This document shows, piece by piece, positions 1 to 64,000 of a stretch of DNA of 64,000 nucleotides. Below the pieces are notes generated by a model. The model saw nothing but the letters and a program-made list of their open reading frames with translations. It did not search any database and was not told where the DNA came from. The stretch spans positions 62,001-126,000 of the forward strand of contig JANSYR010000015.1 in assembly GCA_024742285.1 (NCBI GenBank), in the 5' to 3' direction. Both the position numbers and the translations under genes were made by a program. Every line of letters starts with the position of its first letter. Position 1 is the stretch's first letter. Source of the stretch: a bacterium. GTDB lineage: Bacteria > Myxococcota_A > UBA9160 > UBA4427.

Positions 1-1185
1 TGGGGCTTCCCGAACGACGCGAAGGATCTCGCGACGTCGACGGCGATGCGTCTCCTCTACGACCGCCTGGACGAGCTCGGCATCGATCTCGCCGTCGTCT
101 ACCCGAGCGTCGGCCTGAACTGTCCCGCCCAGCGCGACGAGAAGATGCGCCGCGCTTCCTGTCGCGCGTACAACCGCTACGCGAAGGACCAGTGCGAGGG
201 CATGGGCGATCGGCTGATCCCGGTCGCCGTGATCCCGACCTTCACGCCCGAGGAGGCCCTCGAAGAGCTCGACTACGCGACCGGTGAGCTCGGGATGAAG
301 GCCGCAGTCCTCGGCGGCTTCGCGCGCCGCACCTTCGAGGACGGGAACGATCACGCGTTCTGGATCGACGGGCTCGGTCTGGACAGCCCCTACGACTACG
401 ACCCGGTCTGGGCGAAGCTCGTCGCGCTCGGGATCGCCCCGACCTTCCACTCCTCGTCGATGGGCTGGAGCGGCCGGCGCTCGACCACGAACTTCTCCTT
501 CAACCACATGGGCGCCTTCGCCGGCGCGAACGACACGACCGCCAAGTCGATGTTCTTCGGCGGCGTCTTCCACCGCTTCCCCGAGCTGCGCGTCGGCTTC
601 CTCGAGGGCGGCGTCGCCTGGGCGCTCCAGATGTACACCGGCCTCGTCGAGCACTTCGAGAAGCGCGCGCCGAAGGGTCTCGAGGATCGCGACCCGTCGA
701 AGATGGACGGCGACCGCTTCGATGCGCTCGTCGCCGAACACCGGGGCGCCCTCGAACCGGTCGTCGACGGCTGGGGCAACCTCTTCGCGACGTCGACGAA
801 CACGCCCCATGTCGTGAACGACTTCGGGGCGGCGGGGATCGAGTCGAAGGAAGACATCTACCGGCAGGTCACGACGAACTGCTTCTTCGGCTGCGAGGCG
901 GACGACCGCCTGGCGGGCATCGCCTTCGACACGAAGCGGCTGCCCGGCGACCGGCCGATGCGTCCGATCTTCTCCTCGGACATCGGCCACTGGGACGTGG
1001 CCCACATGGACGAGGTCCTGCCGGAGGCGTTCGAGCACGTCGAGTACGGCTGGATGGATCCGGCGCAGTTCCGGGACTTCATGTGCGACAACGCGATCCG
1101 TCTCTTCGCCGGCGCGAACCCGGACTTCTTCGCGGGCACCGTCCTGGCAGACTACGCGAAGACGGTCGACCTGGACCCGAGCTGA
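1..1185 (+). CDS. Amidohydrolase family 2 (metal-dependent hydrolase), 5'-truncated
   Basis: The frame is open from base 1 of the window, so the N-terminus lies outside; the ATG at 46 is probably internal. About 394 codons are visible. The product looks like an amidohydrolase-2 (ACMSD-like TIM-barrel) enzyme: segments such as VAVIPTFTPEEALEELDYA, a mid-protein His in APTFHSSSMGW, an RFPELRVGFLEGGVAW strand and a late Asp in FSSDIGHWD match the usual order of this superfamily, which hydrolyses or decarboxylates ring and amide substrates at one or two metal ions. No signal peptide can be judged. Its TGA overlaps the ATG of the next gene by one base (TGATG at 1183-1187), so the two are probably translationally coupled, suggesting a shared degradative step. 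The substrate cannot be told. Confidence 0.85.
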   Translation, partial: WGFPNDAKDLATSTAMRLLYDRLDELGIDLAVVYPSVGLNCPAQRDEKMRRASCRAYNRYAKDQCEGMGDRLIPVAVIPTFTPEEALEELDYATGELGMKAAVLGGFARRTFEDGNDHAFWIDGLGLDSPYDYDPVWAKLVALGIAPTFHSSSMGWSGRRSTTNFSFNHMGAFAGANDTTAKSMFFGGVFHRFPELRVGFLEGGVAWALQMYTGLVEHFEKRAPKGLEDRDPSKMDGDRFDALVAEHRGALEPVVDGWGNLFATSTNTPHVVNDFGAAGIESKEDIYRQVTTNCFFGCEADDRLAGIAFDTKRLPGDRPMRPIFSSDIGHWDVAHMDEVLPEAFEHVEYGWMDPAQFRDFMCDNAIRLFAGANPDFFAGTVLADYAKTVDLDPS

Positions 1186-2213
1186 TGGCGGCCGCCGACG
1201 CGGCGCCCCGCGCCTACCGCAGCTTCGGCGAACAGTCGCTCAAGTACTTCATCCGGGACCACACGGAAATCCCTGCCGCGCCGATCGAAACGCCCTCCGC
1301 CTGGCTTGGTCGGGAGCTCCGCGCTGACCCGGATGCGTGGCGAGAAGCGCTTCAGCCGGACGAGATCGCCGAGCTGGACGCCGCGCTCGACCGGATCGAG
1401 GCCGACGGGCTTTCCCTCGCCGAGCTCGACGGCCGCGGGCTCCCCACCCTCGAGAAGCGGGCCGCGGCCTGGCGTCGGGCACTCTGCACGGGACGGGGCT
1501 TCGTCGTCCTCACGGGCCTGCCGGTCGACCGCTGGGGCGAAGCGCGATCGAGCCGCGCGTACTGGCTGCTCGGCCACCTCGTCGGAATCCCGGGCGCCCA
1601 GAACGCGAGGGACGAGCTCCTCGGTCACGTGATCGACTACGGCGAGCAGGCGGACCAGCCGAACGTCCGGCTCTACCGGACGACCGCCGACATCGGCTAC
1701 CACTGCGACGCCGCCGACGTCGTCGGGCTGCTCTGCCTGGTCGACGCGGCCGAGGGCGGCGCGAGCCGGATCGCCAGCTCGGTCACGATCTGGAACCGGC
1801 TCTTCGAAGCGGATCCCGAGGCGGCGCGGCTGCTCTTCGAGCCCTTCGCCGTCGATCGTCGGGACGAGCAGCCGGAAGGCGACCGCCCCTTCTTCGAGAT
1901 GCCTCCCTGCCGCTTCGGCGCGGACGGCGTTCTCCGCACGTTCTTCCACGGGGCGTACTTCCGGTCCGCCCAACGCCTCGCCGAGATCGGCCCCCTCTCT
2001 CCGGCGCGCGCCCGCGCCCTCGATCGCTACGACGCGATCGGGAACGACCCCGAGGTCCGGCTCGACATGGCGCTCGAGCCCGGCGACATCCAGCTCCTCT
2101 CGAACCACACCGTGGTCCACGCCCGGAACGCCTACCGCGAACACCCGGACCGCAAGCGCCACCTGCTCCGGCTCTGGCTCTCCCTCCCGGACGCGGAGAC
2201 CGCGGCGGGCTAG
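1185..2213 (+). CDS. TauD/TfdA-type Fe(II)/2-oxoglutarate dioxygenase
   Basis: A 342-residue protein starting at the ATG that overlaps the preceding stop. The facial triad of Fe(II)/2OG oxygenases is visible: HxD at H173-C-D175 in GYHCDAADV and the distal His at about 312 in NHTVVHARNAY, followed by an Arg-rich strand (RHLLRLWLS) that would hold 2-oxoglutarate. The N-terminal 90 residues (AWLGRELRADPDAWREAL and following) match the cap seen in the TauD/TfdA/CsbX-like family. The expected activity is hydroxylation, with succinate and CO2 as co-products. Coupling to the upstream amidohydrolase suggests they act on the same substrate, which is not identifiable. An in-frame ATG at 1083 lies inside the upstream gene and is unlikely to be used. 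Confidence 0.85.
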   Translation: MAAADAAPRAYRSFGEQSLKYFIRDHTEIPAAPIETPSAWLGRELRADPDAWREALQPDEIAELDAALDRIEADGLSLAELDGRGLPTLEKRAAAWRRALCTGRGFVVLTGLPVDRWGEARSSRAYWLLGHLVGIPGAQNARDELLGHVIDYGEQADQPNVRLYRTTADIGYHCDAADVVGLLCLVDAAEGGASRIASSVTIWNRLFEADPEAARLLFEPFAVDRRDEQPEGDRPFFEMPPCRFGADGVLRTFFHGAYFRSAQRLAEIGPLSPARARALDRYDAIGNDPEVRLDMALEPGDIQLLSNHTVVHARNAYREHPDRKRHLLRLWLSLPDAETAAG

Positions 2214-2264
2214 GCGCGGAACGGAGGGCCGCGCGCGATGCGCTGCGGCGATAGACTCGGGGGC

Positions 2265-2738
2265 ATGAGCGAACCGATCGAACGTCAGGAGTGGAGCGCG
2301 GCCTTCCAGCGCGCGACGTGGGGCTGTGCCCCGGCCATCGGACGCGCCCTCGGGCTGTCTCCTCGCGCCGTCCAGCAGTGGGGCCAGGCCGAATCGGACA
2401 AGCGGTCCCCCGGCGAACGCCTCGAGATCCTGATGCGCGTCGCGAGCGAGCATCGCAAGCCCCACGATGCCCTCGCTCCCCTTCACCTCCTGGCAGGTCG
2501 ACTCGGCTACCGGCTCGTCCCGGACGAATCCGCGGACTCGACCCCCGCCCCGCTCGCCACCGTCGCCGTCCACGCCAGCGAAGCGATGGTCGAAGCGGGG
2601 GAAGCCGTCCAGACCGTGCTCCGGGCGATCGAGGACGACCTGATCTCGAACGACGAGATGGACGCGATCGACCGCGAGTGCGACGAGGCGATCGAAGCTC
2701 TGATCCGCCTCAAGCAGGCGGCCCGCCGCGAGCGGTAG
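2265..2738 (+). CDS. Phage regulatory CII/CP76-like DNA-binding protein
   Basis: A 157-residue cytoplasmic protein. The N-terminal half (residues about 10-50: GCAPAIGRALGLSPRAVQQW) is a lambda-type helix-turn-helix. The C-terminal half is an acidic helical region (SNDEMDAIDRECDEAIEALI) resembling the oligomerisation part of the phage CII/CP76 regulator family. I chose the ATG at 2265 because the upstream in-frame ATG at 2238 would add a short, unconserved-looking MRCGDRLGG tail. No integrase, structural phage gene or att-like repeat lies nearby, so this looks like a domesticated chromosomal regulator. Its target is unknown; it sits 51 bases after the dioxygenase and could be co-transcribed with it. 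Confidence 0.65.
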   Translation: MSEPIERQEWSAAFQRATWGCAPAIGRALGLSPRAVQQWGQAESDKRSPGERLEILMRVASEHRKPHDALAPLHLLAGRLGYRLVPDESADSTPAPLATVAVHASEAMVEAGEAVQTVLRAIEDDLISNDEMDAIDRECDEAIEALIRLKQAARRER

Positions 2739-2753
2739 TCGACCGTCGTGCCC

Positions 2754-3296
2754 CTACCGGTTCGCCGCGAAGCTGGGCAGCTCCTCCCGTCCGCTTTCGC
2801 CGCGGTAGGCGAGCACGCGGCCGACCTCGGTCAGCACGAAGAGCGGCCGGTGGCGGGCATCGCGCCGCTCGACCAGGGCACGCTCGATCCGGGCGTGGTG
2901 GCGCTCGAGGGCGGCACGGTTGCCGCTCACGCGGGGATCCCGGGCCAGGTAGGTCGCCACGTGATCCGGGCCGGAAGACAGACGCACGACCGGGCGCGGA
3001 CCCGGCTTCGCCACGGCGGGCGCTTCCCAGACGTAGCCGCCGGGCACCGCGAGGATCCGCCCGACGCGAAAGCGGTCCCGGGTCGCCGGATTCGTGTCGG
3101 TGCGCAGGGCGGAGAGCGCGTCGAGCGCCGCCCCGTCGAGGGTCGCGAAGACGGCGCTGGTCAGGGGGCGGTCCGCCTCCTCGGCGACGCGCGACATACC
3201 GGCGCCGGCGCAGCCGACGGTGGCCAACGCCAGCAGCGCGGCGCTGGCGATCAGGGTTCGGGTCACTCGAAAACGCTTCGTGGTCTCATGGAACAT
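2754..3296 (-). CDS. Putative lipoprotein of unknown function
   Basis: A 180-residue minus-strand protein. A basic N-terminus (TKRFRVTR) is followed by a hydrophobic stretch and a plausible lipobox ending in TVGC at about residue 29, so it is probably a lipoprotein. The rest is soluble and mixed in composition (FRVGRILAVPGGYVWEAP; HHARIERALVERRDA) and resembles no family I recognise. A same-region plus-strand frame of 212 codons exists, but the signal peptide plus lipobox and the more natural amino-acid composition favour the minus strand. It is convergent with the CII-like gene (15-base gap) and divergent from the LuxR-type regulator. Confidence 0.6.
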   Translation of the reverse strand: MFHETTKRFRVTRTLIASAALLALATVGCAGAGMSRVAEEADRPLTSAVFATLDGAALDALSALRTDTNPATRDRFRVGRILAVPGGYVWEAPAVAKPGPRPVVRLSSGPDHVATYLARDPRVSGNRAALERHHARIERALVERRDARHRPLFVLTEVGRVLAYRGESGREELPSFAANR

Positions 3297-3716
3297 GGTG
3301 GGTGTCCTCCTCTGGGCGCGCAGGGTTCGATGGCTCCGCGACGCATGCCTCGTCCATACGGACTAGTCCCGCTTCCATCGTCCTGAGCACGCTCCAGACG
3401 CCCCCAAAGCACCTCGTGGGTTCGCTTCCAGCGGCGATGCGAACCCCGGATGCCCTCGACACCCCTCCCCACGAACCCATTCCGGGGCGCTCCGATCGGC
3501 CTCGATTCCCGCGCTCGGGCGGCGGCCGATGTGCGCTCGGAGGGGGGACGGTGGCCCGTAGCCCGAGCGACGGCGCCGGTTCGCTTCGGCAGCCATTGCG
3601 CACTTCCCGGAATCCGGCGACTCGGACACCCTGCTGTCCATCGAGGGGACAGCGCCCACTCGCCGGGACGAACCCGACAAGGAAGCGCGATCCCCTCGAA
3701 CGAGGAGAGACACGAG
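3297..3716. other. 420-bp divergent intergenic region
   Basis: This lies between the start codons of the minus-strand lipoprotein and the plus-strand LuxR-type gene and must hold both promoters. I see no convincing sigma70 hexamer pair. A 7-bp inverted repeat GCTGTCC/GGACAGC (3633-3639 and 3647-3653, 7-base loop) lies about 65 bases before the LuxR-type start and could be an operator or leader hairpin. A good Shine-Dalgarno GAGGAGA is at 3702-3708. Reading frames crossing the region have poor composition and I do not call a gene here. Confidence 0.6.
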
Positions 3717-4181
3717 ATGGAAAGCGACTCCCCCTCCGAGACGCCGCGGGAGACCCGACTCGACCGACACGCGCACGCCGGCCTCGAGCGGGTCCTCGCC
3801 CGGATCCGCCAAGGATCGCCCGTCGAAGAGGAAGCCGTGGTCGCCCTCGCCTGGGACTACTTCGTCGCCGGCTTCACCGCCCACGGCGCCTCGGCCGACG
3901 AACTCCCCGCTCCGCCGTCCACGATGACACCGCCCCCGGCCGACGAGACCGACTTCCTCGCCCAACACGTCGCCGCGCTGACCCCGCGCCGCCTCGAAGT
4001 CCTCCGCCTCGTCGCCCGCGGCCTCACGAACCGCGAGATCGGCCGCGTCCTCGACATCTCCTGCTACACCGTCAAGAGCCACCTCGCAGCCCTCTTCGAA
4101 GCCCTCGACGTCACCAACCGCACCGAAGCCGCCTTCGCCCTCCAACGCTACGAGGCCGCCTACCCCGAAGCCCACAACTGA
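3717..4181 (+). CDS. LuxR-type helix-turn-helix regulator
   Basis: A 154-residue protein. The C-terminal 60 residues are a GerE/LuxR helix-turn-helix (about residues 87-145: LTPRRLEVLRLVARGLTNRE, then the recognition helix in SCYTVKSHLAALFEALDV). The N-terminal half lacks a recognisable receiver or autoinducer domain, so the signal it senses is unknown. The start at 3717 is set by the Shine-Dalgarno GAGGAGA at 3702-3708; an in-frame ATG at 3450 would add an unlikely Arg/Pro-rich extension. A strong hairpin terminator follows at 4230-4261, so the gene is probably monocistronic. Confidence 0.85.
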   Translation: MESDSPSETPRETRLDRHAHAGLERVLARIRQGSPVEEEAVVALAWDYFVAGFTAHGASADELPAPPSTMTPPPADETDFLAQHVAALTPRRLEVLRLVARGLTNREIGRVLDISCYTVKSHLAALFEALDVTNRTEAAFALQRYEAAYPEAHN

Positions 4182-4229
4182 CGAACCACAGATCTCCATC
4201 GTTCGGCGTTTCGCATCCACCGAACGACC

Positions 4230-4261
4230 AACGCCCCGGCTCCAAACGGAGCCGGGGCGTT
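4230..4261 (+). terminator. Rho-independent-like terminator after the LuxR-type gene
   Basis: A perfect 14-bp stem, AACGCCCCGGCTCC (4230-4243) pairing with its complement at 4248-4261, closes a 4-base loop AAAC. The stem ends in TT followed by CAGTCTC, so the U-tract is short. It lies 48 bases after the LuxR-type stop and ahead of the convergent thiolase end, so it could serve both directions. Confidence 0.8.
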
Positions 4262-4328
4262 TCAGTCTCGAGCAACCGGACGAGCTTCAATTGCAGAAGC
4301 CGCCGGAGGGCGTGGAGAGTGCGTCAGA

Positions 4329-4403
4329 TTCGAGAGCCTCGGAGCTTCGCACCCGCAGGCGTACTCCCGTACGCCGAGGACCGCGAAGCGAGAAGCTCTC
4401 GAA
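4329..4403. repeat. Three-tier nested inverted repeat
   Basis: Three stems are nested around one centre: TTCGAGAGC/GCTCTCGAA (4329-4337 with 4395-4403), GCTTCGC/GCGAAGC (4344-4350 with 4383-4389) and GGCGTAC/GTACGCC (4358-4364 with 4369-4375) with a TCCC loop. Internal loops are 6/5 and 7/7 bases. It lies between the LuxR-type terminator and the thiolase 3' end, so it may act as the thiolase terminator or mRNA 3' stabiliser. Confidence 0.6.
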
Positions 4404-4426
4404 GATGGCGTGCTATCCGCGCCCGC

Positions 4427-5623
4427 CTACGCAGCCTCGAAGAGGCTGGCGAAGCCCTGTCCGCCGCCGACACACATCGTGACGATCCCATAGCGCTTGC
4501 CGGTCCGCTTCAGCTGGCGAACGAGCAGCCCCGTCATGCGGCTGCCCGTCATGCCGAAGGGGTGGCCGATCGAGATCGAGCCGCCGGTCGGGTTCAGCTT
4601 GTCGTTGTCGATGCCGAGCTCGCGCTGGCAGTAGAGCAGCTGCGACGCGAAGGCCTCGTTGAGCTCGACGATGTCGATGTCGTTCATCGTGAGGCCGTGG
4701 CGCTTGAGGAGCTTCGGGACCGCGAAGACCGGACCGATGCCCATCTCCTCGGGGCCGCAGCCGGCGACGGCGGAGCCGCGGTAGATGGCGAGGGGCTCGA
4801 TGTTGAGCGCCTTCGCGCGATCCGCGCTCATCAGGAGCGTCGCCGAAGCGCCGTCGGAGAGCTGGGAGGCGTTGCCGGCCGTGACCGTGCCGCCCTCCTC
4901 CGCCGGCTTGAAGACCGGCGCGAGCTTCTGGAGGCCTTCGAGGGTCGTCTGCGGACGGTTGCACTCGTCCTTCTCGACCACGAACTCCTCGTCGTAGGCG
5001 TCGCCGTCCTTCGGCTGGACCTTGCGGGTGACCTTCATGGGCGAGATCTCTTCCGCGATCCAACCCTTCTCGACCGCCTCGGCGTAGCGCTGCTGGCTCT
5101 GGAGCGCGTAGGCGTCCTGGTCCTCGCGGGAGATGCCGTAGCGCTCGGCCACGCACTCCGCGGTGATGCCCATCGGGTGGTAGAGGCCCGGGAAGCGCTC
5201 GGCCGCCGTCGCGTTGGCGAGGCGGGTCCGGTTCTGGGTCCCGTCCTGCATCATCGTGATCGTCTCGACGCCCGCGCCGATCGCCACGTCCGCGCCGTCC
5301 TGCAGGATCGAGTTGGCGGCCATCATGACGGCCTGCGAGCCCGAGGAGCAGAAGCGGTTGACCGTCGTCGCGGCCGCCGTCTGCGGAATGTCCGCGACCA
5401 TCGAGGCGATGCGGGCCATGTTCATGCCCATGCAGCCTTCCGGGTGACCGCAGCCGAGGATCACGTCCTCGATCTCGGCCTTGTCGAGGTTCGGCTGCTC
5501 GTTCACGACCTCGCGCATCACATGCGCCGTATAGTCGACGGGCTCGGTGAGGTTGAAGGAACCGCGGTGGGCCTTGGTCAGACCGGTGCGGAGGCTTCCG
5601 ACGATGACGGCTTCACGTGCCAT
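4427..5623 (-). CDS. Acetyl-CoA C-acyltransferase (thiolase)
   Basis: A 398-residue thiolase, a normal length for the family. The catalytic residues are all visible: nucleophilic Cys92 in RFCSSGSQA, His354 in IGHPFGMTG and Cys384 in CVGGGQG, plus the NEAF motif. It should catalyse thiolytic cleavage (or reverse condensation) of 3-ketoacyl-CoA, the last step of beta-oxidation. The start [10 protein letters not shown] is the standard thiolase N-terminus; I see no long leader. It stands alone between the haem/HEAT gene and the LuxR-type terminator. Chain-length specificity (acetoacetyl versus long chain) cannot be told from sequence alone. Confidence 0.93.
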
Positions 5624-5928
5624 GGATCACTGTTCTCCTCGGGGTACCCGATGGGCTTCCCGGATCGGGTCGGGGGTCGTGCTCCCCAATTCAAGAGGGT
5701 CGTCCGCCACGAGACGTGAAGGACGCACGATCCGACGAATGGCGACCCCGAAAACCTTCGTGGGGTCGCGGACTTGGGACGGCCGGACGTTATGACAGCT
5801 GGGATGCCCGAACAACTTCGCGGGGGAGACGGCGGGTCCGGCCCCGAAGCACCGCACGAGGGCGATTCCGTGGGGGGCACAGGCCACCTCGTCGTCGGCG
5901 ACGACCGCTCCGAGCGGCCCTCGCCCTA
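5624..5928. other. 305-bp intergenic region with hairpin
   Basis: This separates the PVC-type gene end from the thiolase start (both minus strand). It holds an 8-bp inverted repeat GCGACCCC/GGGGTCGC (5742-5749 and 5762-5769) whose interior also pairs GAA with TTC, a candidate terminator for the upstream gene, though without a T-run. The thiolase promoter should lie between this hairpin and 5624; I find no clear hexamers. Confidence 0.5.
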
Positions 5929-8900
5929 TCAGTCGAGGGCCATCACGTGCGCCACGACGTCCCGGAGATCGCGCGCCGGCAGGACGAGTCCCATCGCAGG
6001 CATCCCTGACGTCGGTTCCGTCCGGGACGCCATGTCGCGCAGATCGATCGCCTCGATCACGCCCTCGCCCACGTCGAGGCGGATCGCCGAGTCGTCCTCG
6101 CCGACCAGCAACCCGCTCACGGTCGAGCCGTCGCCGCGGGTCACGACGATCGAGGCGAAGCCCTCGGCGATCTCCGCCTGGGGCACGAGGATCGAGCCGA
6201 GGACGTGCTCCGCGCCCCGCGCCGAGACGCCGGCGAGCGAGGGTCCGACGCCGCCGCCATGACCCGGCCCCGCGCCGTGGCACCGCATGCAGTCCCCGTT
6301 GCCCTGGAAGACGCGCAGACCGCGCTCCGGATCCCCGCCGGCGAGGGCCCAGCGCCGCGCCGCCACCAGCGCGTCGACGTCGCCGACGGAGGTCGGAGAG
6401 AGCATCCCGCCCGCGCGCTCCGCGAGCGGCCCCCCGCGTGCCACCGCCGCTTCGAGCAGCTCGAACGCGCTCGCCGCGTCCCCCTCGCCCCGCTCCCAGG
6501 CAGTGAGCGCCGTGTCGATCGCGCGGTCGCCGCGCTGCGACGTCGTGCGTCCGAGCACGACCCAGGCCTGCTGCCGCTCGCCCGCCGTGCGCGCGTTCTC
6601 CGTCGCGTCGATCACGGCGTCGAGCCCGGCTTCGGGATCCGCGGCCAATAGGAGCGCACGACCGGCCGTCCGAAGGGTCGGATCGTCCTCCGCCAGAACC
6701 TCCCGCGCGAGCGCAACGCGATCCAGCCCCTCGGCCTCCCGGCTCGCCAGCGCGCGGAGCGCCGAGACGCGCGCCGCAGTCTCTTTGCCAGCGTCCCGGG
6801 CGAGTTCGACCAACTCCTCGTCTTCCAGCGGCAACTCGCCGACTTCGTTCGCAATTTCGAGCGCACGACCGCCCAGGGAAGACTCGACCAGCGTCCGCCC
6901 TTCGAGTCGGAAGACGGCGGCGACCAGCTCGGGGTCCGCCGACGCGAGCGGCCGGTAGAAGCCCATCGTGAGATCGCGCAGCGGCGGCTCCGCGTAGCTG
7001 CCGAGCGCCTCCAGGGCGATCGAGCGCAGCGACTCGAGCTGCGCCTCATCGGCCGCGTAGCGCGCGAGCGCGGAGGCCCCCGCCTCGCTCCGCAGCCGCA
7101 CGTTCGCGCCGATCACCCGCCGATGGAGCGCCTGCCCGACCTGCGTGTCGTCTTCGTCCGTCGGCGTGAGCCCGGGCGCGAGCGCCGCCAGCGCGGGCAT
7201 CGCTGCGTCGATCGGCAGGTCGTAGATCGCCCGGGCGGCCTCGACCGCGAGGAGCGGATCCTCGTCGTCGAGGAAGTGGGCGATCCGCGCGTCCTCCGCG
7301 TGGCGCAGGACGAGCAGCGCGCCCATGCGCACGGCCCGGCTCGGATCGCCCCGGCGCGCGAGCACGCGATCGAGCCCGCCCGCACGGTCGGCCAGGCCGT
7401 GGATCGCCCAGACCGCCGCATGTCGCAGGAACACGTCCGCGTCGGCGTTCTCCTCCAGCACCGCGAAGAGCGCCTCGATGTCTTCGGCGCGACCGATCTT
7501 GCCCAGGGCCTCCGCCGCGAAGAAGCGGATCCGAAGCGAGGGGTCCGAGAGCCAGCGCAGGAGGGTCTCCCGCGACGCGCCCCACCCCGCGTCCCCCGCC
7601 GCCTTCGCGGCCTTGGCCCGGAGCTCGACGGGCGCGGACGCGAGCTCGCCGAGTCCACCGGGGAGCGCGGTCGCCAGGGCCTCCGCCCCGCGCTGCCCGA
7701 GCCCCCAGAGCGCGTGGAGCCGCGGAACGAGGTCGGCCTCGTCGCTCCGAAGCAGCGCCGCGAGGGGAGTCGCCGCCCCTCGCTCGGCCAGCGCGTATTG
7801 CGCGCGGGTCCGGAGCCGCTGGTCCGGGAAAGAGAGCAGCGCGATCAGCTCCGAGGTCGACCGGTCGCGCATGCGGCCCCGCGCGAGGCGCGCGAGGTCG
7901 GCGATGCGCGGGTCTTCGTGCGACGGCGCGTGACGCCAGCGCATGATCGTCTGCGACTGGCCGAAGGTGTCGAAGAGCGAGGCGTAGATCTGGCCGTCCC
8001 AGCCGAAGTCGACGTCCGTCGCGAGCAGCGACCACGCGAAGGGATGCCGGTCGACCATCTTCATGCCCGCGCCCTCGGGCTCGACGCCGAAGGCCCAGAT
8101 CCCGCTCCGGCCCGGCGTGTAGCCGTAGTCGCAGAGGAAGAAGGCATCGTCGTAGCGTGCCGGCAGGCCGAGGCCCGGGTAGTGCGCGAAGCCCGCCGGT
8201 CCGTTCCCGATGTAGTCGACGGGCGGCAGGACCCAGGCCGGCTGGGTCGGGTGCTGCTTCTCCCACATCCGCTCCGCGACCCAGGGCCCGCGTACGTAGT
8301 CGCCCACGAGCGTCTGGTAGGGCATCGCCCAGCCGGTCTCGCCGCCTTCGACCAGGTAGACGAGCCGCGCGCGATCGCCGCCGTCGCCGTTGTTGTCGCC
8401 GGTGAAGAGATTGCCGTGGTCGTCGAAGGCGAGCTCCTGCGGGTTCCGGACGCCCGTCGCGAAGACCTCGAGGTCGCTGCCGTCGGCGTTCATCCGGAAG
8501 ACGGCCCCGCGCCCCGGCCCGAGCCTGGGCTCCAGCACCCGCCCGTCCCGCGTCTCGACCCGGTAGCCGCGGTCCCCCATCGAGAAGTAGAGCTTCCCGT
8601 CCGGCCCCCAGACGAGTCCGTGGAGATCGTGCCCGATCAGCGACGTCTTCACGCCGAAGCCCCGGTAGACCGTCTCGATCGACTCGACCTCGCCGTCCGC
8701 GTCCCGATCCTCGAGCCGGTAGAGCGACGGAATCGAGGTGACGAAGATCTCGCCCTCCCGCGCTTCGATCCCGGCGACGAGACCGGAGGCCATCTCGTTC
8801 CACTCGGCCATCACGACGCGCCGATCCGCGACGCCGTCGCCGTCCTCGTCTTCGAGGACGACGACCCGATCGGGGGCGGCGCTGAAGTGATCGGGGTCCT

Positions 8901-9330
8901 CGAACTTCCCGGCCCCGACCCACTTCCGGTAGTAGGCCACCCGGTCCTCGACCGAGCGCGACGCCAGATCGTCCATCAGCCAGTACATGTGGCTGCGGTT
9001 GTCCTCGGCGCCGCGATTCTGCCGAAGGGTCTCGGCGACCAGGATCCGCCCGCCCTCGTCCACCTCGATCGCGACCGGCGTGGCCTCGAGCCACCCCGCT
9101 CCGAACTCGACCGCCTCCATCCCGTCGAGCAGCTCGGGTGGGCAGCCGAGGACCGAGCACTCGGCGAAGGAGAGGAGTGCGCGCCCGACCATCGGGACGA
9201 TGTTGCCGAGCTCCTCCTCGGGCATCTGCAGGTACTTGATGGCCACCGAGACGCCGAGCCAGAGGACCAGGGACAGGGTGACGAGCCCGACGACGAGCCA
9301 CGTCGCAATCCGGAGCAGGCGGGCGAGCAT
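5929..9330 (-). CDS. PVC-type haem-binding protein: propeller dehydrogenase + HEAT repeats + cytochrome c
   Basis: A 1133-residue envelope protein. An N-terminal hydrophobic helix (about residues 8-32) is followed by a glucose/sorbosone-dehydrogenase-like beta-propeller (about 80-480; [40 protein letters not shown]), then HEAT-like helical repeats (about 490-830; [15 protein letters not shown] and similar) and a C-terminal c-type cytochrome with one haem motif C1014-M-R-C-H1018 and a likely Met ligand near SGMPAMG. This is the layout of PVC-type membrane-bound dehydrogenases of planctomycetes, thought to oxidise sugars or alcohols in the periplasm and pass electrons to the attached haem. Its ATG is one base from the TerC stop (9332), so both are on one transcript. 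The substrate is unknown. Confidence 0.85.
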   Translation of the reverse strand: [1133 protein letters not shown]

Positions 9331-9331
9331 G

Positions 9332-10120
9332 TCAGTCGAGGCCCCCCGAGACGTCGATGTCCGGAATCTCGGGCCGGTAGTAGTCGGGTCGCACGTAGGT
9401 CTGTTTCAGCCGGACGGGATTGCGCTTGCGCACGGCGACGTTCACCAGCTCGACCGCGAGCGCGAACGCCATCGCGAAGTAGATGTAGCCCTTCTCGACG
9501 TGCTTCCCGAGTCCCTCGAGCATCAGCATCGTCCCGATCAGGATCAGGAACGAGAGCGCGAGGATCTTCATCGTCGGGTGGGCCTCGATGAAGTGGCTGA
9601 TCTTCTCGGCGAAGACGAGCATCACCCCGACGGCGATCACGACCGCCGTGATCATCACCAGGATCTCGTTGGCCATCCCGACCGCCGTGATGACGGAGTC
9701 GAGGGAGAAGACCATGTCGAGGATCATGATCTGAGCGATCACGCTGGCCATGGAGACCGCCACGGGCTTCGTGCCGAGCTCCATCTCCCCCTCGAGCTTG
9801 TCGTGGATCTCCCAGACCGCCTTGCCCAGCAGGAAGAGCCCGCCGATCAGCAGGATCAGATCGCGCCCCGAGAAAGGCTGATCCAGGACCCGAAAGAGCT
9901 CGGCGGTCAGACCCATCACCCAGCCGATCGCGAGCAGCAGCCCGATCCGCATCACCATCGCGCCGAGCAGGCCGACGCGTCGGGCGAAGGCCTGCCGTTC
10001 GAGAGGAAGCTTCGAAGTGAGGATCGCGATGAAGACGATGTTGTCGATCCCGAGCACGATCTCGAGCCCCGCCAGCGTCGCCAGGGCGATCGCGTTCTCG
10101 GCGGTGAACAGTGCCTCCAA
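9332..10120 (-). CDS. TerC family integral membrane protein
   Basis: A 262-residue polytopic membrane protein with about seven hydrophobic segments. TerC hallmarks are visible: the acidic membrane motifs EIVLGIDNIVFI near residue 20-31 and ILDMVFSLDSVITAVGM near residue 132-148, plus GGLFLLGKAVWEIHDKLEG. The family exports or handles divalent metals (Mn, possibly others) and contributes to metallation of exported proteins. It is the first gene of a two-gene unit with the haem/HEAT protein. A metal exporter serving exported metalloproteins would fit, but that is inference. Confidence 0.9.
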   Translation of the reverse strand: MEALFTAENAIALATLAGLEIVLGIDNIVFIAILTSKLPLERQAFARRVGLLGAMVMRIGLLLAIGWVMGLTAELFRVLDQPFSGRDLILLIGGLFLLGKAVWEIHDKLEGEMELGTKPVAVSMASVIAQIMILDMVFSLDSVITAVGMANEILVMITAVVIAVGVMLVFAEKISHFIEAHPTMKILALSFLILIGTMLMLEGLGKHVEKGYIYFAMAFALAVELVNVAVRKRNPVRLKQTYVRPDYYRPEIPDIDVSGGLD

Positions 10121-10490
10121 TTGCCCTCTCCTTCCCTGGGGTCGCCCCGCGGATGGCTCGCCCCGACGTCCGGGGGACGAGGACGGGGCACGCCGATGCG
10201 GGCGAGTTGCCGCGGGTCTGCGTGTCCGCGAACCGCGCTTGGATTCTACCGGTCGCGAGAACCCCGGAATGCGCCATCCGGGCGAAAAGTTGCAGAAAAA
10301 GCGCGCCTCGACGTCCCCTCCTCTGCCGGGCGGCGACCCACCCGGGTGGAGCGGATGCGCCCCGCCCGCCCCCGGCCTGCGCGTCGGACCGGTTCGCGTC
10401 CGAGGGCGGGGGTCGGACCGCGTCCGGTTGCGCCCCGCGACCCCTTATACTGGCGTTCCCCGCCGATCGCCGAAGCATCGCGAGCAAGAC
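10121..10490. promoter_or_regulatory. 370-bp divergent promoter region (terC / VWA-FHA gene)
   Basis: The region separates two divergent starts. Weak promoter signals: a minus-strand TAGAAT (10248 to 10243) suits a -10 for terC, and a plus-strand TATACT (10446-10451) lies 40 bases before the VWA-FHA ATG. Neither has a good -35 at 16-18 bases; the TTGCGC at 10428 is only 12 bases from the plus-strand -10. No gene is seen here. Confidence 0.4.
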
Positions 10491-13010
10491 ATGCCCTCCG
10501 ACCGAACCTCGTTCCCGAACGTGTCCCGCGCCCTACCCCGCGGCTTTCGCGGTGCAGGCCTCGCGCTCGCGTTGCTGCTCGTCGGCGCCGGACCCGCGGC
10601 CGCCGCTCAGGCGGTCGACGTCGTCTTCGTCCTCGACAACTCGGGCAGCATGAAGGCGAACGATCCCGAGTTCCTGACTCGCCGCGCCGTTTCCGGCTTC
10701 GTCGACGCGCTCGCCGCCGACGGTGGGCTCGACGGTCGAGTGGGGATCGTGCTCTTCGACGGACGCGTCCGTCTGGGCCTCCCGCTCATGCCCGCGAGCG
10801 ACATCGCCTCGACCCGCCGCCTCGACGCGACCCTCGCGGCCCTCGACTACGCCGGACAGCGGACCGACAGCCCGGCCGGAATCGAACGTGCTCTCTACGA
10901 GCTGCGGGAGCGCGGGCGCGAAGAGGCACGCAAGGCGATCGTGTTCCTGAGCGACGGGAAGATCGACACCGGGGACGCGCGCCGCGACGTCGAGGTCGCG
11001 CGCTGGCTGCGCGAGGACCTCGCCGGCGAGAGTGCCGACGGCGACGTCCGCATCTTCGGCATCGCCTTCACCGAAGCCGCCGACTATCAGCTCATGCAGG
11101 CGCTCGCCCTGCGCACGAGCGCCAGCTACTACCGCGCCTTCGCACCCGGCGAGCTCGCCCCCGTCGTCGAGGACGTGCTGACGAAGATCGCGGCCGCCCC
11201 GGTCTACGAGCTCGCCTATGCCGAGCCTCCGACGCCCGCGACGACCGCCGGAAAGGGCGCAACGCCCGCCGCAGACGTCGCCGCGGCGCCGCTTCCCGAA
11301 GCCGAAGAGGGCCCCGGCCTGATCGCCTGGGTCCCCGCGTTGCTCTTCCTCGTCGGCGCCGGCTACGTCCTCGCCCGCCGAGCGCGGACGCCCGTCGGGG
11401 TTCCTCACCCCGCGAAGGCTCCCGTCGCCCAGCTCCTCGACGTCGGCGGCCAGATCGGCACGACCGGACGCAGCCTGTCTCTCGGCGCCGAACGGACGAC
11501 CATCGGTCGCGACCCGCACAACGACCTCGTCCTCGAGGACGACACGATCTCGAGTGAGCACGCGGCGATCGAGGTGCGCGACGGACGCTACTGGCTCGAG
11601 GACCTGCGCAGCACGAACGGCACGCGTCTCGGGGACCGCCGTCTGGCGGAGGGCGAGCGTCTGCCTCTCAAAGGGGGCGACCACGTCCGCTTCGCCGACG
11701 TCGACCTCATGTTCGTCGTCGAGGGCTACGTCCCGGGCGGGGCGACGGTCTACCTGAGCTCGTCGACCACGCCGCCGGCGGACTGGTCGGTCCTCGCCGA
11801 AGGGAACGAGCAGCCCGCGGCGCCGATCGAGCGGTCGATCTTCGGTGAAGCACCGCCGGCCGACGAGCCTCGACGGGAGGAGCCGCGCGAAGCGGCCGAG
11901 GACGCGCCGAGCGGCGAAGTCGTCTTCGCCGAGCAGCGCGAGCGCCTCGATCCCGCCGACGTCGTCGACCTCGACGAGCACATCGAAGGGGAGCCGGCCG
12001 CGGCGGAGGGCGACGCGAGCGAGTCGAAGCCGAGCGAGACCGCCGTGGAGCGTGCCGAGTCGGCCCTGGAAAGGATCGAGGCGGAGTCCGGGGCGCGCCC
12101 GACGGGACGACCGAATCTCGAGCTCGTGACGACGCCTCCGACACCGCCGACACCTCCGACGCCTCGGACGTCTTCGACACCTCCGATGAGCGAAGCGCGC
12201 GAGGACGAACCGTCCGAAGCCGCCGAGACCGCGAAGGAGACGGCGCCCTCCCCGGTCGTCTCGGCGGTTCCGAACCTCTCGAGCGTCCCGCCGCTCTCCG
12301 ATGTCCCGCCCCTCTCCGACGTCCCGGACGGTGACGACGAGGCGACCGAGATCTTCTCCGACGAGCCGACCACGCGCGAAGGCGAGCCGGTAGCGCTCGT
12401 CGAGGGCGCGTCCGAGGACGATCCGGAGGCGACCGCCGAAGTGACGGTCCCTTCGCTCGAGGACGAGCCCACCCTTCCGCCGGGCGCGCAAGATGCCGGG
12501 CGCGTTCCGCCCCTCGCGGCCTGTCTCGACTACCACCTGGCGCGGGTCGCCGAGATCTCTCCGCCGTTCCGACAGTTCGTCGAACGCGCCTTCCCCGACG
12601 ATCTCCGTCAGGCGCTCCCGGTCACGGCCCTCGAGGTCGTGGAGGCCGCGCGCGCTTCCGGCCACACCGAGCTTCGCCCCTACACCCGAGACCGGGTCCG
12701 CTACATCGTCTGCGGCGTCCCGGGCGCGATGACCGACGCGCGAGACCGCTTCGTGGCGGACTTCGGCGGGTTCACGCGGGTCCTCACGGAGCAGCTCCAG
12801 GACGAGTCGTTCTCGCGCGACCGCTGCGAGATCCTCGCCCTGTTGACCTGCGGCGTCGACGACCAACCCTGGGTCAGCCTCTCGATCGTGCCCGACGAGG
12901 GGCAGGATCCGCGGATCGACCTGCTCTCCTACGAGTTCCTGACCGACGAGGAGCGACGCGAGATCGAGCCTCGGATCGACCCGGAGATCAGCCAGTCCGG
13001 ACTCGCCTGA
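10491..13010 (+). CDS. VWA-transmembrane-FHA protein with long acidic linker
   Basis: An 839-residue protein with an unusual order. A signal peptide (about 1-39, ending AGPAAAAQ) precedes a von Willebrand A domain (about 42-235) whose MIDAS motif is DNSGS (49-53). A Pro/Ala linker leads to one membrane helix (about 277-296), then an FHA phosphothreonine-binding domain (about 325-411; GR at 339-340, SSEH at 354-357, STNG at 374-377). A roughly 230-residue Glu/Pro/Thr-rich disordered stretch follows, with a short PPT tract and PPLSDV repeats, and then a conserved-looking C-terminal domain of about 165 residues (ACLDYHLARVAEISPPFRQF onward). The predicted topology is VWA outside and FHA inside, suggesting a link between an envelope metal/ligand event and Thr-phosphorylation signalling. 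The start is the ATG at 10491 right before a classical signal peptide. Confidence 0.8.
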   Translation: MPSDRTSFPNVSRALPRGFRGAGLALALLLVGAGPAAAAQAVDVVFVLDNSGSMKANDPEFLTRRAVSGFVDALAADGGLDGRVGIVLFDGRVRLGLPLMPASDIASTRRLDATLAALDYAGQRTDSPAGIERALYELRERGREEARKAIVFLSDGKIDTGDARRDVEVARWLREDLAGESADGDVRIFGIAFTEAADYQLMQALALRTSASYYRAFAPGELAPVVEDVLTKIAAAPVYELAYAEPPTPATTAGKGATPAADVAAAPLPEAEEGPGLIAWVPALLFLVGAGYVLARRARTPVGVPHPAKAPVAQLLDVGGQIGTTGRSLSLGAERTTIGRDPHNDLVLEDDTISSEHAAIEVRDGRYWLEDLRSTNGTRLGDRRLAEGERLPLKGGDHVRFADVDLMFVVEGYVPGGATVYLSSSTTPPADWSVLAEGNEQPAAPIERSIFGEAPPADEPRREEPREAAEDAPSGEVVFAEQRERLDPADVVDLDEHIEGEPAAAEGDASESKPSETAVERAESALERIEAESGARPTGRPNLELVTTPPTPPTPPTPRTSSTPPMSEAREDEPSEAAETAKETAPSPVVSAVPNLSSVPPLSDVPPLSDVPDGDDEATEIFSDEPTTREGEPVALVEGASEDDPEATAEVTVPSLEDEPTLPPGAQDAGRVPPLAACLDYHLARVAEISPPFRQFVERAFPDDLRQALPVTALEVVEAARASGHTELRPYTRDRVRYIVCGVPGAMTDARDRFVADFGGFTRVLTEQLQDESFSRDRCEILALLTCGVDDQPWVSLSIVPDEGQDPRIDLLSYEFLTDEERREIEPRIDPEISQSGLA

Positions 13011-13028
13011 TCCCCGCGACGCGCGGAC

Positions 13029-15473
13029 CTAGGGAGCGACGCCGTATTCGCGGGCGACGGCCTGCGCCCGAGGATCACCGGGAAAGCGCTCGAGGAATTC
13101 GACGACCGCGCGCAGGGCCGCCTCCGTCCCCACCTGGTCCCGCACGAGCGCGACCCGCGCGTGGTGGACCTCCGGATCGTCCGCGCCGCGCTCGATCGCG
13201 GCTTCGAGGGCGCGCCGGGCTTCCTCGCCGCGCCCCACGCCGGACAGGGCGAGGGCGTGCGCGAGGACGAGCCGGGGATCGTGCGGAGCCGCGGCGGCTG
13301 CGCGTTCGAGCTCCTCGACCGCGCCGGTCGCATCCCCGGTCCGATGGCGCGCGAGCCCCAGGGCGTAGCGCGCGAGGGCGTTGCCCGGGTCGAGCCCGAG
13401 CGCGCGTTCGAGATGCGCGATCGCGCCGACCTCGTCGCCCTCTGCGCGCGCCACGTCGGCGAGGTTCACGTGCGCCGGAACGAAGTAGGGCGCCCGCTCG
13501 AGGGCCTTCTCGTATGCGGCCCGCGCGCCCTCGACATCTCCGTACCGCAGGGCCAGAGATCCCAGATTCACCTGCGCCTCCGGCCGATCCGCGTTCGCGG
13601 CCTGGACCGCCCGATACTCTCGCAGACCCCGCGCGAGGGCCGAGCGCATCGCCGGCGCCAACGCTTCGGAAGGCAACGCACTGAGCGCCTCCGTCGCCGC
13701 CACCCGGATGGCGCGTCGCTCGTCGGCCAGACGCGCGCCGAGGTGTCTCACCTGTTCGTGGAGGCGTAGACGCCGGATCACGTCGATGGCGCCGAGCCGC
13801 TCGAGATCGGCTCGTTCGTCGAGGTCGCGAACCAGCGAAGCCTCCGGCGGAACGGCGCTCTCCTGCGCGTAGCGCGACCATGCACTCGCCACGACGAAGG
13901 GCGTGGCCCGCGGCGATCGCGCGACCTCGAGCCAGCGCTCGGGGTCCGTCCGCGGGGAGGAACCCCGGTGGAGCGCGTCGGACCAGTGCTCCGCGATCGG
14001 CCGGTCGCCGCGCCATCGGTCGATGGCCCGCCGCGCCTCGTCGGCGTCCTGTGCCGGATGGCAGCTCGCGCACGCATTCGTGCTGCCGAGCGCTTCGTGT
14101 CGGCGCGGCCGCGGGATCGCGAATGCGTGGTCGCGGCGCACGTCCACCTCCATGTACGTCCGCTCGGGCATGTGGCAGTCGATGCAGGCGGCCGTGCCTT
14201 CGCGCTGATCGCCGCTGGGAGCGTGACCTCCGCCTGGGCCATGACCTCCGCCTGGGCCATGCCCGAAGTGGGCGTCGCCCGCGTAACGATCGGCGGCGTG
14301 GCAGCCCGTACAGAGTGCATCGCCGTCGCGGCGCAGCCTGGCCGAGTGCGGATCATGGCAGTCGCTACAGCGCACACCGGCCGCGAACATCCGGCTCTGC
14401 TGGAAGGAGCCCCAGACGTAGACCTCGTCCCGGATCCCGCCGTCGTCGAAGTAGAGACCCGGTGCCAGGAGCCGCGGCGCGTACCCGTCGAGGAGCGGCG
14501 CGCCGATCTCGGGCGCCGCGACGAGCTCGCTCCGCCGCGCGTGACAGGGTCCACACACATCGAGCTCGACGTCGTGCTCGCGCGCCCGCATACGACGCGC
14601 GATGGGCTGATCGGGCGGCCGCTGCCACGCGTCCGGATCCCAGGCATCGAAGGCGACCGGAAGCGACGGAACGGGACCCTCGCCCGCCGCCGCGCCCTCC
14701 GCGTGGAGCGAGCCCGGCCCATGGCAGGCCTCGCACGCGACGTCCTCCTCGGCGAAGGTCGTCGCATAGCGCCCGGTCGCGTCGTCGAAGCCCTTGCGCA
14801 GCGCCGTCGAATGGCACGAGGCGCACTGCACGTTCCAGCCGAAAGCGGGTCCGTCCCAGTGGAGCGGATCGCCGGGCGGCGCCGGCGTCCCGGGATGGAG
14901 CGCGAACCAGTCGGGCGGCGCAGCCCCCTCACTCCCCCAGGCGACGGGCAACGCCTGCCGCCGACCCTCAGGGCGCGCCACGAGCACCTGCTGGAGCGGC
15001 TCGACGCCGAAGGTCGCCACGATCTCGAGGCGCTCCTCCGTCCCGCCCTCCGGCGTATGCCCCACGATCCAGTCGTCTCCCTCCCGCGCAAAACGCCAGA
15101 CGGCGCCGTCGGCCACGAGCTCCCGGCCATCGAAGACGCCTTCGAGGGTGTCTTCACCGGGCGGCTCCATCGCGCGGTCGTGGTGGGAGCCGCGCCAGGC
15201 CGTGGCCTCGGCGGCGTGGCAGGTCGCGCACGCCGCGCTGCCCACGAACGTCGCGGCTTCGGCGACGACTTCGTCCGAGGCTGGCGGGGTTGCCGCCTCC
15301 GCCGCTTCGCGATCCGAGGGTCCACAGCCCAATACGGCGAGGGCCGAGACGACGAGAACGGGGAGAAGCCGGAACCGACGAATCGCGGATCTTTCCGGGA
15401 GCGGATGAGCCAGGCGCACCGCCGGGTCCGCGGGGCACGGCGCACCCGCAGCGATCGGCGACGCTTCCTGCAT
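13029..15473 (-). CDS. Octahaem c-type cytochrome lipoprotein with TPR repeats
   Basis: About 814 residues from the ATG at 15473. A GTG at 15419 would place the lipobox AVLGC about 31 residues in, a better signal peptide, so the start is uncertain. Eight CxxCH haem motifs are readable in order: CATCH, CASCH, CEACH, CGPCH, CSDCH, CTGCH, CIDCH and CASCH. A Gly/His-rich loop (GHGPGGGHGPGGGHAPSG) sits between the sixth and seventh. The C-terminal 250 residues are tetratricopeptide repeats (AQVNLGSLALRYGDVEGARA, VPAHVNLADVARAEGDEVGA and others). It resembles cytochrome c554/multihaem-TPR proteins and should be an outer-leaflet or periplasmic electron carrier, with TPRs for docking. It is convergent with the VWA-FHA gene. 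Confidence 0.82.
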   Translation of the reverse strand: MQEASPIAAGAPCPADPAVRLAHPLPERSAIRRFRLLPVLVVSALAVLGCGPSDREAAEAATPPASDEVVAEAATFVGSAACATCHAAEATAWRGSHHDRAMEPPGEDTLEGVFDGRELVADGAVWRFAREGDDWIVGHTPEGGTEERLEIVATFGVEPLQQVLVARPEGRRQALPVAWGSEGAAPPDWFALHPGTPAPPGDPLHWDGPAFGWNVQCASCHSTALRKGFDDATGRYATTFAEEDVACEACHGPGSLHAEGAAAGEGPVPSLPVAFDAWDPDAWQRPPDQPIARRMRAREHDVELDVCGPCHARRSELVAAPEIGAPLLDGYAPRLLAPGLYFDDGGIRDEVYVWGSFQQSRMFAAGVRCSDCHDPHSARLRRDGDALCTGCHAADRYAGDAHFGHGPGGGHGPGGGHAPSGDQREGTAACIDCHMPERTYMEVDVRRDHAFAIPRPRRHEALGSTNACASCHPAQDADEARRAIDRWRGDRPIAEHWSDALHRGSSPRTDPERWLEVARSPRATPFVVASAWSRYAQESAVPPEASLVRDLDERADLERLGAIDVIRRLRLHEQVRHLGARLADERRAIRVAATEALSALPSEALAPAMRSALARGLREYRAVQAANADRPEAQVNLGSLALRYGDVEGARAAYEKALERAPYFVPAHVNLADVARAEGDEVGAIAHLERALGLDPGNALARYALGLARHRTGDATGAVEELERAAAAAPHDPRLVLAHALALSGVGRGEEARRALEAAIERGADDPEVHHARVALVRDQVGTEAALRAVVEFLERFPGDPRAQAVAREYGVAP
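14223..14258. repeat. Two 18-bp tandem units inside the octahaem cytochrome gene
   Basis: Two adjacent 18-base units (14223-14240 and 14241-14258, 17 of 18 identical) encode the repeated GHGPGG loop between haem motifs six and seven. The unit length keeps the frame. Slippage could vary the number of His residues in the loop. Confidence 0.85.
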
Positions 15474-15584
15474 CGGCGCAACTTCGCCCAGGGCCGCGCC
15501 CGCCGCAATCACCGCCGTGAGGAATCCCGGGAGGGCGTAACCCCGCGCGCGATCGGAGCGTATTCGAGGCGGCCCCCTGCCCCG

Positions 15585-16295
15585 ATGCCTCCGCCAGACG
15601 CCTCCCCGGACAGAGACGATCGACCTCCGATGCCCCACGACCCCGTGCGAACAAATCCACCCGAGCACCTCGAGTTCGTCGACGCGCTGGTGGCCGATCT
15701 CCGTGTCGTCGAACCGGCCCCGTCCCTCCGGACGGCGACGGCGGAGTGGGTCGGGCTCGGGGTTCTGGCGACGTCACTCGCGCTCCTCGCGCTCGGCGCC
15801 TTCCGCGACGGCGCCCTCGCAGATCTCCAGACGCCGCGCGTCGCCCTCGAGTTCCTCTTCGGCGTCGCCACCCTCGTTGCCCTCGCCCGCGCCGGCCTGG
15901 AAGCGGGCGTGCCCGGAAGCCCGCCCCTCCTCCGCCTCGTCGCGCCGGCGGTCGCCCTCGGCGTCGTCTGGCTCGGCGTCGCGCTCGGCCCGATCCCGCT
16001 CCACGGCCCCGACCCCTCGATGGTCGGAAAGCGCGCGCACTGCTTCCTCGAGGGGCTGGCGATCACCCTTCTGCCTGCCGCGTGGGGCCTTCGTGCGATC
16101 CGTAGGCGGAGTCTCGGTGCCGGCGCGCTCGGCGGCGCCTTGATCGGTCTCGCCGCGGGCGCCCTGCCCGCGGTCGCCATGCAGCTCGCCTGCATGTACG
16201 ACCCGGAACACGCGCTTCACTTCCACTTCACGCCGATGCTCGTCGGTGGGGGCATCGCCGCGCTGCTCGGGGCCTGGCTCGAATTCCGTGACTGA
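15585..16295 (+). CDS. NrsF-like (DUF1109) membrane protein, putative anti-sigma factor
   Basis: A 236-residue protein with about six membrane helices after a 50-residue cytoplasmic head (HLEFVDALVADLRVVEPAPS). The order of helices, Cys in RAHCFLEGL, and the late AMQLACMYDPEHALHFHF with Cys, Pro and several His match the NrsF/DUF1109 family, in which Cys residues sense metals or redox stress and the cytoplasmic head holds an ECF sigma factor. No sigma factor gene is adjacent, which is unusual since the two are normally neighbours. A second in-frame ATG at 15630 (221 residues) is equally possible. It is divergent from the octahaem cytochrome. Confidence 0.7.
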   Translation: MPPPDASPDRDDRPPMPHDPVRTNPPEHLEFVDALVADLRVVEPAPSLRTATAEWVGLGVLATSLALLALGAFRDGALADLQTPRVALEFLFGVATLVALARAGLEAGVPGSPPLLRLVAPAVALGVVWLGVALGPIPLHGPDPSMVGKRAHCFLEGLAITLLPAAWGLRAIRRRSLGAGALGGALIGLAAGALPAVAMQLACMYDPEHALHFHFTPMLVGGGIAALLGAWLEFRD

Positions 16296-16374
16296 CTCGC
16301 GGCGCCTCGCCCCGGACACACGACTGATGCATCCTCCGGCCCGACACCACGCGTCCGCCGAGGAGGAGCCGTCC

Positions 16375-16995
16375 ATGTCCGATCCCCACGTGATCCAGAG
16401 CGAGGCCGAGCTCAGGGAGCTGATCGGTGAACCGAGACCGGCGACCGAAGCGAAGGTCGAGCCCACCCTCGACGACTTCGCCCGCGACTTCCTCGCCCGT
16501 TGTCCGTTTCTCGTGCTCGGAACCGCCGACGAGAGCGGGGCCCTCGACGCGTCACCGAAGGGCGATGCGCCGGGCTTCGTCCTGGTCGAGGACGACCGGA
16601 CGATCGTGATCCCGGATCGGCCGGGCAACAAGCTCGCCTACGGCCACCTGAACGTGCTCCGGAATCCGCAGGTCGGCGTGATCTTCATGATCCCGGGGAC
16701 ACCGGAGACCCTGCGGATCAACGGCCGCGCCGAGCTGACCCGCGACCCCGCCCTGCTCGACCGACTCGCCGCGCGCGGACGCCCCGCCGTGCTCGGGATC
16801 CGCGTCCGGATCGACCAGGTCTTCTTCCACTGCGCGAAAGCCTTCCTGCGCTCGAACCTCTGGAAGCCCGAGAAGTGGGGCGAGCCCCATCGCGTGTCCT
16901 TCGGCGAGATCTTCGCGGCGAGGACCGGCTCGGACGAATCGGTCGCGAAGGTCTACGACGAGGCGATCGAGAAGAACTACGTCGAGGAGCTCTGA
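16375..16995 (+). CDS. PPOX-type FMN-dependent flavoprotein (MSMEG_1061-like)
   Basis: A 206-residue protein with a split-barrel FMN-binding fold. The family pattern is clear: FLVLGTADESGALDASPKGD, the FMN-site IPDRPGNKLAYGHLNVLRNP, and VGVIFMIPGTPETLRINGRA. Such proteins reduce or oxidise substrates using FMN or F420, and the group is often described as pyridoxamine-5'-phosphate-oxidase-like. The ATG at 16375 is supported by a strong Shine-Dalgarno AGGAGGAG at 16361-16368. It stands downstream of the NrsF-like gene and converges with the transglycosylase gene 12 bases later. The physiological substrate is unknown. Confidence 0.85.
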   Translation: MSDPHVIQSEAELRELIGEPRPATEAKVEPTLDDFARDFLARCPFLVLGTADESGALDASPKGDAPGFVLVEDDRTIVIPDRPGNKLAYGHLNVLRNPQVGVIFMIPGTPETLRINGRAELTRDPALLDRLAARGRPAVLGIRVRIDQVFFHCAKAFLRSNLWKPEKWGEPHRVSFGEIFAARTGSDESVAKVYDEAIEKNYVEEL

Positions 16996-17007
16996 GCCGG
17001 GGCTTCG

Positions 17008-18468
17008 CTAGCGCCGATACTTGTCCATGCGCTGGACGACGTTGGTCAGATAGCGACGGGTCTCCGCATAGGGCAGCTGCCAGACGAGCCGGCGGTAGAC
17101 GTCTTCGGGAGAGAGCGCGTTGATCTCCCGGAAGGCGGCCTTCGGGCGCGTTCTCCCCGTGAAGGCCCGAAAGACGTTCCCCGCGCCCGTGTTGTACGCG
17201 GCGATCGCGCAGTAGAGCCGGCTGCGCGGATCGCGGATGCCGGCCAGGTAGCGATTCAGCACGATGTCGAGATAGATCGCGCCGATCCGGATGTTGCGCT
17301 CCGCATCGAAGAGATACGACGGCGCGAGCAGTCGCGGTCGTCCGTAGAGCACCGCGCTCGCGTCGAGACCGGCGCTCCGCGGCACGATCTGCATCAGTCC
17401 GTAGGCCGGCGCGGAGGAGCGAGCGAGCGGATTGAAGGCCGACTCGGTCTCGATGATCGCGAAGACGAGCGCCGGATCGAGGCGCCGCGCCCGTGCGTAG
17501 CGATCCACGAGGTCGAGGTAGACCCGCGCGCGCGACGGGAAGCGCTGCGGCACGGGCGGCGGACGGACCGAGGGCGCCTCTGCGCGAGGGAGCGCGGGTG
17601 CGGGCTCCGGCTCCAGATCCGAGGGCTTCGGCCGCGGGATCTCCTGCGGCGTGAATCCCGGCATCGGCGCCGCGAAGTCGCCGCGCTCGAGTCGCTCGAG
17701 CTGAGCGAGGACGGTCGCCGGATCGAGCGGGATCTCGACCTGCTGCATCGTCTCCGCGCCGATCTCCACCTGCCGGGTCTGCGCCCGCGCCACCAACAGG
17801 CCGACGACCGCTTCGAGGGCGCTCTCCTCGACCCGTGCGTCGCCCGTGAGGACCGGCCAGAGGATCGGCGTCGAGGCAAGGGCACCGGATTCGAGAGGCG
17901 CCCCGGTTGCAAGGGTGGCGGCGGCCTGCGTCTCGATCCCCTGGGCAATCGGATCGCGAGCGACGGCTTCGTCGATGCTCTCCACGAGCGCAGCGCGCAC
18001 GCGCCGGCGCAGCGCCTCGCCCTCGATCCCGCCGTCGAGGGACTCGAAGACCAGCGCCTCCCGCGCGAAGTCGATCTGCCGTCGCTCCCGCTCGTCCTCG
18101 CTGTACTCGACCCAGACGAAGCGTTCGTCGGTGGTCGGCTCCCCCCAGACTGCGGCGCGCTCTTCCTGGACGGCGGCGACGACCGCGGCCTCGATCTGCC
18201 GCAGGTCGGCCGCGGCGGTGTCGAGCTCGGCGATCGCCGCTCGGTAGCGCTCGGCCTCGTCGCCTTCGAAGGCGGCGATGCGCGCCTGCTCGAAGCGCTC
18301 GAAGGCGGCGTTCGCTTCCTCGGCCGAAACGGGCGCCTGCCCGGCCGCCAGTGCCGGCGCCAGCACACCGAGGCCGCACGCGAGCAGCACACCCGCGCGG
18401 CTGCGGGCGCCGACCGAAACGGCGAAGGCACGTCGGCACTTCGCCTCGTCCGTACCTCGTCGGCCCAC
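17008..18468 (-). CDS. Membrane/periplasmic lytic murein transglycosylase (MltC/SLT-like)
   Basis: A 486-residue secreted enzyme. A GTG start at 18468 is supported by GGAGG about 8 bases upstream; a signal peptide ends near APALAAG. The middle region resembles the DUF3393 N-terminal domain found in MltC. The C-terminal SLT domain begins near residue 315, with catalytic Glu342 in ETESAFNPLARSSAPAYGLM, followed by the family motifs GLMQI and AYNTGAGNV. It should cleave the MurNAc-GlcNAc bond with 1,6-anhydro product, for wall turnover. It lacks an obvious lipobox, unlike enterobacterial MltC. It is divergent from the monooxygenase gene. Confidence 0.87.
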   Translation of the reverse strand: MGRRGTDEAKCRRAFAVSVGARSRAGVLLACGLGVLAPALAAGQAPVSAEEANAAFERFEQARIAAFEGDEAERYRAAIAELDTAAADLRQIEAAVVAAVQEERAAVWGEPTTDERFVWVEYSEDERERRQIDFAREALVFESLDGGIEGEALRRRVRAALVESIDEAVARDPIAQGIETQAAATLATGAPLESGALASTPILWPVLTGDARVEESALEAVVGLLVARAQTRQVEIGAETMQQVEIPLDPATVLAQLERLERGDFAAPMPGFTPQEIPRPKPSDLEPEPAPALPRAEAPSVRPPPVPQRFPSRARVYLDLVDRYARARRLDPALVFAIIETESAFNPLARSSAPAYGLMQIVPRSAGLDASAVLYGRPRLLAPSYLFDAERNIRIGAIYLDIVLNRYLAGIRDPRSRLYCAIAAYNTGAGNVFRAFTGRTRPKAAFREINALSPEDVYRRLVWQLPYAETRRYLTNVVQRMDKYRR

Positions 18469-18572
18469 CTCACCCCTCCCCGCGTCGCGTTCCGAGCGAG
18501 CATAGAGGGTCGACGGGGTTGCCGCGTCCCCGCGGCTACTTCATCGTCGTGCCTTCGCCCAGGAGTCATCCG

Positions 18573-20036
18573 ATGCCCGCCACGTCCCCTGCCCAGCCCC
18601 TCCGCGTCGCCGTGATCGGCGCGGGCCCCTCCGGACTGACGGCCGGGCGCGAGCTCCTCCGTGCGGGGTTCGAGCGCTTCACGATCTTCGACAAGGCCGA
18701 CGCGGCCGGCGGGACCTGGCATCAGCACTCGTACCCGGGGCTCGCCTGCGACGTGAAGGCCGCTGCGTACACCTTCTCCGACGGCCCCAACCCGGAGTGG
18801 AGCGCCACCTTCGTCGAACAGAAGGAGATCGAGGCCTACCTCCAGCGCATGGCGGACGAGTTCGGCCTCGCCCCCCACATGACCCTCGACACCGAGATCA
18901 CGAGCTGTCGCTACCAGCCCGACGGCACCTGGCACCTCGACACCGCCGGCGGCGACCTGCACGAATTCGACGTCGTGATCAACGCGATGGGCAATCAGCA
19001 CACGCCGCTCTTTCCCGAGGTGCCGGGCATCGACACCTTCGCGGGTCCGTCCTGGCACTCGACCGAGTGGAACCACGAGGTCCCCCTCGAAGGCAAGCGG
19101 GTCGTACTGGTCGGCTCCGCCGCAGCGGCGGTCCAGATCGTGCCGGAGATCGCGAAGGTCGCCGGGCATCTGACCGTCCTCCAGCGCACGCCCAACTGGA
19201 TCCTTCCCCGCGGAAGCAAGCCCTACTCGGATCTCAGCCGGTCGCTCCTGGAGCTCGCCCCGCTGCGGAAGCTCCACCGCTGGTTCCACCACAAGATCAT
19301 GCACCTCTCGACCGGCGCGTTCATCGTCGGCGACAAGATCCAGGCGCGAGTCGAGAAGATGGGCCTCGACCACATCGAGAAGAGCGTCGCAGACCCGACC
19401 CTCCGCGAACAGGTGACGCCGAAGTCGCGCTTCGGGTGCAAGCGCCCGCTGATGTCCGACTTCTACTATCCCGCGCTCCAGCGGGACGACGTCCGTCTGG
19501 TCCCGCATGCCGCGCGAGAGGTCGTGCCCGAAGGCGTCGTCACGACCGAGGGGGAGACGCTCGAAGCCGACGTCGTGATCTATTGCACGGGCTACAAGGT
19601 GATGGACTTCGAGCGCATCGACGTGATCGGCACGGGCGGCGCCTCGCTCGCCAAGCGGATGGAGGAGGCGCCGGAGGCCTATGTCGGCAGCGCCGTGCCG
19701 GGCTTCCCGAACTACTTCTTCGCGCTCGGCCCGAATGCGCTGATCGCCTCGACCTCGTTCTTCGATGCCGCCGAGATCAACCTGAAGGCGATCGTCCGGC
19801 TGCTCGGCGAGAAGCAGAAGGCCGGCGCACGGGCGATCGACGTCACGCCCGAGGCACACGAGCGCTACAACGCGTGGGTCGTCGAGGCGCGATCGGTCTT
19901 CTCCTGGGGCGTCGACTCCTGCAACAGCTACTACCGCACCCCCTCCGGCCACACGCCCTTCCTCTTCCCCGGCGACATCGACACCTTCTGCCGTCAGCGC
20001 GACGAGATGACCCTGGCCGACTTCCAGGTGGTCTGA
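18573..20036 (+). CDS. Flavin-dependent monooxygenase, Baeyer-Villiger type
   Basis: A 487-residue flavoprotein. The FAD Rossmann motif GAGPSG is at 16-21, followed by GGTWHQHSYPGLACDV, typical of class B monooxygenases. The Baeyer-Villiger fingerprint FxGxxxHxxxW is visible at 156-166 (FAGPSWHSTEW), here followed by Asn. The second nucleotide motif is GSAAAA at 181-186, where the middle Gly of GxGxxA is Ala. The enzyme should use NADPH and O2 to turn ketones into esters/lactones, or to hydroxylate. The start at 18573 has AGGAG at 18561-18565. It is followed after 13 bases by an HCCA-isomerase-like gene, probably the same transcript, suggesting a cyclic or aromatic ketone pathway. Confidence 0.88.
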   Translation: MPATSPAQPLRVAVIGAGPSGLTAGRELLRAGFERFTIFDKADAAGGTWHQHSYPGLACDVKAAAYTFSDGPNPEWSATFVEQKEIEAYLQRMADEFGLAPHMTLDTEITSCRYQPDGTWHLDTAGGDLHEFDVVINAMGNQHTPLFPEVPGIDTFAGPSWHSTEWNHEVPLEGKRVVLVGSAAAAVQIVPEIAKVAGHLTVLQRTPNWILPRGSKPYSDLSRSLLELAPLRKLHRWFHHKIMHLSTGAFIVGDKIQARVEKMGLDHIEKSVADPTLREQVTPKSRFGCKRPLMSDFYYPALQRDDVRLVPHAAREVVPEGVVTTEGETLEADVVIYCTGYKVMDFERIDVIGTGGASLAKRMEEAPEAYVGSAVPGFPNYFFALGPNALIASTSFFDAAEINLKAIVRLLGEKQKAGARAIDVTPEAHERYNAWVVEARSVFSWGVDSCNSYYRTPSGHTPFLFPGDIDTFCRQRDEMTLADFQVV

Positions 20037-20049
20037 GGAGACTCTCCGG

Positions 20050-20712
20050 ATGGCCTCCGAACAGCCGCTCGAGTTCCAGCTCTACTGGTCCTTCCGCAGT
20101 CCCTATTCGTACCTGATCCTGCGTCGACTGATCGAGTTCGTCGAGGCCCACGACGTCGTCTGCGACGTGCGGCCCGTCTATCCGATCGCCGTCCGCACGC
20201 CGGAGTTCTTCGAGAAAGTGAACCCGCTCTGGCCGCCCTATCTCCTGCGGGACACCACGCGAATCGCCGAGATGGAGGGCATCCCCTACCGCTGGCCGCG
20301 CCCGGATCCGATCGTCCAGGACATCGCGACCCGAAAGATCGCGGCCGAACAGCCCACCATCCGTCGCCTCACCCGCCTCGGGATCGCCGCGTGCGAGCGC
20401 GGCCGCGGCCTCCTCTTCATCGACCGGGTCAGCCGGACGATCTGGGACGGCAGCGTCGCCGGCTGGAACGAAGGCGACCACCTCGCGAAGGCGGCGAGCG
20501 CCGCGGGACTCGACCTCGCGGAGCTCGACGCAGCGATCGAAGCCGAGCGCGAGCGCCACGAGGCGGCCATCGAGGCCAACCAGGACGCCCTCGACGCGGC
20601 CGGCCACTGGGGCGTGCCGACGATGGTCTTCGAGGGTGAGCCCTTCTTCGGACAGGATCGGCTCGACCTGCTGATCTGGCGGATGGGGCAGCGCGGCCTC
20701 CGGCTCCGCTAG
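20050..20712 (+). CDS. DsbA-fold 2-hydroxychromene-2-carboxylate isomerase-like protein
   Basis: A 220-residue thioredoxin-fold protein of the DsbA/kappa-GST group. The opening LYWSFRSPYSYLILRRLIEF carries the SPYSY motif of HCCA isomerases, and the C-terminal WGVPTMVFEGEPFFGQDRLD contains the cis-Pro region and the GQDRLD ending typical of the family. These proteins isomerise aromatic ring-opening products with glutathione; many homologues have undefined substrates. It lies 13 bases after the monooxygenase and is likely part of the same operon. There is no CxxC, so an oxidoreductase role is unlikely. Confidence 0.85.
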   Translation: MASEQPLEFQLYWSFRSPYSYLILRRLIEFVEAHDVVCDVRPVYPIAVRTPEFFEKVNPLWPPYLLRDTTRIAEMEGIPYRWPRPDPIVQDIATRKIAAEQPTIRRLTRLGIAACERGRGLLFIDRVSRTIWDGSVAGWNEGDHLAKAASAAGLDLAELDAAIEAERERHEAAIEANQDALDAAGHWGVPTMVFEGEPFFGQDRLDLLIWRMGQRGLRLR

Positions 20713-20727
20713 CTCCCGCGGTGGCGC

Positions 20728-21726
20728 CTACGACAGCGCCACGTCCAGCACGAGCCCGACCAGGAAGAACGCGCCATAGCGGCGGGTGAACCAGAAGGCG
20801 ATCCCCACGAAGTAGAGGGGCCACACGCCTTCCGGAAACGCCTTCGGCGGGTGTTCCGGGCGCGGGTACTTGAAGACCTGGAAGACGCGCCCGAGCGAGA
20901 ACGCCGAGAGCAGCGTCACCAGCATGACCGGGTGGAAGAACCCGGTCCAGACCAGGTACACGACGACCGGGTACTGCGCGAGCAGGAGCCCCACCGTCAC
21001 CTTGCGCGAGAGCGACTCCCCGAGGATCACGGGCAGCGTCCGGATCTTCTTGCCCTCGTCGAAGGCGAGCTTGTCCGTGTGCTTCCCGAAGAGGACCGCC
21101 GTCGGGCCGAGGGCGTAGGCGAGACTCGCGATCGCGACCTCGTTGCTCCAGTCGCCGGTGATCACGAAGTAGCTGCCGCCGACCATGAGCGGGCCCCAGA
21201 CGAGGAGCACCGCCGGCTCGCCCATTCCGATGTACTTGAGCGGCCAGGTGTAGAAGAGGACGAAGAAGAGCCCGCTCGCAAGGAGCGCGAGGGTGATGTC
21301 CCCGCGATCGGAGACGAACACGAGGTAGAAGCCGATCGCGAGCGCGATCCCGCCGGTGATCGACGCGTAGGTGATCAGCTGCCGGACGGTCAGGAAGCCG
21401 TCCTCGACGGTTTGTGGACCGTACTGGGTCCGGAAGTAGTTCCCCTGGTCGACGCCCTTCCAGTGGTCGGTCAGGTCGTTCACCAGGTTGTTCGTCGCGT
21501 GCGCGAGGCAGAGCCCCGCCGTCACGAGCACGAAGAGGATGGCATCGAAGAGCCCCGCCTTGTACGCCAGCACACCGGCGAAGGCGGAGGACGTGAAGGT
21601 CATCACGATCACCGCCGAACGGGTCGCGATCAGCCACCGCGAGACGAGGTCGAGCCCGTCCCACTCCTGCTTGTCGATCCGGGGCATCTCCGTCAGCGCC
21701 CGCCCCCACATCGCAACGTCCGGCAT
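20728..21726 (-). CDS. UbiA-family prenyltransferase (MenA-like)
   Basis: A 332-residue protein with about eight or nine membrane helices. The two Asp-rich diphosphate/Mg sites of UbiA enzymes are visible: NLVNDLTDHWKGVD near residue 80-93 and GKHTDKLAFDEGKKIRT near residue 210. The family transfers prenyl chains to aromatic rings or similar acceptors, as in menaquinone and ubiquinone synthesis. The ATG at 21726 is chosen because AGGAGG lies just upstream; an in-frame upstream start at 21762 has none. It is divergent from a COQ4-like gene 118 bases away, which supports a quinone-related role. The acceptor is not identifiable. Confidence 0.82.
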   Translation of the reverse strand: MPDVAMWGRALTEMPRIDKQEWDGLDLVSRWLIATRSAVIVMTFTSSAFAGVLAYKAGLFDAILFVLVTAGLCLAHATNNLVNDLTDHWKGVDQGNYFRTQYGPQTVEDGFLTVRQLITYASITGGIALAIGFYLVFVSDRGDITLALLASGLFFVLFYTWPLKYIGMGEPAVLLVWGPLMVGGSYFVITGDWSNEVAIASLAYALGPTAVLFGKHTDKLAFDEGKKIRTLPVILGESLSRKVTVGLLLAQYPVVVYLVWTGFFHPVMLVTLLSAFSLGRVFQVFKYPRPEHPPKAFPEGVWPLYFVGIAFWFTRRYGAFFLVGLVLDVALS

Positions 21727-21844
21727 CGTGGTCCTCCTGGGGCCCTGGCCCCGGTGCCGCATTCTACGTCTCCCGGCGCGCTCCGTCCCTCGCTAGATTC
21801 GGCGCCGAACCCGCGTCCGCCTCGACACGTGCCAGGAGACCGCG

Positions 21845-22297
21845 ATGCCGTTCGTCGACTACGCCCCGGAAGAGCCCCTGCGTGATGCCCGCGCGCGCTA
21901 CTTCGCGTCGAGCGGCCTGGGCGACGGCGGCTACCAGGACGCGTGGGTCGTGTTCCGCGCCCGCGGCATCCCCTTCGCCGCCGTCCCCAACTCGCCTCAG
22001 CGCGTTCGCTCGGTCCGACTCCACGACATCCACCACGTCGTCGCCGGCTACGACACGAGCTGGACCGGCGAGGCGGAGATCGCCGCCTGGGAGCTCGCAT
22101 CGGGCTGCCGGGACCACTACGCAGCCTGGGTCCTGAACGGACTGGCACTCCTGATCGGGCTCGTGATCGCGCCGCTTCGTGTCCGCGACGCATGGCGTCG
22201 CGGACGCGCGACGAAGAACCTCTACGACGGCGAGTGGGACGAGACGATCCTCGATCGGAGCGTCGGCGAGCTGCGCGCCGAGCTCGAGCTGGCGTAG
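21845..22297 (+). CDS. COQ4-like metal-motif protein
   Basis: A 150-residue protein. It carries the zinc-ligand signature of COQ4, HDxxHx11E, starting at HDIHH (about residue 60) with Glu in WTGEAEIAAWE exactly 11 residues after the second His. The rest (GGYQDAWVVFRARGIPFAAV, NSPQRVRSVRL) also resembles bacterial COQ4 homologues, though it is shorter than the roughly 220-residue eukaryotic protein. A hydrophobic segment (VLNGLALLIGLVIAPL) may anchor it to the membrane. COQ4 acts in ubiquinone ring modification, and the divergent UbiA-type gene strengthens that context. Its stop lies at the edge of the 34-bp tandem repeat. Confidence 0.72.
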   Translation: MPFVDYAPEEPLRDARARYFASSGLGDGGYQDAWVVFRARGIPFAAVPNSPQRVRSVRLHDIHHVVAGYDTSWTGEAEIAAWELASGCRDHYAAWVLNGLALLIGLVIAPLRVRDAWRRGRATKNLYDGEWDETILDRSVGELRAELELA

Positions 22298-22361
22298 GAG
22301 AGGACGTCAGTCGTCGACCGGAAGGGTGTAGGAGAGGACCTCAGTCGTCGACGGGAAGGGA
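22294..22361. repeat. 34-bp tandem duplication at a gene end
   Basis: Two adjacent 34-base units (22294-22327 and 22328-22361) are 31 of 34 identical. Unit two contains the last codons and stop of the PQQ dehydrogenase (minus strand, ...SLPVDD-stop); unit one would encode TLPVDD-stop. Its left edge also covers the COQ4-like stop. This looks like a recent small duplication. Confidence 0.95.
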
Positions 22362-24314
22362 ATAGGCGACGACCGCGTCGCCGGGAACGGTGCCGAGCGT
22401 GCCGTGGCCGCCCGCGGCGATCACGACGAATTGCCGTCCGCCCGGCCGCACGCGATAGGTCATGGGCGTCGCCTGCCCGCCCGCCGGGAGTCGATCCTGC
22501 CAGAGCAGCTCGCCGGTCAGGGTCGAGTAGGCCCGCAGATACGCGTCCATCGCGGCGCCGATGAAGACGAGGCCGCTCTTCGTGACCATCGGCCCGCCCA
22601 TGCTCGGCAGGCCGAAGTCGAAGCCGATCGGAAAGAACGGGATCATGTCGCGGGTCGTCCCGAACGGCACCTCCCAGAGCTTCTCCCCGCTCTCGAGGGA
22701 GACCGCCATCAATACGCCCCAGGGCATCGGGATGCACGGCACGCCGAAGGGCGAGACGAGCACCGACTGATCGATCAGATACGGCGTCCCCGCCATCTCG
22801 CTGATCCCCATGTGGAGATCGGCTTCTTCGGCGCGCACGCCGGTCTCGCGCGGAACCAGCCGGTGGACCTGCGCGACGAAGTTCTGGTTGAGCACGACGA
22901 CGCGACGTTCGGGGTCGTGGGCCAGGCTTCCCCAGTTCGCGCCCCCCGCGACGCCGGGGTACTGGATCGACCCGCCCAGGCTCGGCGGCGTGAAGATGCC
23001 TTCGTTGCGCAGAGTCTCGATCTGCTCCCGGCAGGCCCCGCGGTCCCAGGGCGTGAACCCGAAGGCGTCGTCCGGCTCGAGCCGATGGGGATGGAGCGCC
23101 TTCGGGAAGGTCGGAAAGGGCTGGGTCGGCGACGTCGTCTCGCCCGGGACGTCCGTCTGGGGGACGGGTCGCTCCTCGACGGGGAAGATCGGCTCGCCGG
23201 TCTCGCGATCGAGCAGGAAGAGATGCCCCATCTTCGTCGGCTGGGCGACGGCGGGAATCGCCCGCCCCCCCTTCTCGACGTCGAGGAGCGTCGGCTGCGA
23301 AGCCACGTCGTAGTCCCAGAGGTCGCGGTGAACGCTCTGGAAACGCCACACGGGCTTCCCGGTCGCGGCGTCGAGGGCGACCGTCGAGCTGCCGTAGTAG
23401 TCGAAGCCGTTCCGGTGCCCCCCGGCGAAGTCGGGGCTCGGGTTGCCGAAGGGGACGAAGACGAGACCCCGCTCCGGATCCGCAGAGAGGATCGACCAGG
23501 CGTTGGGCGTGCCGCGATGGAAGCGCGGCTCCCCGTCGATCGGCGGCAGCGGCGCCACGCCCGGCGGCACGGGATCGAAGGCCCAGCGAAGCGCACCGGA
23601 CCGCACGTCGAAGCCCCGGATCACCCCGCCCGGCGCATCGATCCGCCGATTGTCCCGGACCATCGCGCCGGTCACCACCACGTCGCCGATCACCGTCGGC
23701 GGCGACGTCATGTAGGTCTCCCCGGGCTCGATCTCGCCGAGTCCCCGATCGAGGTCGACGCGACCGGCTTCACCGAAATCGGCGCAGGGTGCGCCGGTCG
23801 CGGCATCGACGGCGACGAGCCCGTTGTCGAGGGTCCCCATGAACACCCGCGCCGAGCAGACGCCTTCCGGCTCGCCGGCCGACCAGTACGCGACGCCGCG
23901 ACAGGTGAGCGTCATGTCGCTCTCGAGACGGGGCTTCGCGTCGTAGACCCAGCGCTCCTCTCCGGTCTCGGCGTCGAGGGCGAAGATCCGTGAGAGCGGC
24001 GAGCAGAAGTAGAGTGTGTCCCCTTGGAGGATCGGCGTCGCCTGGAAGGCCGTCTTCTCCGCGCCCGGCCGGACGCCCGCGACGTCGCCCGTGTGATAGG
24101 TCCACGCGACCTCGAGGTCTTCGACGTTCGAAGCGGAGATCTCGGTCAGGGGCGAGTAGCGCGTCCCACCGGGATCCCCGCCGTAGGTCGGCCAGCCCGC
24201 CGATCCGGCCTCCTCGGCGCCGGCGCCGCCCGGCGTCGCGAGCGCGAGGGCGAAGGCGAGGACGCAAGCGAGGGCGAGCCGACGGATCGCGCGATCGAAG
24301 TCGGTCCCCGTCAT
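22341..24314 (-). CDS. PQQ-dependent dehydrogenase (quinoprotein, GDH-like propeller)
   Basis: A 657-residue periplasmic enzyme. A signal peptide (about 1-33, ending GGAGAE) precedes an eight-blade quinoprotein propeller. Family landmarks are WPTYGGDPGGTRYSPLTEI at the start, repeated LDAETGEERWVYD-type Trp-docking blades, and VHRDLWDYDVASQPTLLDV, which carries the catalytic Asp of membrane-type glucose dehydrogenases. Unlike Gcd it lacks the N-terminal membrane domain, so electrons must leave through a partner. Its ATG overlaps the stop of the upstream haem/propeller gene (TCAT at 24311-24314 on the plus strand), so that protein is the obvious electron acceptor. It probably oxidises a sugar or alcohol. 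Confidence 0.88.
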   Translation of the reverse strand: MTGTDFDRAIRRLALACVLAFALALATPGGAGAEEAGSAGWPTYGGDPGGTRYSPLTEISASNVEDLEVAWTYHTGDVAGVRPGAEKTAFQATPILQGDTLYFCSPLSRIFALDAETGEERWVYDAKPRLESDMTLTCRGVAYWSAGEPEGVCSARVFMGTLDNGLVAVDAATGAPCADFGEAGRVDLDRGLGEIEPGETYMTSPPTVIGDVVVTGAMVRDNRRIDAPGGVIRGFDVRSGALRWAFDPVPPGVAPLPPIDGEPRFHRGTPNAWSILSADPERGLVFVPFGNPSPDFAGGHRNGFDYYGSSTVALDAATGKPVWRFQSVHRDLWDYDVASQPTLLDVEKGGRAIPAVAQPTKMGHLFLLDRETGEPIFPVEERPVPQTDVPGETTSPTQPFPTFPKALHPHRLEPDDAFGFTPWDRGACREQIETLRNEGIFTPPSLGGSIQYPGVAGGANWGSLAHDPERRVVVLNQNFVAQVHRLVPRETGVRAEEADLHMGISEMAGTPYLIDQSVLVSPFGVPCIPMPWGVLMAVSLESGEKLWEVPFGTTRDMIPFFPIGFDFGLPSMGGPMVTKSGLVFIGAAMDAYLRAYSTLTGELLWQDRLPAGGQATPMTYRVRPGGRQFVVIAAGGHGTLGTVPGDAVVAYSLPVDD

Positions 24315-26197
24315 CGCGCCGACGCGTCCGCCCGAACCGCGAGCGGAACCGAGCCCAGCGCGGCCGCGTCCGAGAAGAATCCACTCTCGGCGGGCGTCGG
24401 CGCGCCGTCGGGATCGATCCGCACGACTTTCGGCACGCCCTCCTCGATCTGCCAGGTCGGCCCGTTCGAGTTGGAGGTCCAGATCCGCCCCTCGGTGTCG
24501 AAGTCGACCTCCCGCGTATAGGTCACGCGCGTCGGCAGCGGGTAGACCGTGAACGCCTCGCTCTCCGGATCGAAGCGGATCATCGTGTCGCTGTTCGTGC
24601 CGCAGATCCACACGACGTCGGTCCCCGGCTCGACCGCGAGGGCATACGGGGTCTCGGTCCCCAGCGGCTCGATCGGCAGGTCCCAGGTCCGGAACGCGCG
24701 GCTCTCGAGGTCGAAGTGCGCGATCAGACTCTGGGAGAAGCTCGGGATCCAGAGCCCGCCCTTCGAATCGAAACGCAGACGCCGCGGAGTCTCGAAGGGC
24801 GTCGCGACCATCTCGTACTCGAGGGTCTCGGGGTCGATCCGACCGATCTTGTGCTCGTTCAGCTGGCTGAACCAGACGCCCCCGTCGGGCGCGATGTCGA
24901 TCCCGTAGGGCACCGGCATCTTGATCCCGTCGCCGTCGGCGGCCGCGCCGCGGATGTCGATGATCCGGCCGAGGCGCAGGAAGAACGGCGTGAGGCGCAG
25001 GAGCATCGCCTGGGTGAAGTTGCGCGCGGGCAGCCGGACGTGGGTCTGCTCGTTCGTTGCGGGGTCGAACATCCCGACGTGATTGGTCGCGGCCATCGTG
25101 TACCAGATGCGCCCTCGCTGATCGAAGCGGAGCGTGTGCGGATAGATCCCGTCGGCGACCTCGTGGATCTCGAAGGTCTCGCTCGCGGGATCGAAGCGCG
25201 CGAGCTGATTGCCGCTCGCGAGCGTGATCCAGATCGAGCCGTCGGGGGCGGTCTGGAGCGAGTGGGGACCGACGTACTTGTTGTCCGCTGCCTCCTCGCG
25301 CGAGCTGCTCGCGAAGACACCACCGAGGGGCAGATCACCGTGGGGCACGATCCAGCTCCGGCGTTCGGGGACCGGTCCCGAGAGATCGAGGCGGTGGAGC
25401 TGGTCCTGGGGCCCGTCCACCGAGTAGAGGCGACCGTCCGGGTGCATCATCACGTCGTGCTGGTTCGAGCCGCGCCCGCCGAGGGGCCACTCCTCGATCA
25501 CGGCCCGCCGCGCTTCCGGGCTCGGGAGCGCGTAGGTGTGCGGATCGAAGTCCGGAGGCACGAGCTCCGAGACGGCGCGGTCGTGCTCGTAGGCTTCGAT
25601 CAGGACGCCCGGGAGCTTCTCCCGCAGCGAACGACTGATCATCCCCCCGCGCGTGCCCATCAGCCGGATCAGCTTCTCCCACTCCTCGTGGGTCCGCTCC
25701 CGTCGCGTGGCCCAGTTGCCCTGCTGGTGGCAGTAGGTGCACTGCTGCTTCAGCTCGGCGCGTTCCTTCGGATCGTCGATCCGCGCGAGCACGCGGTCGT
25801 ACCAGACGTTGGCTGGGAGCTGATAGGCGACGTCGACGGGATCGACGGTGCGCGTGAGCGAGAAGTCGAGGGACTCGAGTCTGCTCGGCCCGACGTCTTC
25901 GCGGAGATGGTCGTCCCAACCGATCCGACGTACGCGAACGGCATAGTCGTCCGGGTGGTCGAGCTCAGGAGAGACGTAGCGCCCGACGTCGTCGCTGAAG
26001 ACGGTGATCGCGTGGCCGGGATCGCCGTGCACGAAGCTCACCATCGCCCCCGCGATCGGGCGCCCGTCCGCTTCGGAGGTGATCGTGCCGAAGAAACGGT
26101 CGGCGTTCGCCGGAAGCGCGAATCCCACCAGGATCGCCAAGGCGACCGTGGCTCGGGCCCACCGACGCGACCCCGGTCGTGTCACCGTCTTCGCCAT
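24311..26197 (-). CDS. Haem-binding beta-propeller protein (CarboxypepD_reg-like + CxxCH + Vgb/SMP-30-like propeller)
   Basis: A 628-residue secreted protein. A signal peptide (ending LPANAD) is followed by a carboxypeptidase-regulatory-like beta-sandwich (about 33-115; GTITSEADGRPIAGAMVSF, LDFSLTRTVDP). A single c-type haem motif CTYCH comes next at about residue 153, in a helical segment, and then a six-blade propeller like virginiamycin B lyase/SMP-30 (GPHSLQTAPDGSIWITLASG, PYGIDIAPDGGVWFSQLNEH). The propeller-only relatives are lyases or lactonases. With an attached haem and a coupled PQQ dehydrogenase, an electron-relay role is more likely. The reverse (substrate binding with a haem sensor) remains possible. 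Confidence 0.8.
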   Translation of the reverse strand: MAKTVTRPGSRRWARATVALAILVGFALPANADRFFGTITSEADGRPIAGAMVSFVHGDPGHAITVFSDDVGRYVSPELDHPDDYAVRVRRIGWDDHLREDVGPSRLESLDFSLTRTVDPVDVAYQLPANVWYDRVLARIDDPKERAELKQQCTYCHQQGNWATRRERTHEEWEKLIRLMGTRGGMISRSLREKLPGVLIEAYEHDRAVSELVPPDFDPHTYALPSPEARRAVIEEWPLGGRGSNQHDVMMHPDGRLYSVDGPQDQLHRLDLSGPVPERRSWIVPHGDLPLGGVFASSSREEAADNKYVGPHSLQTAPDGSIWITLASGNQLARFDPASETFEIHEVADGIYPHTLRFDQRGRIWYTMAATNHVGMFDPATNEQTHVRLPARNFTQAMLLRLTPFFLRLGRIIDIRGAAADGDGIKMPVPYGIDIAPDGGVWFSQLNEHKIGRIDPETLEYEMVATPFETPRRLRFDSKGGLWIPSFSQSLIAHFDLESRAFRTWDLPIEPLGTETPYALAVEPGTDVVWICGTNSDTMIRFDPESEAFTVYPLPTRVTYTREVDFDTEGRIWTSNSNGPTWQIEEGVPKVVRIDPDGAPTPAESGFFSDAAALGSVPLAVRADASAR

Positions 26198-26262
26198 CGC
26201 GCTCCTCCCCCTCGAAACGCGGGGCCTGGTCGACCCGCGCGCCCGCTCGATACCCTAGCAGG

Positions 26263-26778
26263 ATGCCGATCCGCGTCCGTCGACATCGATTCGTGATCGC
26301 GGCGCTCTGCGCGGCTTCCCTCGCCGCGAGCTGCGCGAGCCCGCCGCCGCCCGCGACGCCAGGCTTCGAGACCCCGCGCACACCGGGCACGCTCGAGGTC
26401 CGACTCGTCTTCGGCGAAGCCGCCGACCTCGACCTCTTCGTGAGCGACCCGCGCCGGGAGGCCCTCTATTTCGGGAACAACCCGAGCCTCGGCGGCGGAC
26501 GCCTCGACGTCGACCGGCGCTGTGACGCCGCCGCGCCGCGCGTCGAGATCGCGCGCTTCCAGGGCGCGCGCCCCGGGCGCTACCGGGTGGGCGTGAGCTA
26601 CGACCGGGAATGCGGCTTCCGACGCGACCCTGTCCCCTTCGAGATCATCGTCGAAGCGGACGGGCTGTCGCTCTCGCGCGAAGGGAGCGTCGACCCCGGC
26701 GAGTTCGAACACATCGTGCTCGAGTTCGATCTGCCGCCCGCAGCACGCCCCGAGGACGACGCCGACGTGCGCCGCTAG
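26263..26778 (+). CDS. Putative lipoprotein with DUF2135-like beta-sandwich
   Basis: A 171-residue protein. A basic start (MPIRVRRHR) and hydrophobic stretch end in a lipobox ASLAASC, so it is a lipoprotein. The mature part (LEVRLVFGEAADLDLFVSDP, LYFGNNPSLGGGRLDVDR) matches the DUF2135-like pattern in which an Asp-rich DLDLFV strand is followed by a YFGN turn and Gly-Gly-Arg-Leu-Asp. The molecular function is unknown. It is divergent from the haem/propeller gene and shares its stop with the convergent PhyH gene through CTAG at 26775-26778. Confidence 0.75.
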   Translation: MPIRVRRHRFVIAALCAASLAASCASPPPPATPGFETPRTPGTLEVRLVFGEAADLDLFVSDPRREALYFGNNPSLGGGRLDVDRRCDAAAPRVEIARFQGARPGRYRVGVSYDRECGFRRDPVPFEIIVEADGLSLSREGSVDPGEFEHIVLEFDLPPAARPEDDADVRR

Positions 26779-28004
26779 GCGATCACCTCGCGGCCGCCCC
26801 GCCCCGCCGCCGCGATCCGGTCCTGGACGTCGGTCAGCTCGGCGCGGGCCTCCCTTCCGTAGCGCGGCTCGTCGATCGCGACGTCGCCGGGGAGCAGCGG
26901 CAGGCGGAAGCCCGAGTAGACGACCTTGCGCGCTCGTTCGGTCGGCGGATGGGCGCGGTGGAGCGTGTCGCTGCAGTGGACCGTCACGTCGCCCGTCTTC
27001 GTCTCGAGCATCCGCGGCGACATGTCCATGATCGGATCGACGCCCGGGACCTTCACGTTCGCGCGGTGGGAGCCGGGCAGGACACCGAGCGCGCCGCTCA
27101 CGCGGTCGGCGCCGGTGACCGAGATGCCGCAGGTAAGCGCGTTGCACATGAGCGAATGCCGTCCCTGACCGCAGTCCTTGTGCCAGGGCAGGTCCGAGAG
27201 CCCCTTCACGATCCCGAGCGGCTTGACCAGCCCCTCGGCGGAGCGCCGATACTCGTGCCCGTCGCCGGTCAGCTCGCCGAGCCATCGGTAGCGATCGCTG
27301 TGGACGAGATCGCGCAGGGCTTCGGACTTGTCGTAGAACTCGAGGACCCGCACGGCCTGGGCCCGCCCCTCCGCGTCTTCCGCCCACCAGGAGTCGCCGT
27401 CGTCGGGCGTGGCCCGCGCGATGAAGTGGTCGATGTCGCGACCCACCGCGTCCATCTCGTCCGGCTCGAAGACGCCGCGCACGTGGAGGAAGCCCGCCTG
27501 GCGGAGAAAGTGGGCCATCTCCTCACGGTCGTCCTCGAGGGTGAAGATCCGGTCGAGATCGAGGGGACGGCCGTCGCCGTCGACGAAGGTCACGTCGCCC
27601 GTCTCGTAGACGCGTCGCCCGTCCATCAGCGCCCGCAGGACCATCTCCCAGGCGACCCAGTCGTCGACGGTGCCGACGGCGACCTTCACCCGCGCGGTCA
27701 TCGCGAGGCCCATCGTCGACTGATAGTCCTGCAGGAGATCCGAGAGCGCGGCCTCCTCGAGCTCCGCGATCACGCCGGCGTGCTCCAGCCCGGGCTCGAC
27801 GACGAGGCGCCCCCGCTGCGGACGGAGCGTGAAGGATCGTGCGCCGACCCGGAAGCCCAGCGGAGCGAGCGCCCGATAGGTCGCGCCCCGGGCTGCGAGA
27901 TCGCCGTGGGTCGCAAGCGCTTCGGGGAGCACCTCGTCGAGGATCTCCTCGAGACCGAGGGGGCGGACGGACTTCATCAGGCGGGTTCGGCAGTCGACGG
28001 ACAT
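26775..28004 (-). CDS. Phytanoyl-CoA dioxygenase (PhyH) family protein
   Basis: A 409-residue Fe(II)/2-oxoglutarate oxygenase. The metal-binding HxD is in LPWHKDCGQGRHSLM and the distal His lies in HCSDTLHRAHPPTERARK, followed by an Arg for 2OG. The first 150 residues are an extra N-terminal domain (MKSVRPLGLEEILDEVLPEA) not in minimal PhyH proteins and resembling SCP2-like helical/strand composition (SFTLRPQRGRLVVEPGL), though I cannot prove that. The expected activity is hydroxylation of a lipid-like substrate. It is divergent from the TetR regulator across a 122-base gap, so TetR may control it too. Confidence 0.82.
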   Translation of the reverse strand: MSVDCRTRLMKSVRPLGLEEILDEVLPEALATHGDLAARGATYRALAPLGFRVGARSFTLRPQRGRLVVEPGLEHAGVIAELEEAALSDLLQDYQSTMGLAMTARVKVAVGTVDDWVAWEMVLRALMDGRRVYETGDVTFVDGDGRPLDLDRIFTLEDDREEMAHFLRQAGFLHVRGVFEPDEMDAVGRDIDHFIARATPDDGDSWWAEDAEGRAQAVRVLEFYDKSEALRDLVHSDRYRWLGELTGDGHEYRRSAEGLVKPLGIVKGLSDLPWHKDCGQGRHSLMCNALTCGISVTGADRVSGALGVLPGSHRANVKVPGVDPIMDMSPRMLETKTGDVTVHCSDTLHRAHPPTERARKVVYSGFRLPLLPGDVAIDEPRYGREARAELTDVQDRIAAAGRGGREVIA

Positions 28005-28090
28005 GGGCGCGGGCCTCCATCGGTTTCCCGCACGAATGCTGCGCCACCCCGCCCGGCCGAGCCAGTCTGGCCGCGCCCGCTCGCCATGGG

Positions 28091-28119
28091 TTGACAGTGT
28101 AAATTTTACGTCGTATAAG
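28091..28119 (+). promoter_or_regulatory. Sigma70 promoter of the TetR gene
   Basis: The -35 TTGACA (28091-28096, perfect consensus) and -10 TATAAG (28114-28119, five of six) are separated by exactly 17 bases. Transcription should start about 7 bases beyond the -10, at or next to the ATG at 28127, giving a leaderless or nearly leaderless message. This is the best promoter in the window. Confidence 0.85.
28099..28109. promoter_or_regulatory. Palindromic operator candidate between -35 and -10
   Basis: GTAAATTTTAC is a perfect inverted repeat (GTAAA-T-TTTAC) centred in the 17-base spacer of the TetR promoter. Its position would let a bound TetR dimer block RNA polymerase, the usual autorepression geometry. 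It is AT-rich against a very GC-rich background, which makes chance occurrence less likely. Confidence 0.65.
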
Positions 28120-28126
28120 AATAGCC

Positions 28127-28786
28127 ATGCCGCGAGCCGCCCTCTCCCAGGATCAGGTCGACGAGTTCCGCGACGCGCTCTGCGCCGCAGCGACCCGGCT
28201 CTTCGCCGAGCACGGCTACGAGGGCGTGACGATGCGGGCGTTGGCGAAGGATCTCGGGTGCAGCCCGATGACGCCCTACCGCTACTTCGAGAACAAGGCG
28301 GAGATCTTCGAGACGGTCCGTCACGCGGCGGCGGACCGCTTCGCGGATGCGATCGACGGCGCCGTCGAGCGCCACGCTCGCCACCGCGAACGTCTGATCG
28401 CGATGACCCACGCCTACGTGGGCTTCGCCCTCGAGGAGCCCGACGCCTACCGGATCATCTTCGAGCTCGACCGGAGCCGTCGGCCGACGGCGGTGACCGT
28501 CGAGGAGACCCGCTCCTGGTTCATCATGAAGGCCGCGATCACCGAGGCGATCGAAGCGGGCGTCCTGCAGGGCGACCCGAACGTCGTAGCCCACCTCCTC
28601 TGGAGCGGCGTCCACGGGATCGTCGCCCTCCACCTCGCCGGCATGCTGAGCCTCGGCCTCGACCTCGAATCCCTCGTGGATGCGTTCATCGCCCGCGAGG
28701 TCGAGCGCCAGAGCGCCGGAAACGGTGCCGCCGCCGTCACGGATCGATCGATTTCCAGCGCGCCGGAAGCGGCGCCGAACGACTGA
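28127..28786 (+). CDS. TetR/AcrR family transcriptional regulator
   Basis: A 219-residue regulator. The N-terminal TetR helix-turn-helix is clear (about 10-58: AATRLFAEHGYEGVTMRALA, then MTPYRYFENKAEIFETV). The C-terminal ligand domain carries LLWSGVHGIVALHL, the WHG-like motif of the TetR_C_33 group. The ATG at 28127 has no Shine-Dalgarno because the predicted transcript begins there. The carotenoid oxygenase gene starts 35 bases after it, so both are probably one operon, repressed through the palindrome at 28099-28109. The ligand is unknown; a CoA ester or isoprenoid would fit the neighbours. Confidence 0.9.
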   Translation: MPRAALSQDQVDEFRDALCAAATRLFAEHGYEGVTMRALAKDLGCSPMTPYRYFENKAEIFETVRHAAADRFADAIDGAVERHARHRERLIAMTHAYVGFALEEPDAYRIIFELDRSRRPTAVTVEETRSWFIMKAAITEAIEAGVLQGDPNVVAHLLWSGVHGIVALHLAGMLSLGLDLESLVDAFIAREVERQSAGNGAAAVTDRSISSAPEAAPND

Positions 28787-28821
28787 CACGCCCCAAGCCC
28801 GACGGGCCCAGGAGGAATCCC

Positions 28822-30243
28822 ATGAGTGCCACCCCCGAGACCACCGCCGCCGCCTTCGCCGAAGTGCTGCGGCCCAACAACGTCGAAGCCGACGCCCCGA
28901 TCACGCGGATCGAAGGCGAGATCCCGCGCGATCTGAACGGCACGCTCTATCGGAACGGCCCGAACCAGAACGTTCTTCCGGAATCGGGACACGGCGGACT
29001 CCACCTCTTCGACGGCGACGCCCTCGTGCAGGCGATCCGCTTCGAGGACGGCCGGGCCCACCATCTCGGGCGCTATGCGCGGACCGAGCGCTTCCTGCGC
29101 GACGCGGCGGAAGGGGTCTACGCGAACGGCGGCCTGAAGTCGCCCGCGGAACGCCCCGCGGATCCGCCGCTTCCGAACCACTCGCCCAACACCAACATCG
29201 TCCCGCACGCGGGCAAGCTCTGGGCGATGGCCGAGAACATGCCGCCCTTCGAGATGGATCCCGTCACCCTCGAGTCGAAGGGGCTCTGGGACTACGACGG
29301 CAGGATGCTCGGCCTCTCGACGACGGCGCACCCGAAGATCGACGGCAAGACGGGCCAGATGTGGATTCACGGCTACCAGCCGATCGAGCCCTTCATCCAG
29401 CTCTACTGCGTCGAGCCGGACGGAAGCGTCTCCCTGGCCGAGGCCCATGACGCGCCCTGGGCGTCGATGATGCACGACTTCGCGATCACCGAGAACTACG
29501 TGATCTTCCCGGTCGGCGGCGTCGGCTTCGATCTCGACAAGCTGCTGACGGGGACCTTCCACGACGCCGTCCGTGCGAACGACCGGCCGATGATGTTCGG
29601 CATCCGCGAGCGCACGCCCGGAAGCGAAGTGCGCTGGTTCGAGGCGCCGTCGAGCGCCTACATGTTCCATCCCGGCAACGCCTACGAGGAAGACGGACGC
29701 ATCTACATGGATGCGTGCACCTACGAGGATCCGCAGGCCCTGCTCGACTGGCTGAACGTGACCCGTGAGGGCACGCGTGGCGATGGCCTCAAGGCCCATC
29801 CCTACGGCTACGAGTTCGATCTCGCGTCGGGATCGTGCAAGGAGACCAAGTACAGCGAATCGACGGCGGAGTTCCCGCGGATCGACGACCGCCTCGTCGG
29901 CCACAAGAACCGCTACGGCTACGCCTCGACGGCGGAGCCGGCCGAGGGGCTGCTCGGGTTCTCCCGGCGAATCTCGAAGTACGACCGGACCGGGGCCGCC
30001 TCGATCCACCGCGCCGCGGTCGACGGGCAGTGGACGGGAGAGCCGGTCTTCGTCCCGCGAACCGAAACCTCGCAGGAGGACGATGGCTTCGTGCTCTTCC
30101 TGGTCCACGATGCGAACCGGGGCGAGACCGCCGTCGAGATCCTCGACGCCGGTGCCGTCGACGCAGCGCCGCTCGCGCGGCTCTGGCTCGACACCCGGAT
30201 CCCGCTCTGCTTCCACGGCAACTGGGCGCAGGCGACGCGCTAG
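28822..30243 (+). CDS. Carotenoid oxygenase family protein
   Basis: A 473-residue enzyme of the retinal pigment/carotenoid cleavage family. The four His ligands of the non-haem iron are recognisable: TTAHPKIDG, MMHDFAITENY, YMFHPGNAYE and the terminal CFHGNWA. The N-terminus IPRDLNGTLYRNGPNQNV and HLFDGDALVQAIRFEDG match the family's first blades. It should cleave a conjugated double bond of an apocarotenoid, stilbene or lignin-like compound with O2. The ATG at 28822 has AGGAGGA at 28810-28816. It follows the TetR gene on the same strand and ends in a CTAG overlap with the convergent methyltransferase gene. Confidence 0.9.
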   Translation: MSATPETTAAAFAEVLRPNNVEADAPITRIEGEIPRDLNGTLYRNGPNQNVLPESGHGGLHLFDGDALVQAIRFEDGRAHHLGRYARTERFLRDAAEGVYANGGLKSPAERPADPPLPNHSPNTNIVPHAGKLWAMAENMPPFEMDPVTLESKGLWDYDGRMLGLSTTAHPKIDGKTGQMWIHGYQPIEPFIQLYCVEPDGSVSLAEAHDAPWASMMHDFAITENYVIFPVGGVGFDLDKLLTGTFHDAVRANDRPMMFGIRERTPGSEVRWFEAPSSAYMFHPGNAYEEDGRIYMDACTYEDPQALLDWLNVTREGTRGDGLKAHPYGYEFDLASGSCKETKYSESTAEFPRIDDRLVGHKNRYGYASTAEPAEGLLGFSRRISKYDRTGAASIHRAAVDGQWTGEPVFVPRTETSQEDDGFVLFLVHDANRGETAVEILDAGAVDAAPLARLWLDTRIPLCFHGNWAQATR

Positions 30244-30944
30244 GACGGGCGTTCGCGCGGCGTCCCGGGCGCGCCCTCGGGCCGCCGCGCGAGCACGATC
30301 CAATGGCGGTAGCCGCCTCGCCCGGGGCGCCTCGTCTCGACGCTGAAACCGCGGCGACGGAGCCGCTGCTCGAAACCTTCGTCCCGCGCTTCGGCCCAGA
30401 CGCCGAGCACGCCGCCAGGCACGAGGGCGTCCCAGGTCCGGTCGATCGCCCCCTGCCCGTAGAGCGGGTCCTTGCGCGGATCGGTCTTCGCATGCGGCCC
30501 CTCGAAGAGATCGAGCACGATCGCATCGTAGGGTGCGTCGCGTCCCCGACGGATGACCTCGGCCACGTCGTCGAGCACGACCTCGACCCGTGGATCGAGG
30601 ACCGCCCCTTCGGTCAGCTCTGCGAGCGGACCGCGGCACCACTCCGCCACGACCGGGTGGAGCTCGGCGATCTCGACCCGACAGTCCGCGTGGACGGTGT
30701 CGAGCACCGCGCGCAGCGTGATCCCCATGCCGAGTCCGCCGACCAGCACGCGCCCGCCGCCCGAGGGCTCGGCCAGCGCGGCACACGCTGCGCGGCCGAG
30801 GACGACCTCGGACTGGTTCTCGCGGCTGTTCATCAGGACGCGGCCGCCGACCAGGATCAGGAAGTCCCGGGCGTCACGGCGACGCAGCTCGAGCACCCCG
30901 TCCGGGGTCTCGCGCTCGTCGAGGGTCACCCAGGGCTTGCTCAT
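30240..30944 (-). CDS. Spermidine-synthase-like class I SAM methyltransferase/aminopropyltransferase fold protein
   Basis: A 234-residue Rossmann protein. The sequence RVLVGGLGMGITLRAVLD corresponds to the SAM motif I of spermidine synthases, EIAELHPVVAEWCRG to motif II, and YDAIVLDLFEGP to the Asp motif. It contains RENQSEVVLGRAAC, close to the aminopropyltransferase SxxDExxYHE region but lacking its key residues. I therefore do not call it a spermidine synthase; it belongs to a spermine/spermidine synthase-like group often seen with no defined product. The ATG at 30944 overlaps the ABC-F stop by four bases (TCAT on the plus strand), so it is translationally coupled. Confidence 0.75.
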   Translation of the reverse strand: MSKPWVTLDERETPDGVLELRRRDARDFLILVGGRVLMNSRENQSEVVLGRAACAALAEPSGGGRVLVGGLGMGITLRAVLDTVHADCRVEIAELHPVVAEWCRGPLAELTEGAVLDPRVEVVLDDVAEVIRRGRDAPYDAIVLDLFEGPHAKTDPRKDPLYGQGAIDRTWDALVPGGVLGVWAEARDEGFEQRLRRRGFSVETRRPGRGGYRHWIVLARRPEGAPGTPRERPS

Positions 30945-32647
30945 GCGGCGCCTGCGCCCTGCCCCGCGCCCTTCTTTCTGCGGCCCTTCGCCTCGCCCCC
31001 GGCCTTCGCGGACCGCTTGGACTCCCGCGCGCGCCGGAGCACCTCCTGCGCGTCGAGGTGATCCTCGCCCGCCCGAGCGAGGTACTCGTCGTAGCCACCA
31101 CTGAAGTCCTGTACGCCCTCGGGCGTGATCTCCACGATCCGCGTGGCGAGCTCGTTCACGAACCACCGGTCATGGGACACGAAGATCACCGTCCCGTCGT
31201 AGGCCTTCACCGCGTCGACCAGCGCCTCGATCGCCTCGAGGTCGAGATGGTTGGTGGGCTCGTCGAGGATCAGGACGTTCGGGTGGGTCACCGCCTGCTT
31301 CGCGAAGAGCATCCGCGCCGCCTCGCCTCCGGAGAGGGCCTCGAGCTTCTTCTTGCTCTCCTCCCCCGAGAAGAGGACCGCTGCGAGAGCGCCCTTCACG
31401 TAGCCGATGCTCTGCTGCGGGATGAACTCGCCGAGCCAGTCGTCGAGGCGTTGCCGAGCGGAGCCGATCTGCTCCTTGTGGTCCTGGGCCACGTAGCCGG
31501 GATGGGTCTCGTATCCCCACTCGACCTTGCCCGCGTCGGGCTCGACTTCGCCCATCATGATCTTGAGGAGGGTCGACTTCCCGATCCCGTTCGGCCCGAT
31601 CACCGCGACCCGCTCGCCGCGCTGGACGACGAGATCGATTCCGTCGAGGACGAGATTGTCGCCGTAGGACTTCGAGACCCCCGCGACCTCGATCACCTGC
31701 TTGCCGCTCGGCCGCTTCTGACTGAACGAGAAGGAGGGATAGCGCCGGGAGCTCTCGGGCAGCGACTCGATCTCGATCCGGTCGATCGCCTTGAGCTTGC
31801 TCTGCGCCTGCCGTGCCTTCGAAGCCTTGGCGCGGAACCGCTCGACGAACGCCTTGTGATCCGCGATCTCGGCCTCGCGCTTCTCGATCTCGGCCTCGCG
31901 CCGATCGCGCTCCGACTTCTTCGACCGGACGAAGTTCGCGTAGTTTCCCGGATAGGCCTTGACCGTCTGGTAGTCGACGTCGACGATCGTCGTCGCGACG
32001 TTGTCGAGGAAGCGGTGATCGTGGGAGATCAGGATCGCCACGCCGGGGTAGCTCTCGAGGAACTGCTCGAGCCAGCGGATCGAGAGGATGTCGAGGTGGT
32101 TCGTCGGCTCGTCGAGCAGGAGCGCGTCGGGCTCGGCTGCGAGGACCTGCGCCAGGAGCACCCGCAGCTTGAAGCCGCCCGAGAGGGTCGAGAGGGACTC
32201 GGTGTGCACGGCGGTCGGGATTCCCAGGCCCTCGAGGATCTCACCGGCGCGCGCTTCGAGGCCGTAGCCGTCGTGCTGGACGATCACATCCTCGAGCTCC
32301 GCGTAGCGGTCGCCGTCGAAGTGGTCCTCGGCGTTCGCGAGGATCTCTTCCTTCTCGACCATCGCCTTCCAGAGCGGCGCGTTTCCCATCATCACGACGT
32401 CGACGATCCGATCCTCCTCGTACTGGAAGTGATCCTGCTCGAGGACACCGAGGACGGCCCGCTTCGGGATCGAGAGATCCCCGTCGCTCGCGGACTCCTC
32501 CCCGGTCAGGATCTTGAGCAGCGTCGACTTCCCGCAACCGTTCGCGCCGACGATCCCGTAGCGCTCGCCCCGATTGAATTGCATCGAGACGTCTTCGAAG
32601 AGGGTGCGATCCCCGTAGTGCTTGGCGAGATTCGAGATCGAGATCAT
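30941..32647 (-). CDS. ABC-F family ATP-binding protein (YbiT-like)
   Basis: A 568-residue protein with two fused ABC ATPase domains and no membrane segments. The first Walker A is GANGCGKST (about 34-42), the first signature LSGGF, the first Walker B LLLDEPTNHLD. The interdomain linker is charged and helical (SKKSERDRREAEIEKREAEI). The second domain has GPNGIGKST, LSGGE and LILDEPTNHLD. The tail is Lys/Gly-rich (KGRRKKGAGQGAG). This is the ABC-F architecture acting on the ribosome in translation quality control or antibiotic protection; the order and size are closest to YbiT. The ATG at 32647 fits MISISNLAKHYGD; longer upstream frames look non-coding. Confidence 0.92.
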   Translation of the reverse strand: MISISNLAKHYGDRTLFEDVSMQFNRGERYGIVGANGCGKSTLLKILTGEESASDGDLSIPKRAVLGVLEQDHFQYEEDRIVDVVMMGNAPLWKAMVEKEEILANAEDHFDGDRYAELEDVIVQHDGYGLEARAGEILEGLGIPTAVHTESLSTLSGGFKLRVLLAQVLAAEPDALLLDEPTNHLDILSIRWLEQFLESYPGVAILISHDHRFLDNVATTIVDVDYQTVKAYPGNYANFVRSKKSERDRREAEIEKREAEIADHKAFVERFRAKASKARQAQSKLKAIDRIEIESLPESSRRYPSFSFSQKRPSGKQVIEVAGVSKSYGDNLVLDGIDLVVQRGERVAVIGPNGIGKSTLLKIMMGEVEPDAGKVEWGYETHPGYVAQDHKEQIGSARQRLDDWLGEFIPQQSIGYVKGALAAVLFSGEESKKKLEALSGGEAARMLFAKQAVTHPNVLILDEPTNHLDLEAIEALVDAVKAYDGTVIFVSHDRWFVNELATRIVEITPEGVQDFSGGYDEYLARAGEDHLDAQEVLRRARESKRSAKAGGEAKGRRKKGAGQGAGAA

Positions 32648-32709
32648 GACGGCGCGGGATCCTACCCGCGGTCGTGCCCCCGGCCAACCGGCAATCTCCC
32701 CGGCCCGCC

Positions 32710-34155
32710 CTACCGGCCGGGCACGCGGTACCGCCCCCGACTGACCACCCCCACGATTCCACGCGTATTCCGGATGTCGTCGAGCGGGTTCGCCTCGAGC
32801 AGCACGAGATCGGCGAGCTGGCCCGATGCGATCCGACCGACGCGATCCTCGATTCCCATGAAGCGCGCCGGCGCGCGCACGGACGCCGCGAGGGCTTCGG
32901 CGGGCTCGAGTCCCGCCTCGACGAGCAGCTCGAGCTCCCGGTGGAGACTCTCGCCCGGGATCGCCAGGCGGATCGGCGTGTCCGTCCCCGCGCCGATCGG
33001 AACGCCGGCGGCGTCCATCCGGCCGACGAGGGAGAGGCTCCAGTCGGCGAAGCGCTGATCGCGCTCGCCCTCCTCGGCGAGCTCGCGCACCTTGGCGTCC
33101 CAGCGCACGCGGACGTCCTCCGGCAGGGCTTGCGCGGCGCGCGCCCAGACCGGATTCCGATCCGGACGCGCGCGATTGAACGCGTTCAGACGAAGCGTCG
33201 GGACCTGCATCGTCCCCCGGAGCGCGACCAGGACCTCGTCGCAGCGATCGGCGTCGTGATCGGCGATCGCCGCGAAGCGCTGGGCGTCGTGGAGCGACTT
33301 GCGGAGCGGATGGCCCCGAGGCGAGGTCCACGCGTCGAGCGCCCGCACCCGCTCGGCGTGGAGCGCGCGCCAGTCGCGCGCGCAGGCGAGCTCGACGTTG
33401 CGGAGGTGCTCCATCGAGTCGACCCGCGGTCCCGCGACGTCGGCGGTCAGGCTGAGAGGGACGTGGGAGGCGATCGGCAGCCCGTGCTCCCGCGCAGCGG
33501 TCACGAGCGCGTCGAAGGCATCGGGCGAGACGAGCTCGTAGATCTTGATCAGATCCGCTCCGCCCTCCGCCAGGAGGGCCACCTGTCGCGCCGCCGCCTC
33601 GGCATCCGGGATCGAGGTCCCGAGCGCCGGCTGGGACGGACTCGCGCCGTCATAGACGACGAGCCGACCGTCGAGCAGGGGCCCGGACAGGAAGATGCGC
33701 GGCGACGCCGCGTCCGAGGCGCGCAGCCCCTCGCGCATCGCGACCAGCGTCTCGAAGTGGCCGCCGGTGTCGCGGACGCTCGTGATCCCCCAGTCGAGAA
33801 AGAGGCCGGACATCGCGTCGGTCAGCGCCTCGTCGTAGAGGAAATGGACGTGGGCGTCCCAGAGCCCGGGGATCAGGAACCGGTCCCGGCCGTCGACCGT
33901 GCGCTCCGCCGGCGGCCCCTTTCCCGACGGCCCGACCCAGACGATCCGGTCCCCGGCGACGACCACGCGGTGGTCGGGGCGCTCGAAGATGAGGACGTCG
34001 CCCTCCGCCGTGTCGTCGATCTCGACCTCGATCACGGTCACGTCCTCGATCGCGAGGGCGGCGACGATCGGCGTCCGCCGGCGTGACTCCGCGCAGCTCG
34101 AGAGGACGAGCCCGAGCGCGAGAAGCGCGCTCCCCCACCGAATCCACTGCGCCAC
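32710..34155 (-). CDS. Amidohydrolase lipoprotein (imidazolonepropionase/prolidase-like)
   Basis: A 481-residue secreted amidohydrolase. The start is a GTG at 34155, supported by AAGGAGG about 8 bases upstream; the resulting N-terminus ends in a lipobox LVLSSC, whereas upstream starts would bury this. The metal centre is recognisable: HVHF in LIPGLWDAHVHFLYDEAL, a Lys in GGADLIKIYEL, His in PIASHVPLSL and SMEHLRNVE, and Asp in GAGTDTPIRL. The domain order (composite sandwich, then barrel, then LADLVLLEANPLDDI) is that of imidazolonepropionase-like and Xaa-Pro dipeptidase relatives. The substrate is unknown; the lipid anchor places it on the outer or inner membrane. Confidence 0.85.
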   Translation of the reverse strand: MAQWIRWGSALLALGLVLSSCAESRRRTPIVAALAIEDVTVIEVEIDDTAEGDVLIFERPDHRVVVAGDRIVWVGPSGKGPPAERTVDGRDRFLIPGLWDAHVHFLYDEALTDAMSGLFLDWGITSVRDTGGHFETLVAMREGLRASDAASPRIFLSGPLLDGRLVVYDGASPSQPALGTSIPDAEAAARQVALLAEGGADLIKIYELVSPDAFDALVTAAREHGLPIASHVPLSLTADVAGPRVDSMEHLRNVELACARDWRALHAERVRALDAWTSPRGHPLRKSLHDAQRFAAIADHDADRCDEVLVALRGTMQVPTLRLNAFNRARPDRNPVWARAAQALPEDVRVRWDAKVRELAEEGERDQRFADWSLSLVGRMDAAGVPIGAGTDTPIRLAIPGESLHRELELLVEAGLEPAEALAASVRAPARFMGIEDRVGRIASGQLADLVLLEANPLDDIRNTRGIVGVVSRGRYRVPGR

Positions 34156-34294
34156 GCCTCGATCCTCCTTCCCGTCCGCCCACTCGGGGTTTCGCCCGAG
34201 GCACCCGTCCGGTCGAGTCCGGAATTTCAGGAGCCTGCGGGATTCCGCGAGGTTATCCCTTATCCCCGCGTCCCCGCTGCCGATCCAGGAAGGG

Positions 34295-35569
34295 ATGACG
34301 TCCGTCCCCGAACCGTCCCACACGGGCCGCACCCTGCTCCTGCTCGGCTGCGGCGCGGAGCAGATCGAAGCCCTGCGGATCGCGCGCGAGCTCGGCTATC
34401 GCACCGTCGCGTTCGACAACGACCCGAACGCCGTGGGCCGCGCGCACGCCGATGCCTTCCGGCGCGTGGACCTCAAGAACCCGACCGAGCTTCTCGGACA
34501 CGCCGAGCTGGTCGCGCCCGACGGCGTCTTCGTCCACGCCGCGGAGCTCGCGGTCGAAGCCGCGACCGTGGCCGACGCCTTCGACCTGCCCGGGATCTCC
34601 GTCGACGCGGCCCTCACCGCCACCGCCAAGGAGCGACGGATCGCCCGCTTCGCCGAAGCAGGCCTCCGCACCCCGGGCTTTCGCGTCCTCGACCGCGAAG
34701 CGCCGGTCGGCGCATGGCAGGAAGCGGCCCGCGAGATCGGCTTCCCCTGTGTCCTGAAGCCGACGGACCAGGCCGGCGCGCGCGGGGTCGAACGGATCGA
34801 CGACGAAGCCGGCGTGGCCGCCTACCACGCGCGCCGCACCCGCTTCGCCTGCCCTCGCTTCGTCTGCGAGCAGCGACTCGAAGGCCTCGAATTGTCGACG
34901 GAGAGCGTGCGCGCCGGCGGAAAGATCCGGCACCACGCCATCGCTCTCCGCCACTACGACACGACGGCGCACTACGCCCCCGCCTTCATCGAGGACGGAC
35001 ACTCCCTCCCCTACCGCCTGCCCGCAGCGCTTCGCACCGGGATCGAGGCGCTGATCGAGCGTGCCTTCGACGTGCTCGGGATCCCGGACGGCGTGCTCAA
35101 GGGCGACCTGCTGATCGATCCGGAAGGAGGCGTCTTCGTCCTCGAGATGGCCGCGCGGACCAGCGGAGGCCGCTTCGCCGACACCGTCGTTCCCCTCGGC
35201 ACCGGCGTGAACATCCTCTATCCCTTGATCGAGCTGGCGATGGGCGACGCGTTCTCGCGGGACTGGTTCACGCCGACGCACGAGGTCGGCGTGTCCCAGC
35301 GCTTCTTCCTCCACGACGCCCCCGGTCGCGTGCGGCGATGGCCCCTGCTCCGCCAGCTCGTCGCGCGCCCCTGGGTGAGCGACTGGTCGATCGACGACGC
35401 GCGCTTCGCGTCCGGGATCCTCCCGCGGATCGAGAGCCACCGCGAACGCCTCGGCTACGTCATCTGCACCGGCGAGACCCGGGAGCAGGCCGACGCGCGC
35501 GCGCTCGAGATCACCCGGGACTTCGCCCGCGCACTCGAACTCGACGTCCTCGAGGAAGCCGAAAGATGA
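34295..35569 (+). CDS. ATP-grasp domain ligase
   Basis: A 424-residue protein with the ATP-grasp order: an N-terminal Rossmann-like preATP domain (LLLLGCGAEQIEALRIAREL), the ATP-binding strand IGFPCVLKPTDQAGARGVER, and the Mg-site segment GVLKGDLLIDPEGGVFVLEM with AARTSGG. Such enzymes activate a carboxylate as acyl phosphate and join it to an amine, thiol or hydroxyl. It resembles the carbamoyl-phosphate-synthase-like group often found in natural product and surface sugar loci. A C-terminal 110-residue region (FFLHDAPGRVRRW and following) is a typical extra lid. The ATG at 34295 is preceded by AGGAAGGG. Its TGA overlaps the next ATG (ATGA, 35566-35569). Confidence 0.83.
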   Translation: MTSVPEPSHTGRTLLLLGCGAEQIEALRIARELGYRTVAFDNDPNAVGRAHADAFRRVDLKNPTELLGHAELVAPDGVFVHAAELAVEAATVADAFDLPGISVDAALTATAKERRIARFAEAGLRTPGFRVLDREAPVGAWQEAAREIGFPCVLKPTDQAGARGVERIDDEAGVAAYHARRTRFACPRFVCEQRLEGLELSTESVRAGGKIRHHAIALRHYDTTAHYAPAFIEDGHSLPYRLPAALRTGIEALIERAFDVLGIPDGVLKGDLLIDPEGGVFVLEMAARTSGGRFADTVVPLGTGVNILYPLIELAMGDAFSRDWFTPTHEVGVSQRFFLHDAPGRVRRWPLLRQLVARPWVSDWSIDDARFASGILPRIESHRERLGYVICTGETREQADARALEITRDFARALELDVLEEAER

Positions 35570-36702
35570 GCGGATCGCGAGAGGTCGTCCTCGTCGGAAC
35601 CGGCGCGTTCGTCACGCGCGACGCCTGGGGCCCGGGCGTACTGGCGCGAAGCATCGCGCAGTGGTGTGGGGACCAACCGGAACGGCCGTGGACGCTGACC
35701 GTCGTGCACCGTTCGACGACGGGCCGCGAGCGCTTCGAGCGGGAGTGGAAGGCGATCGAGGCCGAGCTGCCCCGACTCCCGACCCTGCGATTCCTGTCCG
35801 CCGGCGACGACGCGCTCGCAGACCACGTCGCGGGCGCACGGGCCCTCTTCGTCTGCGTCCCGGACGACGCGCACGCCGCCTACGTAGAGCTGGGGATCGC
35901 GGCACGAACCCCCACCTGGATCGTGAAGCCGCTCACCGGCGAAGGCCCCGCCTCCGCGGCTCTCGTCGAGGCGGCGCGGGTCGCGGACGTCCCGGTCTGG
36001 GTCGACTACCACAAGCGCTTCGACGTCTCGAATCGAGGGCTGCGCGACGCCCTCGATCGCGAAGAGCTCGGCGCGCCGCGTCTCGTCAGCGTGCGCTACT
36101 CCCAGCCCCGCGACCTCCCCCTCGACGGCTTCACCTGGGCCGGCGGAACCGACGTCTTCACCTACATCGGTTGTCACTACGTCGATCAGCTCTTCTACGT
36201 GATGCCCGGCCTCGAGATCGAGCACGTCGAGGCCCACGGGCTGCGCGGCCCGGTCCACGCGCAGCACGGCGGTCAGGCCTTCGACACCGTGCTCGCGCGC
36301 TTCGACGGCCGATGGCGCGATCGCCCGCTCAGCGCCCAGTTCGAGGTCGGCTGGTGCAACCCGCTCGGCAGCCCGACCAAGAGCCTGCAGATCGTCGAGG
36401 TCGCCTGCGACGGCGGGCGCCATTTTCTCGACCAGGCGCGGCGCGGGAGCGAGCGCTGGAGCGACCAGGGCGTGCACGTCCCGAACCCCTGGTTCTTCTC
36501 CCGGGTCCATGACCCGCTCACCGGCTCCGCCCGCTACCAGGGCTACGGCTACGACTCCGTCCGACACTTCCTCGACTTCACCGGCGAGAGCGCCGAGATC
36601 CAGGCCGCGATGCGCACGAATGCTTCGCTTCCCTGGATCGAGGAGGCGGCGCGGGTCGACGCGGTCCTCGACCGCGTGCGCGAGGCCCTGGAGGACGCCT
36701 AG
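35566..36702 (+). CDS. Gfo/Idh/MocA family oxidoreductase
   Basis: A 378-residue NAD(P)-dependent enzyme. The N-terminal Rossmann domain opens with VVLVGTGAFVTRDAWGPGV, and CVPDDAHAAYVELGIAART followed by WIVKPLTGEG is the usual EKP-type motif, here VKP, whose Lys is catalytic in the family. VDYHKRFDVSNRGLRD resembles the second signature. The C-terminal mixed-sheet domain contains YIGCHYVDQLFYVMPGLEIE. Family members oxidise or reduce sugars, inositols or related ketones. Coupled by ATGA to the ATP-grasp gene, it probably modifies the same metabolite. The exact reaction cannot be told. Confidence 0.83.
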   Translation: MSGSREVVLVGTGAFVTRDAWGPGVLARSIAQWCGDQPERPWTLTVVHRSTTGRERFEREWKAIEAELPRLPTLRFLSAGDDALADHVAGARALFVCVPDDAHAAYVELGIAARTPTWIVKPLTGEGPASAALVEAARVADVPVWVDYHKRFDVSNRGLRDALDREELGAPRLVSVRYSQPRDLPLDGFTWAGGTDVFTYIGCHYVDQLFYVMPGLEIEHVEAHGLRGPVHAQHGGQAFDTVLARFDGRWRDRPLSAQFEVGWCNPLGSPTKSLQIVEVACDGGRHFLDQARRGSERWSDQGVHVPNPWFFSRVHDPLTGSARYQGYGYDSVRHFLDFTGESAEIQAAMRTNASLPWIEEAARVDAVLDRVREALEDA

Positions 36703-36742
36703 CGTCGTCGTCCGTCGGATTTCGAGGCGCCTGTGCTATTCG

Positions 36743-37996
36743 ATGGCGGCGCCCGCTCCGAGGACCACCCCCTTGGCCGACCCCGGATTCGTCAGCGGAA
36801 TCAGCGTGCTCCGCCAGCGGGACGTCGCGCGTCTCTTCGTCGCCTACCTCGTGACCTACACGGGGACGGCAATGGCGCCGATCGCGCTGGCGTTCGGCCT
36901 GCTCGAGATGACGGGATCGACCCGCGAGACCGGGATCGTCGTGGCGGCGCCGACCGCGGCGGGCGTCGCCGTCCTCCTCGTGGGCGGCGCGATCGCGGAT
37001 CGGACGTCGCGCAAGCGGGTGATCGTCCTGGCGGAGAGCCTCGCCATGGCCGCGCAGCTCGCGATCGCAGCGCTCCTGCTCTCGGGGACCGCGTCGATCC
37101 CGCTGCTGACGGGGCTCATGCTCGTGAACGGCACGGCGATGGCGTTCAACGCGCCGGCCTCGGCAGGACTGATCGTCCAGATCGCCGCGCGCGAGGAGCT
37201 CCAGGCGGTCAACGCGCTCCTCGGCATGGCCCGCAACAGCGCCCTCGCGATCGGCGCGGCCGTCGGCGGCGTGCTGGTCGCGACCGTCGGCGCCGGCTGG
37301 ACCCTCGCGATCGATGGCCTCTCGTTCGGCTTCTCGGCGCTGCTGATCGCGACGCTGCGCCCGCGGGTGCAGCGCACACCCGAGAGCGCTTCGATGATCG
37401 AGGATCTGCGCGCCGGAGCGCGCGAGTTCTTCTCGCACACCTGGCTCTGGGTGATCGTCGCGCAGTTCTCGCTGATCGTGGCCGTCCACGAGAGCGTGTT
37501 CGGCTTGATGGGGCCCGCGGTCGCCCGCGAGACCCTCCGAGGCTCGACGGACTGGGGCACGATCGCCGCCGTCTTCGGGCTCGGCACGCTCGTGGGTGGA
37601 CTCCTCAGCCTCCGCATCCAGCCGAAGCACCCGATGCGAACGGCCACCCTGCTGACGTTCACCTTCGTACTGATCCCGGCGGCGCTCTCGGTTCCCCTTC
37701 CGGTCCCCGTGATCGCCGCGGCGGCCTTCGTCGAAGGCGCGACGGGCAACCTCTTCGCGGTCCTCTGGTACACCACGCTCCAGAAGAAGATCCCGGAAGA
37801 CATGCTCTCCCGGGTGAGCGCGTACGATCACCTGGGCTCGATCGCCCTCGCGCCGATCGGCATCGTCGTGGCCGGCGTCCTCTTCGAGGAGCTCGGGGCG
37901 CGCGCGACCCTCTGGCTCTGCGTCGCGACCGTCCTCCTTCCGACGATCGCCGCGTTCTCGGTCCACGACGTGCGCCACATGACGAGCGCCGACTGA
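36743..37996 (+). CDS. MFS transporter (drug/siderophore exporter-like)
   Basis: A 417-residue membrane protein with about twelve predicted helices and the MFS loop motif GGAIADRTSRKRVIVLAES between helices two and three. The N-terminal half resembles efflux proteins of the EntS/NreB kind (RLFVAYLVTYTGTAMAPIAL). The ATG at 36743 lies 40 bases after the oxidoreductase stop. Neighbouring a ligase and an oxidoreductase, it is a plausible exporter of their product, by analogy with ligase-exporter pairs such as BacD-BacE; that is inference. A PaiB-like gene follows 17 bases later. Confidence 0.87.
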   Translation: MAAPAPRTTPLADPGFVSGISVLRQRDVARLFVAYLVTYTGTAMAPIALAFGLLEMTGSTRETGIVVAAPTAAGVAVLLVGGAIADRTSRKRVIVLAESLAMAAQLAIAALLLSGTASIPLLTGLMLVNGTAMAFNAPASAGLIVQIAAREELQAVNALLGMARNSALAIGAAVGGVLVATVGAGWTLAIDGLSFGFSALLIATLRPRVQRTPESASMIEDLRAGAREFFSHTWLWVIVAQFSLIVAVHESVFGLMGPAVARETLRGSTDWGTIAAVFGLGTLVGGLLSLRIQPKHPMRTATLLTFTFVLIPAALSVPLPVPVIAAAAFVEGATGNLFAVLWYTTLQKKIPEDMLSRVSAYDHLGSIALAPIGIVVAGVLFEELGARATLWLCVATVLLPTIAAFSVHDVRHMTSAD

Positions 37997-38013
37997 AGCG
38001 CTCCGGAGATCCC

Positions 38014-38655
38014 ATGTCCCTCTACGTTCCCGAGCACTTCCAAAGCGCCGATTCGGCGACCGCGCAGGATCTGATCGAGAGGCACCCGTTGTGCCTGCTC
38101 GTATCCGTCGAAGAGGGCACGCCACGCTTCAGTCCCGTCCCCGTTCTTCTCGATCGCGACCGGGGCGCGCTCGGACGGCTCCGTTTCCACCTCGCCCGGG
38201 CGAACCCGCAGAGCGCGCGACTCGCCGAGCGAAGCGAGGCGAGCCTGGTCTTCCAGGGCCCCGAGACCTACATCTCTCCCGACTGGTACGTCGACACGAG
38301 GCTCCCCCCGACCTGGAACTACGAGCTCGTGATCGCGCGCGGCCGGGCGACACCGCTCGACGACGACGAGCTCCTTCGGCTCCTCGGGGACCTCTCCCAT
38401 GACCAGGAGCGACGCCTCGACAAGGTGCCGTGGACGATGGCGAAGATGGGCGAAGACCGCGTCCGAGGACTCCTGCGTGGAATCATCGGCTTCGCTTTCG
38501 AGATCGATCGGCTCGAAGCCAAGTCGAAACTCAGCCAGAACCGCTCGCCCGCGGACCGGGCCTCCGTTCGGCGAGCGCTCGCGGCGCAGCCAGGGCCGCG
38601 GGCGCACGAAGTGGCCGCTCGCATGGCCGCCGTCGACCCGGACCGCGAGGCGTGA
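38014..38655 (+). CDS. FMN-binding negative transcriptional regulator (PaiB-like)
   Basis: A 213-residue split-barrel protein. MSLYVPEHFQSADSATAQDL is the classical PaiB start, and PETYISPDWYVDTRLPPTWN followed by YELVIARGRATPL is the family's diagnostic segment; the ending NRSPADRASVRRALA also fits (usual KLSQNR motif present). PaiB proteins bind FMN and repress sporulation or protease genes in Bacillus, but most homologues are uncharacterised. A short Shine-Dalgarno GGAG lies at 38005-38008. It is the last gene of the ATP-grasp/oxidoreductase/MFS set, possibly controlling it. Confidence 0.88.
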   Translation: MSLYVPEHFQSADSATAQDLIERHPLCLLVSVEEGTPRFSPVPVLLDRDRGALGRLRFHLARANPQSARLAERSEASLVFQGPETYISPDWYVDTRLPPTWNYELVIARGRATPLDDDELLRLLGDLSHDQERRLDKVPWTMAKMGEDRVRGLLRGIIGFAFEIDRLEAKSKLSQNRSPADRASVRRALAAQPGPRAHEVAARMAAVDPDREA

Positions 38656-38662
38656 TCCCCCG

Positions 38663-39157
38663 CTAGAGCGTGATCCAGACCGCTTCGCCGTGCCGACTGG
38701 CGCGCTGGAACACGTCGACGAGGCGCACGAGGGTCACCTGGTACTCGCGATTGTGGACGGCGACGCGGTACTCGGTCGGCGGCGCGTCGCCTTCCCGGCC
38801 GACGACGAACTCGTGTTGCGCGCCGTAGGTCTGTCGATCGGCCGCGTACAGGACGCTGCGTGCGTCCTCGATCAGCGCGGGGCGGAAGAGGACCGGCGCC
38901 CCGCTCCCGAGCGTCCCCTCGAGCCCGAGCGCGTTCAGCCGGTCGACGACGCCGTGACCGACCATCGCGTGCAGGGAGTTCGCCGAGATCCGGACGCGCT
39001 CCTCGAGCTCGAACTCGCCTTCGGCATCCAGACGTACGAGACCCGCCGCGCCCGTCCGAAAGGGCGGCGGCGGGTCGTCGAAGTCGTGGGCCGCCAGATA
39101 GATGCGCTGGACCGATTCCTCGGCCCGCCGGAGCGACTCCTCGGAAGGGGCGCGCAT
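38663..39157 (-). CDS. Hypothetical protein
   Basis: A 164-residue cytoplasmic protein with no recognised domain. The first 60 residues are charged and helical (SEESLRRAEESVQRIYLAAH, then FRTGAAGLVRLDAEGEFELE). The C-terminal half alternates strands and ends RLVDVFQRASRHGEAVWITL. A longer start at 39244 would overlap the adjacent amidohydrolase, so I prefer the ATG at 39157. It lies 32 bases downstream of that amidohydrolase on the same strand and is probably co-transcribed. I recognise no catalytic motif; a function should not be assigned. Confidence 0.55.
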   Translation of the reverse strand: MRAPSEESLRRAEESVQRIYLAAHDFDDPPPPFRTGAAGLVRLDAEGEFELEERVRISANSLHAMVGHGVVDRLNALGLEGTLGSGAPVLFRPALIEDARSVLYAADRQTYGAQHEFVVGREGDAPPTEYRVAVHNREYQVTLVRLVDVFQRASRHGEAVWITL

Positions 39158-39189
39158 GCGTCTCTCGGCCTCGTCCGGCGAGCGCGCGC

Positions 39190-40437
39190 TCAGGCGGAGG
39201 CCTGGGCCTCGAGCTCGGCGAGCGCGCCCCGGAACAGGTAGCACTGCGAATCCCGCGGAATGTCTTCGGCCGGAAGCGGCGTGTTCACCTGCTCGGGCGT
39301 CGGACCGTGTTCCTTGGCTCGCACGCGAAGCGCATCGAGGTCGAAGTCGTAGAGCGCCGCCGCGTTCTCCCCGAAGATCTTTCGGCGGTCCGACTCGGAC
39401 ACGTCCGAGAAGGTGAGCCGCAGCGACTCGAGGTTGTACGGGAACGTTCCCTCGTAGTGGGGGTAGTCGTTCCCCCAGCAGACCTTATCCACGCCGACGA
39501 GATCGATGCCCTCGAGCTCCTGCTTGCTCGGGAAGCTCGCCCCGTAGTAGCAGTGCTCGCGGGCGTACTCGCTCGGGAGGCGCTTCAGGCCCCACTCCTC
39601 GTCGTCGTACATCATCTCGCCGATCGCGCCGGCCTTCACGCCCATGTGGATGCGGTCGAGCTGGGCGAGCATTTCGGGGGCCCAGGAGCAGCCCGACTCG
39701 GTCAGGATGTACTTGAGCTTCGGGAAGCGCTCGTAGACGCCGCTCATCAGGAGATGGCGGTAGCCCGCGCGGCAGTAGAACGACACCTCCGAGATCCAGA
39801 GAGCGTCGGCGAGGGCCCCCTCACCGAAGTCCGGCGCGCCCTGCCCCGAGTGCTGGTTGATCACGAGACCGTGATCCTGGATCGCGGCGAAGACGCGGTC
39901 CCACGCGCGGTCGTAGAGCGGCGTGAGCCAATGGGCGTCCGGCGGAATCAGCGGAAGGAGCACGCCGCCGCGCAGTCCGGCCTTCGCGATCCACTCGATG
40001 TCCTTGACCGCCTCGTCGAGATCGTTGGGCAGGATCACCCCGATCCCCGCGCGTCGAACCGGATCCTCGGCGCAGAAATCCGCCAGCCAGCGATTGTGGG
40101 CACGGACGCCGGCGAGGCAGCGTTCGTACTCCTCGGGCTTCGGCGGCCCCGCCGTCACGATGCTCTTCCGGTAGAAAGGCGGCACGGTATTCGGGAACAC
40201 GACCTCACCGACGACGCCCTGGCCGTCCTGGTCGGTGTTGCGGATGTCGAAGTCCCAATTGCGCTTCTTCTTGGAGCCGTAGTGCTCCTCGCCCGGGTTC
40301 TTGTATCCCCCGCGCCAGTCGTCGAAGGCCGCTCGGTACTCGGGATCGAGGTACTCGCGATACTGGGCGTGGGATCCGCCGGCGTGGGTGTCCGAGGTGA
40401 TCAGGATGTAGGGGTCGTGGGTGGTCGAGTCCGACAA
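39190..40437 (-). CDS. Amidohydrolase family 2 (TIM-barrel metal hydrolase)
   Basis: A 415-residue enzyme. The start is probably the TTG at 40437: the upstream GGAG is 7 bases away, and the protein then begins SDSTTHDPYILITSDTHAGG with the metal-site DTHAG motif of amidohydrolase-2 proteins close to the N-terminus. No suitable ATG exists; the nearest lies 92 codons upstream in low-quality sequence. Later metal and catalytic segments are LVINQHSGQGAPDFGEG, ILTESGCSWAP and CWGNDYPHYEGTFPY (terminal Asp). The family includes decarboxylases and ring hydrolases. The long KNPGEEHYGSKKKRNWDFDI insertion is seen in a subgroup common in marine deltaproteobacterial and actinobacterial degraders. The substrate is unknown. 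Confidence 0.83.
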   Translation of the reverse strand: MSDSTTHDPYILITSDTHAGGSHAQYREYLDPEYRAAFDDWRGGYKNPGEEHYGSKKKRNWDFDIRNTDQDGQGVVGEVVFPNTVPPFYRKSIVTAGPPKPEEYERCLAGVRAHNRWLADFCAEDPVRRAGIGVILPNDLDEAVKDIEWIAKAGLRGGVLLPLIPPDAHWLTPLYDRAWDRVFAAIQDHGLVINQHSGQGAPDFGEGALADALWISEVSFYCRAGYRHLLMSGVYERFPKLKYILTESGCSWAPEMLAQLDRIHMGVKAGAIGEMMYDDEEWGLKRLPSEYAREHCYYGASFPSKQELEGIDLVGVDKVCWGNDYPHYEGTFPYNLESLRLTFSDVSESDRRKIFGENAAALYDFDLDALRVRAKEHGPTPEQVNTPLPAEDIPRDSQCYLFRGALAELEAQASA

Positions 40438-40705
40438 TGGGAGGCTCCGGGGCGTACCCCCCGGATGGGTGGGGTCGCGAGTGGGCCGGCACGCGAATTC
40501 GCGCGGCAGCGGCACCGTAGCCTGTCGACCGCGCGTGTCGAGATCGAGCTGAGGGGCGCGCCCGGAGGGCTTCGAGAGGGTCGGTCGGGGGCGCCCGGAC
40601 TGAGGGGAGAGCGTGGCGAACCCCGGGTCGACGCGGGCCGTCGAGGATGTGCGACTCTCCGACCGTCGAGGTCGCCCGCTGCGTCCCGCCCCGAGGAGAA
40701 CCGCG

Positions 40706-41326
40706 ATGATCAAGCTCTACGGCCTGCGCATGAGCAACTACTACAGCCTGACGAAGGCCCTGCTGATCGAGAAGGGGCTCGACTTCGAGGAGGTCAAGGC
40801 ACCGCCGTCCCAGAAGGAGGACTACCTGGCGCGCTCGCCGATGGGCAAGATGCCTTCGATCGAGGTGGACGGTCGATTCCTCTCGGAGTCCCTGGCGATC
40901 TTCCACTACCTGGAGAACGTGGCGCCCGAGCCGGCGCTGCTGCCCGCCGACCCCTTCGAGGCGGCCAAGGCGATGGAGCTCTGCTGTCACCTCAAGCTCG
41001 ACGTCGAGCTGGTGGCGCGACGGTGTCTCCCGGAGCTGCTCTTCAAGCAGCCCGTGAGCGACGAAACGAAGGATCAGGTCCGCGCGGACCTCGCCAAGGG
41101 CGTGAAGGCGGTCGACCGGCTCCTCGTCGCGGCCCCCTTCGCCCTCGGCGCCGAGTTCACGATCGCGGATCTCTACGTCCACTACTGCTACCCGCTCGCC
41201 AACTCCCTGGCGACGGCGGTCTGCGGCATGAACCTCCTCGAGGACCAGCCGCGGGTGACGGATCTGCTCAAGCGACTGGGCGAGCGCCCGTCGATCGCCC
41301 GGGTCACGGCCGAGGCTGCCGGCTGA
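40706..41326 (+). CDS. Glutathione S-transferase family protein
   Basis: A 206-residue two-domain GST. The thioredoxin-fold N-terminal half begins MIKLYGLRMSNYYSLTKALL, and MGKMPSIEVDGRFLSESLAI carries the cis-Pro and the ES motif that binds the glutathione gamma-glutamyl group. The all-helical C-terminal half contains GAEFTIADLYVHYCYPLA, the conserved N-capping box of GSTs. Expected function: glutathione conjugation, peroxidase or isomerase activity. The ATG at 40706 has GAGGAGAA at 40692-40699. It is divergent from the amidohydrolase and followed by the MBL-fold gene. Confidence 0.9.
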   Translation: MIKLYGLRMSNYYSLTKALLIEKGLDFEEVKAPPSQKEDYLARSPMGKMPSIEVDGRFLSESLAIFHYLENVAPEPALLPADPFEAAKAMELCCHLKLDVELVARRCLPELLFKQPVSDETKDQVRADLAKGVKAVDRLLVAAPFALGAEFTIADLYVHYCYPLANSLATAVCGMNLLEDQPRVTDLLKRLGERPSIARVTAEAAG

Positions 41327-41366
41327 ACCGACCCGTCCCCCCAACGCGCCCGCCGAAGGGGACTCC

Positions 41367-42422
41367 ATGCGCATCTCCCGCCGAGCGATCCTTGCGATCG
41401 TCCTCCTCTCCGTGCTGGTCAGCGTGCTCGCCGTCGCCGAGGGCGGAGGCGAGACCCGCTGGCTCGCCCCGGCCCCGCGCCTCGAGAACGGTCGCTTCGA
41501 GAACCCGGTCGGCCCGATCGGGCACGGCACGCTGGGCGTGCGCTTCCCCTTCATGCTCCGGCGGATCCGCGCGTCCTTCGACGTGCGCGAAGGAGCGCCG
41601 GTCCACGCGCCCGTCGACGGCGCCTTCTTCCGCGGACCGAACGACGGCCCCCGGGTCACCTGGATCGGGCACGCAACCGTCCTGGTCGAGATGGACGGCG
41701 TCCGATTCCTGACCGACCCGACCTGGTCCGAGACCGCGAGCCCGGTCTCCTTCGCCGGACCGCCTCGCCTCGCGCCGCCCGGGGTCGCGATGGAGGCGCT
41801 GCCGCCGATCGACTTCGTGGTCGTCTCGCACAACCACTACGACCACCTCGACCTCGCGTCGCTCGTCGCCCTCGCCGAGCGGGACCCGCTCACGCAGTTC
41901 ATCGTGCCCCTGGGCAACGGCGAGCTCCTCCGCGATTCAGGGATCGCCCGGGTGATCGAGCTCGACTGGACGGAGACGACCCGCGTGGGCACGGTCGACG
42001 TCCACTGCCTGCCGGTCCAGCACTGGAGCAAGCGCAGTCTCATCGACGACGATCGCGCGCTCTGGTCGTCCTGGGCCGTCACGGGTCCCACGCGCCGCTT
42101 CTACTTCGGGGGCGACACGGGCTACTTCGACGGCTTCCGTGAAATCGGCGAAGCCCTCGGCCCCTTCGATCTCGCGGCGCTCCCGATCGGCGCCTACGAA
42201 CCGCGTGAGATGATGGCGCTGTCGCACATGAATCCGGAGGAGGCATGGCAGGCCGCCCTCGACGTACGCGCAGAGGCGGCGCTCGGTGTCCACTTCGGGA
42301 CCTTCGATCTCTCGGACGAGGACTCGGACGAGCCCCCGAGGCGCTTCCGCGCGCGGGCCCGCCAGGGCGAGCGCGAAGCCGATGCCTGGGTCCTCGACGT
42401 CGGCGAGAGCCGGTCGTTCTGA
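41367..42422 (+). CDS. MBL-fold hydrolase (NAPE-PLD-like)
   Basis: A 351-residue metallo-beta-lactamase-fold protein. A basic start and one hydrophobic helix (AILAIVLLSVLVSVLAVAEG) give a signal anchor or signal peptide. The core carries the metal motif SHNHYDHLD, an earlier GHATVLVEMDGVRFLTDPTW and the later YFGGDTGYFDGF, which is the pattern of N-acyl-phosphatidylethanolamine-hydrolysing phospholipase D and UlaG-like proteins. A His in PVQHWSKRSL is also conserved. It could hydrolyse a phospholipid or a lactone. It lies 40 bases after the GST gene and may be co-transcribed. Confidence 0.85.
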   Translation: MRISRRAILAIVLLSVLVSVLAVAEGGGETRWLAPAPRLENGRFENPVGPIGHGTLGVRFPFMLRRIRASFDVREGAPVHAPVDGAFFRGPNDGPRVTWIGHATVLVEMDGVRFLTDPTWSETASPVSFAGPPRLAPPGVAMEALPPIDFVVVSHNHYDHLDLASLVALAERDPLTQFIVPLGNGELLRDSGIARVIELDWTETTRVGTVDVHCLPVQHWSKRSLIDDDRALWSSWAVTGPTRRFYFGGDTGYFDGFREIGEALGPFDLAALPIGAYEPREMMALSHMNPEEAWQAALDVRAEAALGVHFGTFDLSDEDSDEPPRRFRARARQGEREADAWVLDVGESRSF

Positions 42423-42597
42423 CCGGTCTCCGCGCACGCGCGGGAGAACGCGCGGTTCTACCCACCCCTGATCGATGACCTATGCTCGGCCTCCGCCTGT
42501 GGGCCATCCGGCCGGCAGAAGGTCCCCCGTCATCGATCCGAACGAAGCCCGTGCTTCTGGCGCGGCGACCTCGTCCCACTCAGACAGGAAGCATCCC

Positions 42598-43812
42598 ATG
42601 TCCGACGACGCGAACCTCGAATCCTTCCGCGAAGAGGCGCGAGCCTGGCTCGCCGACAACTTCCCGAGCGCCATCTCCGGCCGCGGCGCCGAGCTCGTCG
42701 GCATGGAGAGCGTCTCCCGGGACCCGGATCTCGAGAAGTGGCGCGTCGCCCTAGGCGAGAAGGGCTGGGGCACGCCGACCTGGCCGGCGGAGTACGGTGG
42801 TGGCGGCCTCTCTCAGAAGCAGGCCCAGATCATCGACCAGGAGATGCGCAAGATCGGCGCCTTCAACCCCCTCCCGGTGATGGCCGGCATGGGCATCACG
42901 ATGGTCGGTCCGACGATCCTCGAGTACGGAACGGAGGCGCAGAAGCAGAAGCACATCCCGCCGATCTGCCGCGGCGACGTCTTCTGGGCACTCGGCTACT
43001 CCGAGCCCAACGCCGGATCCGACCTCGCGTCGCTCCAGTGCAAGGCCGAGGACAAGGGCGACCACTGGCTGGTCAACGGTCAGAAGACCTGGACCTCCGG
43101 CGCGGACCATGCCCAGTGGATCGGCTGCCTCGTGCGAACGGACTTCGACGCGCCGAAGCGCGACGGCATCAGCTTCCTGATCCTCGACATGGACCAGCCC
43201 GGGATCGAGACGCGGCCCATCGAGCTGATCGGCGGATCCTCGCCTTTCTGCGAGACCTTCTTCAATGATGCGAAGGCCGACAAGGACGAGGTCCTCGGCG
43301 AGCTGAACGGCGGCTGGACGGTCGGCAAGCGCCTCCTCCAGCACGAGCGCCAGAGCCAGACCGGCGCGCGCGCGTCGGGCGGTGCAGCGGCCAAGGTCAC
43401 CCTCCAGGATCTCGCGCTCAAGTACGTCGGCGCCGACGACGACGGCAAGCTCGCCGACCCGGATCTGCGCGCACGGATCGCCGACCACCTGATGAAGGCG
43501 CAGGCCCAGCGGCTCACGACCCAGCGCGTGATCGCCGAGGCCAAGGGCAACCACAAGGTGAGCGCCGCGGCCTCCATCCTGAAGAACGCCGCCTCGGCGG
43601 TCTCCCAGGAAAAGGACGAGCTGACCCTCGAGATCCTCGGTCACCAGGGCCTCGGATGGGAAGGTCACGACTTCCAGGATCACGAGCTCGCCGCCGTCCG
43701 CGGTTGGCTCTCGGCGAAGGCGATGTCGATCTACGGCGGCTCCTTCGAAATCCAGAACAACATCATCGCGAAGAACATCCTCGGCCTGCCCGAGACGACC
43801 CAGAAGGGCTGA
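42598..43812 (+). CDS. Acyl-CoA dehydrogenase, catalytic-type subunit
   Basis: A 404-residue flavoenzyme. The family segments YSEPNAGSDLASLQCKAE (FAD and substrate site), VNGQKTWTSGADHAQW and the terminal YGGSFEIQNNIIAKNILGLP are present. The C-terminal form YGGSxEIQ is that seen in one subunit of heterotetrameric acyl-CoA dehydrogenases of steroid-type side-chain degradation. It is immediately followed by a second, different acyl-CoA dehydrogenase gene on the same strand, so an alpha2beta2 complex is likely. Reaction: alpha,beta-dehydrogenation of an acyl-CoA with electrons passed to ETF. Start chosen at the ATG 42598; earlier in-frame ATGs give a poor N-terminus. Confidence 0.9.
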   Translation: MSDDANLESFREEARAWLADNFPSAISGRGAELVGMESVSRDPDLEKWRVALGEKGWGTPTWPAEYGGGGLSQKQAQIIDQEMRKIGAFNPLPVMAGMGITMVGPTILEYGTEAQKQKHIPPICRGDVFWALGYSEPNAGSDLASLQCKAEDKGDHWLVNGQKTWTSGADHAQWIGCLVRTDFDAPKRDGISFLILDMDQPGIETRPIELIGGSSPFCETFFNDAKADKDEVLGELNGGWTVGKRLLQHERQSQTGARASGGAAAKVTLQDLALKYVGADDDGKLADPDLRARIADHLMKAQAQRLTTQRVIAEAKGNHKVSAAASILKNAASAVSQEKDELTLEILGHQGLGWEGHDFQDHELAAVRGWLSAKAMSIYGGSFEIQNNIIAKNILGLPETTQKG

Positions 43813-43872
43813 GCGCACACCTCGGGCGAGCCCTCCTCCTTCTCACCTCCGCATCTCCCTACACCTACATCT

Positions 43873-43894
43873 CCCCCTCCCCTCCCCCTCCCCC
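43873..43894. repeat. Four-tract C-run (G-quadruplex/i-motif candidate)
   Basis: The plus strand reads C5-T-C4-T-C5-T-C5 within a longer pyrimidine-rich leader (about 43835-43894). The minus strand therefore has four G-runs joined by single bases, a textbook parallel G-quadruplex. It lies 20 bases before the ATG of the second acyl-CoA dehydrogenase. Confidence 0.9.
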
Positions 43895-43914
43895 GCAAGC
43901 GAGAGAACGAAATC

Positions 43915-45051
43915 ATGGCGGCATTGACCGAAGAGCAGGAACTCCTCAAGGAACAGGCGAAGTCCTGGGCGAACGAAGAAGCGCCCGTCTCCAAGTTTCG
44001 AGAGATGCGCGACGCGCGGACCGAGGAAGGCTTCGACCGCGGGACCTGGAAGAGCATCAGCGAGATGGGCTGGGCCGGCATCCTCGTCTCCGAGGAACAC
44101 GGCGGTGTGGCGATGGGCCACCTGACGGCCGGCGTCGTCCTCGAAGAGCTCGGTCGACAGCTGACGGCTTCCCCCCTCCTCGCTTCCGGGATCGTGGGCG
44201 CCTCGGCGCTCGCCCTCGCGGGTAGCGACGCCCAGCAGGCGGCCTGGCTCCCGCGGATCGCGGACGGCTCGGCGATCGTGACGCTCGCGGTCGACGAGGG
44301 CCCGCGCCACGCGCCGCTCCAGACCAAGCTCTCGGCCACGGCGGACGGCGATGGCTTCGTACTCGAGGGTCGCAAGGCGCACGTCCTCGAAGGGCTCGCC
44401 GCGGACGCCTTCGTCGTCGCGGCGCGCTCGAGCGGAAGCGCCGGGGACGCCGAGGGGCTGACCCTCTTCCTGGTCGACGGGGACACGGCGGGCATCGATC
44501 GTTCGCGGCTCTCTACGGCGGACAGCCGCGGCTACGCCAACGTCACCTTCACGGGCGTTCGCGTCGGCGCAGACGCCGTGATGGGGGAAGTCGGAGGCGC
44601 GGCCGAGGTCCTCGACCGGATCCTCGACCGGGCGCGCGCGGCGCTCTCGGCGGAGATGCTCGGCACGGCGGCCCAGTCCTTCGACATGACCCTCGACTAC
44701 CTGAAGAACCGCGTGCAGTTCGGTCAGGTGATCGGCTCCTTCCAGGCCCTCGGCCACCGCGCCGCGACCCTCTTCACCGAAATGGAAATGGCGCGCTCCT
44801 GCGTCGAGGCCGCGCTGACCGCGATCGACGAGGACGCCGACAACACCGCCGTCCTCTGCTCCCTCGCGAAGGCGAAGGCCGGCGACTTCCTCCACCACAT
44901 GTCGAACGAGCTGATCCAGATCCACGGCGGCATCGGCATGACCGACGAATTCGACGCCGGCCTCTACCTGAAGCGCGCTCGTGCCGCCGAGGCGACCTAC
45001 GGCAACCAGGCCTTCCATCGGGATCGCTACGCGACGCTGCAGGGCCTCTAG
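43915..45051 (+). CDS. Acyl-CoA dehydrogenase, second (beta-type) subunit
   Basis: A 378-residue acyl-CoA dehydrogenase-fold protein that differs from the preceding one in its C-terminal signature, IQIHGGIGMTDEFDAGLYLK, and in a degenerate middle region (TLAVDEGPRHAPLQTKLSAT instead of the usual YSEPNAGSD). This is the profile of the partner subunit in alpha2beta2 acyl-CoA dehydrogenases. The start MAALTEEQELLKEQAKSWAN is standard. It is 102 bases after the first subunit's stop, separated by the pyrimidine tract. Together they should dehydrogenate a bulky or branched acyl-CoA. Confidence 0.88.
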   Translation: MAALTEEQELLKEQAKSWANEEAPVSKFREMRDARTEEGFDRGTWKSISEMGWAGILVSEEHGGVAMGHLTAGVVLEELGRQLTASPLLASGIVGASALALAGSDAQQAAWLPRIADGSAIVTLAVDEGPRHAPLQTKLSATADGDGFVLEGRKAHVLEGLAADAFVVAARSSGSAGDAEGLTLFLVDGDTAGIDRSRLSTADSRGYANVTFTGVRVGADAVMGEVGGAAEVLDRILDRARAALSAEMLGTAAQSFDMTLDYLKNRVQFGQVIGSFQALGHRAATLFTEMEMARSCVEAALTAIDEDADNTAVLCSLAKAKAGDFLHHMSNELIQIHGGIGMTDEFDAGLYLKRARAAEATYGNQAFHRDRYATLQGL

Positions 45052-45055
45052 TCCG

Positions 45056-45322
45056 TCCGGCCTCGTTCTCGATGGCGAGCAGCATCTCACGGATCTCCTC
45101 CCGGCCGGCGAGACGGGCCAGAAGGTCCGCCGTGGCGGGGAGCACCATCTCACGACCGGCGACGTCCGTCCCTATGTGGAGCGTGACGGAGACGAAGGTG
45201 CACTCATCTTCTACGGCCACCATACGACCGACTGGCGGACGTACGAGCTCCTCGACGACGATCTGAACGTCGCCCCTTCCGTCACCCTCGACCAGATGAT
45301 CGAGACCAGGGAGAACGCATGA
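45056..45322 (+). CDS. Short hypothetical protein coupled to nitroreductase, start unresolved
   Basis: The frame ending at the TGA 45320-45322 overlaps the nitroreductase ATG (ATGA), and its C-terminus (GALIFYGHHTTDWRTYELLD, then NVAPSVTLDQMIETREN) looks like real protein. The frame stays open upstream into the dehydrogenase gene, but no ATG occurs; a GTG at 45176 would give only 48 residues. A minus-strand frame over 45052-45223 competes for part of the region. I recognise no family. I give the segment between the two genes as the likely extent; the true start could be a rare codon, or the gene could be a remnant. Confidence 0.35.
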   Translation, partial: SGLVLDGEQHLTDLLPAGETGQKVRRGGEHHLTTGDVRPYVERDGDEGALIFYGHHTTDWRTYELLDDDLNVAPSVTLDQMIETRENA

Positions 45323-45969
45323 TCGACCTCGCGAACGCCGACGAGCTCCTCACGACCACGCGCGGAGTTCGCAAGCGGATCGACTTCGAACGCGAAGTCC
45401 CGCTCCCGTTGATCGAGGAGTGCATCGACGTCGCGCTCCAGGCGCCGTCCGGAACCGGCGCGAAGGCGAGCGCCGAGGTCGGCGTCGCGGTCCCACATTT
45501 CGTGGTCGTACAGAGTCCGGAGAAGAAGAAGGCGGTCGGGGACGTCTACCGCGCTGCCCACCACCCCTACCTCGACCAGCACGCCCGAGCCGACCCCGAG
45601 CGCGATGCGGCCGGCGGATTCGATCTCGCGCGCTGGCAGACGGACCACTTCGAGGATTATCCCGTCCTCGTGCTCGTCTGCGCGAACGCGCCGATCGAGA
45701 AGCTCTCTCCAGGCATGCAGGTCGGCGCGTGGGGCTCGATCCTTCCCGGCGCCTGGTCCTTCATGCTCGCCGCCCGGGCCCGCGGACTCGGCAGCTGCTG
45801 GACGACGATCCATCTCGACGGCTACGTCGAGCCCATGGCCGAAGCTCTGGGGCTCCCCGATCACGTCTCCCAGGGCGTGCTGATCCCGGTCGGCTACTAC
45901 ACCGGCGAATCGTTCAAGCGCGCCACCCGCCCCGCCGCGAAGGACGTGATGCACGTCGACGGCTGGTAG
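45319..45969 (+). CDS. Nitroreductase family protein
   Basis: A 216-residue FMN flavoprotein. The N-terminal TTTRGVRKRIDFEREVPLPL corresponds to the nitroreductase RRSxRxF-type FMN-phosphate site, PSGTGAKASAEVGVAVPHFV to the second FMN contact, and ARARGLGSCWTTIHLDGY to the conserved C-terminal helix. Such enzymes reduce nitro groups, quinones or enones with NAD(P)H. It overlaps a short upstream frame by four bases and is near the acyl-CoA dehydrogenases. It is separated by 22 bases from the convergent methyltransferase gene. The physiological substrate cannot be told. Confidence 0.87.
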   Translation: MIDLANADELLTTTRGVRKRIDFEREVPLPLIEECIDVALQAPSGTGAKASAEVGVAVPHFVVVQSPEKKKAVGDVYRAAHHPYLDQHARADPERDAAGGFDLARWQTDHFEDYPVLVLVCANAPIEKLSPGMQVGAWGSILPGAWSFMLAARARGLGSCWTTIHLDGYVEPMAEALGLPDHVSQGVLIPVGYYTGESFKRATRPAAKDVMHVDGW

Positions 45970-45991
45970 CACGCGCAGGCACGTGGCAGGG

Positions 45992-47074
45992 CTAGGGCCG
46001 GACCTCGTAGTAGAGGTTCGTCGGGTCTTCGAAGTCGTGCATCCGGAAGTGCTCGAATCCGGCCTCGCGGACCATGCGCTCCGCGACCTCCGGATTGAAG
46101 CCGAGGGTCCCGAGTCCGGCGCCCCCCGGCTCGGAGAGCGCCGACGACATACAGGCCGAGACCGAGAAGCCATAGAACATCGCGAGCATCGGGTGCCCGA
46201 GGTTGTCTTCGAAGCGCGGCTGACTCCGGATGTCCTTGATGAGCCAGGTGCCGTCGGGACGCAGCGCGCGACGGATCGACGCGATCACCTCGGCGGGCCG
46301 GGTCATGTCGTGCAGACAGTCGAATGTGAGCAGGAAGTCGAAGCGCTCGTCGGAAGGCAGCGATTCGCCACCCGCGACGTGGAGGTGGACGTTCTCGAGC
46401 CCCGCTTCCTTCGCCTTCGCGCGGGTCCGCTCGATGGCGATCGAGGACGGGTCGTAGCCGTGGAACTCGGAGGCCGGGAAGGCCGCCGCCATCGCGAGGA
46501 GCGCGACGCCGGAACCGCAGCCCACGTCCGCCGCCTTTGCGCCGGCCTCGAGCTTCGGGACGACGCCGTCGAGGGCGGGCAGGATCCGCGGCACGAGCGC
46601 CTGGCGCGTCCACGGCCCGAGCATGCGTTCGGTCCGATGGGCCGCGTTGGGCCCGAGGTCCTCGTAGGACAGGCCGATGCCGGTCCGGAAGGCATCGACG
46701 AGGCGCTCGGCGATCTCCGGCCCCATGGGCGCGCCGAACGCGCCGGCCGCGAAGACCAGGCTGTCGGCCTCGTTCGCCAGCACCAGCGAGCCGGTCGGCG
46801 TGAGCTCGAACCGATCGGGCTCGTGGTAGTCGAGCAGTCCCGCCGCAGCCTGCCCCCGGAGCCACTCGAGGAGCCAGCGCTCCTGGAGATCCGTCTTCTC
46901 GGCCAGCTCCGGGGCCGACATCGGCCCGGCACCGTCCAGGGCGCGGTAGAGCCCGAGCTGGTCGCCGATGAAGATCATGAGCGAGACGACCTCGCCCTTC
47001 TTGTATCCCCAGACGTTCAGTGAGAAGGCCTTGATTTCTTCCGGCGTGGGGGCGTTCCCGACCTGCGAACTCAT
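45992..47074 (-). CDS. Class I SAM-dependent methyltransferase with winged-helix dimerisation domain
   Basis: A 360-residue protein. The N-terminal 130 residues form a winged-helix-like domain (LYRALDGAGPMSAPELAEKT, WLLEWLRGQAAAGLLDYHE), as in O-methyltransferases and the rv2258c-like family. The SAM motif I is AADVGCGSGVALLAMAAAFP, motif II is FHGYDPSSIAIERTRAKA, and FDFLLTFDCLHDM is the post-motif strand. It should methylate a small molecule (oxygen or carbon acceptor). The start at 47074 is preceded by GAGGAG. It is divergent from the HIT gene. The acceptor is unknown. Confidence 0.87.
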   Translation of the reverse strand: MSSQVGNAPTPEEIKAFSLNVWGYKKGEVVSLMIFIGDQLGLYRALDGAGPMSAPELAEKTDLQERWLLEWLRGQAAAGLLDYHEPDRFELTPTGSLVLANEADSLVFAAGAFGAPMGPEIAERLVDAFRTGIGLSYEDLGPNAAHRTERMLGPWTRQALVPRILPALDGVVPKLEAGAKAADVGCGSGVALLAMAAAFPASEFHGYDPSSIAIERTRAKAKEAGLENVHLHVAGGESLPSDERFDFLLTFDCLHDMTRPAEVIASIRRALRPDGTWLIKDIRSQPRFEDNLGHPMLAMFYGFSVSACMSSALSEPGGAGLGTLGFNPEVAERMVREAGFEHFRMHDFEDPTNLYYEVRP

Positions 47075-47184
47075 GCGCGATCTCCTCGTTTGCGGACCGG
47101 CCACGTTACGTGCGGCGGAGTCCGCTCGCAAAGCGGCGGCGCCAGCGCGGGCGCTCTTCTAGGCTCGACCCCGAGGAGTCCTGG

Positions 47185-47622
47185 ATGAGCGAGACCGAGA
47201 GCAACGCCGACTGCATCTTCTGCGCGATCATCGCCGGCCGCGCGACCGCCCACCGCGTCTACGAGGACGAGCGGATCCTGGTCTTCATGGATCTCTTCCC
47301 CGCCCACGAGGGGCATACGCTGATCGTCCCGAAACGACATGGAGAGAACCTCTTCGAGGTCGAGCCGGGAGATCTCGACGCGATCATCCGCGCTTCCGTC
47401 TCGCTGGGCGAGGCGCTGAAACACGTCTTCGCCCCGGACGGAATCGCGGTCATGCAGCTGAACGGCGCCGCCGCGGGGCAGACCGTCTTCCACTACCACA
47501 TGCACCTGATCCCGCGGATGGAGGGCGAGCCCTTCGGCGTCCACGGCAAGAGGCAGGGCGACGCCGCCGTGCTCGCAGATCAGGCTGCCCGGCTCGCCGC
47601 CGTCTACACGCCGGCCGATTGA
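47185..47622 (+). CDS. HIT family nucleotide hydrolase
   Basis: A 145-residue histidine-triad protein. The HIT active site HYHMH is at 103-107 in TVFHYHMHLIPR, and the N-terminal zinc pair C10-I-F-C13 is the usual Hint/PKCI opening. LFPAHEGHTLIVPKRHGEN is the conserved substrate strand. It should hydrolyse purine nucleoside phosphoramidates or dinucleotides. The ATG at 47185 has GAGGAG upstream. It is the first of a plus-strand run followed by the broken enoyl-CoA hydratase and an SDR. Confidence 0.92.
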   Translation: MSETESNADCIFCAIIAGRATAHRVYEDERILVFMDLFPAHEGHTLIVPKRHGENLFEVEPGDLDAIIRASVSLGEALKHVFAPDGIAVMQLNGAAAGQTVFHYHMHLIPRMEGEPFGVHGKRQGDAAVLADQAARLAAVYTPAD

Positions 47623-47693
47623 GCGAGGGATCTCCGGGTTCTCTCACTCGCCGCCGCCCGTAGGCTCTCCGCCCGCCCACCAGCGAGGTCCCG

Positions 47694-48143
47694 ATGTCCG
47701 ACGACTCTGCGCCCCTCGTCCTCGAGGACGACCCGCGGCCCTTCGTGCGCCGCCTCACCCTGAACCGGCCGAAGAAGCACAACGCGCTCTCGAACCCGCT
47801 TCGCGGCGAGCTCTTCGACGCGCTGCATCGCGCCGACGCGAATCGCTGCTTCCCCGACGACGACCTCGAAGAGGAGGTCCTCGCGATCGCGGAACGAATC
47901 GCGAAGATCCCGACGGATCTGCAGCAGCTGAACGAGCGCTCCGTCCACCGGGCGATGGAGATCATGGGCATGCGCGCCGCGATCCGCGCCGGCACGGAGA
48001 TCCAGACCCTCGGCTTCCACCAGGAGTCGGCGAAGGAATACCTGCGCAAGATCACCGAGGACCTGAACGAGGCCCTCGAGGAGCGGGACCGCGCCTTCGG
48101 GGATTTCCGGGGTCGCGATCGCGAAGGAGACGGGAGCGAATGA
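47694..48143 (+). pseudogene. Enoyl-CoA hydratase with in-frame loss of the central crotonase core
   Basis: Only 149 codons instead of about 280. The first 50 residues (FVRRLTLNRPKKHNALSNPL, GELFDALHRADAN) are a normal hydratase N-terminus. From residue 51 (RCFPDDDLEEEVLAIAERIA, LQQLNERSVHRAMEIMGMRA) the sequence is the normal C-terminal third. The roughly 130 residues that form the oxyanion hole and acyl-CoA site are absent, with no stop or frame change at the join (about nt 47844). The reading frame remains open and its stop overlaps the next ATG (ATGA, 48140-48143). It cannot be an active hydratase. A collapsed assembly is an alternative to a real deletion. Confidence 0.8.
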
Positions 48144-48913
48144 GTGGAGCCCCGAACCCCTTCGATCTGACGGGTCGCGTCGCCGTCGTGACCGGCGGCA
48201 ACAAGGGCATTGGCCTGGGCTTCGCGCGCGGCCTCGCGCGCGCCGGCGCCGACGTCGCGATCTGGGCCCGCACCGAAGGCGACAACGCGCGCGCCGCGGA
48301 GGAACTCGCCGCGTTCGGCACCCGCGTGATCGGACTCCCCTGCGACATCACCGAGCCCGAGTCGATCACCGACGCGTGCCGACGGACCCTCGAAGCGCTG
48401 GGGCGGATCGACGCCTGCTTCGCCAACGCCGGCGCCGGCGACGGCTACGACCCGCTGAAGGTGAGCCCGGAGCGCTTCGCGCGAATCCTCGACATGAACG
48501 TCGACGGCACCTTCTTCACGCTCCAGGAGGTCGCGAAACACATGAAGGAGCGCGGGGGCGGCGGCAAGCTCGTGACCGTCTCGTCGATCACCGAACGCTT
48601 CGGTGCCGCCAGGATGCCCGGCTACGCCGCGGCGAAGGCCGCCCTCGGTGGAATCGTGCGCTCCCTCGCGATCGAGTTCGCCCGCTACGACATCCAGGTG
48701 AACAATCTTCAGCCCGGCTGGATCGAGACCGATGCGACCCAGCCCATGCGCGACAACGACAAGCTGCGCGAGACCGTCGTCCAGAGGACGCCCGCGAGGC
48801 GCTGGGGCACGACGGCGGATTTCGAGGGCATCGCGGTCTATCTCGCCTCCCGCGCCTCCGACTTCCACACGGGCGACACGCTCTGCATCGACGGCGGCTA
48901 CTCGATCTTCTGA
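48140..48913 (+). CDS. Short-chain dehydrogenase/reductase
   Basis: A 257-residue classical SDR. The cofactor motif TGGNKGIG is at 18-25, NAG is in CFANAGAGDG, and the catalytic Ser149, Tyr162 and Lys166 lie in VTVSSITERF and PGYAAAKAALG. The C-terminal VNNLQPGWIETDATQPMRDN and TLCIDGGYSIF are typical. Preference between NAD and NADP cannot be fixed; Trp-Ala-Arg-Thr after strand two suggests NADP. It is translationally coupled to the truncated hydratase, consistent with a former beta-oxidation operon. Substrate: probably a 3-hydroxyacyl-CoA or a cyclic alcohol (inference). Confidence 0.9.
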   Translation: MSGAPNPFDLTGRVAVVTGGNKGIGLGFARGLARAGADVAIWARTEGDNARAAEELAAFGTRVIGLPCDITEPESITDACRRTLEALGRIDACFANAGAGDGYDPLKVSPERFARILDMNVDGTFFTLQEVAKHMKERGGGGKLVTVSSITERFGAARMPGYAAAKAALGGIVRSLAIEFARYDIQVNNLQPGWIETDATQPMRDNDKLRETVVQRTPARRWGTTADFEGIAVYLASRASDFHTGDTLCIDGGYSIF

Positions 48914-49008
48914 GGCGGTCACCGCAGCACCGCCCGCCCCCTTCCACCCACCCCGGCCCGCCCGATCCGAAGCGAGCGCGCCTCCCTCAGGCGACAGGAG
49001 ACCCGAAC

Positions 49009-49746
49009 ATGATCGAAGCCGAGATCCCGCTCCAGACGAGCGACGGGACCATGAGCACCTTCACGACCCGCCCGGACGAAGGCGGGCCCTTCCCCGTCGT
49101 CTTCTTCTACATGGACGCGCCCGGAAAGCGGGAAGAGCTCCACGACATGGCGCGCCGAATCGCGACGACCGGCTACTACGTCGTCCTGCCGAACCTCTAC
49201 TACCGCTGGAGGGACCGCTTCGAGCTGGACTTCGAGACGGGCTCGAATCGGGACGAGATGTTCGGGCTGATGGCCAAGCTGTCGAATGCGATGGTCGTCG
49301 ACGACACGAAGGCCATGCTCGACTACGTCGGCGGCGCGCCGGAGGCGGACGCCTCCCGGATCGGCTGCGTGGGCTACTGCATGAGCGGGCCCTTCTCGCT
49401 CGTCGTCGCTTCAGCCCATCCCGAGCAGGTGAAGTGCGCGGCGTCCATCTACGGTGTCCGCCTGGCCGTCGACGAGGACGACTCGCCTCACCGGGGCTTC
49501 GGCGACGCGAAGGGCGAGCTCTACGTGGCCGCGGCCGAGACCGACGAATACGCGCCGCGGGAGATGATCGAGCGCGTCGAGTCGGCGCTCTCGGAGTCGG
49601 GTGCTCGAGGCCGCGTCGAGTGGTACCCGGGCACCCATCACGGCTTCGCGTTCCCGACGCGAACGGGCGCCTTCGACAAGGCCGCCGCCGAGCGCCACTG
49701 GGCTCGGCTCCACGCCCTCTTCGACCGGAATCTCCGAAACGGCTAG
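49009..49746 (+). CDS. Dienelactone hydrolase family protein
   Basis: A 245-residue alpha/beta hydrolase. The nucleophile is Cys124 in IGCVGYCMSGPFSLVVA, the catalytic Asp lies in AAAETDEYAPREM, and the His in YPGTHHGFAFPTR. This Cys-Asp-His triad separates dienelactone hydrolases from Ser esterases. It should hydrolyse lactones from aromatic ring cleavage. The ATG at 49009 follows AGGAG a few bases upstream; earlier in-frame codons give an Arg-rich tail. Its stop shares CTAG (49743-49746) with the convergent enoyl-CoA hydratase. It follows the SDR on the same strand. Confidence 0.87.
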   Translation: MIEAEIPLQTSDGTMSTFTTRPDEGGPFPVVFFYMDAPGKREELHDMARRIATTGYYVVLPNLYYRWRDRFELDFETGSNRDEMFGLMAKLSNAMVVDDTKAMLDYVGGAPEADASRIGCVGYCMSGPFSLVVASAHPEQVKCAASIYGVRLAVDEDDSPHRGFGDAKGELYVAAAETDEYAPREMIERVESALSESGARGRVEWYPGTHHGFAFPTRTGAFDKAAAERHWARLHALFDRNLRNG

Positions 49747-50558
49747 CGGTCCTCGTAGACCGGCGGCCGCTTCTCCAGGAAGGCCGACATGCCCTCCTGG
49801 AAGTCCTTCGTCCGCGCACACATCAGCTGATTGCGGTTCTCGATCGCCATCGCGGACTCGAGACTCTGTGCGTCGATCGCCATGTTCAGCCCTTCCTTCG
49901 TGAGGCGCAGGCCCTGCGGCGTCGTCGCGAGCATCTCCTCGAGGTAGGGCTTCGCCGCCCCCTCGAGCTCGTCCTCCGGCACGACCTCCGAGACGAGGCC
50001 GCGCGCGAGGGCACGGTCCGCGTGGAGGAAGCGCCCCGTGAGCATCAGCTCCGACGCGAGCGACGTCCCCACCAGCCGCGGCAGGAAGTAGCTCGTGCCC
50101 ATGTCGCAGGCGGAGAGGCCGATCTTGATGAAGGCCGCGTTCATGCGCGCGTTCTCCGCCGCGATCCGGACGTCCGAAGCCAGGACGAAGGCGAACCCAC
50201 CACCGCAGGCGTTGCCCTGGACCAGACTGATGATCGGCTGCGGGCAGCGACGCATGAGGACGTAGACGTCCGCGAGAAAGCCCTGGAAGCCGAAGCCCCG
50301 CCCGCGCGGCTCCCGCCCCGCGCTGTCCACGGGATTCCCACCGGAGCGCAGATCGAGCCCGGCGCAGAAGCTCGAACCGGATCCGCGCATCACGACGATC
50401 CGCGTCGACGTCTCCTCCTGGAGGCCCCAGAAGTAGTCGCGCAGCTCGGTCGCCATCTGTCCGTTGATCGCGTTGAGCGAGCCGGGACGATTCAGCGTCA
50501 GCCAGTCGACGCCTCCGTCGTGGGTGATCTCGATCGTCTCCAGCGTCTCGGTCTCCAT
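49743..50558 (-). CDS. Enoyl-CoA hydratase/isomerase
   Basis: A 271-residue crotonase-fold protein. VDWLTLNRPGSLNAINGQMA is the standard start, SSFCAGLDLRSGG the oxyanion-hole strand with CAGLD, and VQGNACGGGFAFVLASDVRI the second. The place of the second catalytic acid reads GLSACDMGTSYFLPRLVG with Asp, so isomerase or hydratase activity cannot be separated. The ATG at 50558 is preceded by GAGGAG; the longer open frame to 53708 is antisense to other genes. It is divergent from the MFS gene. Confidence 0.9.
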   Translation of the reverse strand: METETLETIEITHDGGVDWLTLNRPGSLNAINGQMATELRDYFWGLQEETSTRIVVMRGSGSSFCAGLDLRSGGNPVDSAGREPRGRGFGFQGFLADVYVLMRRCPQPIISLVQGNACGGGFAFVLASDVRIAAENARMNAAFIKIGLSACDMGTSYFLPRLVGTSLASELMLTGRFLHADRALARGLVSEVVPEDELEGAAKPYLEEMLATTPQGLRLTKEGLNMAIDAQSLESAMAIENRNQLMCARTKDFQEGMSAFLEKRPPVYEDR

Positions 50559-50651
50559 GGGTCTCTCCTCGGGTTCGACCGGCGAGGCTAGCGCGACCGG
50601 CAGGCGGTCGAAGTCGCGCGGCGCCGTGGGCGATGCGAGAATGCGCCGCGC

Positions 50652-51869
50652 ATGGCCCGCCCCGAACGTTCCCGCGTGTTCGCCTCGCTCTCGGAGCGCA
50701 ACGTCCGGATCTTCTTCACGGGCCTCGGCCTCTCCAACATCGGCACCTGGGCCCAGACGACGGCGGTCGTCCTCCTCGTGACCCGACTCGGGGGCGAAGG
50801 GCTCGAGATCGGCCTCGCCGTCGCCGCCCAGTTCCTCCCCGTGCTCCTCCTCGGGCTCCAGGCGGGCTCGATCGCCGACCGCCGCGATCGCCACCGGATG
50901 ACCCTGCTCACCCAGATCGGCATGGCGATCCAGGCCTTCGCCCTGGGTCTGCTCGACCTCGCCGGTCTCGCCACGATTCCCCTCGTCTGCGTGATGACGG
51001 CCGTCTACGGGACGCTCTCGGCCTTCGACATTCCGGCGCGACGTGCCTTCGCGACGGAGCTGGTGCCCCCGGAGCGGCTCGCGAACGTCCTCTCGCTGAG
51101 CACGTCCGTGATGACCGGTGCACGGATCTTCGGCCCGTCGATCGCCGCCTTCGTCGCCGCCGAGATCGGAACGGCCTGGGTCTTCCTGGGCAACGGCGTC
51201 TCGTTCCTCGCCATGATCGGAGGCCTGCTCCGGATCGACCGGAGCCGGCTGCATCGAATGCCCGCCCCTTCCCGGTCGCCCCACCCGATTCGCGAGGGCT
51301 TGCGGGCGGTGTGGTCCGATTCCGCGATGCGGACGCTGCTCGTGGTCTTCGCGCTGGTCGCGACCTTCGCCTTCAACCACCTGGTCTACCTGCCCCTCGT
51401 GGTTCGAGACCAGCTCCTTGCGTCGGAGCAGACCTTCGGCTGGGTCCTCTCGTGCATGGGGATCGGCAACGTCCTCGGCGCGCTCCTCGTGGCGCGCCTC
51501 GTCGTCGTGCCCCTCGGCTGGTTCTACGTCCCGACGATCGCCCTCGGCGCCTTCATGAGCGCCATCGCGTTCGCGACGCGGACCGAGATGGTCTTCCTGC
51601 TCGCCGTCCCGATGGGCATGGCGATGACCGCGCTCATCTCCTCCGCGGGCGTGATCCTGCAGCAGCGATTCGACGCATCGATGCGCGCGCGACTCATGGC
51701 GCTCACCTCGGTGATCCTGATGGGCTCGACGCCGATCGGCGGACCGGTCACCGGCTGGATCGCGGACGAAGCGGGCGTGTGGTCCGCGACGGTCTACGGG
51801 GGCGTGATCGCGGTCGTCGCGGGCGGGATCGGCCTGCTGCTCGCGGGACGCCCGCGCGGGAGCCGGTGA
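50652..51869 (+). CDS. MFS transporter (EntS-like exporter)
   Basis: A 405-residue membrane protein with about twelve helices. The opening FFTGLGLSNIGTWAQTTAVV and GSIADRRDRHRMTLLTQIGM (MFS loop motif) are close to the EntS/MFS_3 group, which exports siderophores and other small molecules. SAFDIPARRAFATELVPPER is the conserved cytoplasmic loop of this group. The ATG at 50652 is 93 bases from the divergent hydratase. Substrate unknown; no siderophore synthesis genes are nearby. Confidence 0.88.
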   Translation: MARPERSRVFASLSERNVRIFFTGLGLSNIGTWAQTTAVVLLVTRLGGEGLEIGLAVAAQFLPVLLLGLQAGSIADRRDRHRMTLLTQIGMAIQAFALGLLDLAGLATIPLVCVMTAVYGTLSAFDIPARRAFATELVPPERLANVLSLSTSVMTGARIFGPSIAAFVAAEIGTAWVFLGNGVSFLAMIGGLLRIDRSRLHRMPAPSRSPHPIREGLRAVWSDSAMRTLLVVFALVATFAFNHLVYLPLVVRDQLLASEQTFGWVLSCMGIGNVLGALLVARLVVVPLGWFYVPTIALGAFMSAIAFATRTEMVFLLAVPMGMAMTALISSAGVILQQRFDASMRARLMALTSVILMGSTPIGGPVTGWIADEAGVWSATVYGGVIAVVAGGIGLLLAGRPRGSR

Positions 51870-52043
51870 CCCGACGGCGCCCTCCACGATCCACCACCGA
51901 CGCCGCGAGAGCCGCGCCGAAGCTGCACGGAACCTGCGTCCGTTGACGACGGGATCGGGGTGGGTGAGCCTCGATCCGCGCCCAGGACCCCTGCCGCGCC
52001 CCGAGCCCGCTTTCCCATCCAGCACCCACCCTCCGGAGGCCCC

Positions 52044-53816
52044 ATGCTCGATACCAAGATCACGAACGCCCGCATCGTCGACGGCACCGGCGCCCCCGCC
52101 TACGACGGCGACATCGGCATCCGCGACGGCAAGATCGTCGCCATCGGCGCGGTCGACGAAGACGCGCGCGAGGTCCTCGACGCCCAGGGTGCGCTCGCGA
52201 CGCCCGGCTGGGTCGACGTCCACACCCACTACGACGGGCAGGTCACCTGGGACGACCAGGTCGACCCCTCCGCGTCCCACGGCGTGACCACGATCGTCAT
52301 GGGCAACTGCGGCGTCGGATTCGCGCCGGTCCGCCCCGGCGGCGAGAACGAGCTGATCGAGCTGATGGAAGGCGTCGAGGACATCCCCGGCACCGCCCTC
52401 CACGAAGGCATGCCCTGGGGCGCGTGGGAGAGCTTCCCCGACTACATGCGCTTCCTCGACGGTCGCGAGTACGCCCTCGACGTCGGCGCACAGCTCGCCC
52501 ACGGTGCCCTGCGCAACTACGTGATGGGCAAGCGCGGTCGGGACAACGAGGATCCGACCGCTGCGGACCTCGAGGAGATGAGCGGCCTCGTCGAGGAAGC
52601 CATGCGCGAAGGCGCGGTCGGCTTCTCCACGTCGCGCACGATCGGCCACCGCTCGATCGCCGGCGATCCGGTCCCCGGCACCTTCGCCGAGACCGACGAG
52701 CTGATCGCCGTCGCGGAAGCGATGGAGCGAGCGGGCTCCGGCGTCTTCGAGCTGATCCCGGCGGGCACGGTCGGCCTCCTCGAGAGCATCGGCGGCGAGC
52801 ACAAGACGCTGCAGGAAGAGCTCGAGATGATCCGGGCGATCGGCAAGGTCGGCCGCCCCGTGACCTTCACGACGGTCCAGAACGTCGACTATCCGGACAC
52901 CTGGCGCGACTACCTCGAGGTCTGCGCGAAGGAGAACGAGCAGGGCTCGAACCTCCGCCCCCAGGTCTCCTCCCGCCCGATCGGGTTCGTGACCGGCCTC
53001 CAGACCTACCACATGTTCCAGCGCCGACCGTCCTACGCCGCGATCGCCGACCTGCCGCTCGCGGAGCGCGTCGCCGAGATGAGGAAGCCCGAGGTCAAGC
53101 AGGCGATCCTCTCCGAGGAGGACGTGAAGCCCTCGGACGGCCAGGCCGGCTCGATGGCGAACATGACGACGATGCTCGGTCGCGTCGCGGCCGCGCTCTT
53201 TCCGGTGACGATGCCGGCGGACTACGAGCCCGACCCGACGACGATCTTCGGGGCGCAGGCGGCGGCCGCGGGGGTCTCGATCGAAGAGTTCGTCTACGAC
53301 TACCTCCTCGAGGAAGACGGCAAGGCCTTCGCCATCCTGATGGGGGCCAACTACCTGGCCTTCGACCACGAGGCGATCCGTGAGATGCTGACGGACCCGC
53401 ACACGGTCACCGGCCTGTCCGACGCGGGCGCCCACGTGAACCTGATCTTCGACGGCGTCGCGCCGACGTACCAGCTGATCCACTGGGTCCGCGATCGCAA
53501 GCGCGGCGAGAAGCTGCCGATCGAGTGGATCGTCCAGAAGCAGACGAAGACCAACGCCGACCTCTACGGCTTCACGGACCGAGGCTCGCTCGAGATCGGC
53601 AAGCGCGCCGACCTCAACCTGATCGACCTCGACCACCTCGCCCTCGGCGAGCTCGAGGTCCACGCGGACCTGCCCGCCGGCGGCCAGCGCATCCTCCAGA
53701 AGGCGCACGGCTACCTCGCGACGTTCGTGAACGGCGTGAAGACCCGCGAGAACGACCGGGACACCGGCGCGCGTCCGGGCCGCCTGGTCCGCCCGACCGC
53801 GGTCAGCGCCTCGTAG
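52044..53816 (+). CDS. N-acyl-D-amino-acid deacylase family amidohydrolase
   Basis: A 590-residue amidohydrolase, the usual length for this group. The metal site [12 protein letters not shown] is diagnostic, followed by [20 protein letters not shown], where Cys and Asn are typical of D-aminoacylases. Further conserved parts are [17 protein letters not shown], the [12 protein letters not shown] segment and [18 protein letters not shown] with the terminal Asp and His. The C-terminal [20 protein letters not shown] is the sandwich. It could act on D-amino acids, hydantoin-like rings or other amides. The ATG at 52044 is preceded by GGAGG. Two small genes follow closely. Confidence 0.88.
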
Positions 53817-53838
53817 GCCGTCGCCGCGAGCCGTCGCG

Positions 53839-54189
53839 ATGCACGTGACCCGGATCTACACCGGCGACGACGGGGAATCGCACTTCGAGGACGTCGAAGT
53901 CCCGCTCCGGGACTTCGGCGACCTCGGGCGGATCTCCGAGATCGTCCCGGTCAGCGGACTCATGTTTCGCGAGGTCGACGCGGACTACGACTTCGACTTC
54001 CACACCGCACCGCGACGGCAATACGTCGTGAACCTCGACGCCGCCGTCGACATCGAGGTCGGCGACGGCACCCGCCGCCGGATCGGCGCGGGGGAGATCC
54101 TGCTGGCCGAGGACACCACCGGCCGCGGCCACCGCAGCATCGCCGTCGACGGCAAGCCCCGCCGCTGCCTCTTCATCGCCCTCGACTAG
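53839..54189 (+). CDS. Small cupin-like protein
   Basis: A 116-residue protein. The strand pattern ADYDFDFHTAPRRQYVVNLD, VDIEVGDGTRRRIGAGEILL, then EDTTGRGHRSIAVDGKPRRC is that of a single cupin barrel with His and Glu at metal-like positions. There is no signal peptide. The gene sits 22 bases after the deacylase and 24 before an enoyl-CoA hydratase, so it is part of that operon. It may be a small-molecule binding or sensor protein; no reaction can be assigned. Confidence 0.72.
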   Translation: MHVTRIYTGDDGESHFEDVEVPLRDFGDLGRISEIVPVSGLMFREVDADYDFDFHTAPRRQYVVNLDAAVDIEVGDGTRRRIGAGEILLAEDTTGRGHRSIAVDGKPRRCLFIALD

Positions 54190-54213
54190 CCGCACGCCAC
54201 AGGATTCCGCCCC

Positions 54214-54981
54214 ATGAGCCAGATCGACCTCGGCACGCCCTTCCTCGAAGGGCGCCTCGACGACCGCATCCTCCACGTGCGGATCGCGCGCCCGGAGCGC
54301 CGCAACGCCATGACCCTCGACATGTATCGCGGGGTCCGGGACGCGACGATCCTCGCCGACGGCGATCCGGAGATCGACGCGGTCTGCCTCCGCGGAACCG
54401 ACGGCTGGTTCTGCGCCGGGGGTGACATGTCGGGCCACCAGGAGGAGAGCGCGGCCCTGACCGAACGGGATCCGACCGTCAACTTCCCCTTCCGCCACAT
54501 GGAGCTCTGCCGGAAGATCGTCGTGGCCGCGGTGAACGGCGCCTGCCATGCCGGCGGACTCAACCTGCTCATGCACAGCGACGTCTCGCTCGCGATGGAG
54601 TCCGCCGTCTTCCGCGGCCCCGAGCTCCTCCGCGGCATCCCCGATCCCTACATGAGCGCGCGCCTCGCCGACTTCGTCGGTCTCGGCAAGGCCAAGTACA
54701 TGATGTTCACGGCGGCCCTCGTCGAGGCGCGCGAGGCCGAGTCGATGGGCCTCCTCGGAAAGGTCGTCCCCGACGACGACTTCGAGGACGCCCTCGAGGA
54801 GATGCTCGAGCAGATCCGCCTCACGGCGCCCCAGGCACGCTCGATGATCAAGGCGGATCTGAACGACCCGCTCCGACGCCACGACCACAACCTGTTCAAG
54901 CGGTCCATGATGAACCCGGAGATGGTCGAGGGGATGCGCGCTTTCGTCGAGAAGCGGAAGCCGGACTGGCCGCGGGACTAG
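54214..54981 (+). CDS. Enoyl-CoA hydratase/isomerase family protein
   Basis: A 255-residue crotonase-fold protein. RILHVRIARPERRNAMTLDM is the start of the fold, and DGWFCAGGDMSGHQEESAAL carries the oxyanion segment with CAGGD. VNGACHAGGLNLLMHSDVSL is the second part. The place of the usual catalytic Glu is replaced by a short RGIPDPYMSARLADFVG. It is therefore an uncertain hydratase, possibly an isomerase or hydrolase. It follows the deacylase and cupin genes on one strand. A convergent SDR gene lies 30 bases downstream, separated by a small hairpin. Confidence 0.87.
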   Translation: MSQIDLGTPFLEGRLDDRILHVRIARPERRNAMTLDMYRGVRDATILADGDPEIDAVCLRGTDGWFCAGGDMSGHQEESAALTERDPTVNFPFRHMELCRKIVVAAVNGACHAGGLNLLMHSDVSLAMESAVFRGPELLRGIPDPYMSARLADFVGLGKAKYMMFTAALVEAREAESMGLLGKVVPDDDFEDALEEMLEQIRLTAPQARSMIKADLNDPLRRHDHNLFKRSMMNPEMVEGMRAFVEKRKPDWPRD

Positions 54982-54991
54982 ACGACCGAAC

Positions 54992-55005
54992 GCCCGGTTT
55001 CGGGC
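54992..55005. terminator. Small hairpin between convergent genes
   Basis: GCCCG (54992-54996) pairs with CGGGC (55001-55005) around a GTTT loop, in the 30-base gap between the convergent hydratase and SDR genes. It is short with no T-run, so it is at best a weak bidirectional terminator. Confidence 0.35.
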
Positions 55006-55011
55006 CTGCGT

Positions 55012-55779
55012 CTACGCCCGCTGCCCGCTCGCCGAGACGCATTCGCCCGTGAGATAGCTGGCGCCGTCCGACGCCAGGAAGACGACCACCCCCGCGATCT
55101 CACGCGGATCCGCCGGACGGCCCTGGGGTTGGAGCGCCGCCATCGCCTCGAGGTGCTCCGGCGGCGCCGCCTTCTCGAGAAAGGCGTGCATCGCGAGCGT
55201 CGGCATCACCGCATTCACGCGCACCCCCCGCTCCGCCGCTTCCAGCGCGGCGCAGCGCGTGAGCGCGTGCACGCCGGCCTTGGCCGCGGCGTAGGCCGAT
55301 TGCCCGCGCTCGGCGCGGTGGCCCGTCACGCTCCCGACGTTCACGATCGCGCCGCCCGAGGAGAGCCTCGGGAGGACGGCCCGCACGCAGCGGAAGCAGC
55401 CGGTGAGAGAGACGTCGATCACACGCAGCCAGTCCTCGTCACGCATCTCGACCAGATCGCTCGTGAATCCGAGCCCCGCGTTGTGGACCGCCACGTCGAT
55501 CCCGCCCAGCCGGGCCTCGCTCTCCTGATACAGGGCCTCGACCGCCTCGGTGCTCGTCACGTCGCAGGCCACGCCCGCGACGTCCCCGCCCTCGGCGCGC
55601 AGCGTCTCGACCGCCTCGCCGAGTCGGCGCTCGTGGCGGTCCGAGATCACGAGGGAAGCCCCCTCCTCGACGAAGCGGCGGGCGATCGCGAAGCCGATCC
55701 CGGTCCCCGCCGCGGCGGTGATCACCGCTCGTCGCCCCTCGAGTAGCTGCCGTCCCATCGGCTCAATCATCTCGGGCAT
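55012..55779 (-). CDS. Short-chain dehydrogenase/reductase
   Basis: A 255-residue SDR. The cofactor site reads TAAAGTGIGFAIAR (TxxxGxGIG with Ala in place of the first Gly), followed by VISDRHERRLGEAVETLRAE (Asp after strand two suggests NAD). VAVHNAGLGFTSDLVEMRDE contains NAG, and GSVTGHRAERGQSAYAAAKA the Ser-Tyr-Lys set. The ending GECVSASGQRA has no Asp-Gly-Gly, so C-terminal binding is atypical. Starts at 55779, 55770 and 55758 are all possible; I took the longest that avoids the upstream region shared with the divergent gene. Confidence 0.85.
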   Translation of the reverse strand: MPEMIEPMGRQLLEGRRAVITAAAGTGIGFAIARRFVEEGASLVISDRHERRLGEAVETLRAEGGDVAGVACDVTSTEAVEALYQESEARLGGIDVAVHNAGLGFTSDLVEMRDEDWLRVIDVSLTGCFRCVRAVLPRLSSGGAIVNVGSVTGHRAERGQSAYAAAKAGVHALTRCAALEAAERGVRVNAVMPTLAMHAFLEKAAPPEHLEAMAALQPQGRPADPREIAGVVVFLASDGASYLTGECVSASGQRA

Positions 55780-55849
55780 GCCACGAATGTCAAGCGCGAG
55801 CGCGCCGCACGCGCGATGATCCGCGGTCCCGCGCGAGGAGCCCGAGACG

Positions 55850-56869
55850 ATGAGCAAGATCACGATCGACGACGAGATGTACGACATCGAAGCGGTCGCC
55901 GACGGCGCCTGGGTGCCCGGCCCCTACGGCCCGGACGACCAGCTCGGGACCTACAACGAGGTCACGCCGGAGAAGCGCGCCGCCGCCTGGTCGCTCCTCG
56001 CCGGCGCCGCGCGCCTCCAGACGATCAACCTCGGGGACGTGCTCTTCAACGGCTACCCCGGCTTCGGCGACCGCGACTACCAGCAGCAGCTCGTGATCGC
56101 CGGCTATGCCCCGCCCGAAGGCTACGCCGGGATCGCGAACATCACCGAGCCGATGGGGAGCACCCGCCTCTCCTTCCACGAGGAGCGCGTCCAGACGACG
56201 TACAACATCGCGAGCAAGGTGAACGGTCTCCTCCACTGCGGCGTCGGCGATCTCTTCTACAACGGGTTCCGGGGTCGCGATATCGCCCGCGACCACGGCA
56301 CGAGCGATCTCGACGTCGTGAGCTGGGGCGTCCCGCTCGTGACCCGCGGGTTCCTGATCGACGTCGTGGGACTCAAGGCCGAGCGGGGCGAGGACGTCTT
56401 CTCGTCCGAGGGTCGACCGGTCCTCGAGCCCAACTACCGCGTGACCCTCGAGGATCTCGAAGCCGCCGTCCGTCGGCAGGAGCTGCCCGCCTTCGAGGCC
56501 GGCGATGCGATCATGCTCCGGACGGGCTGGAACAACCTCGTGCGTCCCGATCCCGAGAAGTTCCTCTCCGGCTCACCGGGGCCCTGGCTGCGGGAGACCC
56601 GCTGGCTGGCCAGCCATCGACCGGCCCTGCTCGGCATCGACTCCTGGGTCTGGGGCACCGTCGATCCCGACGCGACGAAAGGCTTCTACAATGCCTGTCA
56701 CCAGGAGCTGAACATGCGCTTCGGCATCCGGTTCGGCGAGGGCTTCCAGTTCGAGGAGCTCGCCGACGCCGGGGTCGACCGCTTCGTCCTGAGCCACACG
56801 CCCCTGCGCGCCGAAGGCGCGACCTCTTCGTCCGTCCCGGCGCTCGCGATCGCGGCGCTCGGCGACTGA
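55850..56869 (+). CDS. Cyclase family protein with altered metal-site motif
   Basis: A 339-residue protein of the kynurenine formamidase-like cyclase fold. DDQLGTYNEVTPEKRAAAW and the later DAIMLRTGWNNLVRPDPEKF and LGIDSWVWG are family landmarks. The usual metal motif (TQWDxLxHVFY or HxGTHxD) is replaced by the segment LLHCGVGDLFYNG, losing the expected Asp and His but offering His, Cys and Asp in shifted positions. It may bind a different metal, or none. A SnoaL-like gene follows 26 bases later. It is divergent from an SDR gene. Confidence 0.82.
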   Translation: MSKITIDDEMYDIEAVADGAWVPGPYGPDDQLGTYNEVTPEKRAAAWSLLAGAARLQTINLGDVLFNGYPGFGDRDYQQQLVIAGYAPPEGYAGIANITEPMGSTRLSFHEERVQTTYNIASKVNGLLHCGVGDLFYNGFRGRDIARDHGTSDLDVVSWGVPLVTRGFLIDVVGLKAERGEDVFSSEGRPVLEPNYRVTLEDLEAAVRRQELPAFEAGDAIMLRTGWNNLVRPDPEKFLSGSPGPWLRETRWLASHRPALLGIDSWVWGTVDPDATKGFYNACHQELNMRFGIRFGEGFQFEELADAGVDRFVLSHTPLRAEGATSSSVPALAIAALGD

Positions 56870-56895
56870 ACCCGGCCCGAAAGGAATCCCGACCG

Positions 56896-57342
56896 ATGTC
56901 CGACCCCGAACTTTCCGCCCGCAACAAGGCCACCGTCCTGAAGATGTGGAAGGCCCTGAGCGACTTCGACTTCGACACGCTCAAGAGCTGTCTCCATCCC
57001 GACGTCCACTACGAGGACGTCCCGACCGAGGACGCCGGAGCGAACGGCCCGGAGAACGTCGTCGCCCGACTCTCGGTCGCCTGGGATCACATCGATCGGC
57101 AGATCCAGACGACCCACCGGATCGCCGCGGACGGCGACGTCGTCTTCCTCGATCACACCGAAGAGTGGATCTTCAAGACCGGCGAGACCGTCGTCCACCG
57201 CTTCGCCACCATGCACGAGCTGAAAGACGGCAAGATCATCCAGTGGAGCGACTTCTGGGACGTGAACAACTTCGTCGGGCAGTTCCCCGCGTCGTTCCTG
57301 AAGGTGATGGCCGAGAAGCAGGGCTCGGATTTCACGAGCTAG
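56896..57342 (+). CDS. SnoaL/limonene-1,2-epoxide-hydrolase-like NTF2-fold protein
   Basis: A 148-residue NTF2-like protein. The opening ARNKATVLKMWKALSDFDFD and HPDVHYEDVPTEDAGANGPE fit the LEH/SnoaL pattern, in which buried Asp, Asn and Arg residues can activate water or act in ring chemistry. VVFLDHTEEWIFKTGETVVH is the central sheet, and ELKDGKIIQWSDFWDVNNFV the conserved end. It is 26 bases after the cyclase gene, so both are likely co-transcribed. A terpenoid or polyketide-like substrate is a guess from context. Confidence 0.82.
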   Translation: MSDPELSARNKATVLKMWKALSDFDFDTLKSCLHPDVHYEDVPTEDAGANGPENVVARLSVAWDHIDRQIQTTHRIAADGDVVFLDHTEEWIFKTGETVVHRFATMHELKDGKIIQWSDFWDVNNFVGQFPASFLKVMAEKQGSDFTS

Positions 57343-57427
57343 TCCGTGTCGAGCAGGCCGCGGGGAGAAGGCCGCGAAGGTCCGGTGCGATCGGCGTCCG
57401 CAGCCGAACGCTCATGAATCATCCGGG

Positions 57428-58468
57428 CTAGAGACGGACGCTGGCCGACACGGCGCCGAAGGCCTGTGTCCTGCGCTGGGAGTCGAACTCGCGGCTCCGG
57501 ACGATCCCCGAGAAGCCGAGCTGATACCGGCCGCAGCGGAGCACGAGACCGCCGTGCGCCTCCGCCACGAGGACCCGCCGGTCGACGCTCTGACTGCTCC
57601 GGGTGGTGTTGCCGTCCAGGAAGATGTTGTGTGCCACCACGCGGACGTGTCCGCCGGCGAACAGGTAGCCCCCGAAGCGCCCGGGTGTCGCGCGAAGTCC
57701 GGTGCCCGTGCCGCTCGGGTGGATCCGAGGCGGTCCGTAGTCTCCGACGATGTCGGTCCCCAGCCGCGCCGTCGCCCCGACGGCCGCCTGCGTGAGCACG
57801 TTGCCCGCGGAGAGCGACACCGAGGGCAGCACGTCGGCGCGGATCCGTCCGCGGGCGACCGGTGCATCGAGACGCCAGATCCGATCCCACGTGAGGATGA
57901 CCCCGGGCTCGTTCTTCAGCTGATTGTTCCAGCCCCGCGGCTCCGTCGTGTCGACCAGCTCGTGCACCTTCTTCTGGGCCCACTCGCCCTGCGCCGCGGG
58001 CCCCACGACGCCGGCGTGGATCGAGACCGAATCCACGTGTCGTTCCTGCTCGGCGATGAGTGACACCCCGCCGTAGAGCCAACCCGCGTACGGGTGCTGA
58101 TCCGGCAGCGGCGTCGATACGCTGATGTCCTCCGGCGTGAAGAGGCTGTGCCCGAGAAAGAGGCCGAAGCGCGTCTCCGGGGCCGGCTCCTCCGAGGCGA
58201 AGAGGCGGAAGAAACGACGGGGGAGCGCGTCCTCCGCCTGGACCGGAGACACGTACGAGAGCATCAGTCCGTTGGTGTAGTTGAGGTCCGTGCCCATGAA
58301 GACGTCGTTCTCGAAGACGAACGCGATCGAACCGCGGTCGACGGAGTCGGCGTGCACCCGCTGCGGCGCGAAGAAGACGCCCGCACAGAGCAGGACGAGC
58401 GTGACGCCGACGCGCCACCGGGCGCGATTGGCCCCTTCGTGCCTCGGCCGGCAGACGAACGCAGGCAT
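57428..58468 (-). CDS. LpxR-family lipid A 3'-O-deacylase (DUF2219)
   Basis: A 346-residue outer-membrane barrel protein. The start MPAFVCRPRHEGANRARWRV leads into a signal peptide ending near VHADS. FVFENDVFMGTDLNYTNGLM holds the Asn-Asp pair of the active site and the Thr-Asp-Asn-Tyr-Thr-Asn-Gly motif; DQHPYAGWLYGG is the second family signature. The C-terminal half has alternating barrel strands and ends in FGAVSASVRL, a classical terminal hydrophobic strand. LpxR removes the 3'-acyl chain of lipid A in a calcium-dependent way, remodelling endotoxin. The ATG at 58468 is preferred over far upstream in-frame starts, which are antisense to the next gene. Confidence 0.85.
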   Translation of the reverse strand: MPAFVCRPRHEGANRARWRVGVTLVLLCAGVFFAPQRVHADSVDRGSIAFVFENDVFMGTDLNYTNGLMLSYVSPVQAEDALPRRFFRLFASEEPAPETRFGLFLGHSLFTPEDISVSTPLPDQHPYAGWLYGGVSLIAEQERHVDSVSIHAGVVGPAAQGEWAQKKVHELVDTTEPRGWNNQLKNEPGVILTWDRIWRLDAPVARGRIRADVLPSVSLSAGNVLTQAAVGATARLGTDIVGDYGPPRIHPSGTGTGLRATPGRFGGYLFAGGHVRVVAHNIFLDGNTTRSSQSVDRRVLVAEAHGGLVLRCGRYQLGFSGIVRSREFDSQRRTQAFGAVSASVRL

Positions 58469-58643
58469 CGGAGAGCTCCGCACGGAACGGCCGCACCGAC
58501 GGACCTCGGGGGCGTTCGGGGTAGGACGAGCGGGCGGCAGCATACCCGCCACTCCGAATGGATGCCACGCACGACGAGCGAGCGTTTCCGGCCGCGATCG
58601 ATAGAATCGATTCGTTCCTTCCCCTGGCGAAACGAGGACTCCA

Positions 58644-59675
58644 TTGCTCGGCCCCGGACTGATGATCGACGACGAACAGGCGGTGGACGGCCCCGCCGGC
58701 CCCATCCCGCTCCGCCCCGCCCGCTCGATCCGGCGGACCTCGACGATGGACATGCTCTGGCCGGACGGCCCTGGCGGCCCGCTCGAGCTTCGCGGACGCG
58801 CGCGCGACGCCGCGACCGACGACCCGGGCGCGCCGCCCCGAACGCTTCGCAGCGCCACCCTGGACGCGATCCTCCGCGAGCGCATGATCGAAGAGATCGA
58901 CACCACCCCCGACTTCGAGGGCATCCAGAATCTCGTCGGACAGCGTGGCGGCGGGCATCTTCGCGGCGCTCTCGCGACCCTGGTGCCGGAGGTCCGCTCC
59001 TCCGGCTCGCCGCTCTACCTGCTCCTCGACGACATCTCCGGGACGAGCCTGATCGGCGGCGTCGCCTTCGTTCGGCAGGCGCCCTACCGCGAGAGGGTCG
59101 CCCAGAGCGGGGAGCGGCGCGGACCCCGTCCCGAAGACATGGAAGGCGTCTGCATCGGCTTCGCCCCCGGCTCGAGCGCGCTCACCGAGGTGGTCGACCA
59201 CGTCGGTCCGCCCCGCATGCGCCCGATCGGGGACCTCGTCCATCCCGAGGACCCCCACGGCTGGCACGACCTTCCGGAGATGCCCGCGATCGGGACGCGC
59301 CGCGCGCGCTTCATCGACGTCCGGCTCGAAGACGACCGCATCGAGATCTCCGCCGGCTTCCAGGACTCGACCGGCGATCCGGATCACGGCCGGGTCGGGA
59401 TCCACGAGTACCGGCTCCACGCGACCGCCGACCTTTCGACCGGGCGCCTCGATGGACTCGAGGCGACGCCGCATATCCTTCCCTTCCGGGAGTGCCCGTC
59501 GGCGGTCCAGACGTCGCTCGCGATCCAGGGCGCGCCCCTCGCCGATCTCCGCGACGTCGTGCTCGAACGCCTCGCGAAGACCCGAGGCTGCACCCACCTG
59601 AACGATGCGCTGCGATCCCTCGCCGAGGTCCCGGTCCTGATCGAGGCGCTCTCGGAGGGCGCAACGACGGGATGA
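58644..59675 (+). CDS. DUF2889 family protein
   Basis: A 343-residue protein of unknown function. RSIRRTSTMDMLWPDGPGGP and the terminal KTRGCTHLNDALRSLAEVP with a conserved Cys-Thr-His-Leu match DUF2889. The TTG at 58644 has GAGG about 7 bases upstream; an ATG at 58662 would lose only six residues. It has no signal peptide. Its stop overlaps the ATG of the aminotransferase-like gene (ATGA at 59672-59675), a strong sign of a shared role. No reaction is known for the family. Confidence 0.8.
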   Translation: MLGPGLMIDDEQAVDGPAGPIPLRPARSIRRTSTMDMLWPDGPGGPLELRGRARDAATDDPGAPPRTLRSATLDAILRERMIEEIDTTPDFEGIQNLVGQRGGGHLRGALATLVPEVRSSGSPLYLLLDDISGTSLIGGVAFVRQAPYRERVAQSGERRGPRPEDMEGVCIGFAPGSSALTEVVDHVGPPRMRPIGDLVHPEDPHGWHDLPEMPAIGTRRARFIDVRLEDDRIEISAGFQDSTGDPDHGRVGIHEYRLHATADLSTGRLDGLEATPHILPFRECPSAVQTSLAIQGAPLADLRDVVLERLAKTRGCTHLNDALRSLAEVPVLIEALSEGATTG

Positions 59676-60886
59676 ATCCCATGAAGCGATCCCAGGCCCT
59701 TCTCGACCGTGCGCGCCGGGTCGTTCCGAACGGCGTCTACGGCCACTACGGCTACTCGGTCACTCCCGAGTCGCCGGTCTTCTTCGAGACGGCGCATGGC
59801 GCGCGCTTCACCGACGTGGACGGGAACGAGTACGTCGACTGGATGTGCGCCTATGGGCCGATGATCCTCGGGTACGACCATCCGGAGATCGAAGCGGCCG
59901 CGGCGGCGCAACGCGCGAAGGGCAACACGGTCAGCCTCGCTGCCCCCGTCATGGTCGAGCTCGCCGAGCGGCTCGTCGACCGGATTCGAGGCGTCGACTG
60001 GGCGCTCTTCGGGAAGAACGGGGCCGACGCGACCGCCCTCGCCGTCATGATCGCGCGCGAGAAGACGGGGCGACGCTTCGTGATCAAGATCGACGGCGGC
60101 TACCACGGCGCCGTCCCCTGGATGCAGGCACCCGGCTCGCCGGGCACGATCGCCGAGGATCAGGCATTCGTGATCAGCGTGCCGTGGAACGATGCGGAGG
60201 CCGTCCAGCGCGCGATCGACGCCTATCCGGACGACGTCGCCTGCTTCATCTCTTCGCCCTATCACCACCCGGTGCTCGAGGACAACGTCCTCCCGGCCGA
60301 AGGCTACTGGCCTGCGATCGAGCGGATCTGCCGCGCCGCCGGCGTCGCCCTCGTCGTCGACGACGTGCGCGCCGGCTTCCGGATCGACCTCGCCGGCTCC
60401 CACGCGGCCTACGGTTTCCAGCCCGACCTCGTGTGCTTCGGCAAGGCGCTCGCGAACGGTCACCCGATCTCCGCGTTGACCGGCACCGACGACTTTCGTG
60501 ACGCCGCCCAGGCCACGTACTACACGGGGACCCAGTTCTTCAACGCCGCCCCGATGGCCGCCGCCCTCGCGACCCTCGACGCGCTCGACGTGACCGACGC
60601 GGCGAACCGGATCACCGCGCTCGGGACCCGACTGGGCGAAGGGCTCCGATCGGTCGCGGACGCCCACGACTACGACCTGGTCGTGAGCGGCATCCCCGGC
60701 ATGCCCTACTTCTCGAATCGCGGCGAAGGCGGAGGCAAGCGCCATCAGCGCTGGGTCGCCGAGTGCGTGAAGCGCGGCGCCTATCTCCTCAGCTATCACA
60801 ACAACTTCGTGTCGGCGGCGCACACGGAAGAGGACATCGACCGGACCTGCGAAATCGCCGACGACGCCTTCGCGGCTCTGGACTGA
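59672..60886 (+). CDS. Class III aminotransferase (glutamate-1-semialdehyde aminomutase-like)
   Basis: A 404-residue PLP enzyme. HGARFTDVDGNEYVDWMCAY and YGPMILGYDHPEIEAAA are the GSA-like start. The PLP-binding Asp lies in VVDDVRAGFRIDLAGSH and the Schiff-base Lys in VCFGKALANGHPISALTG. The usual GSEA phosphate-contact motif reads NGADATALAVMIAR, typical of GSA-like aminotransferases in sugar or natural-product pathways rather than haem HemL, so I do not assign hemL. It is coupled by ATGA to the DUF2889 gene. A second ATG at 59681 is also possible. Confidence 0.87.
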   Translation: MNPMKRSQALLDRARRVVPNGVYGHYGYSVTPESPVFFETAHGARFTDVDGNEYVDWMCAYGPMILGYDHPEIEAAAAAQRAKGNTVSLAAPVMVELAERLVDRIRGVDWALFGKNGADATALAVMIAREKTGRRFVIKIDGGYHGAVPWMQAPGSPGTIAEDQAFVISVPWNDAEAVQRAIDAYPDDVACFISSPYHHPVLEDNVLPAEGYWPAIERICRAAGVALVVDDVRAGFRIDLAGSHAAYGFQPDLVCFGKALANGHPISALTGTDDFRDAAQATYYTGTQFFNAAPMAAALATLDALDVTDAANRITALGTRLGEGLRSVADAHDYDLVVSGIPGMPYFSNRGEGGGKRHQRWVAECVKRGAYLLSYHNNFVSAAHTEEDIDRTCEIADDAFAALD

Positions 60887-60962
60887 GTCGCCGACCCCGA
60901 GTCTCGCTCGTGGAGTTCTGCGTCCCCTACCATGGCTCCGAAACCCAGCCCGGGGAGCGAAC

Positions 60963-61760
60963 ATGAGCAGCCAAGCCGAATCCAGGACCGACGTCCTCTA
61001 CGAAGTCAGCGAGCGCGTCGCCACGATCACCTTCAACTGCCCGGAACGCCAGAACACGATCTCCGGCCCGATGCTCGACGCGCTCGCGGTGCGCCTCGTC
61101 GAGGCCGACGAGGATCCCGACGTCCGAGCCGTGATCATCACGGGCAGCGGCCGCTTCTTCTGCGCCGGACTCGACCTCCGAACCGGACTCGTCGGCAGTG
61201 GCGACGGAGGGACCGTCACCGACCTCGACCTCCGCAACACGCCGCCGACCGTCCTCCACGCCATGGACACGCCGACCATCGCCGCTCTGAACGGATCCGC
61301 CGCCGGCTACGGCATGGACATGGCGCTCGGCTGCGACATCCGCGTGATGGCGCGCTCCGCGAAGCTCGCGGCGGCCTTCACCGCGCGAGGAATCGTCCCC
61401 GAATCCGGCGGCACCTGGATCCTGCCCCGCCTGATCGGCTGGGCGAAGGCCAGCGAGCTGATCTTCACGGGCAAGACGCTGACCGCCGAGCAGTGCCTCG
61501 AAGAGCAGCTCTGCAACCACGTCGTCGACGACGAGGACTGTCTCAAGACGGCGCGGGAGATCGCCCTGGAGATCGCCAGTCGCGCACCGCTGGCCGTGCA
61601 GGCCTCGAAGCGGATGATGCGCATGGGCCTCAACGAGACCTTCCCCGACCACGTCCACCACGTCTTCCTCCAGCTGCTCCCGCTCATGCGCTCGAAGGAC
61701 TTCAAGGAAGGCATGAAGGCGTTCATGGAGAAACGACCCGCGGAGTTCCAGGGAAAGTAG
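60963..61760 (+). CDS. Enoyl-CoA hydratase/isomerase
   Basis: A 265-residue crotonase. RVATITFNCPERQNTISGPM is the start, RFFCAGLDLRTGLVGSG the first oxyanion segment, NGSAAGYGMDMALGCDIRVM the second, and RGIVPESGGTWILPRLIGWA carries the catalytic Glu. The C-terminal KDFKEGMKAFMEKRPAEFQG is typical of active hydratases and isomerases. Expected reaction: hydration of trans-2-enoyl-CoA or shift of a double bond. A lipoprotein gene starts two bases after its stop. Confidence 0.92.
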   Translation: MSSQAESRTDVLYEVSERVATITFNCPERQNTISGPMLDALAVRLVEADEDPDVRAVIITGSGRFFCAGLDLRTGLVGSGDGGTVTDLDLRNTPPTVLHAMDTPTIAALNGSAAGYGMDMALGCDIRVMARSAKLAAAFTARGIVPESGGTWILPRLIGWAKASELIFTGKTLTAEQCLEEQLCNHVVDDEDCLKTAREIALEIASRAPLAVQASKRMMRMGLNETFPDHVHHVFLQLLPLMRSKDFKEGMKAFMEKRPAEFQGK

Positions 61761-61762
61761 CC

Positions 61763-62863
61763 GTGCGCCTCCCCCGGAAGACCGCGTCGCCGACGCGCGT
61801 CCTCGTCTCAGCGATCGTCGCGCTCGGGGTCGGGGTCGCCGCCTGTACCCCGAACGAGCCGCATCGCGCGGCGCCGCCCGACCCTCTCTTTCGCGTCGAA
61901 CGTCTCGGGCCGATCCTCACCCCCGAGTCGCATCCCGAGGCGGGGAAGAACATCCAGGGCCCGTCCCTGGTGCGCCTCCCCGACTGGGTCGACGACGCGC
62001 TCGGTCGCTACTACCTCTACTTCGCCGACCACAAGGGCGACTCGATCCGCCTCGCCTACGCGGACGCATTGACGGGTCCCTGGCAGATCCATGCGCCCGG
62101 CGCCCTCGAGATCGAGGACTCCCACTTCGCCGTCGAGCCGCCGGAGGTCGGCTGGCTCACGCTGCAAGGGGCGCGCTTCATCGCCTGGGCCCGGGGCATC
62201 GAGGTCACCTACTCGATGGAGCGCGAGCTGGCGATGCCCCACATCGCTTCGCCCGACGTTCACGTCGATCACGCGAACCGACGCTTCGTGATGTACTTCC
62301 ACGGCCTCGACGACTTCGCCTCCCAATCGACGCGCGCCGCAGTCTCGACGAATGGAGTCGACTTCGAGGCCCGTCCCGAGATCCTCGGCAGGACGTACCT
62401 CCGCGCCTTCGAGCACGACGACACGACCTACGCCCTCGCGATGCCGGGACAGCTCTACCGCGCGGCCGACCCCCTCTCGGGGTTCGAAGAGGGCCCGCGG
62501 CTCTTCGAGCCCGACATGCGACATGCCGCCCTGCTCAGGCGCGACGATCGACTGCACGTGTTCTGGAGTCGGGTCGGCGACGCGCCGGAGGTGATCCTCC
62601 GATCGACGATCGACCTCGCCGACTCCTGGGAGACGTGGGAGAACACCGGAGAATTCGAGGTCCTTCGCCCCGCGTTCGACTGGGAAGGCGCCGACGCCCC
62701 GATCGAGCCGTCGATCCGGAGCGTCGCCGACGGGCACGTGAACCAGCTCCGCGACCCGGCGATCTTCGAGGAGGACGGACGCGTCTGGCTCCTGTACGCG
62801 ATCGCCGGCGAGAGCGGGATCGCCCTCGCCGAGCTGCATCTACGGGAAGCAGAAGGCGACTAG
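61763..62863 (+). CDS. Lipoprotein with five-bladed propeller (GH43/GH32-like)
   Basis: A 366-residue protein with a GTG start two bases after the hydratase stop, preceded by GGGAAA. The signal region (SAIVALGVGVAACTPNE) ends in a lipobox GVAAC. The mature part resembles a glycoside-hydrolase-type beta-propeller: GRYYLYFADHKGDSIRLAYA, PDVHVDHANRRFVMYFHGLD and LRDPAIFEEDGRVWLLYAIA. The usual Asp and Glu of GH43 are not clearly placed, so catalysis is uncertain. It is a surface or periplasmic lipoprotein; co-transcription with the hydratase gene is likely. Confidence 0.8.
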   Translation: MRLPRKTASPTRVLVSAIVALGVGVAACTPNEPHRAAPPDPLFRVERLGPILTPESHPEAGKNIQGPSLVRLPDWVDDALGRYYLYFADHKGDSIRLAYADALTGPWQIHAPGALEIEDSHFAVEPPEVGWLTLQGARFIAWARGIEVTYSMERELAMPHIASPDVHVDHANRRFVMYFHGLDDFASQSTRAAVSTNGVDFEARPEILGRTYLRAFEHDDTTYALAMPGQLYRAADPLSGFEEGPRLFEPDMRHAALLRRDDRLHVFWSRVGDAPEVILRSTIDLADSWETWENTGEFEVLRPAFDWEGADAPIEPSIRSVADGHVNQLRDPAIFEEDGRVWLLYAIAGESGIALAELHLREAEGD

Positions 62864-62872
62864 CAGGTCGCC
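62855..62872 (+). terminator. Weak hairpin over the lipoprotein stop
   Basis: GGCGAC (62855-62860) and GTCGCC (62867-62872) form a 6-bp stem around a 6-base loop that contains the TAG stop. There is no T-run. It may be a weak terminator or chance pairing in GC-rich sequence. Confidence 0.3.
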
Positions 62873-62979
62873 CCCGTGCCTCGCGGCGACGGGATCGACC
62901 GCCGACCGGGTCATCCGCCCCCCGGCGACGAAGCCGCGGCCAGCGATTACGCTGGAGGGGATCTCAAGGAGGCCTTCCG

Positions 62980-64000
62980 ATGCAACGCCCGCTCCCGATC
63001 GCCCTCGTCGCTCTCCCCTTCGTCTTCGCGGCCTTCGTCTTCGCCTCGCCCGCGCTCGCGGCGGCGGGCGAGACGCAGTGCCGCGATCACGACTCCCAGA
63101 GGAACGTGTACTGGGGAGATCTGCACGTCCATACCGCCATCTCGATGGACGCGAACGTCTTCGGCACGCGTCTACGTCCGGCGGACGCCTATCGATTCGC
63201 CCGAGGCGAGGAAGTCGCCCTCGGACTGAACGCCGACCGGCCCGTCCGGATCGAGCGTCCCCTCGACTTCGCCGCGATCACCGACCATGCCTCGAACATG
63301 GGCGGCGTCTCCCTCTGCCAGACCCCGGGCTCGCCCGCCTACGACTCGCCGAACTGCGTCGACTACCGCGAGCCGATCGCGATCGCCGGCAGCGCGATCG
63401 CGGACGTCGTGAAGCGCATGCGAGCGAAGGTCTCGCGCGGACTCGACACCCCGGCGGTCTGCGGCGAGGACGGCGCGCTCTGCCTGCAGGGCGCGCGCAC
63501 GGCCTGGCAGGAGACCCGGCAGGCCGCTGCCGACGCCAACGACACCTCGCCCGCCTGCGAGTTCACGAGCTTCGTCGCCTACGAGTACACCGCCACCCCC
63601 GACATGACGAAGATCCACCGCAACGTGATCTTCCGAAACGCGACGGTCCCGGAGCTGCCGATCAGCTTCGACGCCCAGCCGAGCGCGATCGGTCTGTGGC
63701 GCGACCTCGAGGCGCAGTGCACGAAGGCGGGCACCGGTTGCGACGTCCTCGCGATTCCGCACAACCCGAACCTCTCGAACGGGCACATGTTCGGCCTCGA
63801 GTACGAAGGTCTCTCGGATCCCGAGGAACAGGCGGAGGTCGCGCGCCTGCGAGCGGCCATGGAGCCGATCGTCGAGATGAGCCAGATGAAGGGCGACTCC
63901 GAGTGCCGAAACGGAATGTGGAACGTGCTCGGCGCGACCGACGAGCTCTGTGACTTCGAGAAGATGCGGCCGCCGTCGACGCCGGACTGCGAGGACGGGA
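62980..64000 (+). CDS. DUF3604 family secreted protein, 3'-truncated
   Basis: The frame starts at the ATG 62980, with AAGGAGG at 62967-62973, and stays open to the window end (340 codons visible of a family normally over 600). A signal peptide (about 1-27, ending SPALAA) is followed by VYWGDLHVHTAISMDANVFG with HVHT, the PHP/amidohydrolase-like metal motif, then PLDFAAITDHASNMGGVSLC and YEYTATPDMTKIHRNVIFRN, which are DUF3604 hallmarks. LAIPHNPNLSNGHMF is the next conserved part. Probably a periplasmic metallohydrolase; the substrate is not established. The C-terminus lies outside the window. Confidence 0.88.
   Translation, partial: MQRPLPIALVALPFVFAAFVFASPALAAAGETQCRDHDSQRNVYWGDLHVHTAISMDANVFGTRLRPADAYRFARGEEVALGLNADRPVRIERPLDFAAITDHASNMGGVSLCQTPGSPAYDSPNCVDYREPIAIAGSAIADVVKRMRAKVSRGLDTPAVCGEDGALCLQGARTAWQETRQAAADANDTSPACEFTSFVAYEYTATPDMTKIHRNVIFRNATVPELPISFDAQPSAIGLWRDLEAQCTKAGTGCDVLAIPHNPNLSNGHMFGLEYEGLSDPEEQAEVARLRAAMEPIVEMSQMKGDSECRNGMWNVLGATDELCDFEKMRPPSTPDCEDG

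Follow-up and report, generated by a model that had tools for sequence, protein, structure and literature searches.

An ATP-grasp ligase and a Gfo/Idh/MocA oxidoreductase form a rare, conserved gene pair that probably serves the decoration of nonulosonic-acid glycans

Do four closely spaced genes in a Myxococcota_A genome form one biosynthetic system, or do only some of them belong together? The genes lie within the 64,000-nucleotide stretch of DNA that was analysed (the window; contig JANSYR010000015.1); the host genome comprises 6.5 Mb in 56 contigs. An earlier note had read them as a make-and-export pathway for a ligated small molecule. The ORF coordinates reproduce exactly the arrangement it described: four plus-strand genes, the first two joined by an ATGA overlap, with 40 bases between the oxidoreductase and MFS genes and 17 bases between the MFS and PaiB-like genes (Table 1). 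The families (ATP-grasp, Gfo/Idh/MocA, hereafter Gfo, MFS and PaiB), assigned here by Pfam/NCBIfam profile searches, had also been named correctly. GC3 values of 0.84-0.94 are coding-like for all four genes.

Table 1. Genes of the locus and its immediate neighbours, in positions of the window
Product	Position	Strand	Length (aa)	Remarks
Amidohydrolase, divergent	32710..34332	-		Conserved left neighbour, present in L007 and L008; true start probably below 34295
ATP-grasp carboxylate-amine ligase (gene 1)	34295..35569	+	424	Core of pair; LAL_C2 and ATP-grasp_4
Gfo/Idh/MocA oxidoreductase (gene 2)	35566..36702	+	378	Core of pair; ATGA overlap with ATP-grasp gene; GFO_IDH_MocA_C3
MFS drug/metabolite exporter (gene 3)	36743..37996	+	417	MFS_1/MFS_3 (2A0121, EntS/Tet(V)-like); lineage-specific, outside pair
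PaiB-like FMN_bind_2 protein (gene 4)	38014..38655	+	213	Match 1.3e-45; lineage-specific, outside pair
193-aa protein	38663..39244	-	193	Conserved right neighbour, directly after Gfo in L007 and L008; no Pfam/NCBIfam match

Genes 1 and 2 were also found in two other genomes of the genus, G056 (PAQX01000004.1; loci L005/L008) and G061 (JAUIMK010000210.1; loci L006/L007). Both share with the window a common gene order, ABC-F ATPase, amidohydrolase, ATP-grasp, Gfo, 193-aa protein and second amidohydrolase, at 69-95% identity. The MFS and PaiB genes are absent between Gfo and the 193-aa gene in both genomes: in G061 a few bases separate the Gfo stop codon from the end of the 193-aa gene, and in G056 the distance is about 175 bases. 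They are absent beside the pair at the loci outside the genus as well. Since both relatives keep the flanks without MFS and PaiB, the conserved unit is the ATP-grasp-Gfo pair, and the MFS and PaiB genes are a lineage-specific addition. The four-gene order, which the earlier note had proposed to look for in other genomes, thus breaks down even inside the genus; it was found in the window's genome only, and a four-gene cassette as one conserved system was ruled out by synteny.

The shared strand, the short gaps and the lack of a terminator-like site between genes 2 and 3 indicate that the four genes may be co-transcribed, as would be expected of a single make-and-export system in which PaiB acts as a regulator or as a haem enzyme on an N-hydroxylated intermediate. 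This reading is largely refuted already by the synteny described above, and we regard it as highly improbable: no N-hydroxylating enzyme was noticed on reading the ORFs of 28-46 kb, and the codon usage of PaiB is the least host-like of the four genes (0.63 versus 0.73-0.76 for the other three, by a rough measure).

Among the three genus members, the pair proteins differ from one another to about the same degree, which fits gain and loss of MFS and PaiB alike; gain is preferred on grounds of parsimony only. A search for flanking repeats around MFS and PaiB gave weak two-copy matches and no convincing boundary repeat. Genome G055 was considered as an empty site and rejected: it keeps the 193-aa gene, but the genes around it are mostly different. 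The 193-aa gene itself is kept in four of the nine genomes of the genus.

By sequence, gene 4 is a member of the haem-binding superfamily of PaiB, NohD (N-hydroxylamine dehydratase) and piperazate synthase, although databases call it FMN-binding. The histidine that serves as haem ligand in this family (PMC13274692) is kept in the HxARxNP motif, FHLARANPQ aligning with GHMARANPH of NohD and GHFARSNPQ of PaiB. The regulator-like role given to it in the earlier note is unproven, and a simple FMN regulator is unsupported, since solved relatives include haem proteins. PaiB shares the fold of the piperazate synthase family without having its N-N activity (PMC13274692). Gene 4 belongs to this family, yet it stands outside the conserved pair.

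The close spacing of genes 3 and 4 and their joint absence from the relatives could mean that they are a small unit of their own, combining an efflux pump and a haem-binding protein and placed beside the pair by chance. Such a unit, which concerns these two genes only, would be compatible with a glycan role of the pair. Searches of the other eight genus genomes with PaiB yielded nothing at E <= 1e-30, and none of its nine best relatives in the order (36-42% identity) has a related MFS gene within ~1.5 kb. No conserved MFS-PaiB link was therefore found, MFS-PaiB was rejected as a conserved pair, and we consider a separate unit somewhat unlikely.

How far does the ATP-grasp-Gfo pair extend beyond the genus? 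Gfo was found in 3 of the 331 genomes of the phylum sample, all three in this genus. A scan of the genome collection revealed full-length Gfo relatives with 37-44% identity in a Terriglobia MAG (Acidobacteriota; L009), three Kordiimonas-type genomes (Alphaproteobacteria; L010-L012), a Planctomycetota MAG (L013) and a Proteobacteria MAG (L014); half a Gfo gene with 36% identity was found at L015. The gene directly upstream of Gfo encodes an ATP-grasp protein (42-50% identity) in six of the six full cases. Relatives of the pair span 37-50% identity in Kordiimonas, Acidobacteriota, Planctomycetota and two other MAG lineages. Further sampling (331 genomes of the phylum, 385 of the Kordiimonas class, 328 and 63 of two other classes) added two distant Gfo relatives to the known cases and nothing else, and no Gfo relative matched on plasmids or phages. 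The pair is thus real and rare, and its patchy spread suggests horizontal transfer. One of the distant Gfo relatives (L110) adjoins a gene that, read by eye, resembles a sugar-acid cytidylyltransferase.

The earlier note had put the four genes forward as a candidate undescribed system. This stands for the ligase and the oxidoreductase, which are conserved across phyla, and does not extend to the exporter and PaiB. In the literature searched, a limited library, no paper describing the pair was found, while ATP-grasp genes in flagellin-glycan loci were.

In four of the five other lineages the pair is part of a pseudaminic/nonulosonic-acid or flagellin-glycan locus, and in each of them a methyltransferase gene lies upstream of it and a GH57-like gene close by; the exception is the Planctomycetota MAG, in which the pair stands alone, without adjoining glycan genes. 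The Kordiimonas run encodes a TPR protein, a short NeuB, a cytidylyltransferase/PseG fusion, a methyltransferase, an FkbM methyltransferase, ATP-grasp, Gfo, the GH57-like protein, PseB and PseC; flagellin and flagellar P-ring (FlgI) genes come next. The order in L014 is methyltransferase, ATP-grasp, Gfo, GH57-like, Maf and flagellin, and in L009 PseG, methyltransferase, ATP-grasp, Gfo, a DXP-synthase-like TPP enzyme, GH57-like and Wzy. L015 carries PseB, PseC, PseF, NeuB (PseI), PseG, a methyltransferase and, at the contig end, the first half of Gfo; L126 carries the second half of Gfo, followed by ATP-grasp and GH57-like genes. These two contig ends were matched by inference as one split Gfo gene, and the gene order is reversed, with Gfo before ATP-grasp. 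The L126 ATP-grasp protein shows 25% identity to that of the window and 34% to the second ATP-grasp protein of L014. This second L014 gene (L014:2317-4283; 33% to the window's) overlaps an SDR gene, a combination that resembles SfmC-SfmE. On a Solidesulfovibrio plasmid, a distant ATP-grasp relative is located between NeuB, pseF, FabG, transketolase halves, methyltransferase and glycoside hydrolase genes, pseB and pseC.

The genome of the window has a flagellin-glycan locus of its own on another contig (G000:C2:1-12600, within L088, C2:1-19999), encoding flagellin, PseB (above the NCBIfam cut-off), PseC-like, GH57-like, Maf/PseD-like and PseG-like proteins, a short NeuB and FliD. The NeuB gene (C2:9180-10070, about 297 aa) is the only one of its family in the genome. 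G056 has the same cluster and G061 keeps at least part of a NeuB gene. NeuB was found in 16 of 80 genomes of the order, including three of the three pair carriers (Fisher p 0.007, treating genomes as independent; p 0.12 within the genus only); as the three carriers are closely related, this co-occurrence does not amount to three independent events. G058 and G062 have NeuB and lack the pair.

No ATP-grasp-Gfo pair is present in the C2 cluster. Because the cluster lacks a pair of its own and the NeuB carriers include all three pair genomes, it is plausible that the pair contributes a step to the C2 nonulosonate pathway from a distance. Against a glycan role, no glycan genes adjoin the pair in the window's genome, elsewhere in its genus or in the Planctomycetota MAG, and the methyltransferase usually found upstream of it elsewhere is absent beside it in the window. 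The pair and its relatives are nevertheless located in, or co-occur with, nonulosonate/flagellin-glycan genes, on a separate contig in the case of the window's genome. From this context we infer the pathway in this organism: genes 1 and 2 are probably a module that decorates a nonulosonic-acid (pseudaminic-type) glycan, which is most likely that of flagellin, with MFS and PaiB as a separate lineage-specific addition.

The confidently predicted model of the ATP-grasp protein (pLDDT 88.7) gave 4dim and the L-amino acid ligases BL00235 and BacD as best folds. K155, D271, E284 and R288 are invariant in 10 relatives, and the predicted fold together with the conserved Lys and Asp/Glu metal ligands agrees with an ATP-grasp carboxylate-amine ligase. 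The likeness to BL00235, BacD/YwfE and 4dim comprises the fold and the LAL_C2 domain; identity is 16-20%, and the context of the window's relatives is glycan synthesis, not a dipeptide antibiotic.

The Gfo model (pLDDT 84.7) fits the family with TM 0.6-0.7 and has the fold with an N-terminal nucleotide-binding domain; the motifs VKP, WVDYHKRFD and GCHY are invariant. Lys121 and His204 are kept at the catalytic positions, and the canonical Asp position is occupied by Tyr200 in nine of nine proteins. A standard polyol dehydrogenase was rejected, as the Lys-Asp-His triad is incomplete. Because Tyr200 takes the place of the usual Asp, the Gfo reaction may be unusual.

That the closest solved ligases are dipeptide ligases would also suit a pair that makes an unrelated small metabolite, dipeptide-like or opine-like, and was recruited to glycan loci in other lineages only. 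Its isolated position in the genus and in the Planctomycetota MAG points the same way, as does a distant ATP-grasp relative on a Streptomyces plasmid, located in an apparent streptothricin-type antibiotic cluster. We consider this explanation unlikely in view of the glycan loci that hold the pair in four of the five other lineages, and of the flagellin nonulosonate locus kept in the window's genome and in G056, with at least part of NeuB in G061. In the Streptomyces globosus plasmid (NZ_CP030864.1; L132), the ATP-grasp gene (31%) is clustered with genes for capreomycidine synthase, arginine hydroxylase and lysine 2,3-aminomutase, a cluster that we take to be streptothricin-type from its appearance.

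As regards the preferred role in nonulosonate decoration, the context supports the pathway assignment, and the chemistry is inferred. The oxidoreductase would make or tailor a small carboxylic acid (hydroxy, amino or opine-like); the ATP-grasp enzyme would then activate the acid with ATP and form an amide bond to a sugar amino group, or acid and amine might be paired the other way round. Substrate, bond and order of steps, with Gfo making the acid and the ligase attaching it, are proposed by analogy with Shewanella SfmE and C. difficile CDR20291_0245/0246.

In Shewanella oneidensis, whose flagellin carries a methylated moiety of 236-264 Da on a pseudaminic-type sugar, deletion of the ATP-grasp gene sfmE reduces flagellin modification, part of which depends on SfmE (PMC3765264). 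The sfmABCDE system thus resembles the one proposed here in having an ATP-grasp_4 ligase needed for full flagellin modification, a short NeuB (290 aa, compared with about 297 aa in the window's genome) and methyltransferase and Maf proteins around the pathway. It differs in the partners of SfmE within the operon, which are an SDR and a TPP enzyme and no Gfo/Idh/MocA protein, and in that the pair of the window lies on a different contig from the glycan locus.

In C. difficile, two proteins encoded side by side, the ATP-grasp protein CDR20291_0245 and the ornithine-cyclodeaminase-like CDR20291_0246, are each required if the flagellin glycan is to be extended to its peptidylamido cap (PMC5207246), identified as taurinyl-Ala-Gly (PMC5207246; structure PMC5207245). 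This type B system likewise places an ATP-grasp_4 ligase beside an oxidoreductase-type gene, both required, but CDR20291_0246 is ornithine-cyclodeaminase-like and the cap sits on Fuc3N instead of a nonulosonate. SfmE and CDR20291_0245 are likened to the window's ligase through common membership of Pfam family PF13535. A Gfo/Idh/MocA gene is present in some Aeromonas islands (PMC7874193).

A more specific proposal, which we put forward tentatively, is that this sporadic cross-phylum ligase-Gfo module performs an undescribed acyl or amino-acyl decoration of nonulosonates, in which a Gfo enzyme with Tyr for Asp might catalyse non-standard, for example imine-reducing, chemistry and work far from the main locus. 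The enzymes that attach odd, variable caps to bacterial flagellin sugars are largely unknown, and the recurrent pair is a testable candidate; Kordiimonas aquimaris JCM 16665, a marine bacterium available in culture, has one homologue.

The GH57-like protein, 630-770 aa long, was observed at the nonulosonate/flagellin-glycan loci L010-L012, L014, L009, L126, L088 and L129 and may represent a conserved component in the synthesis of flagellin glycans.
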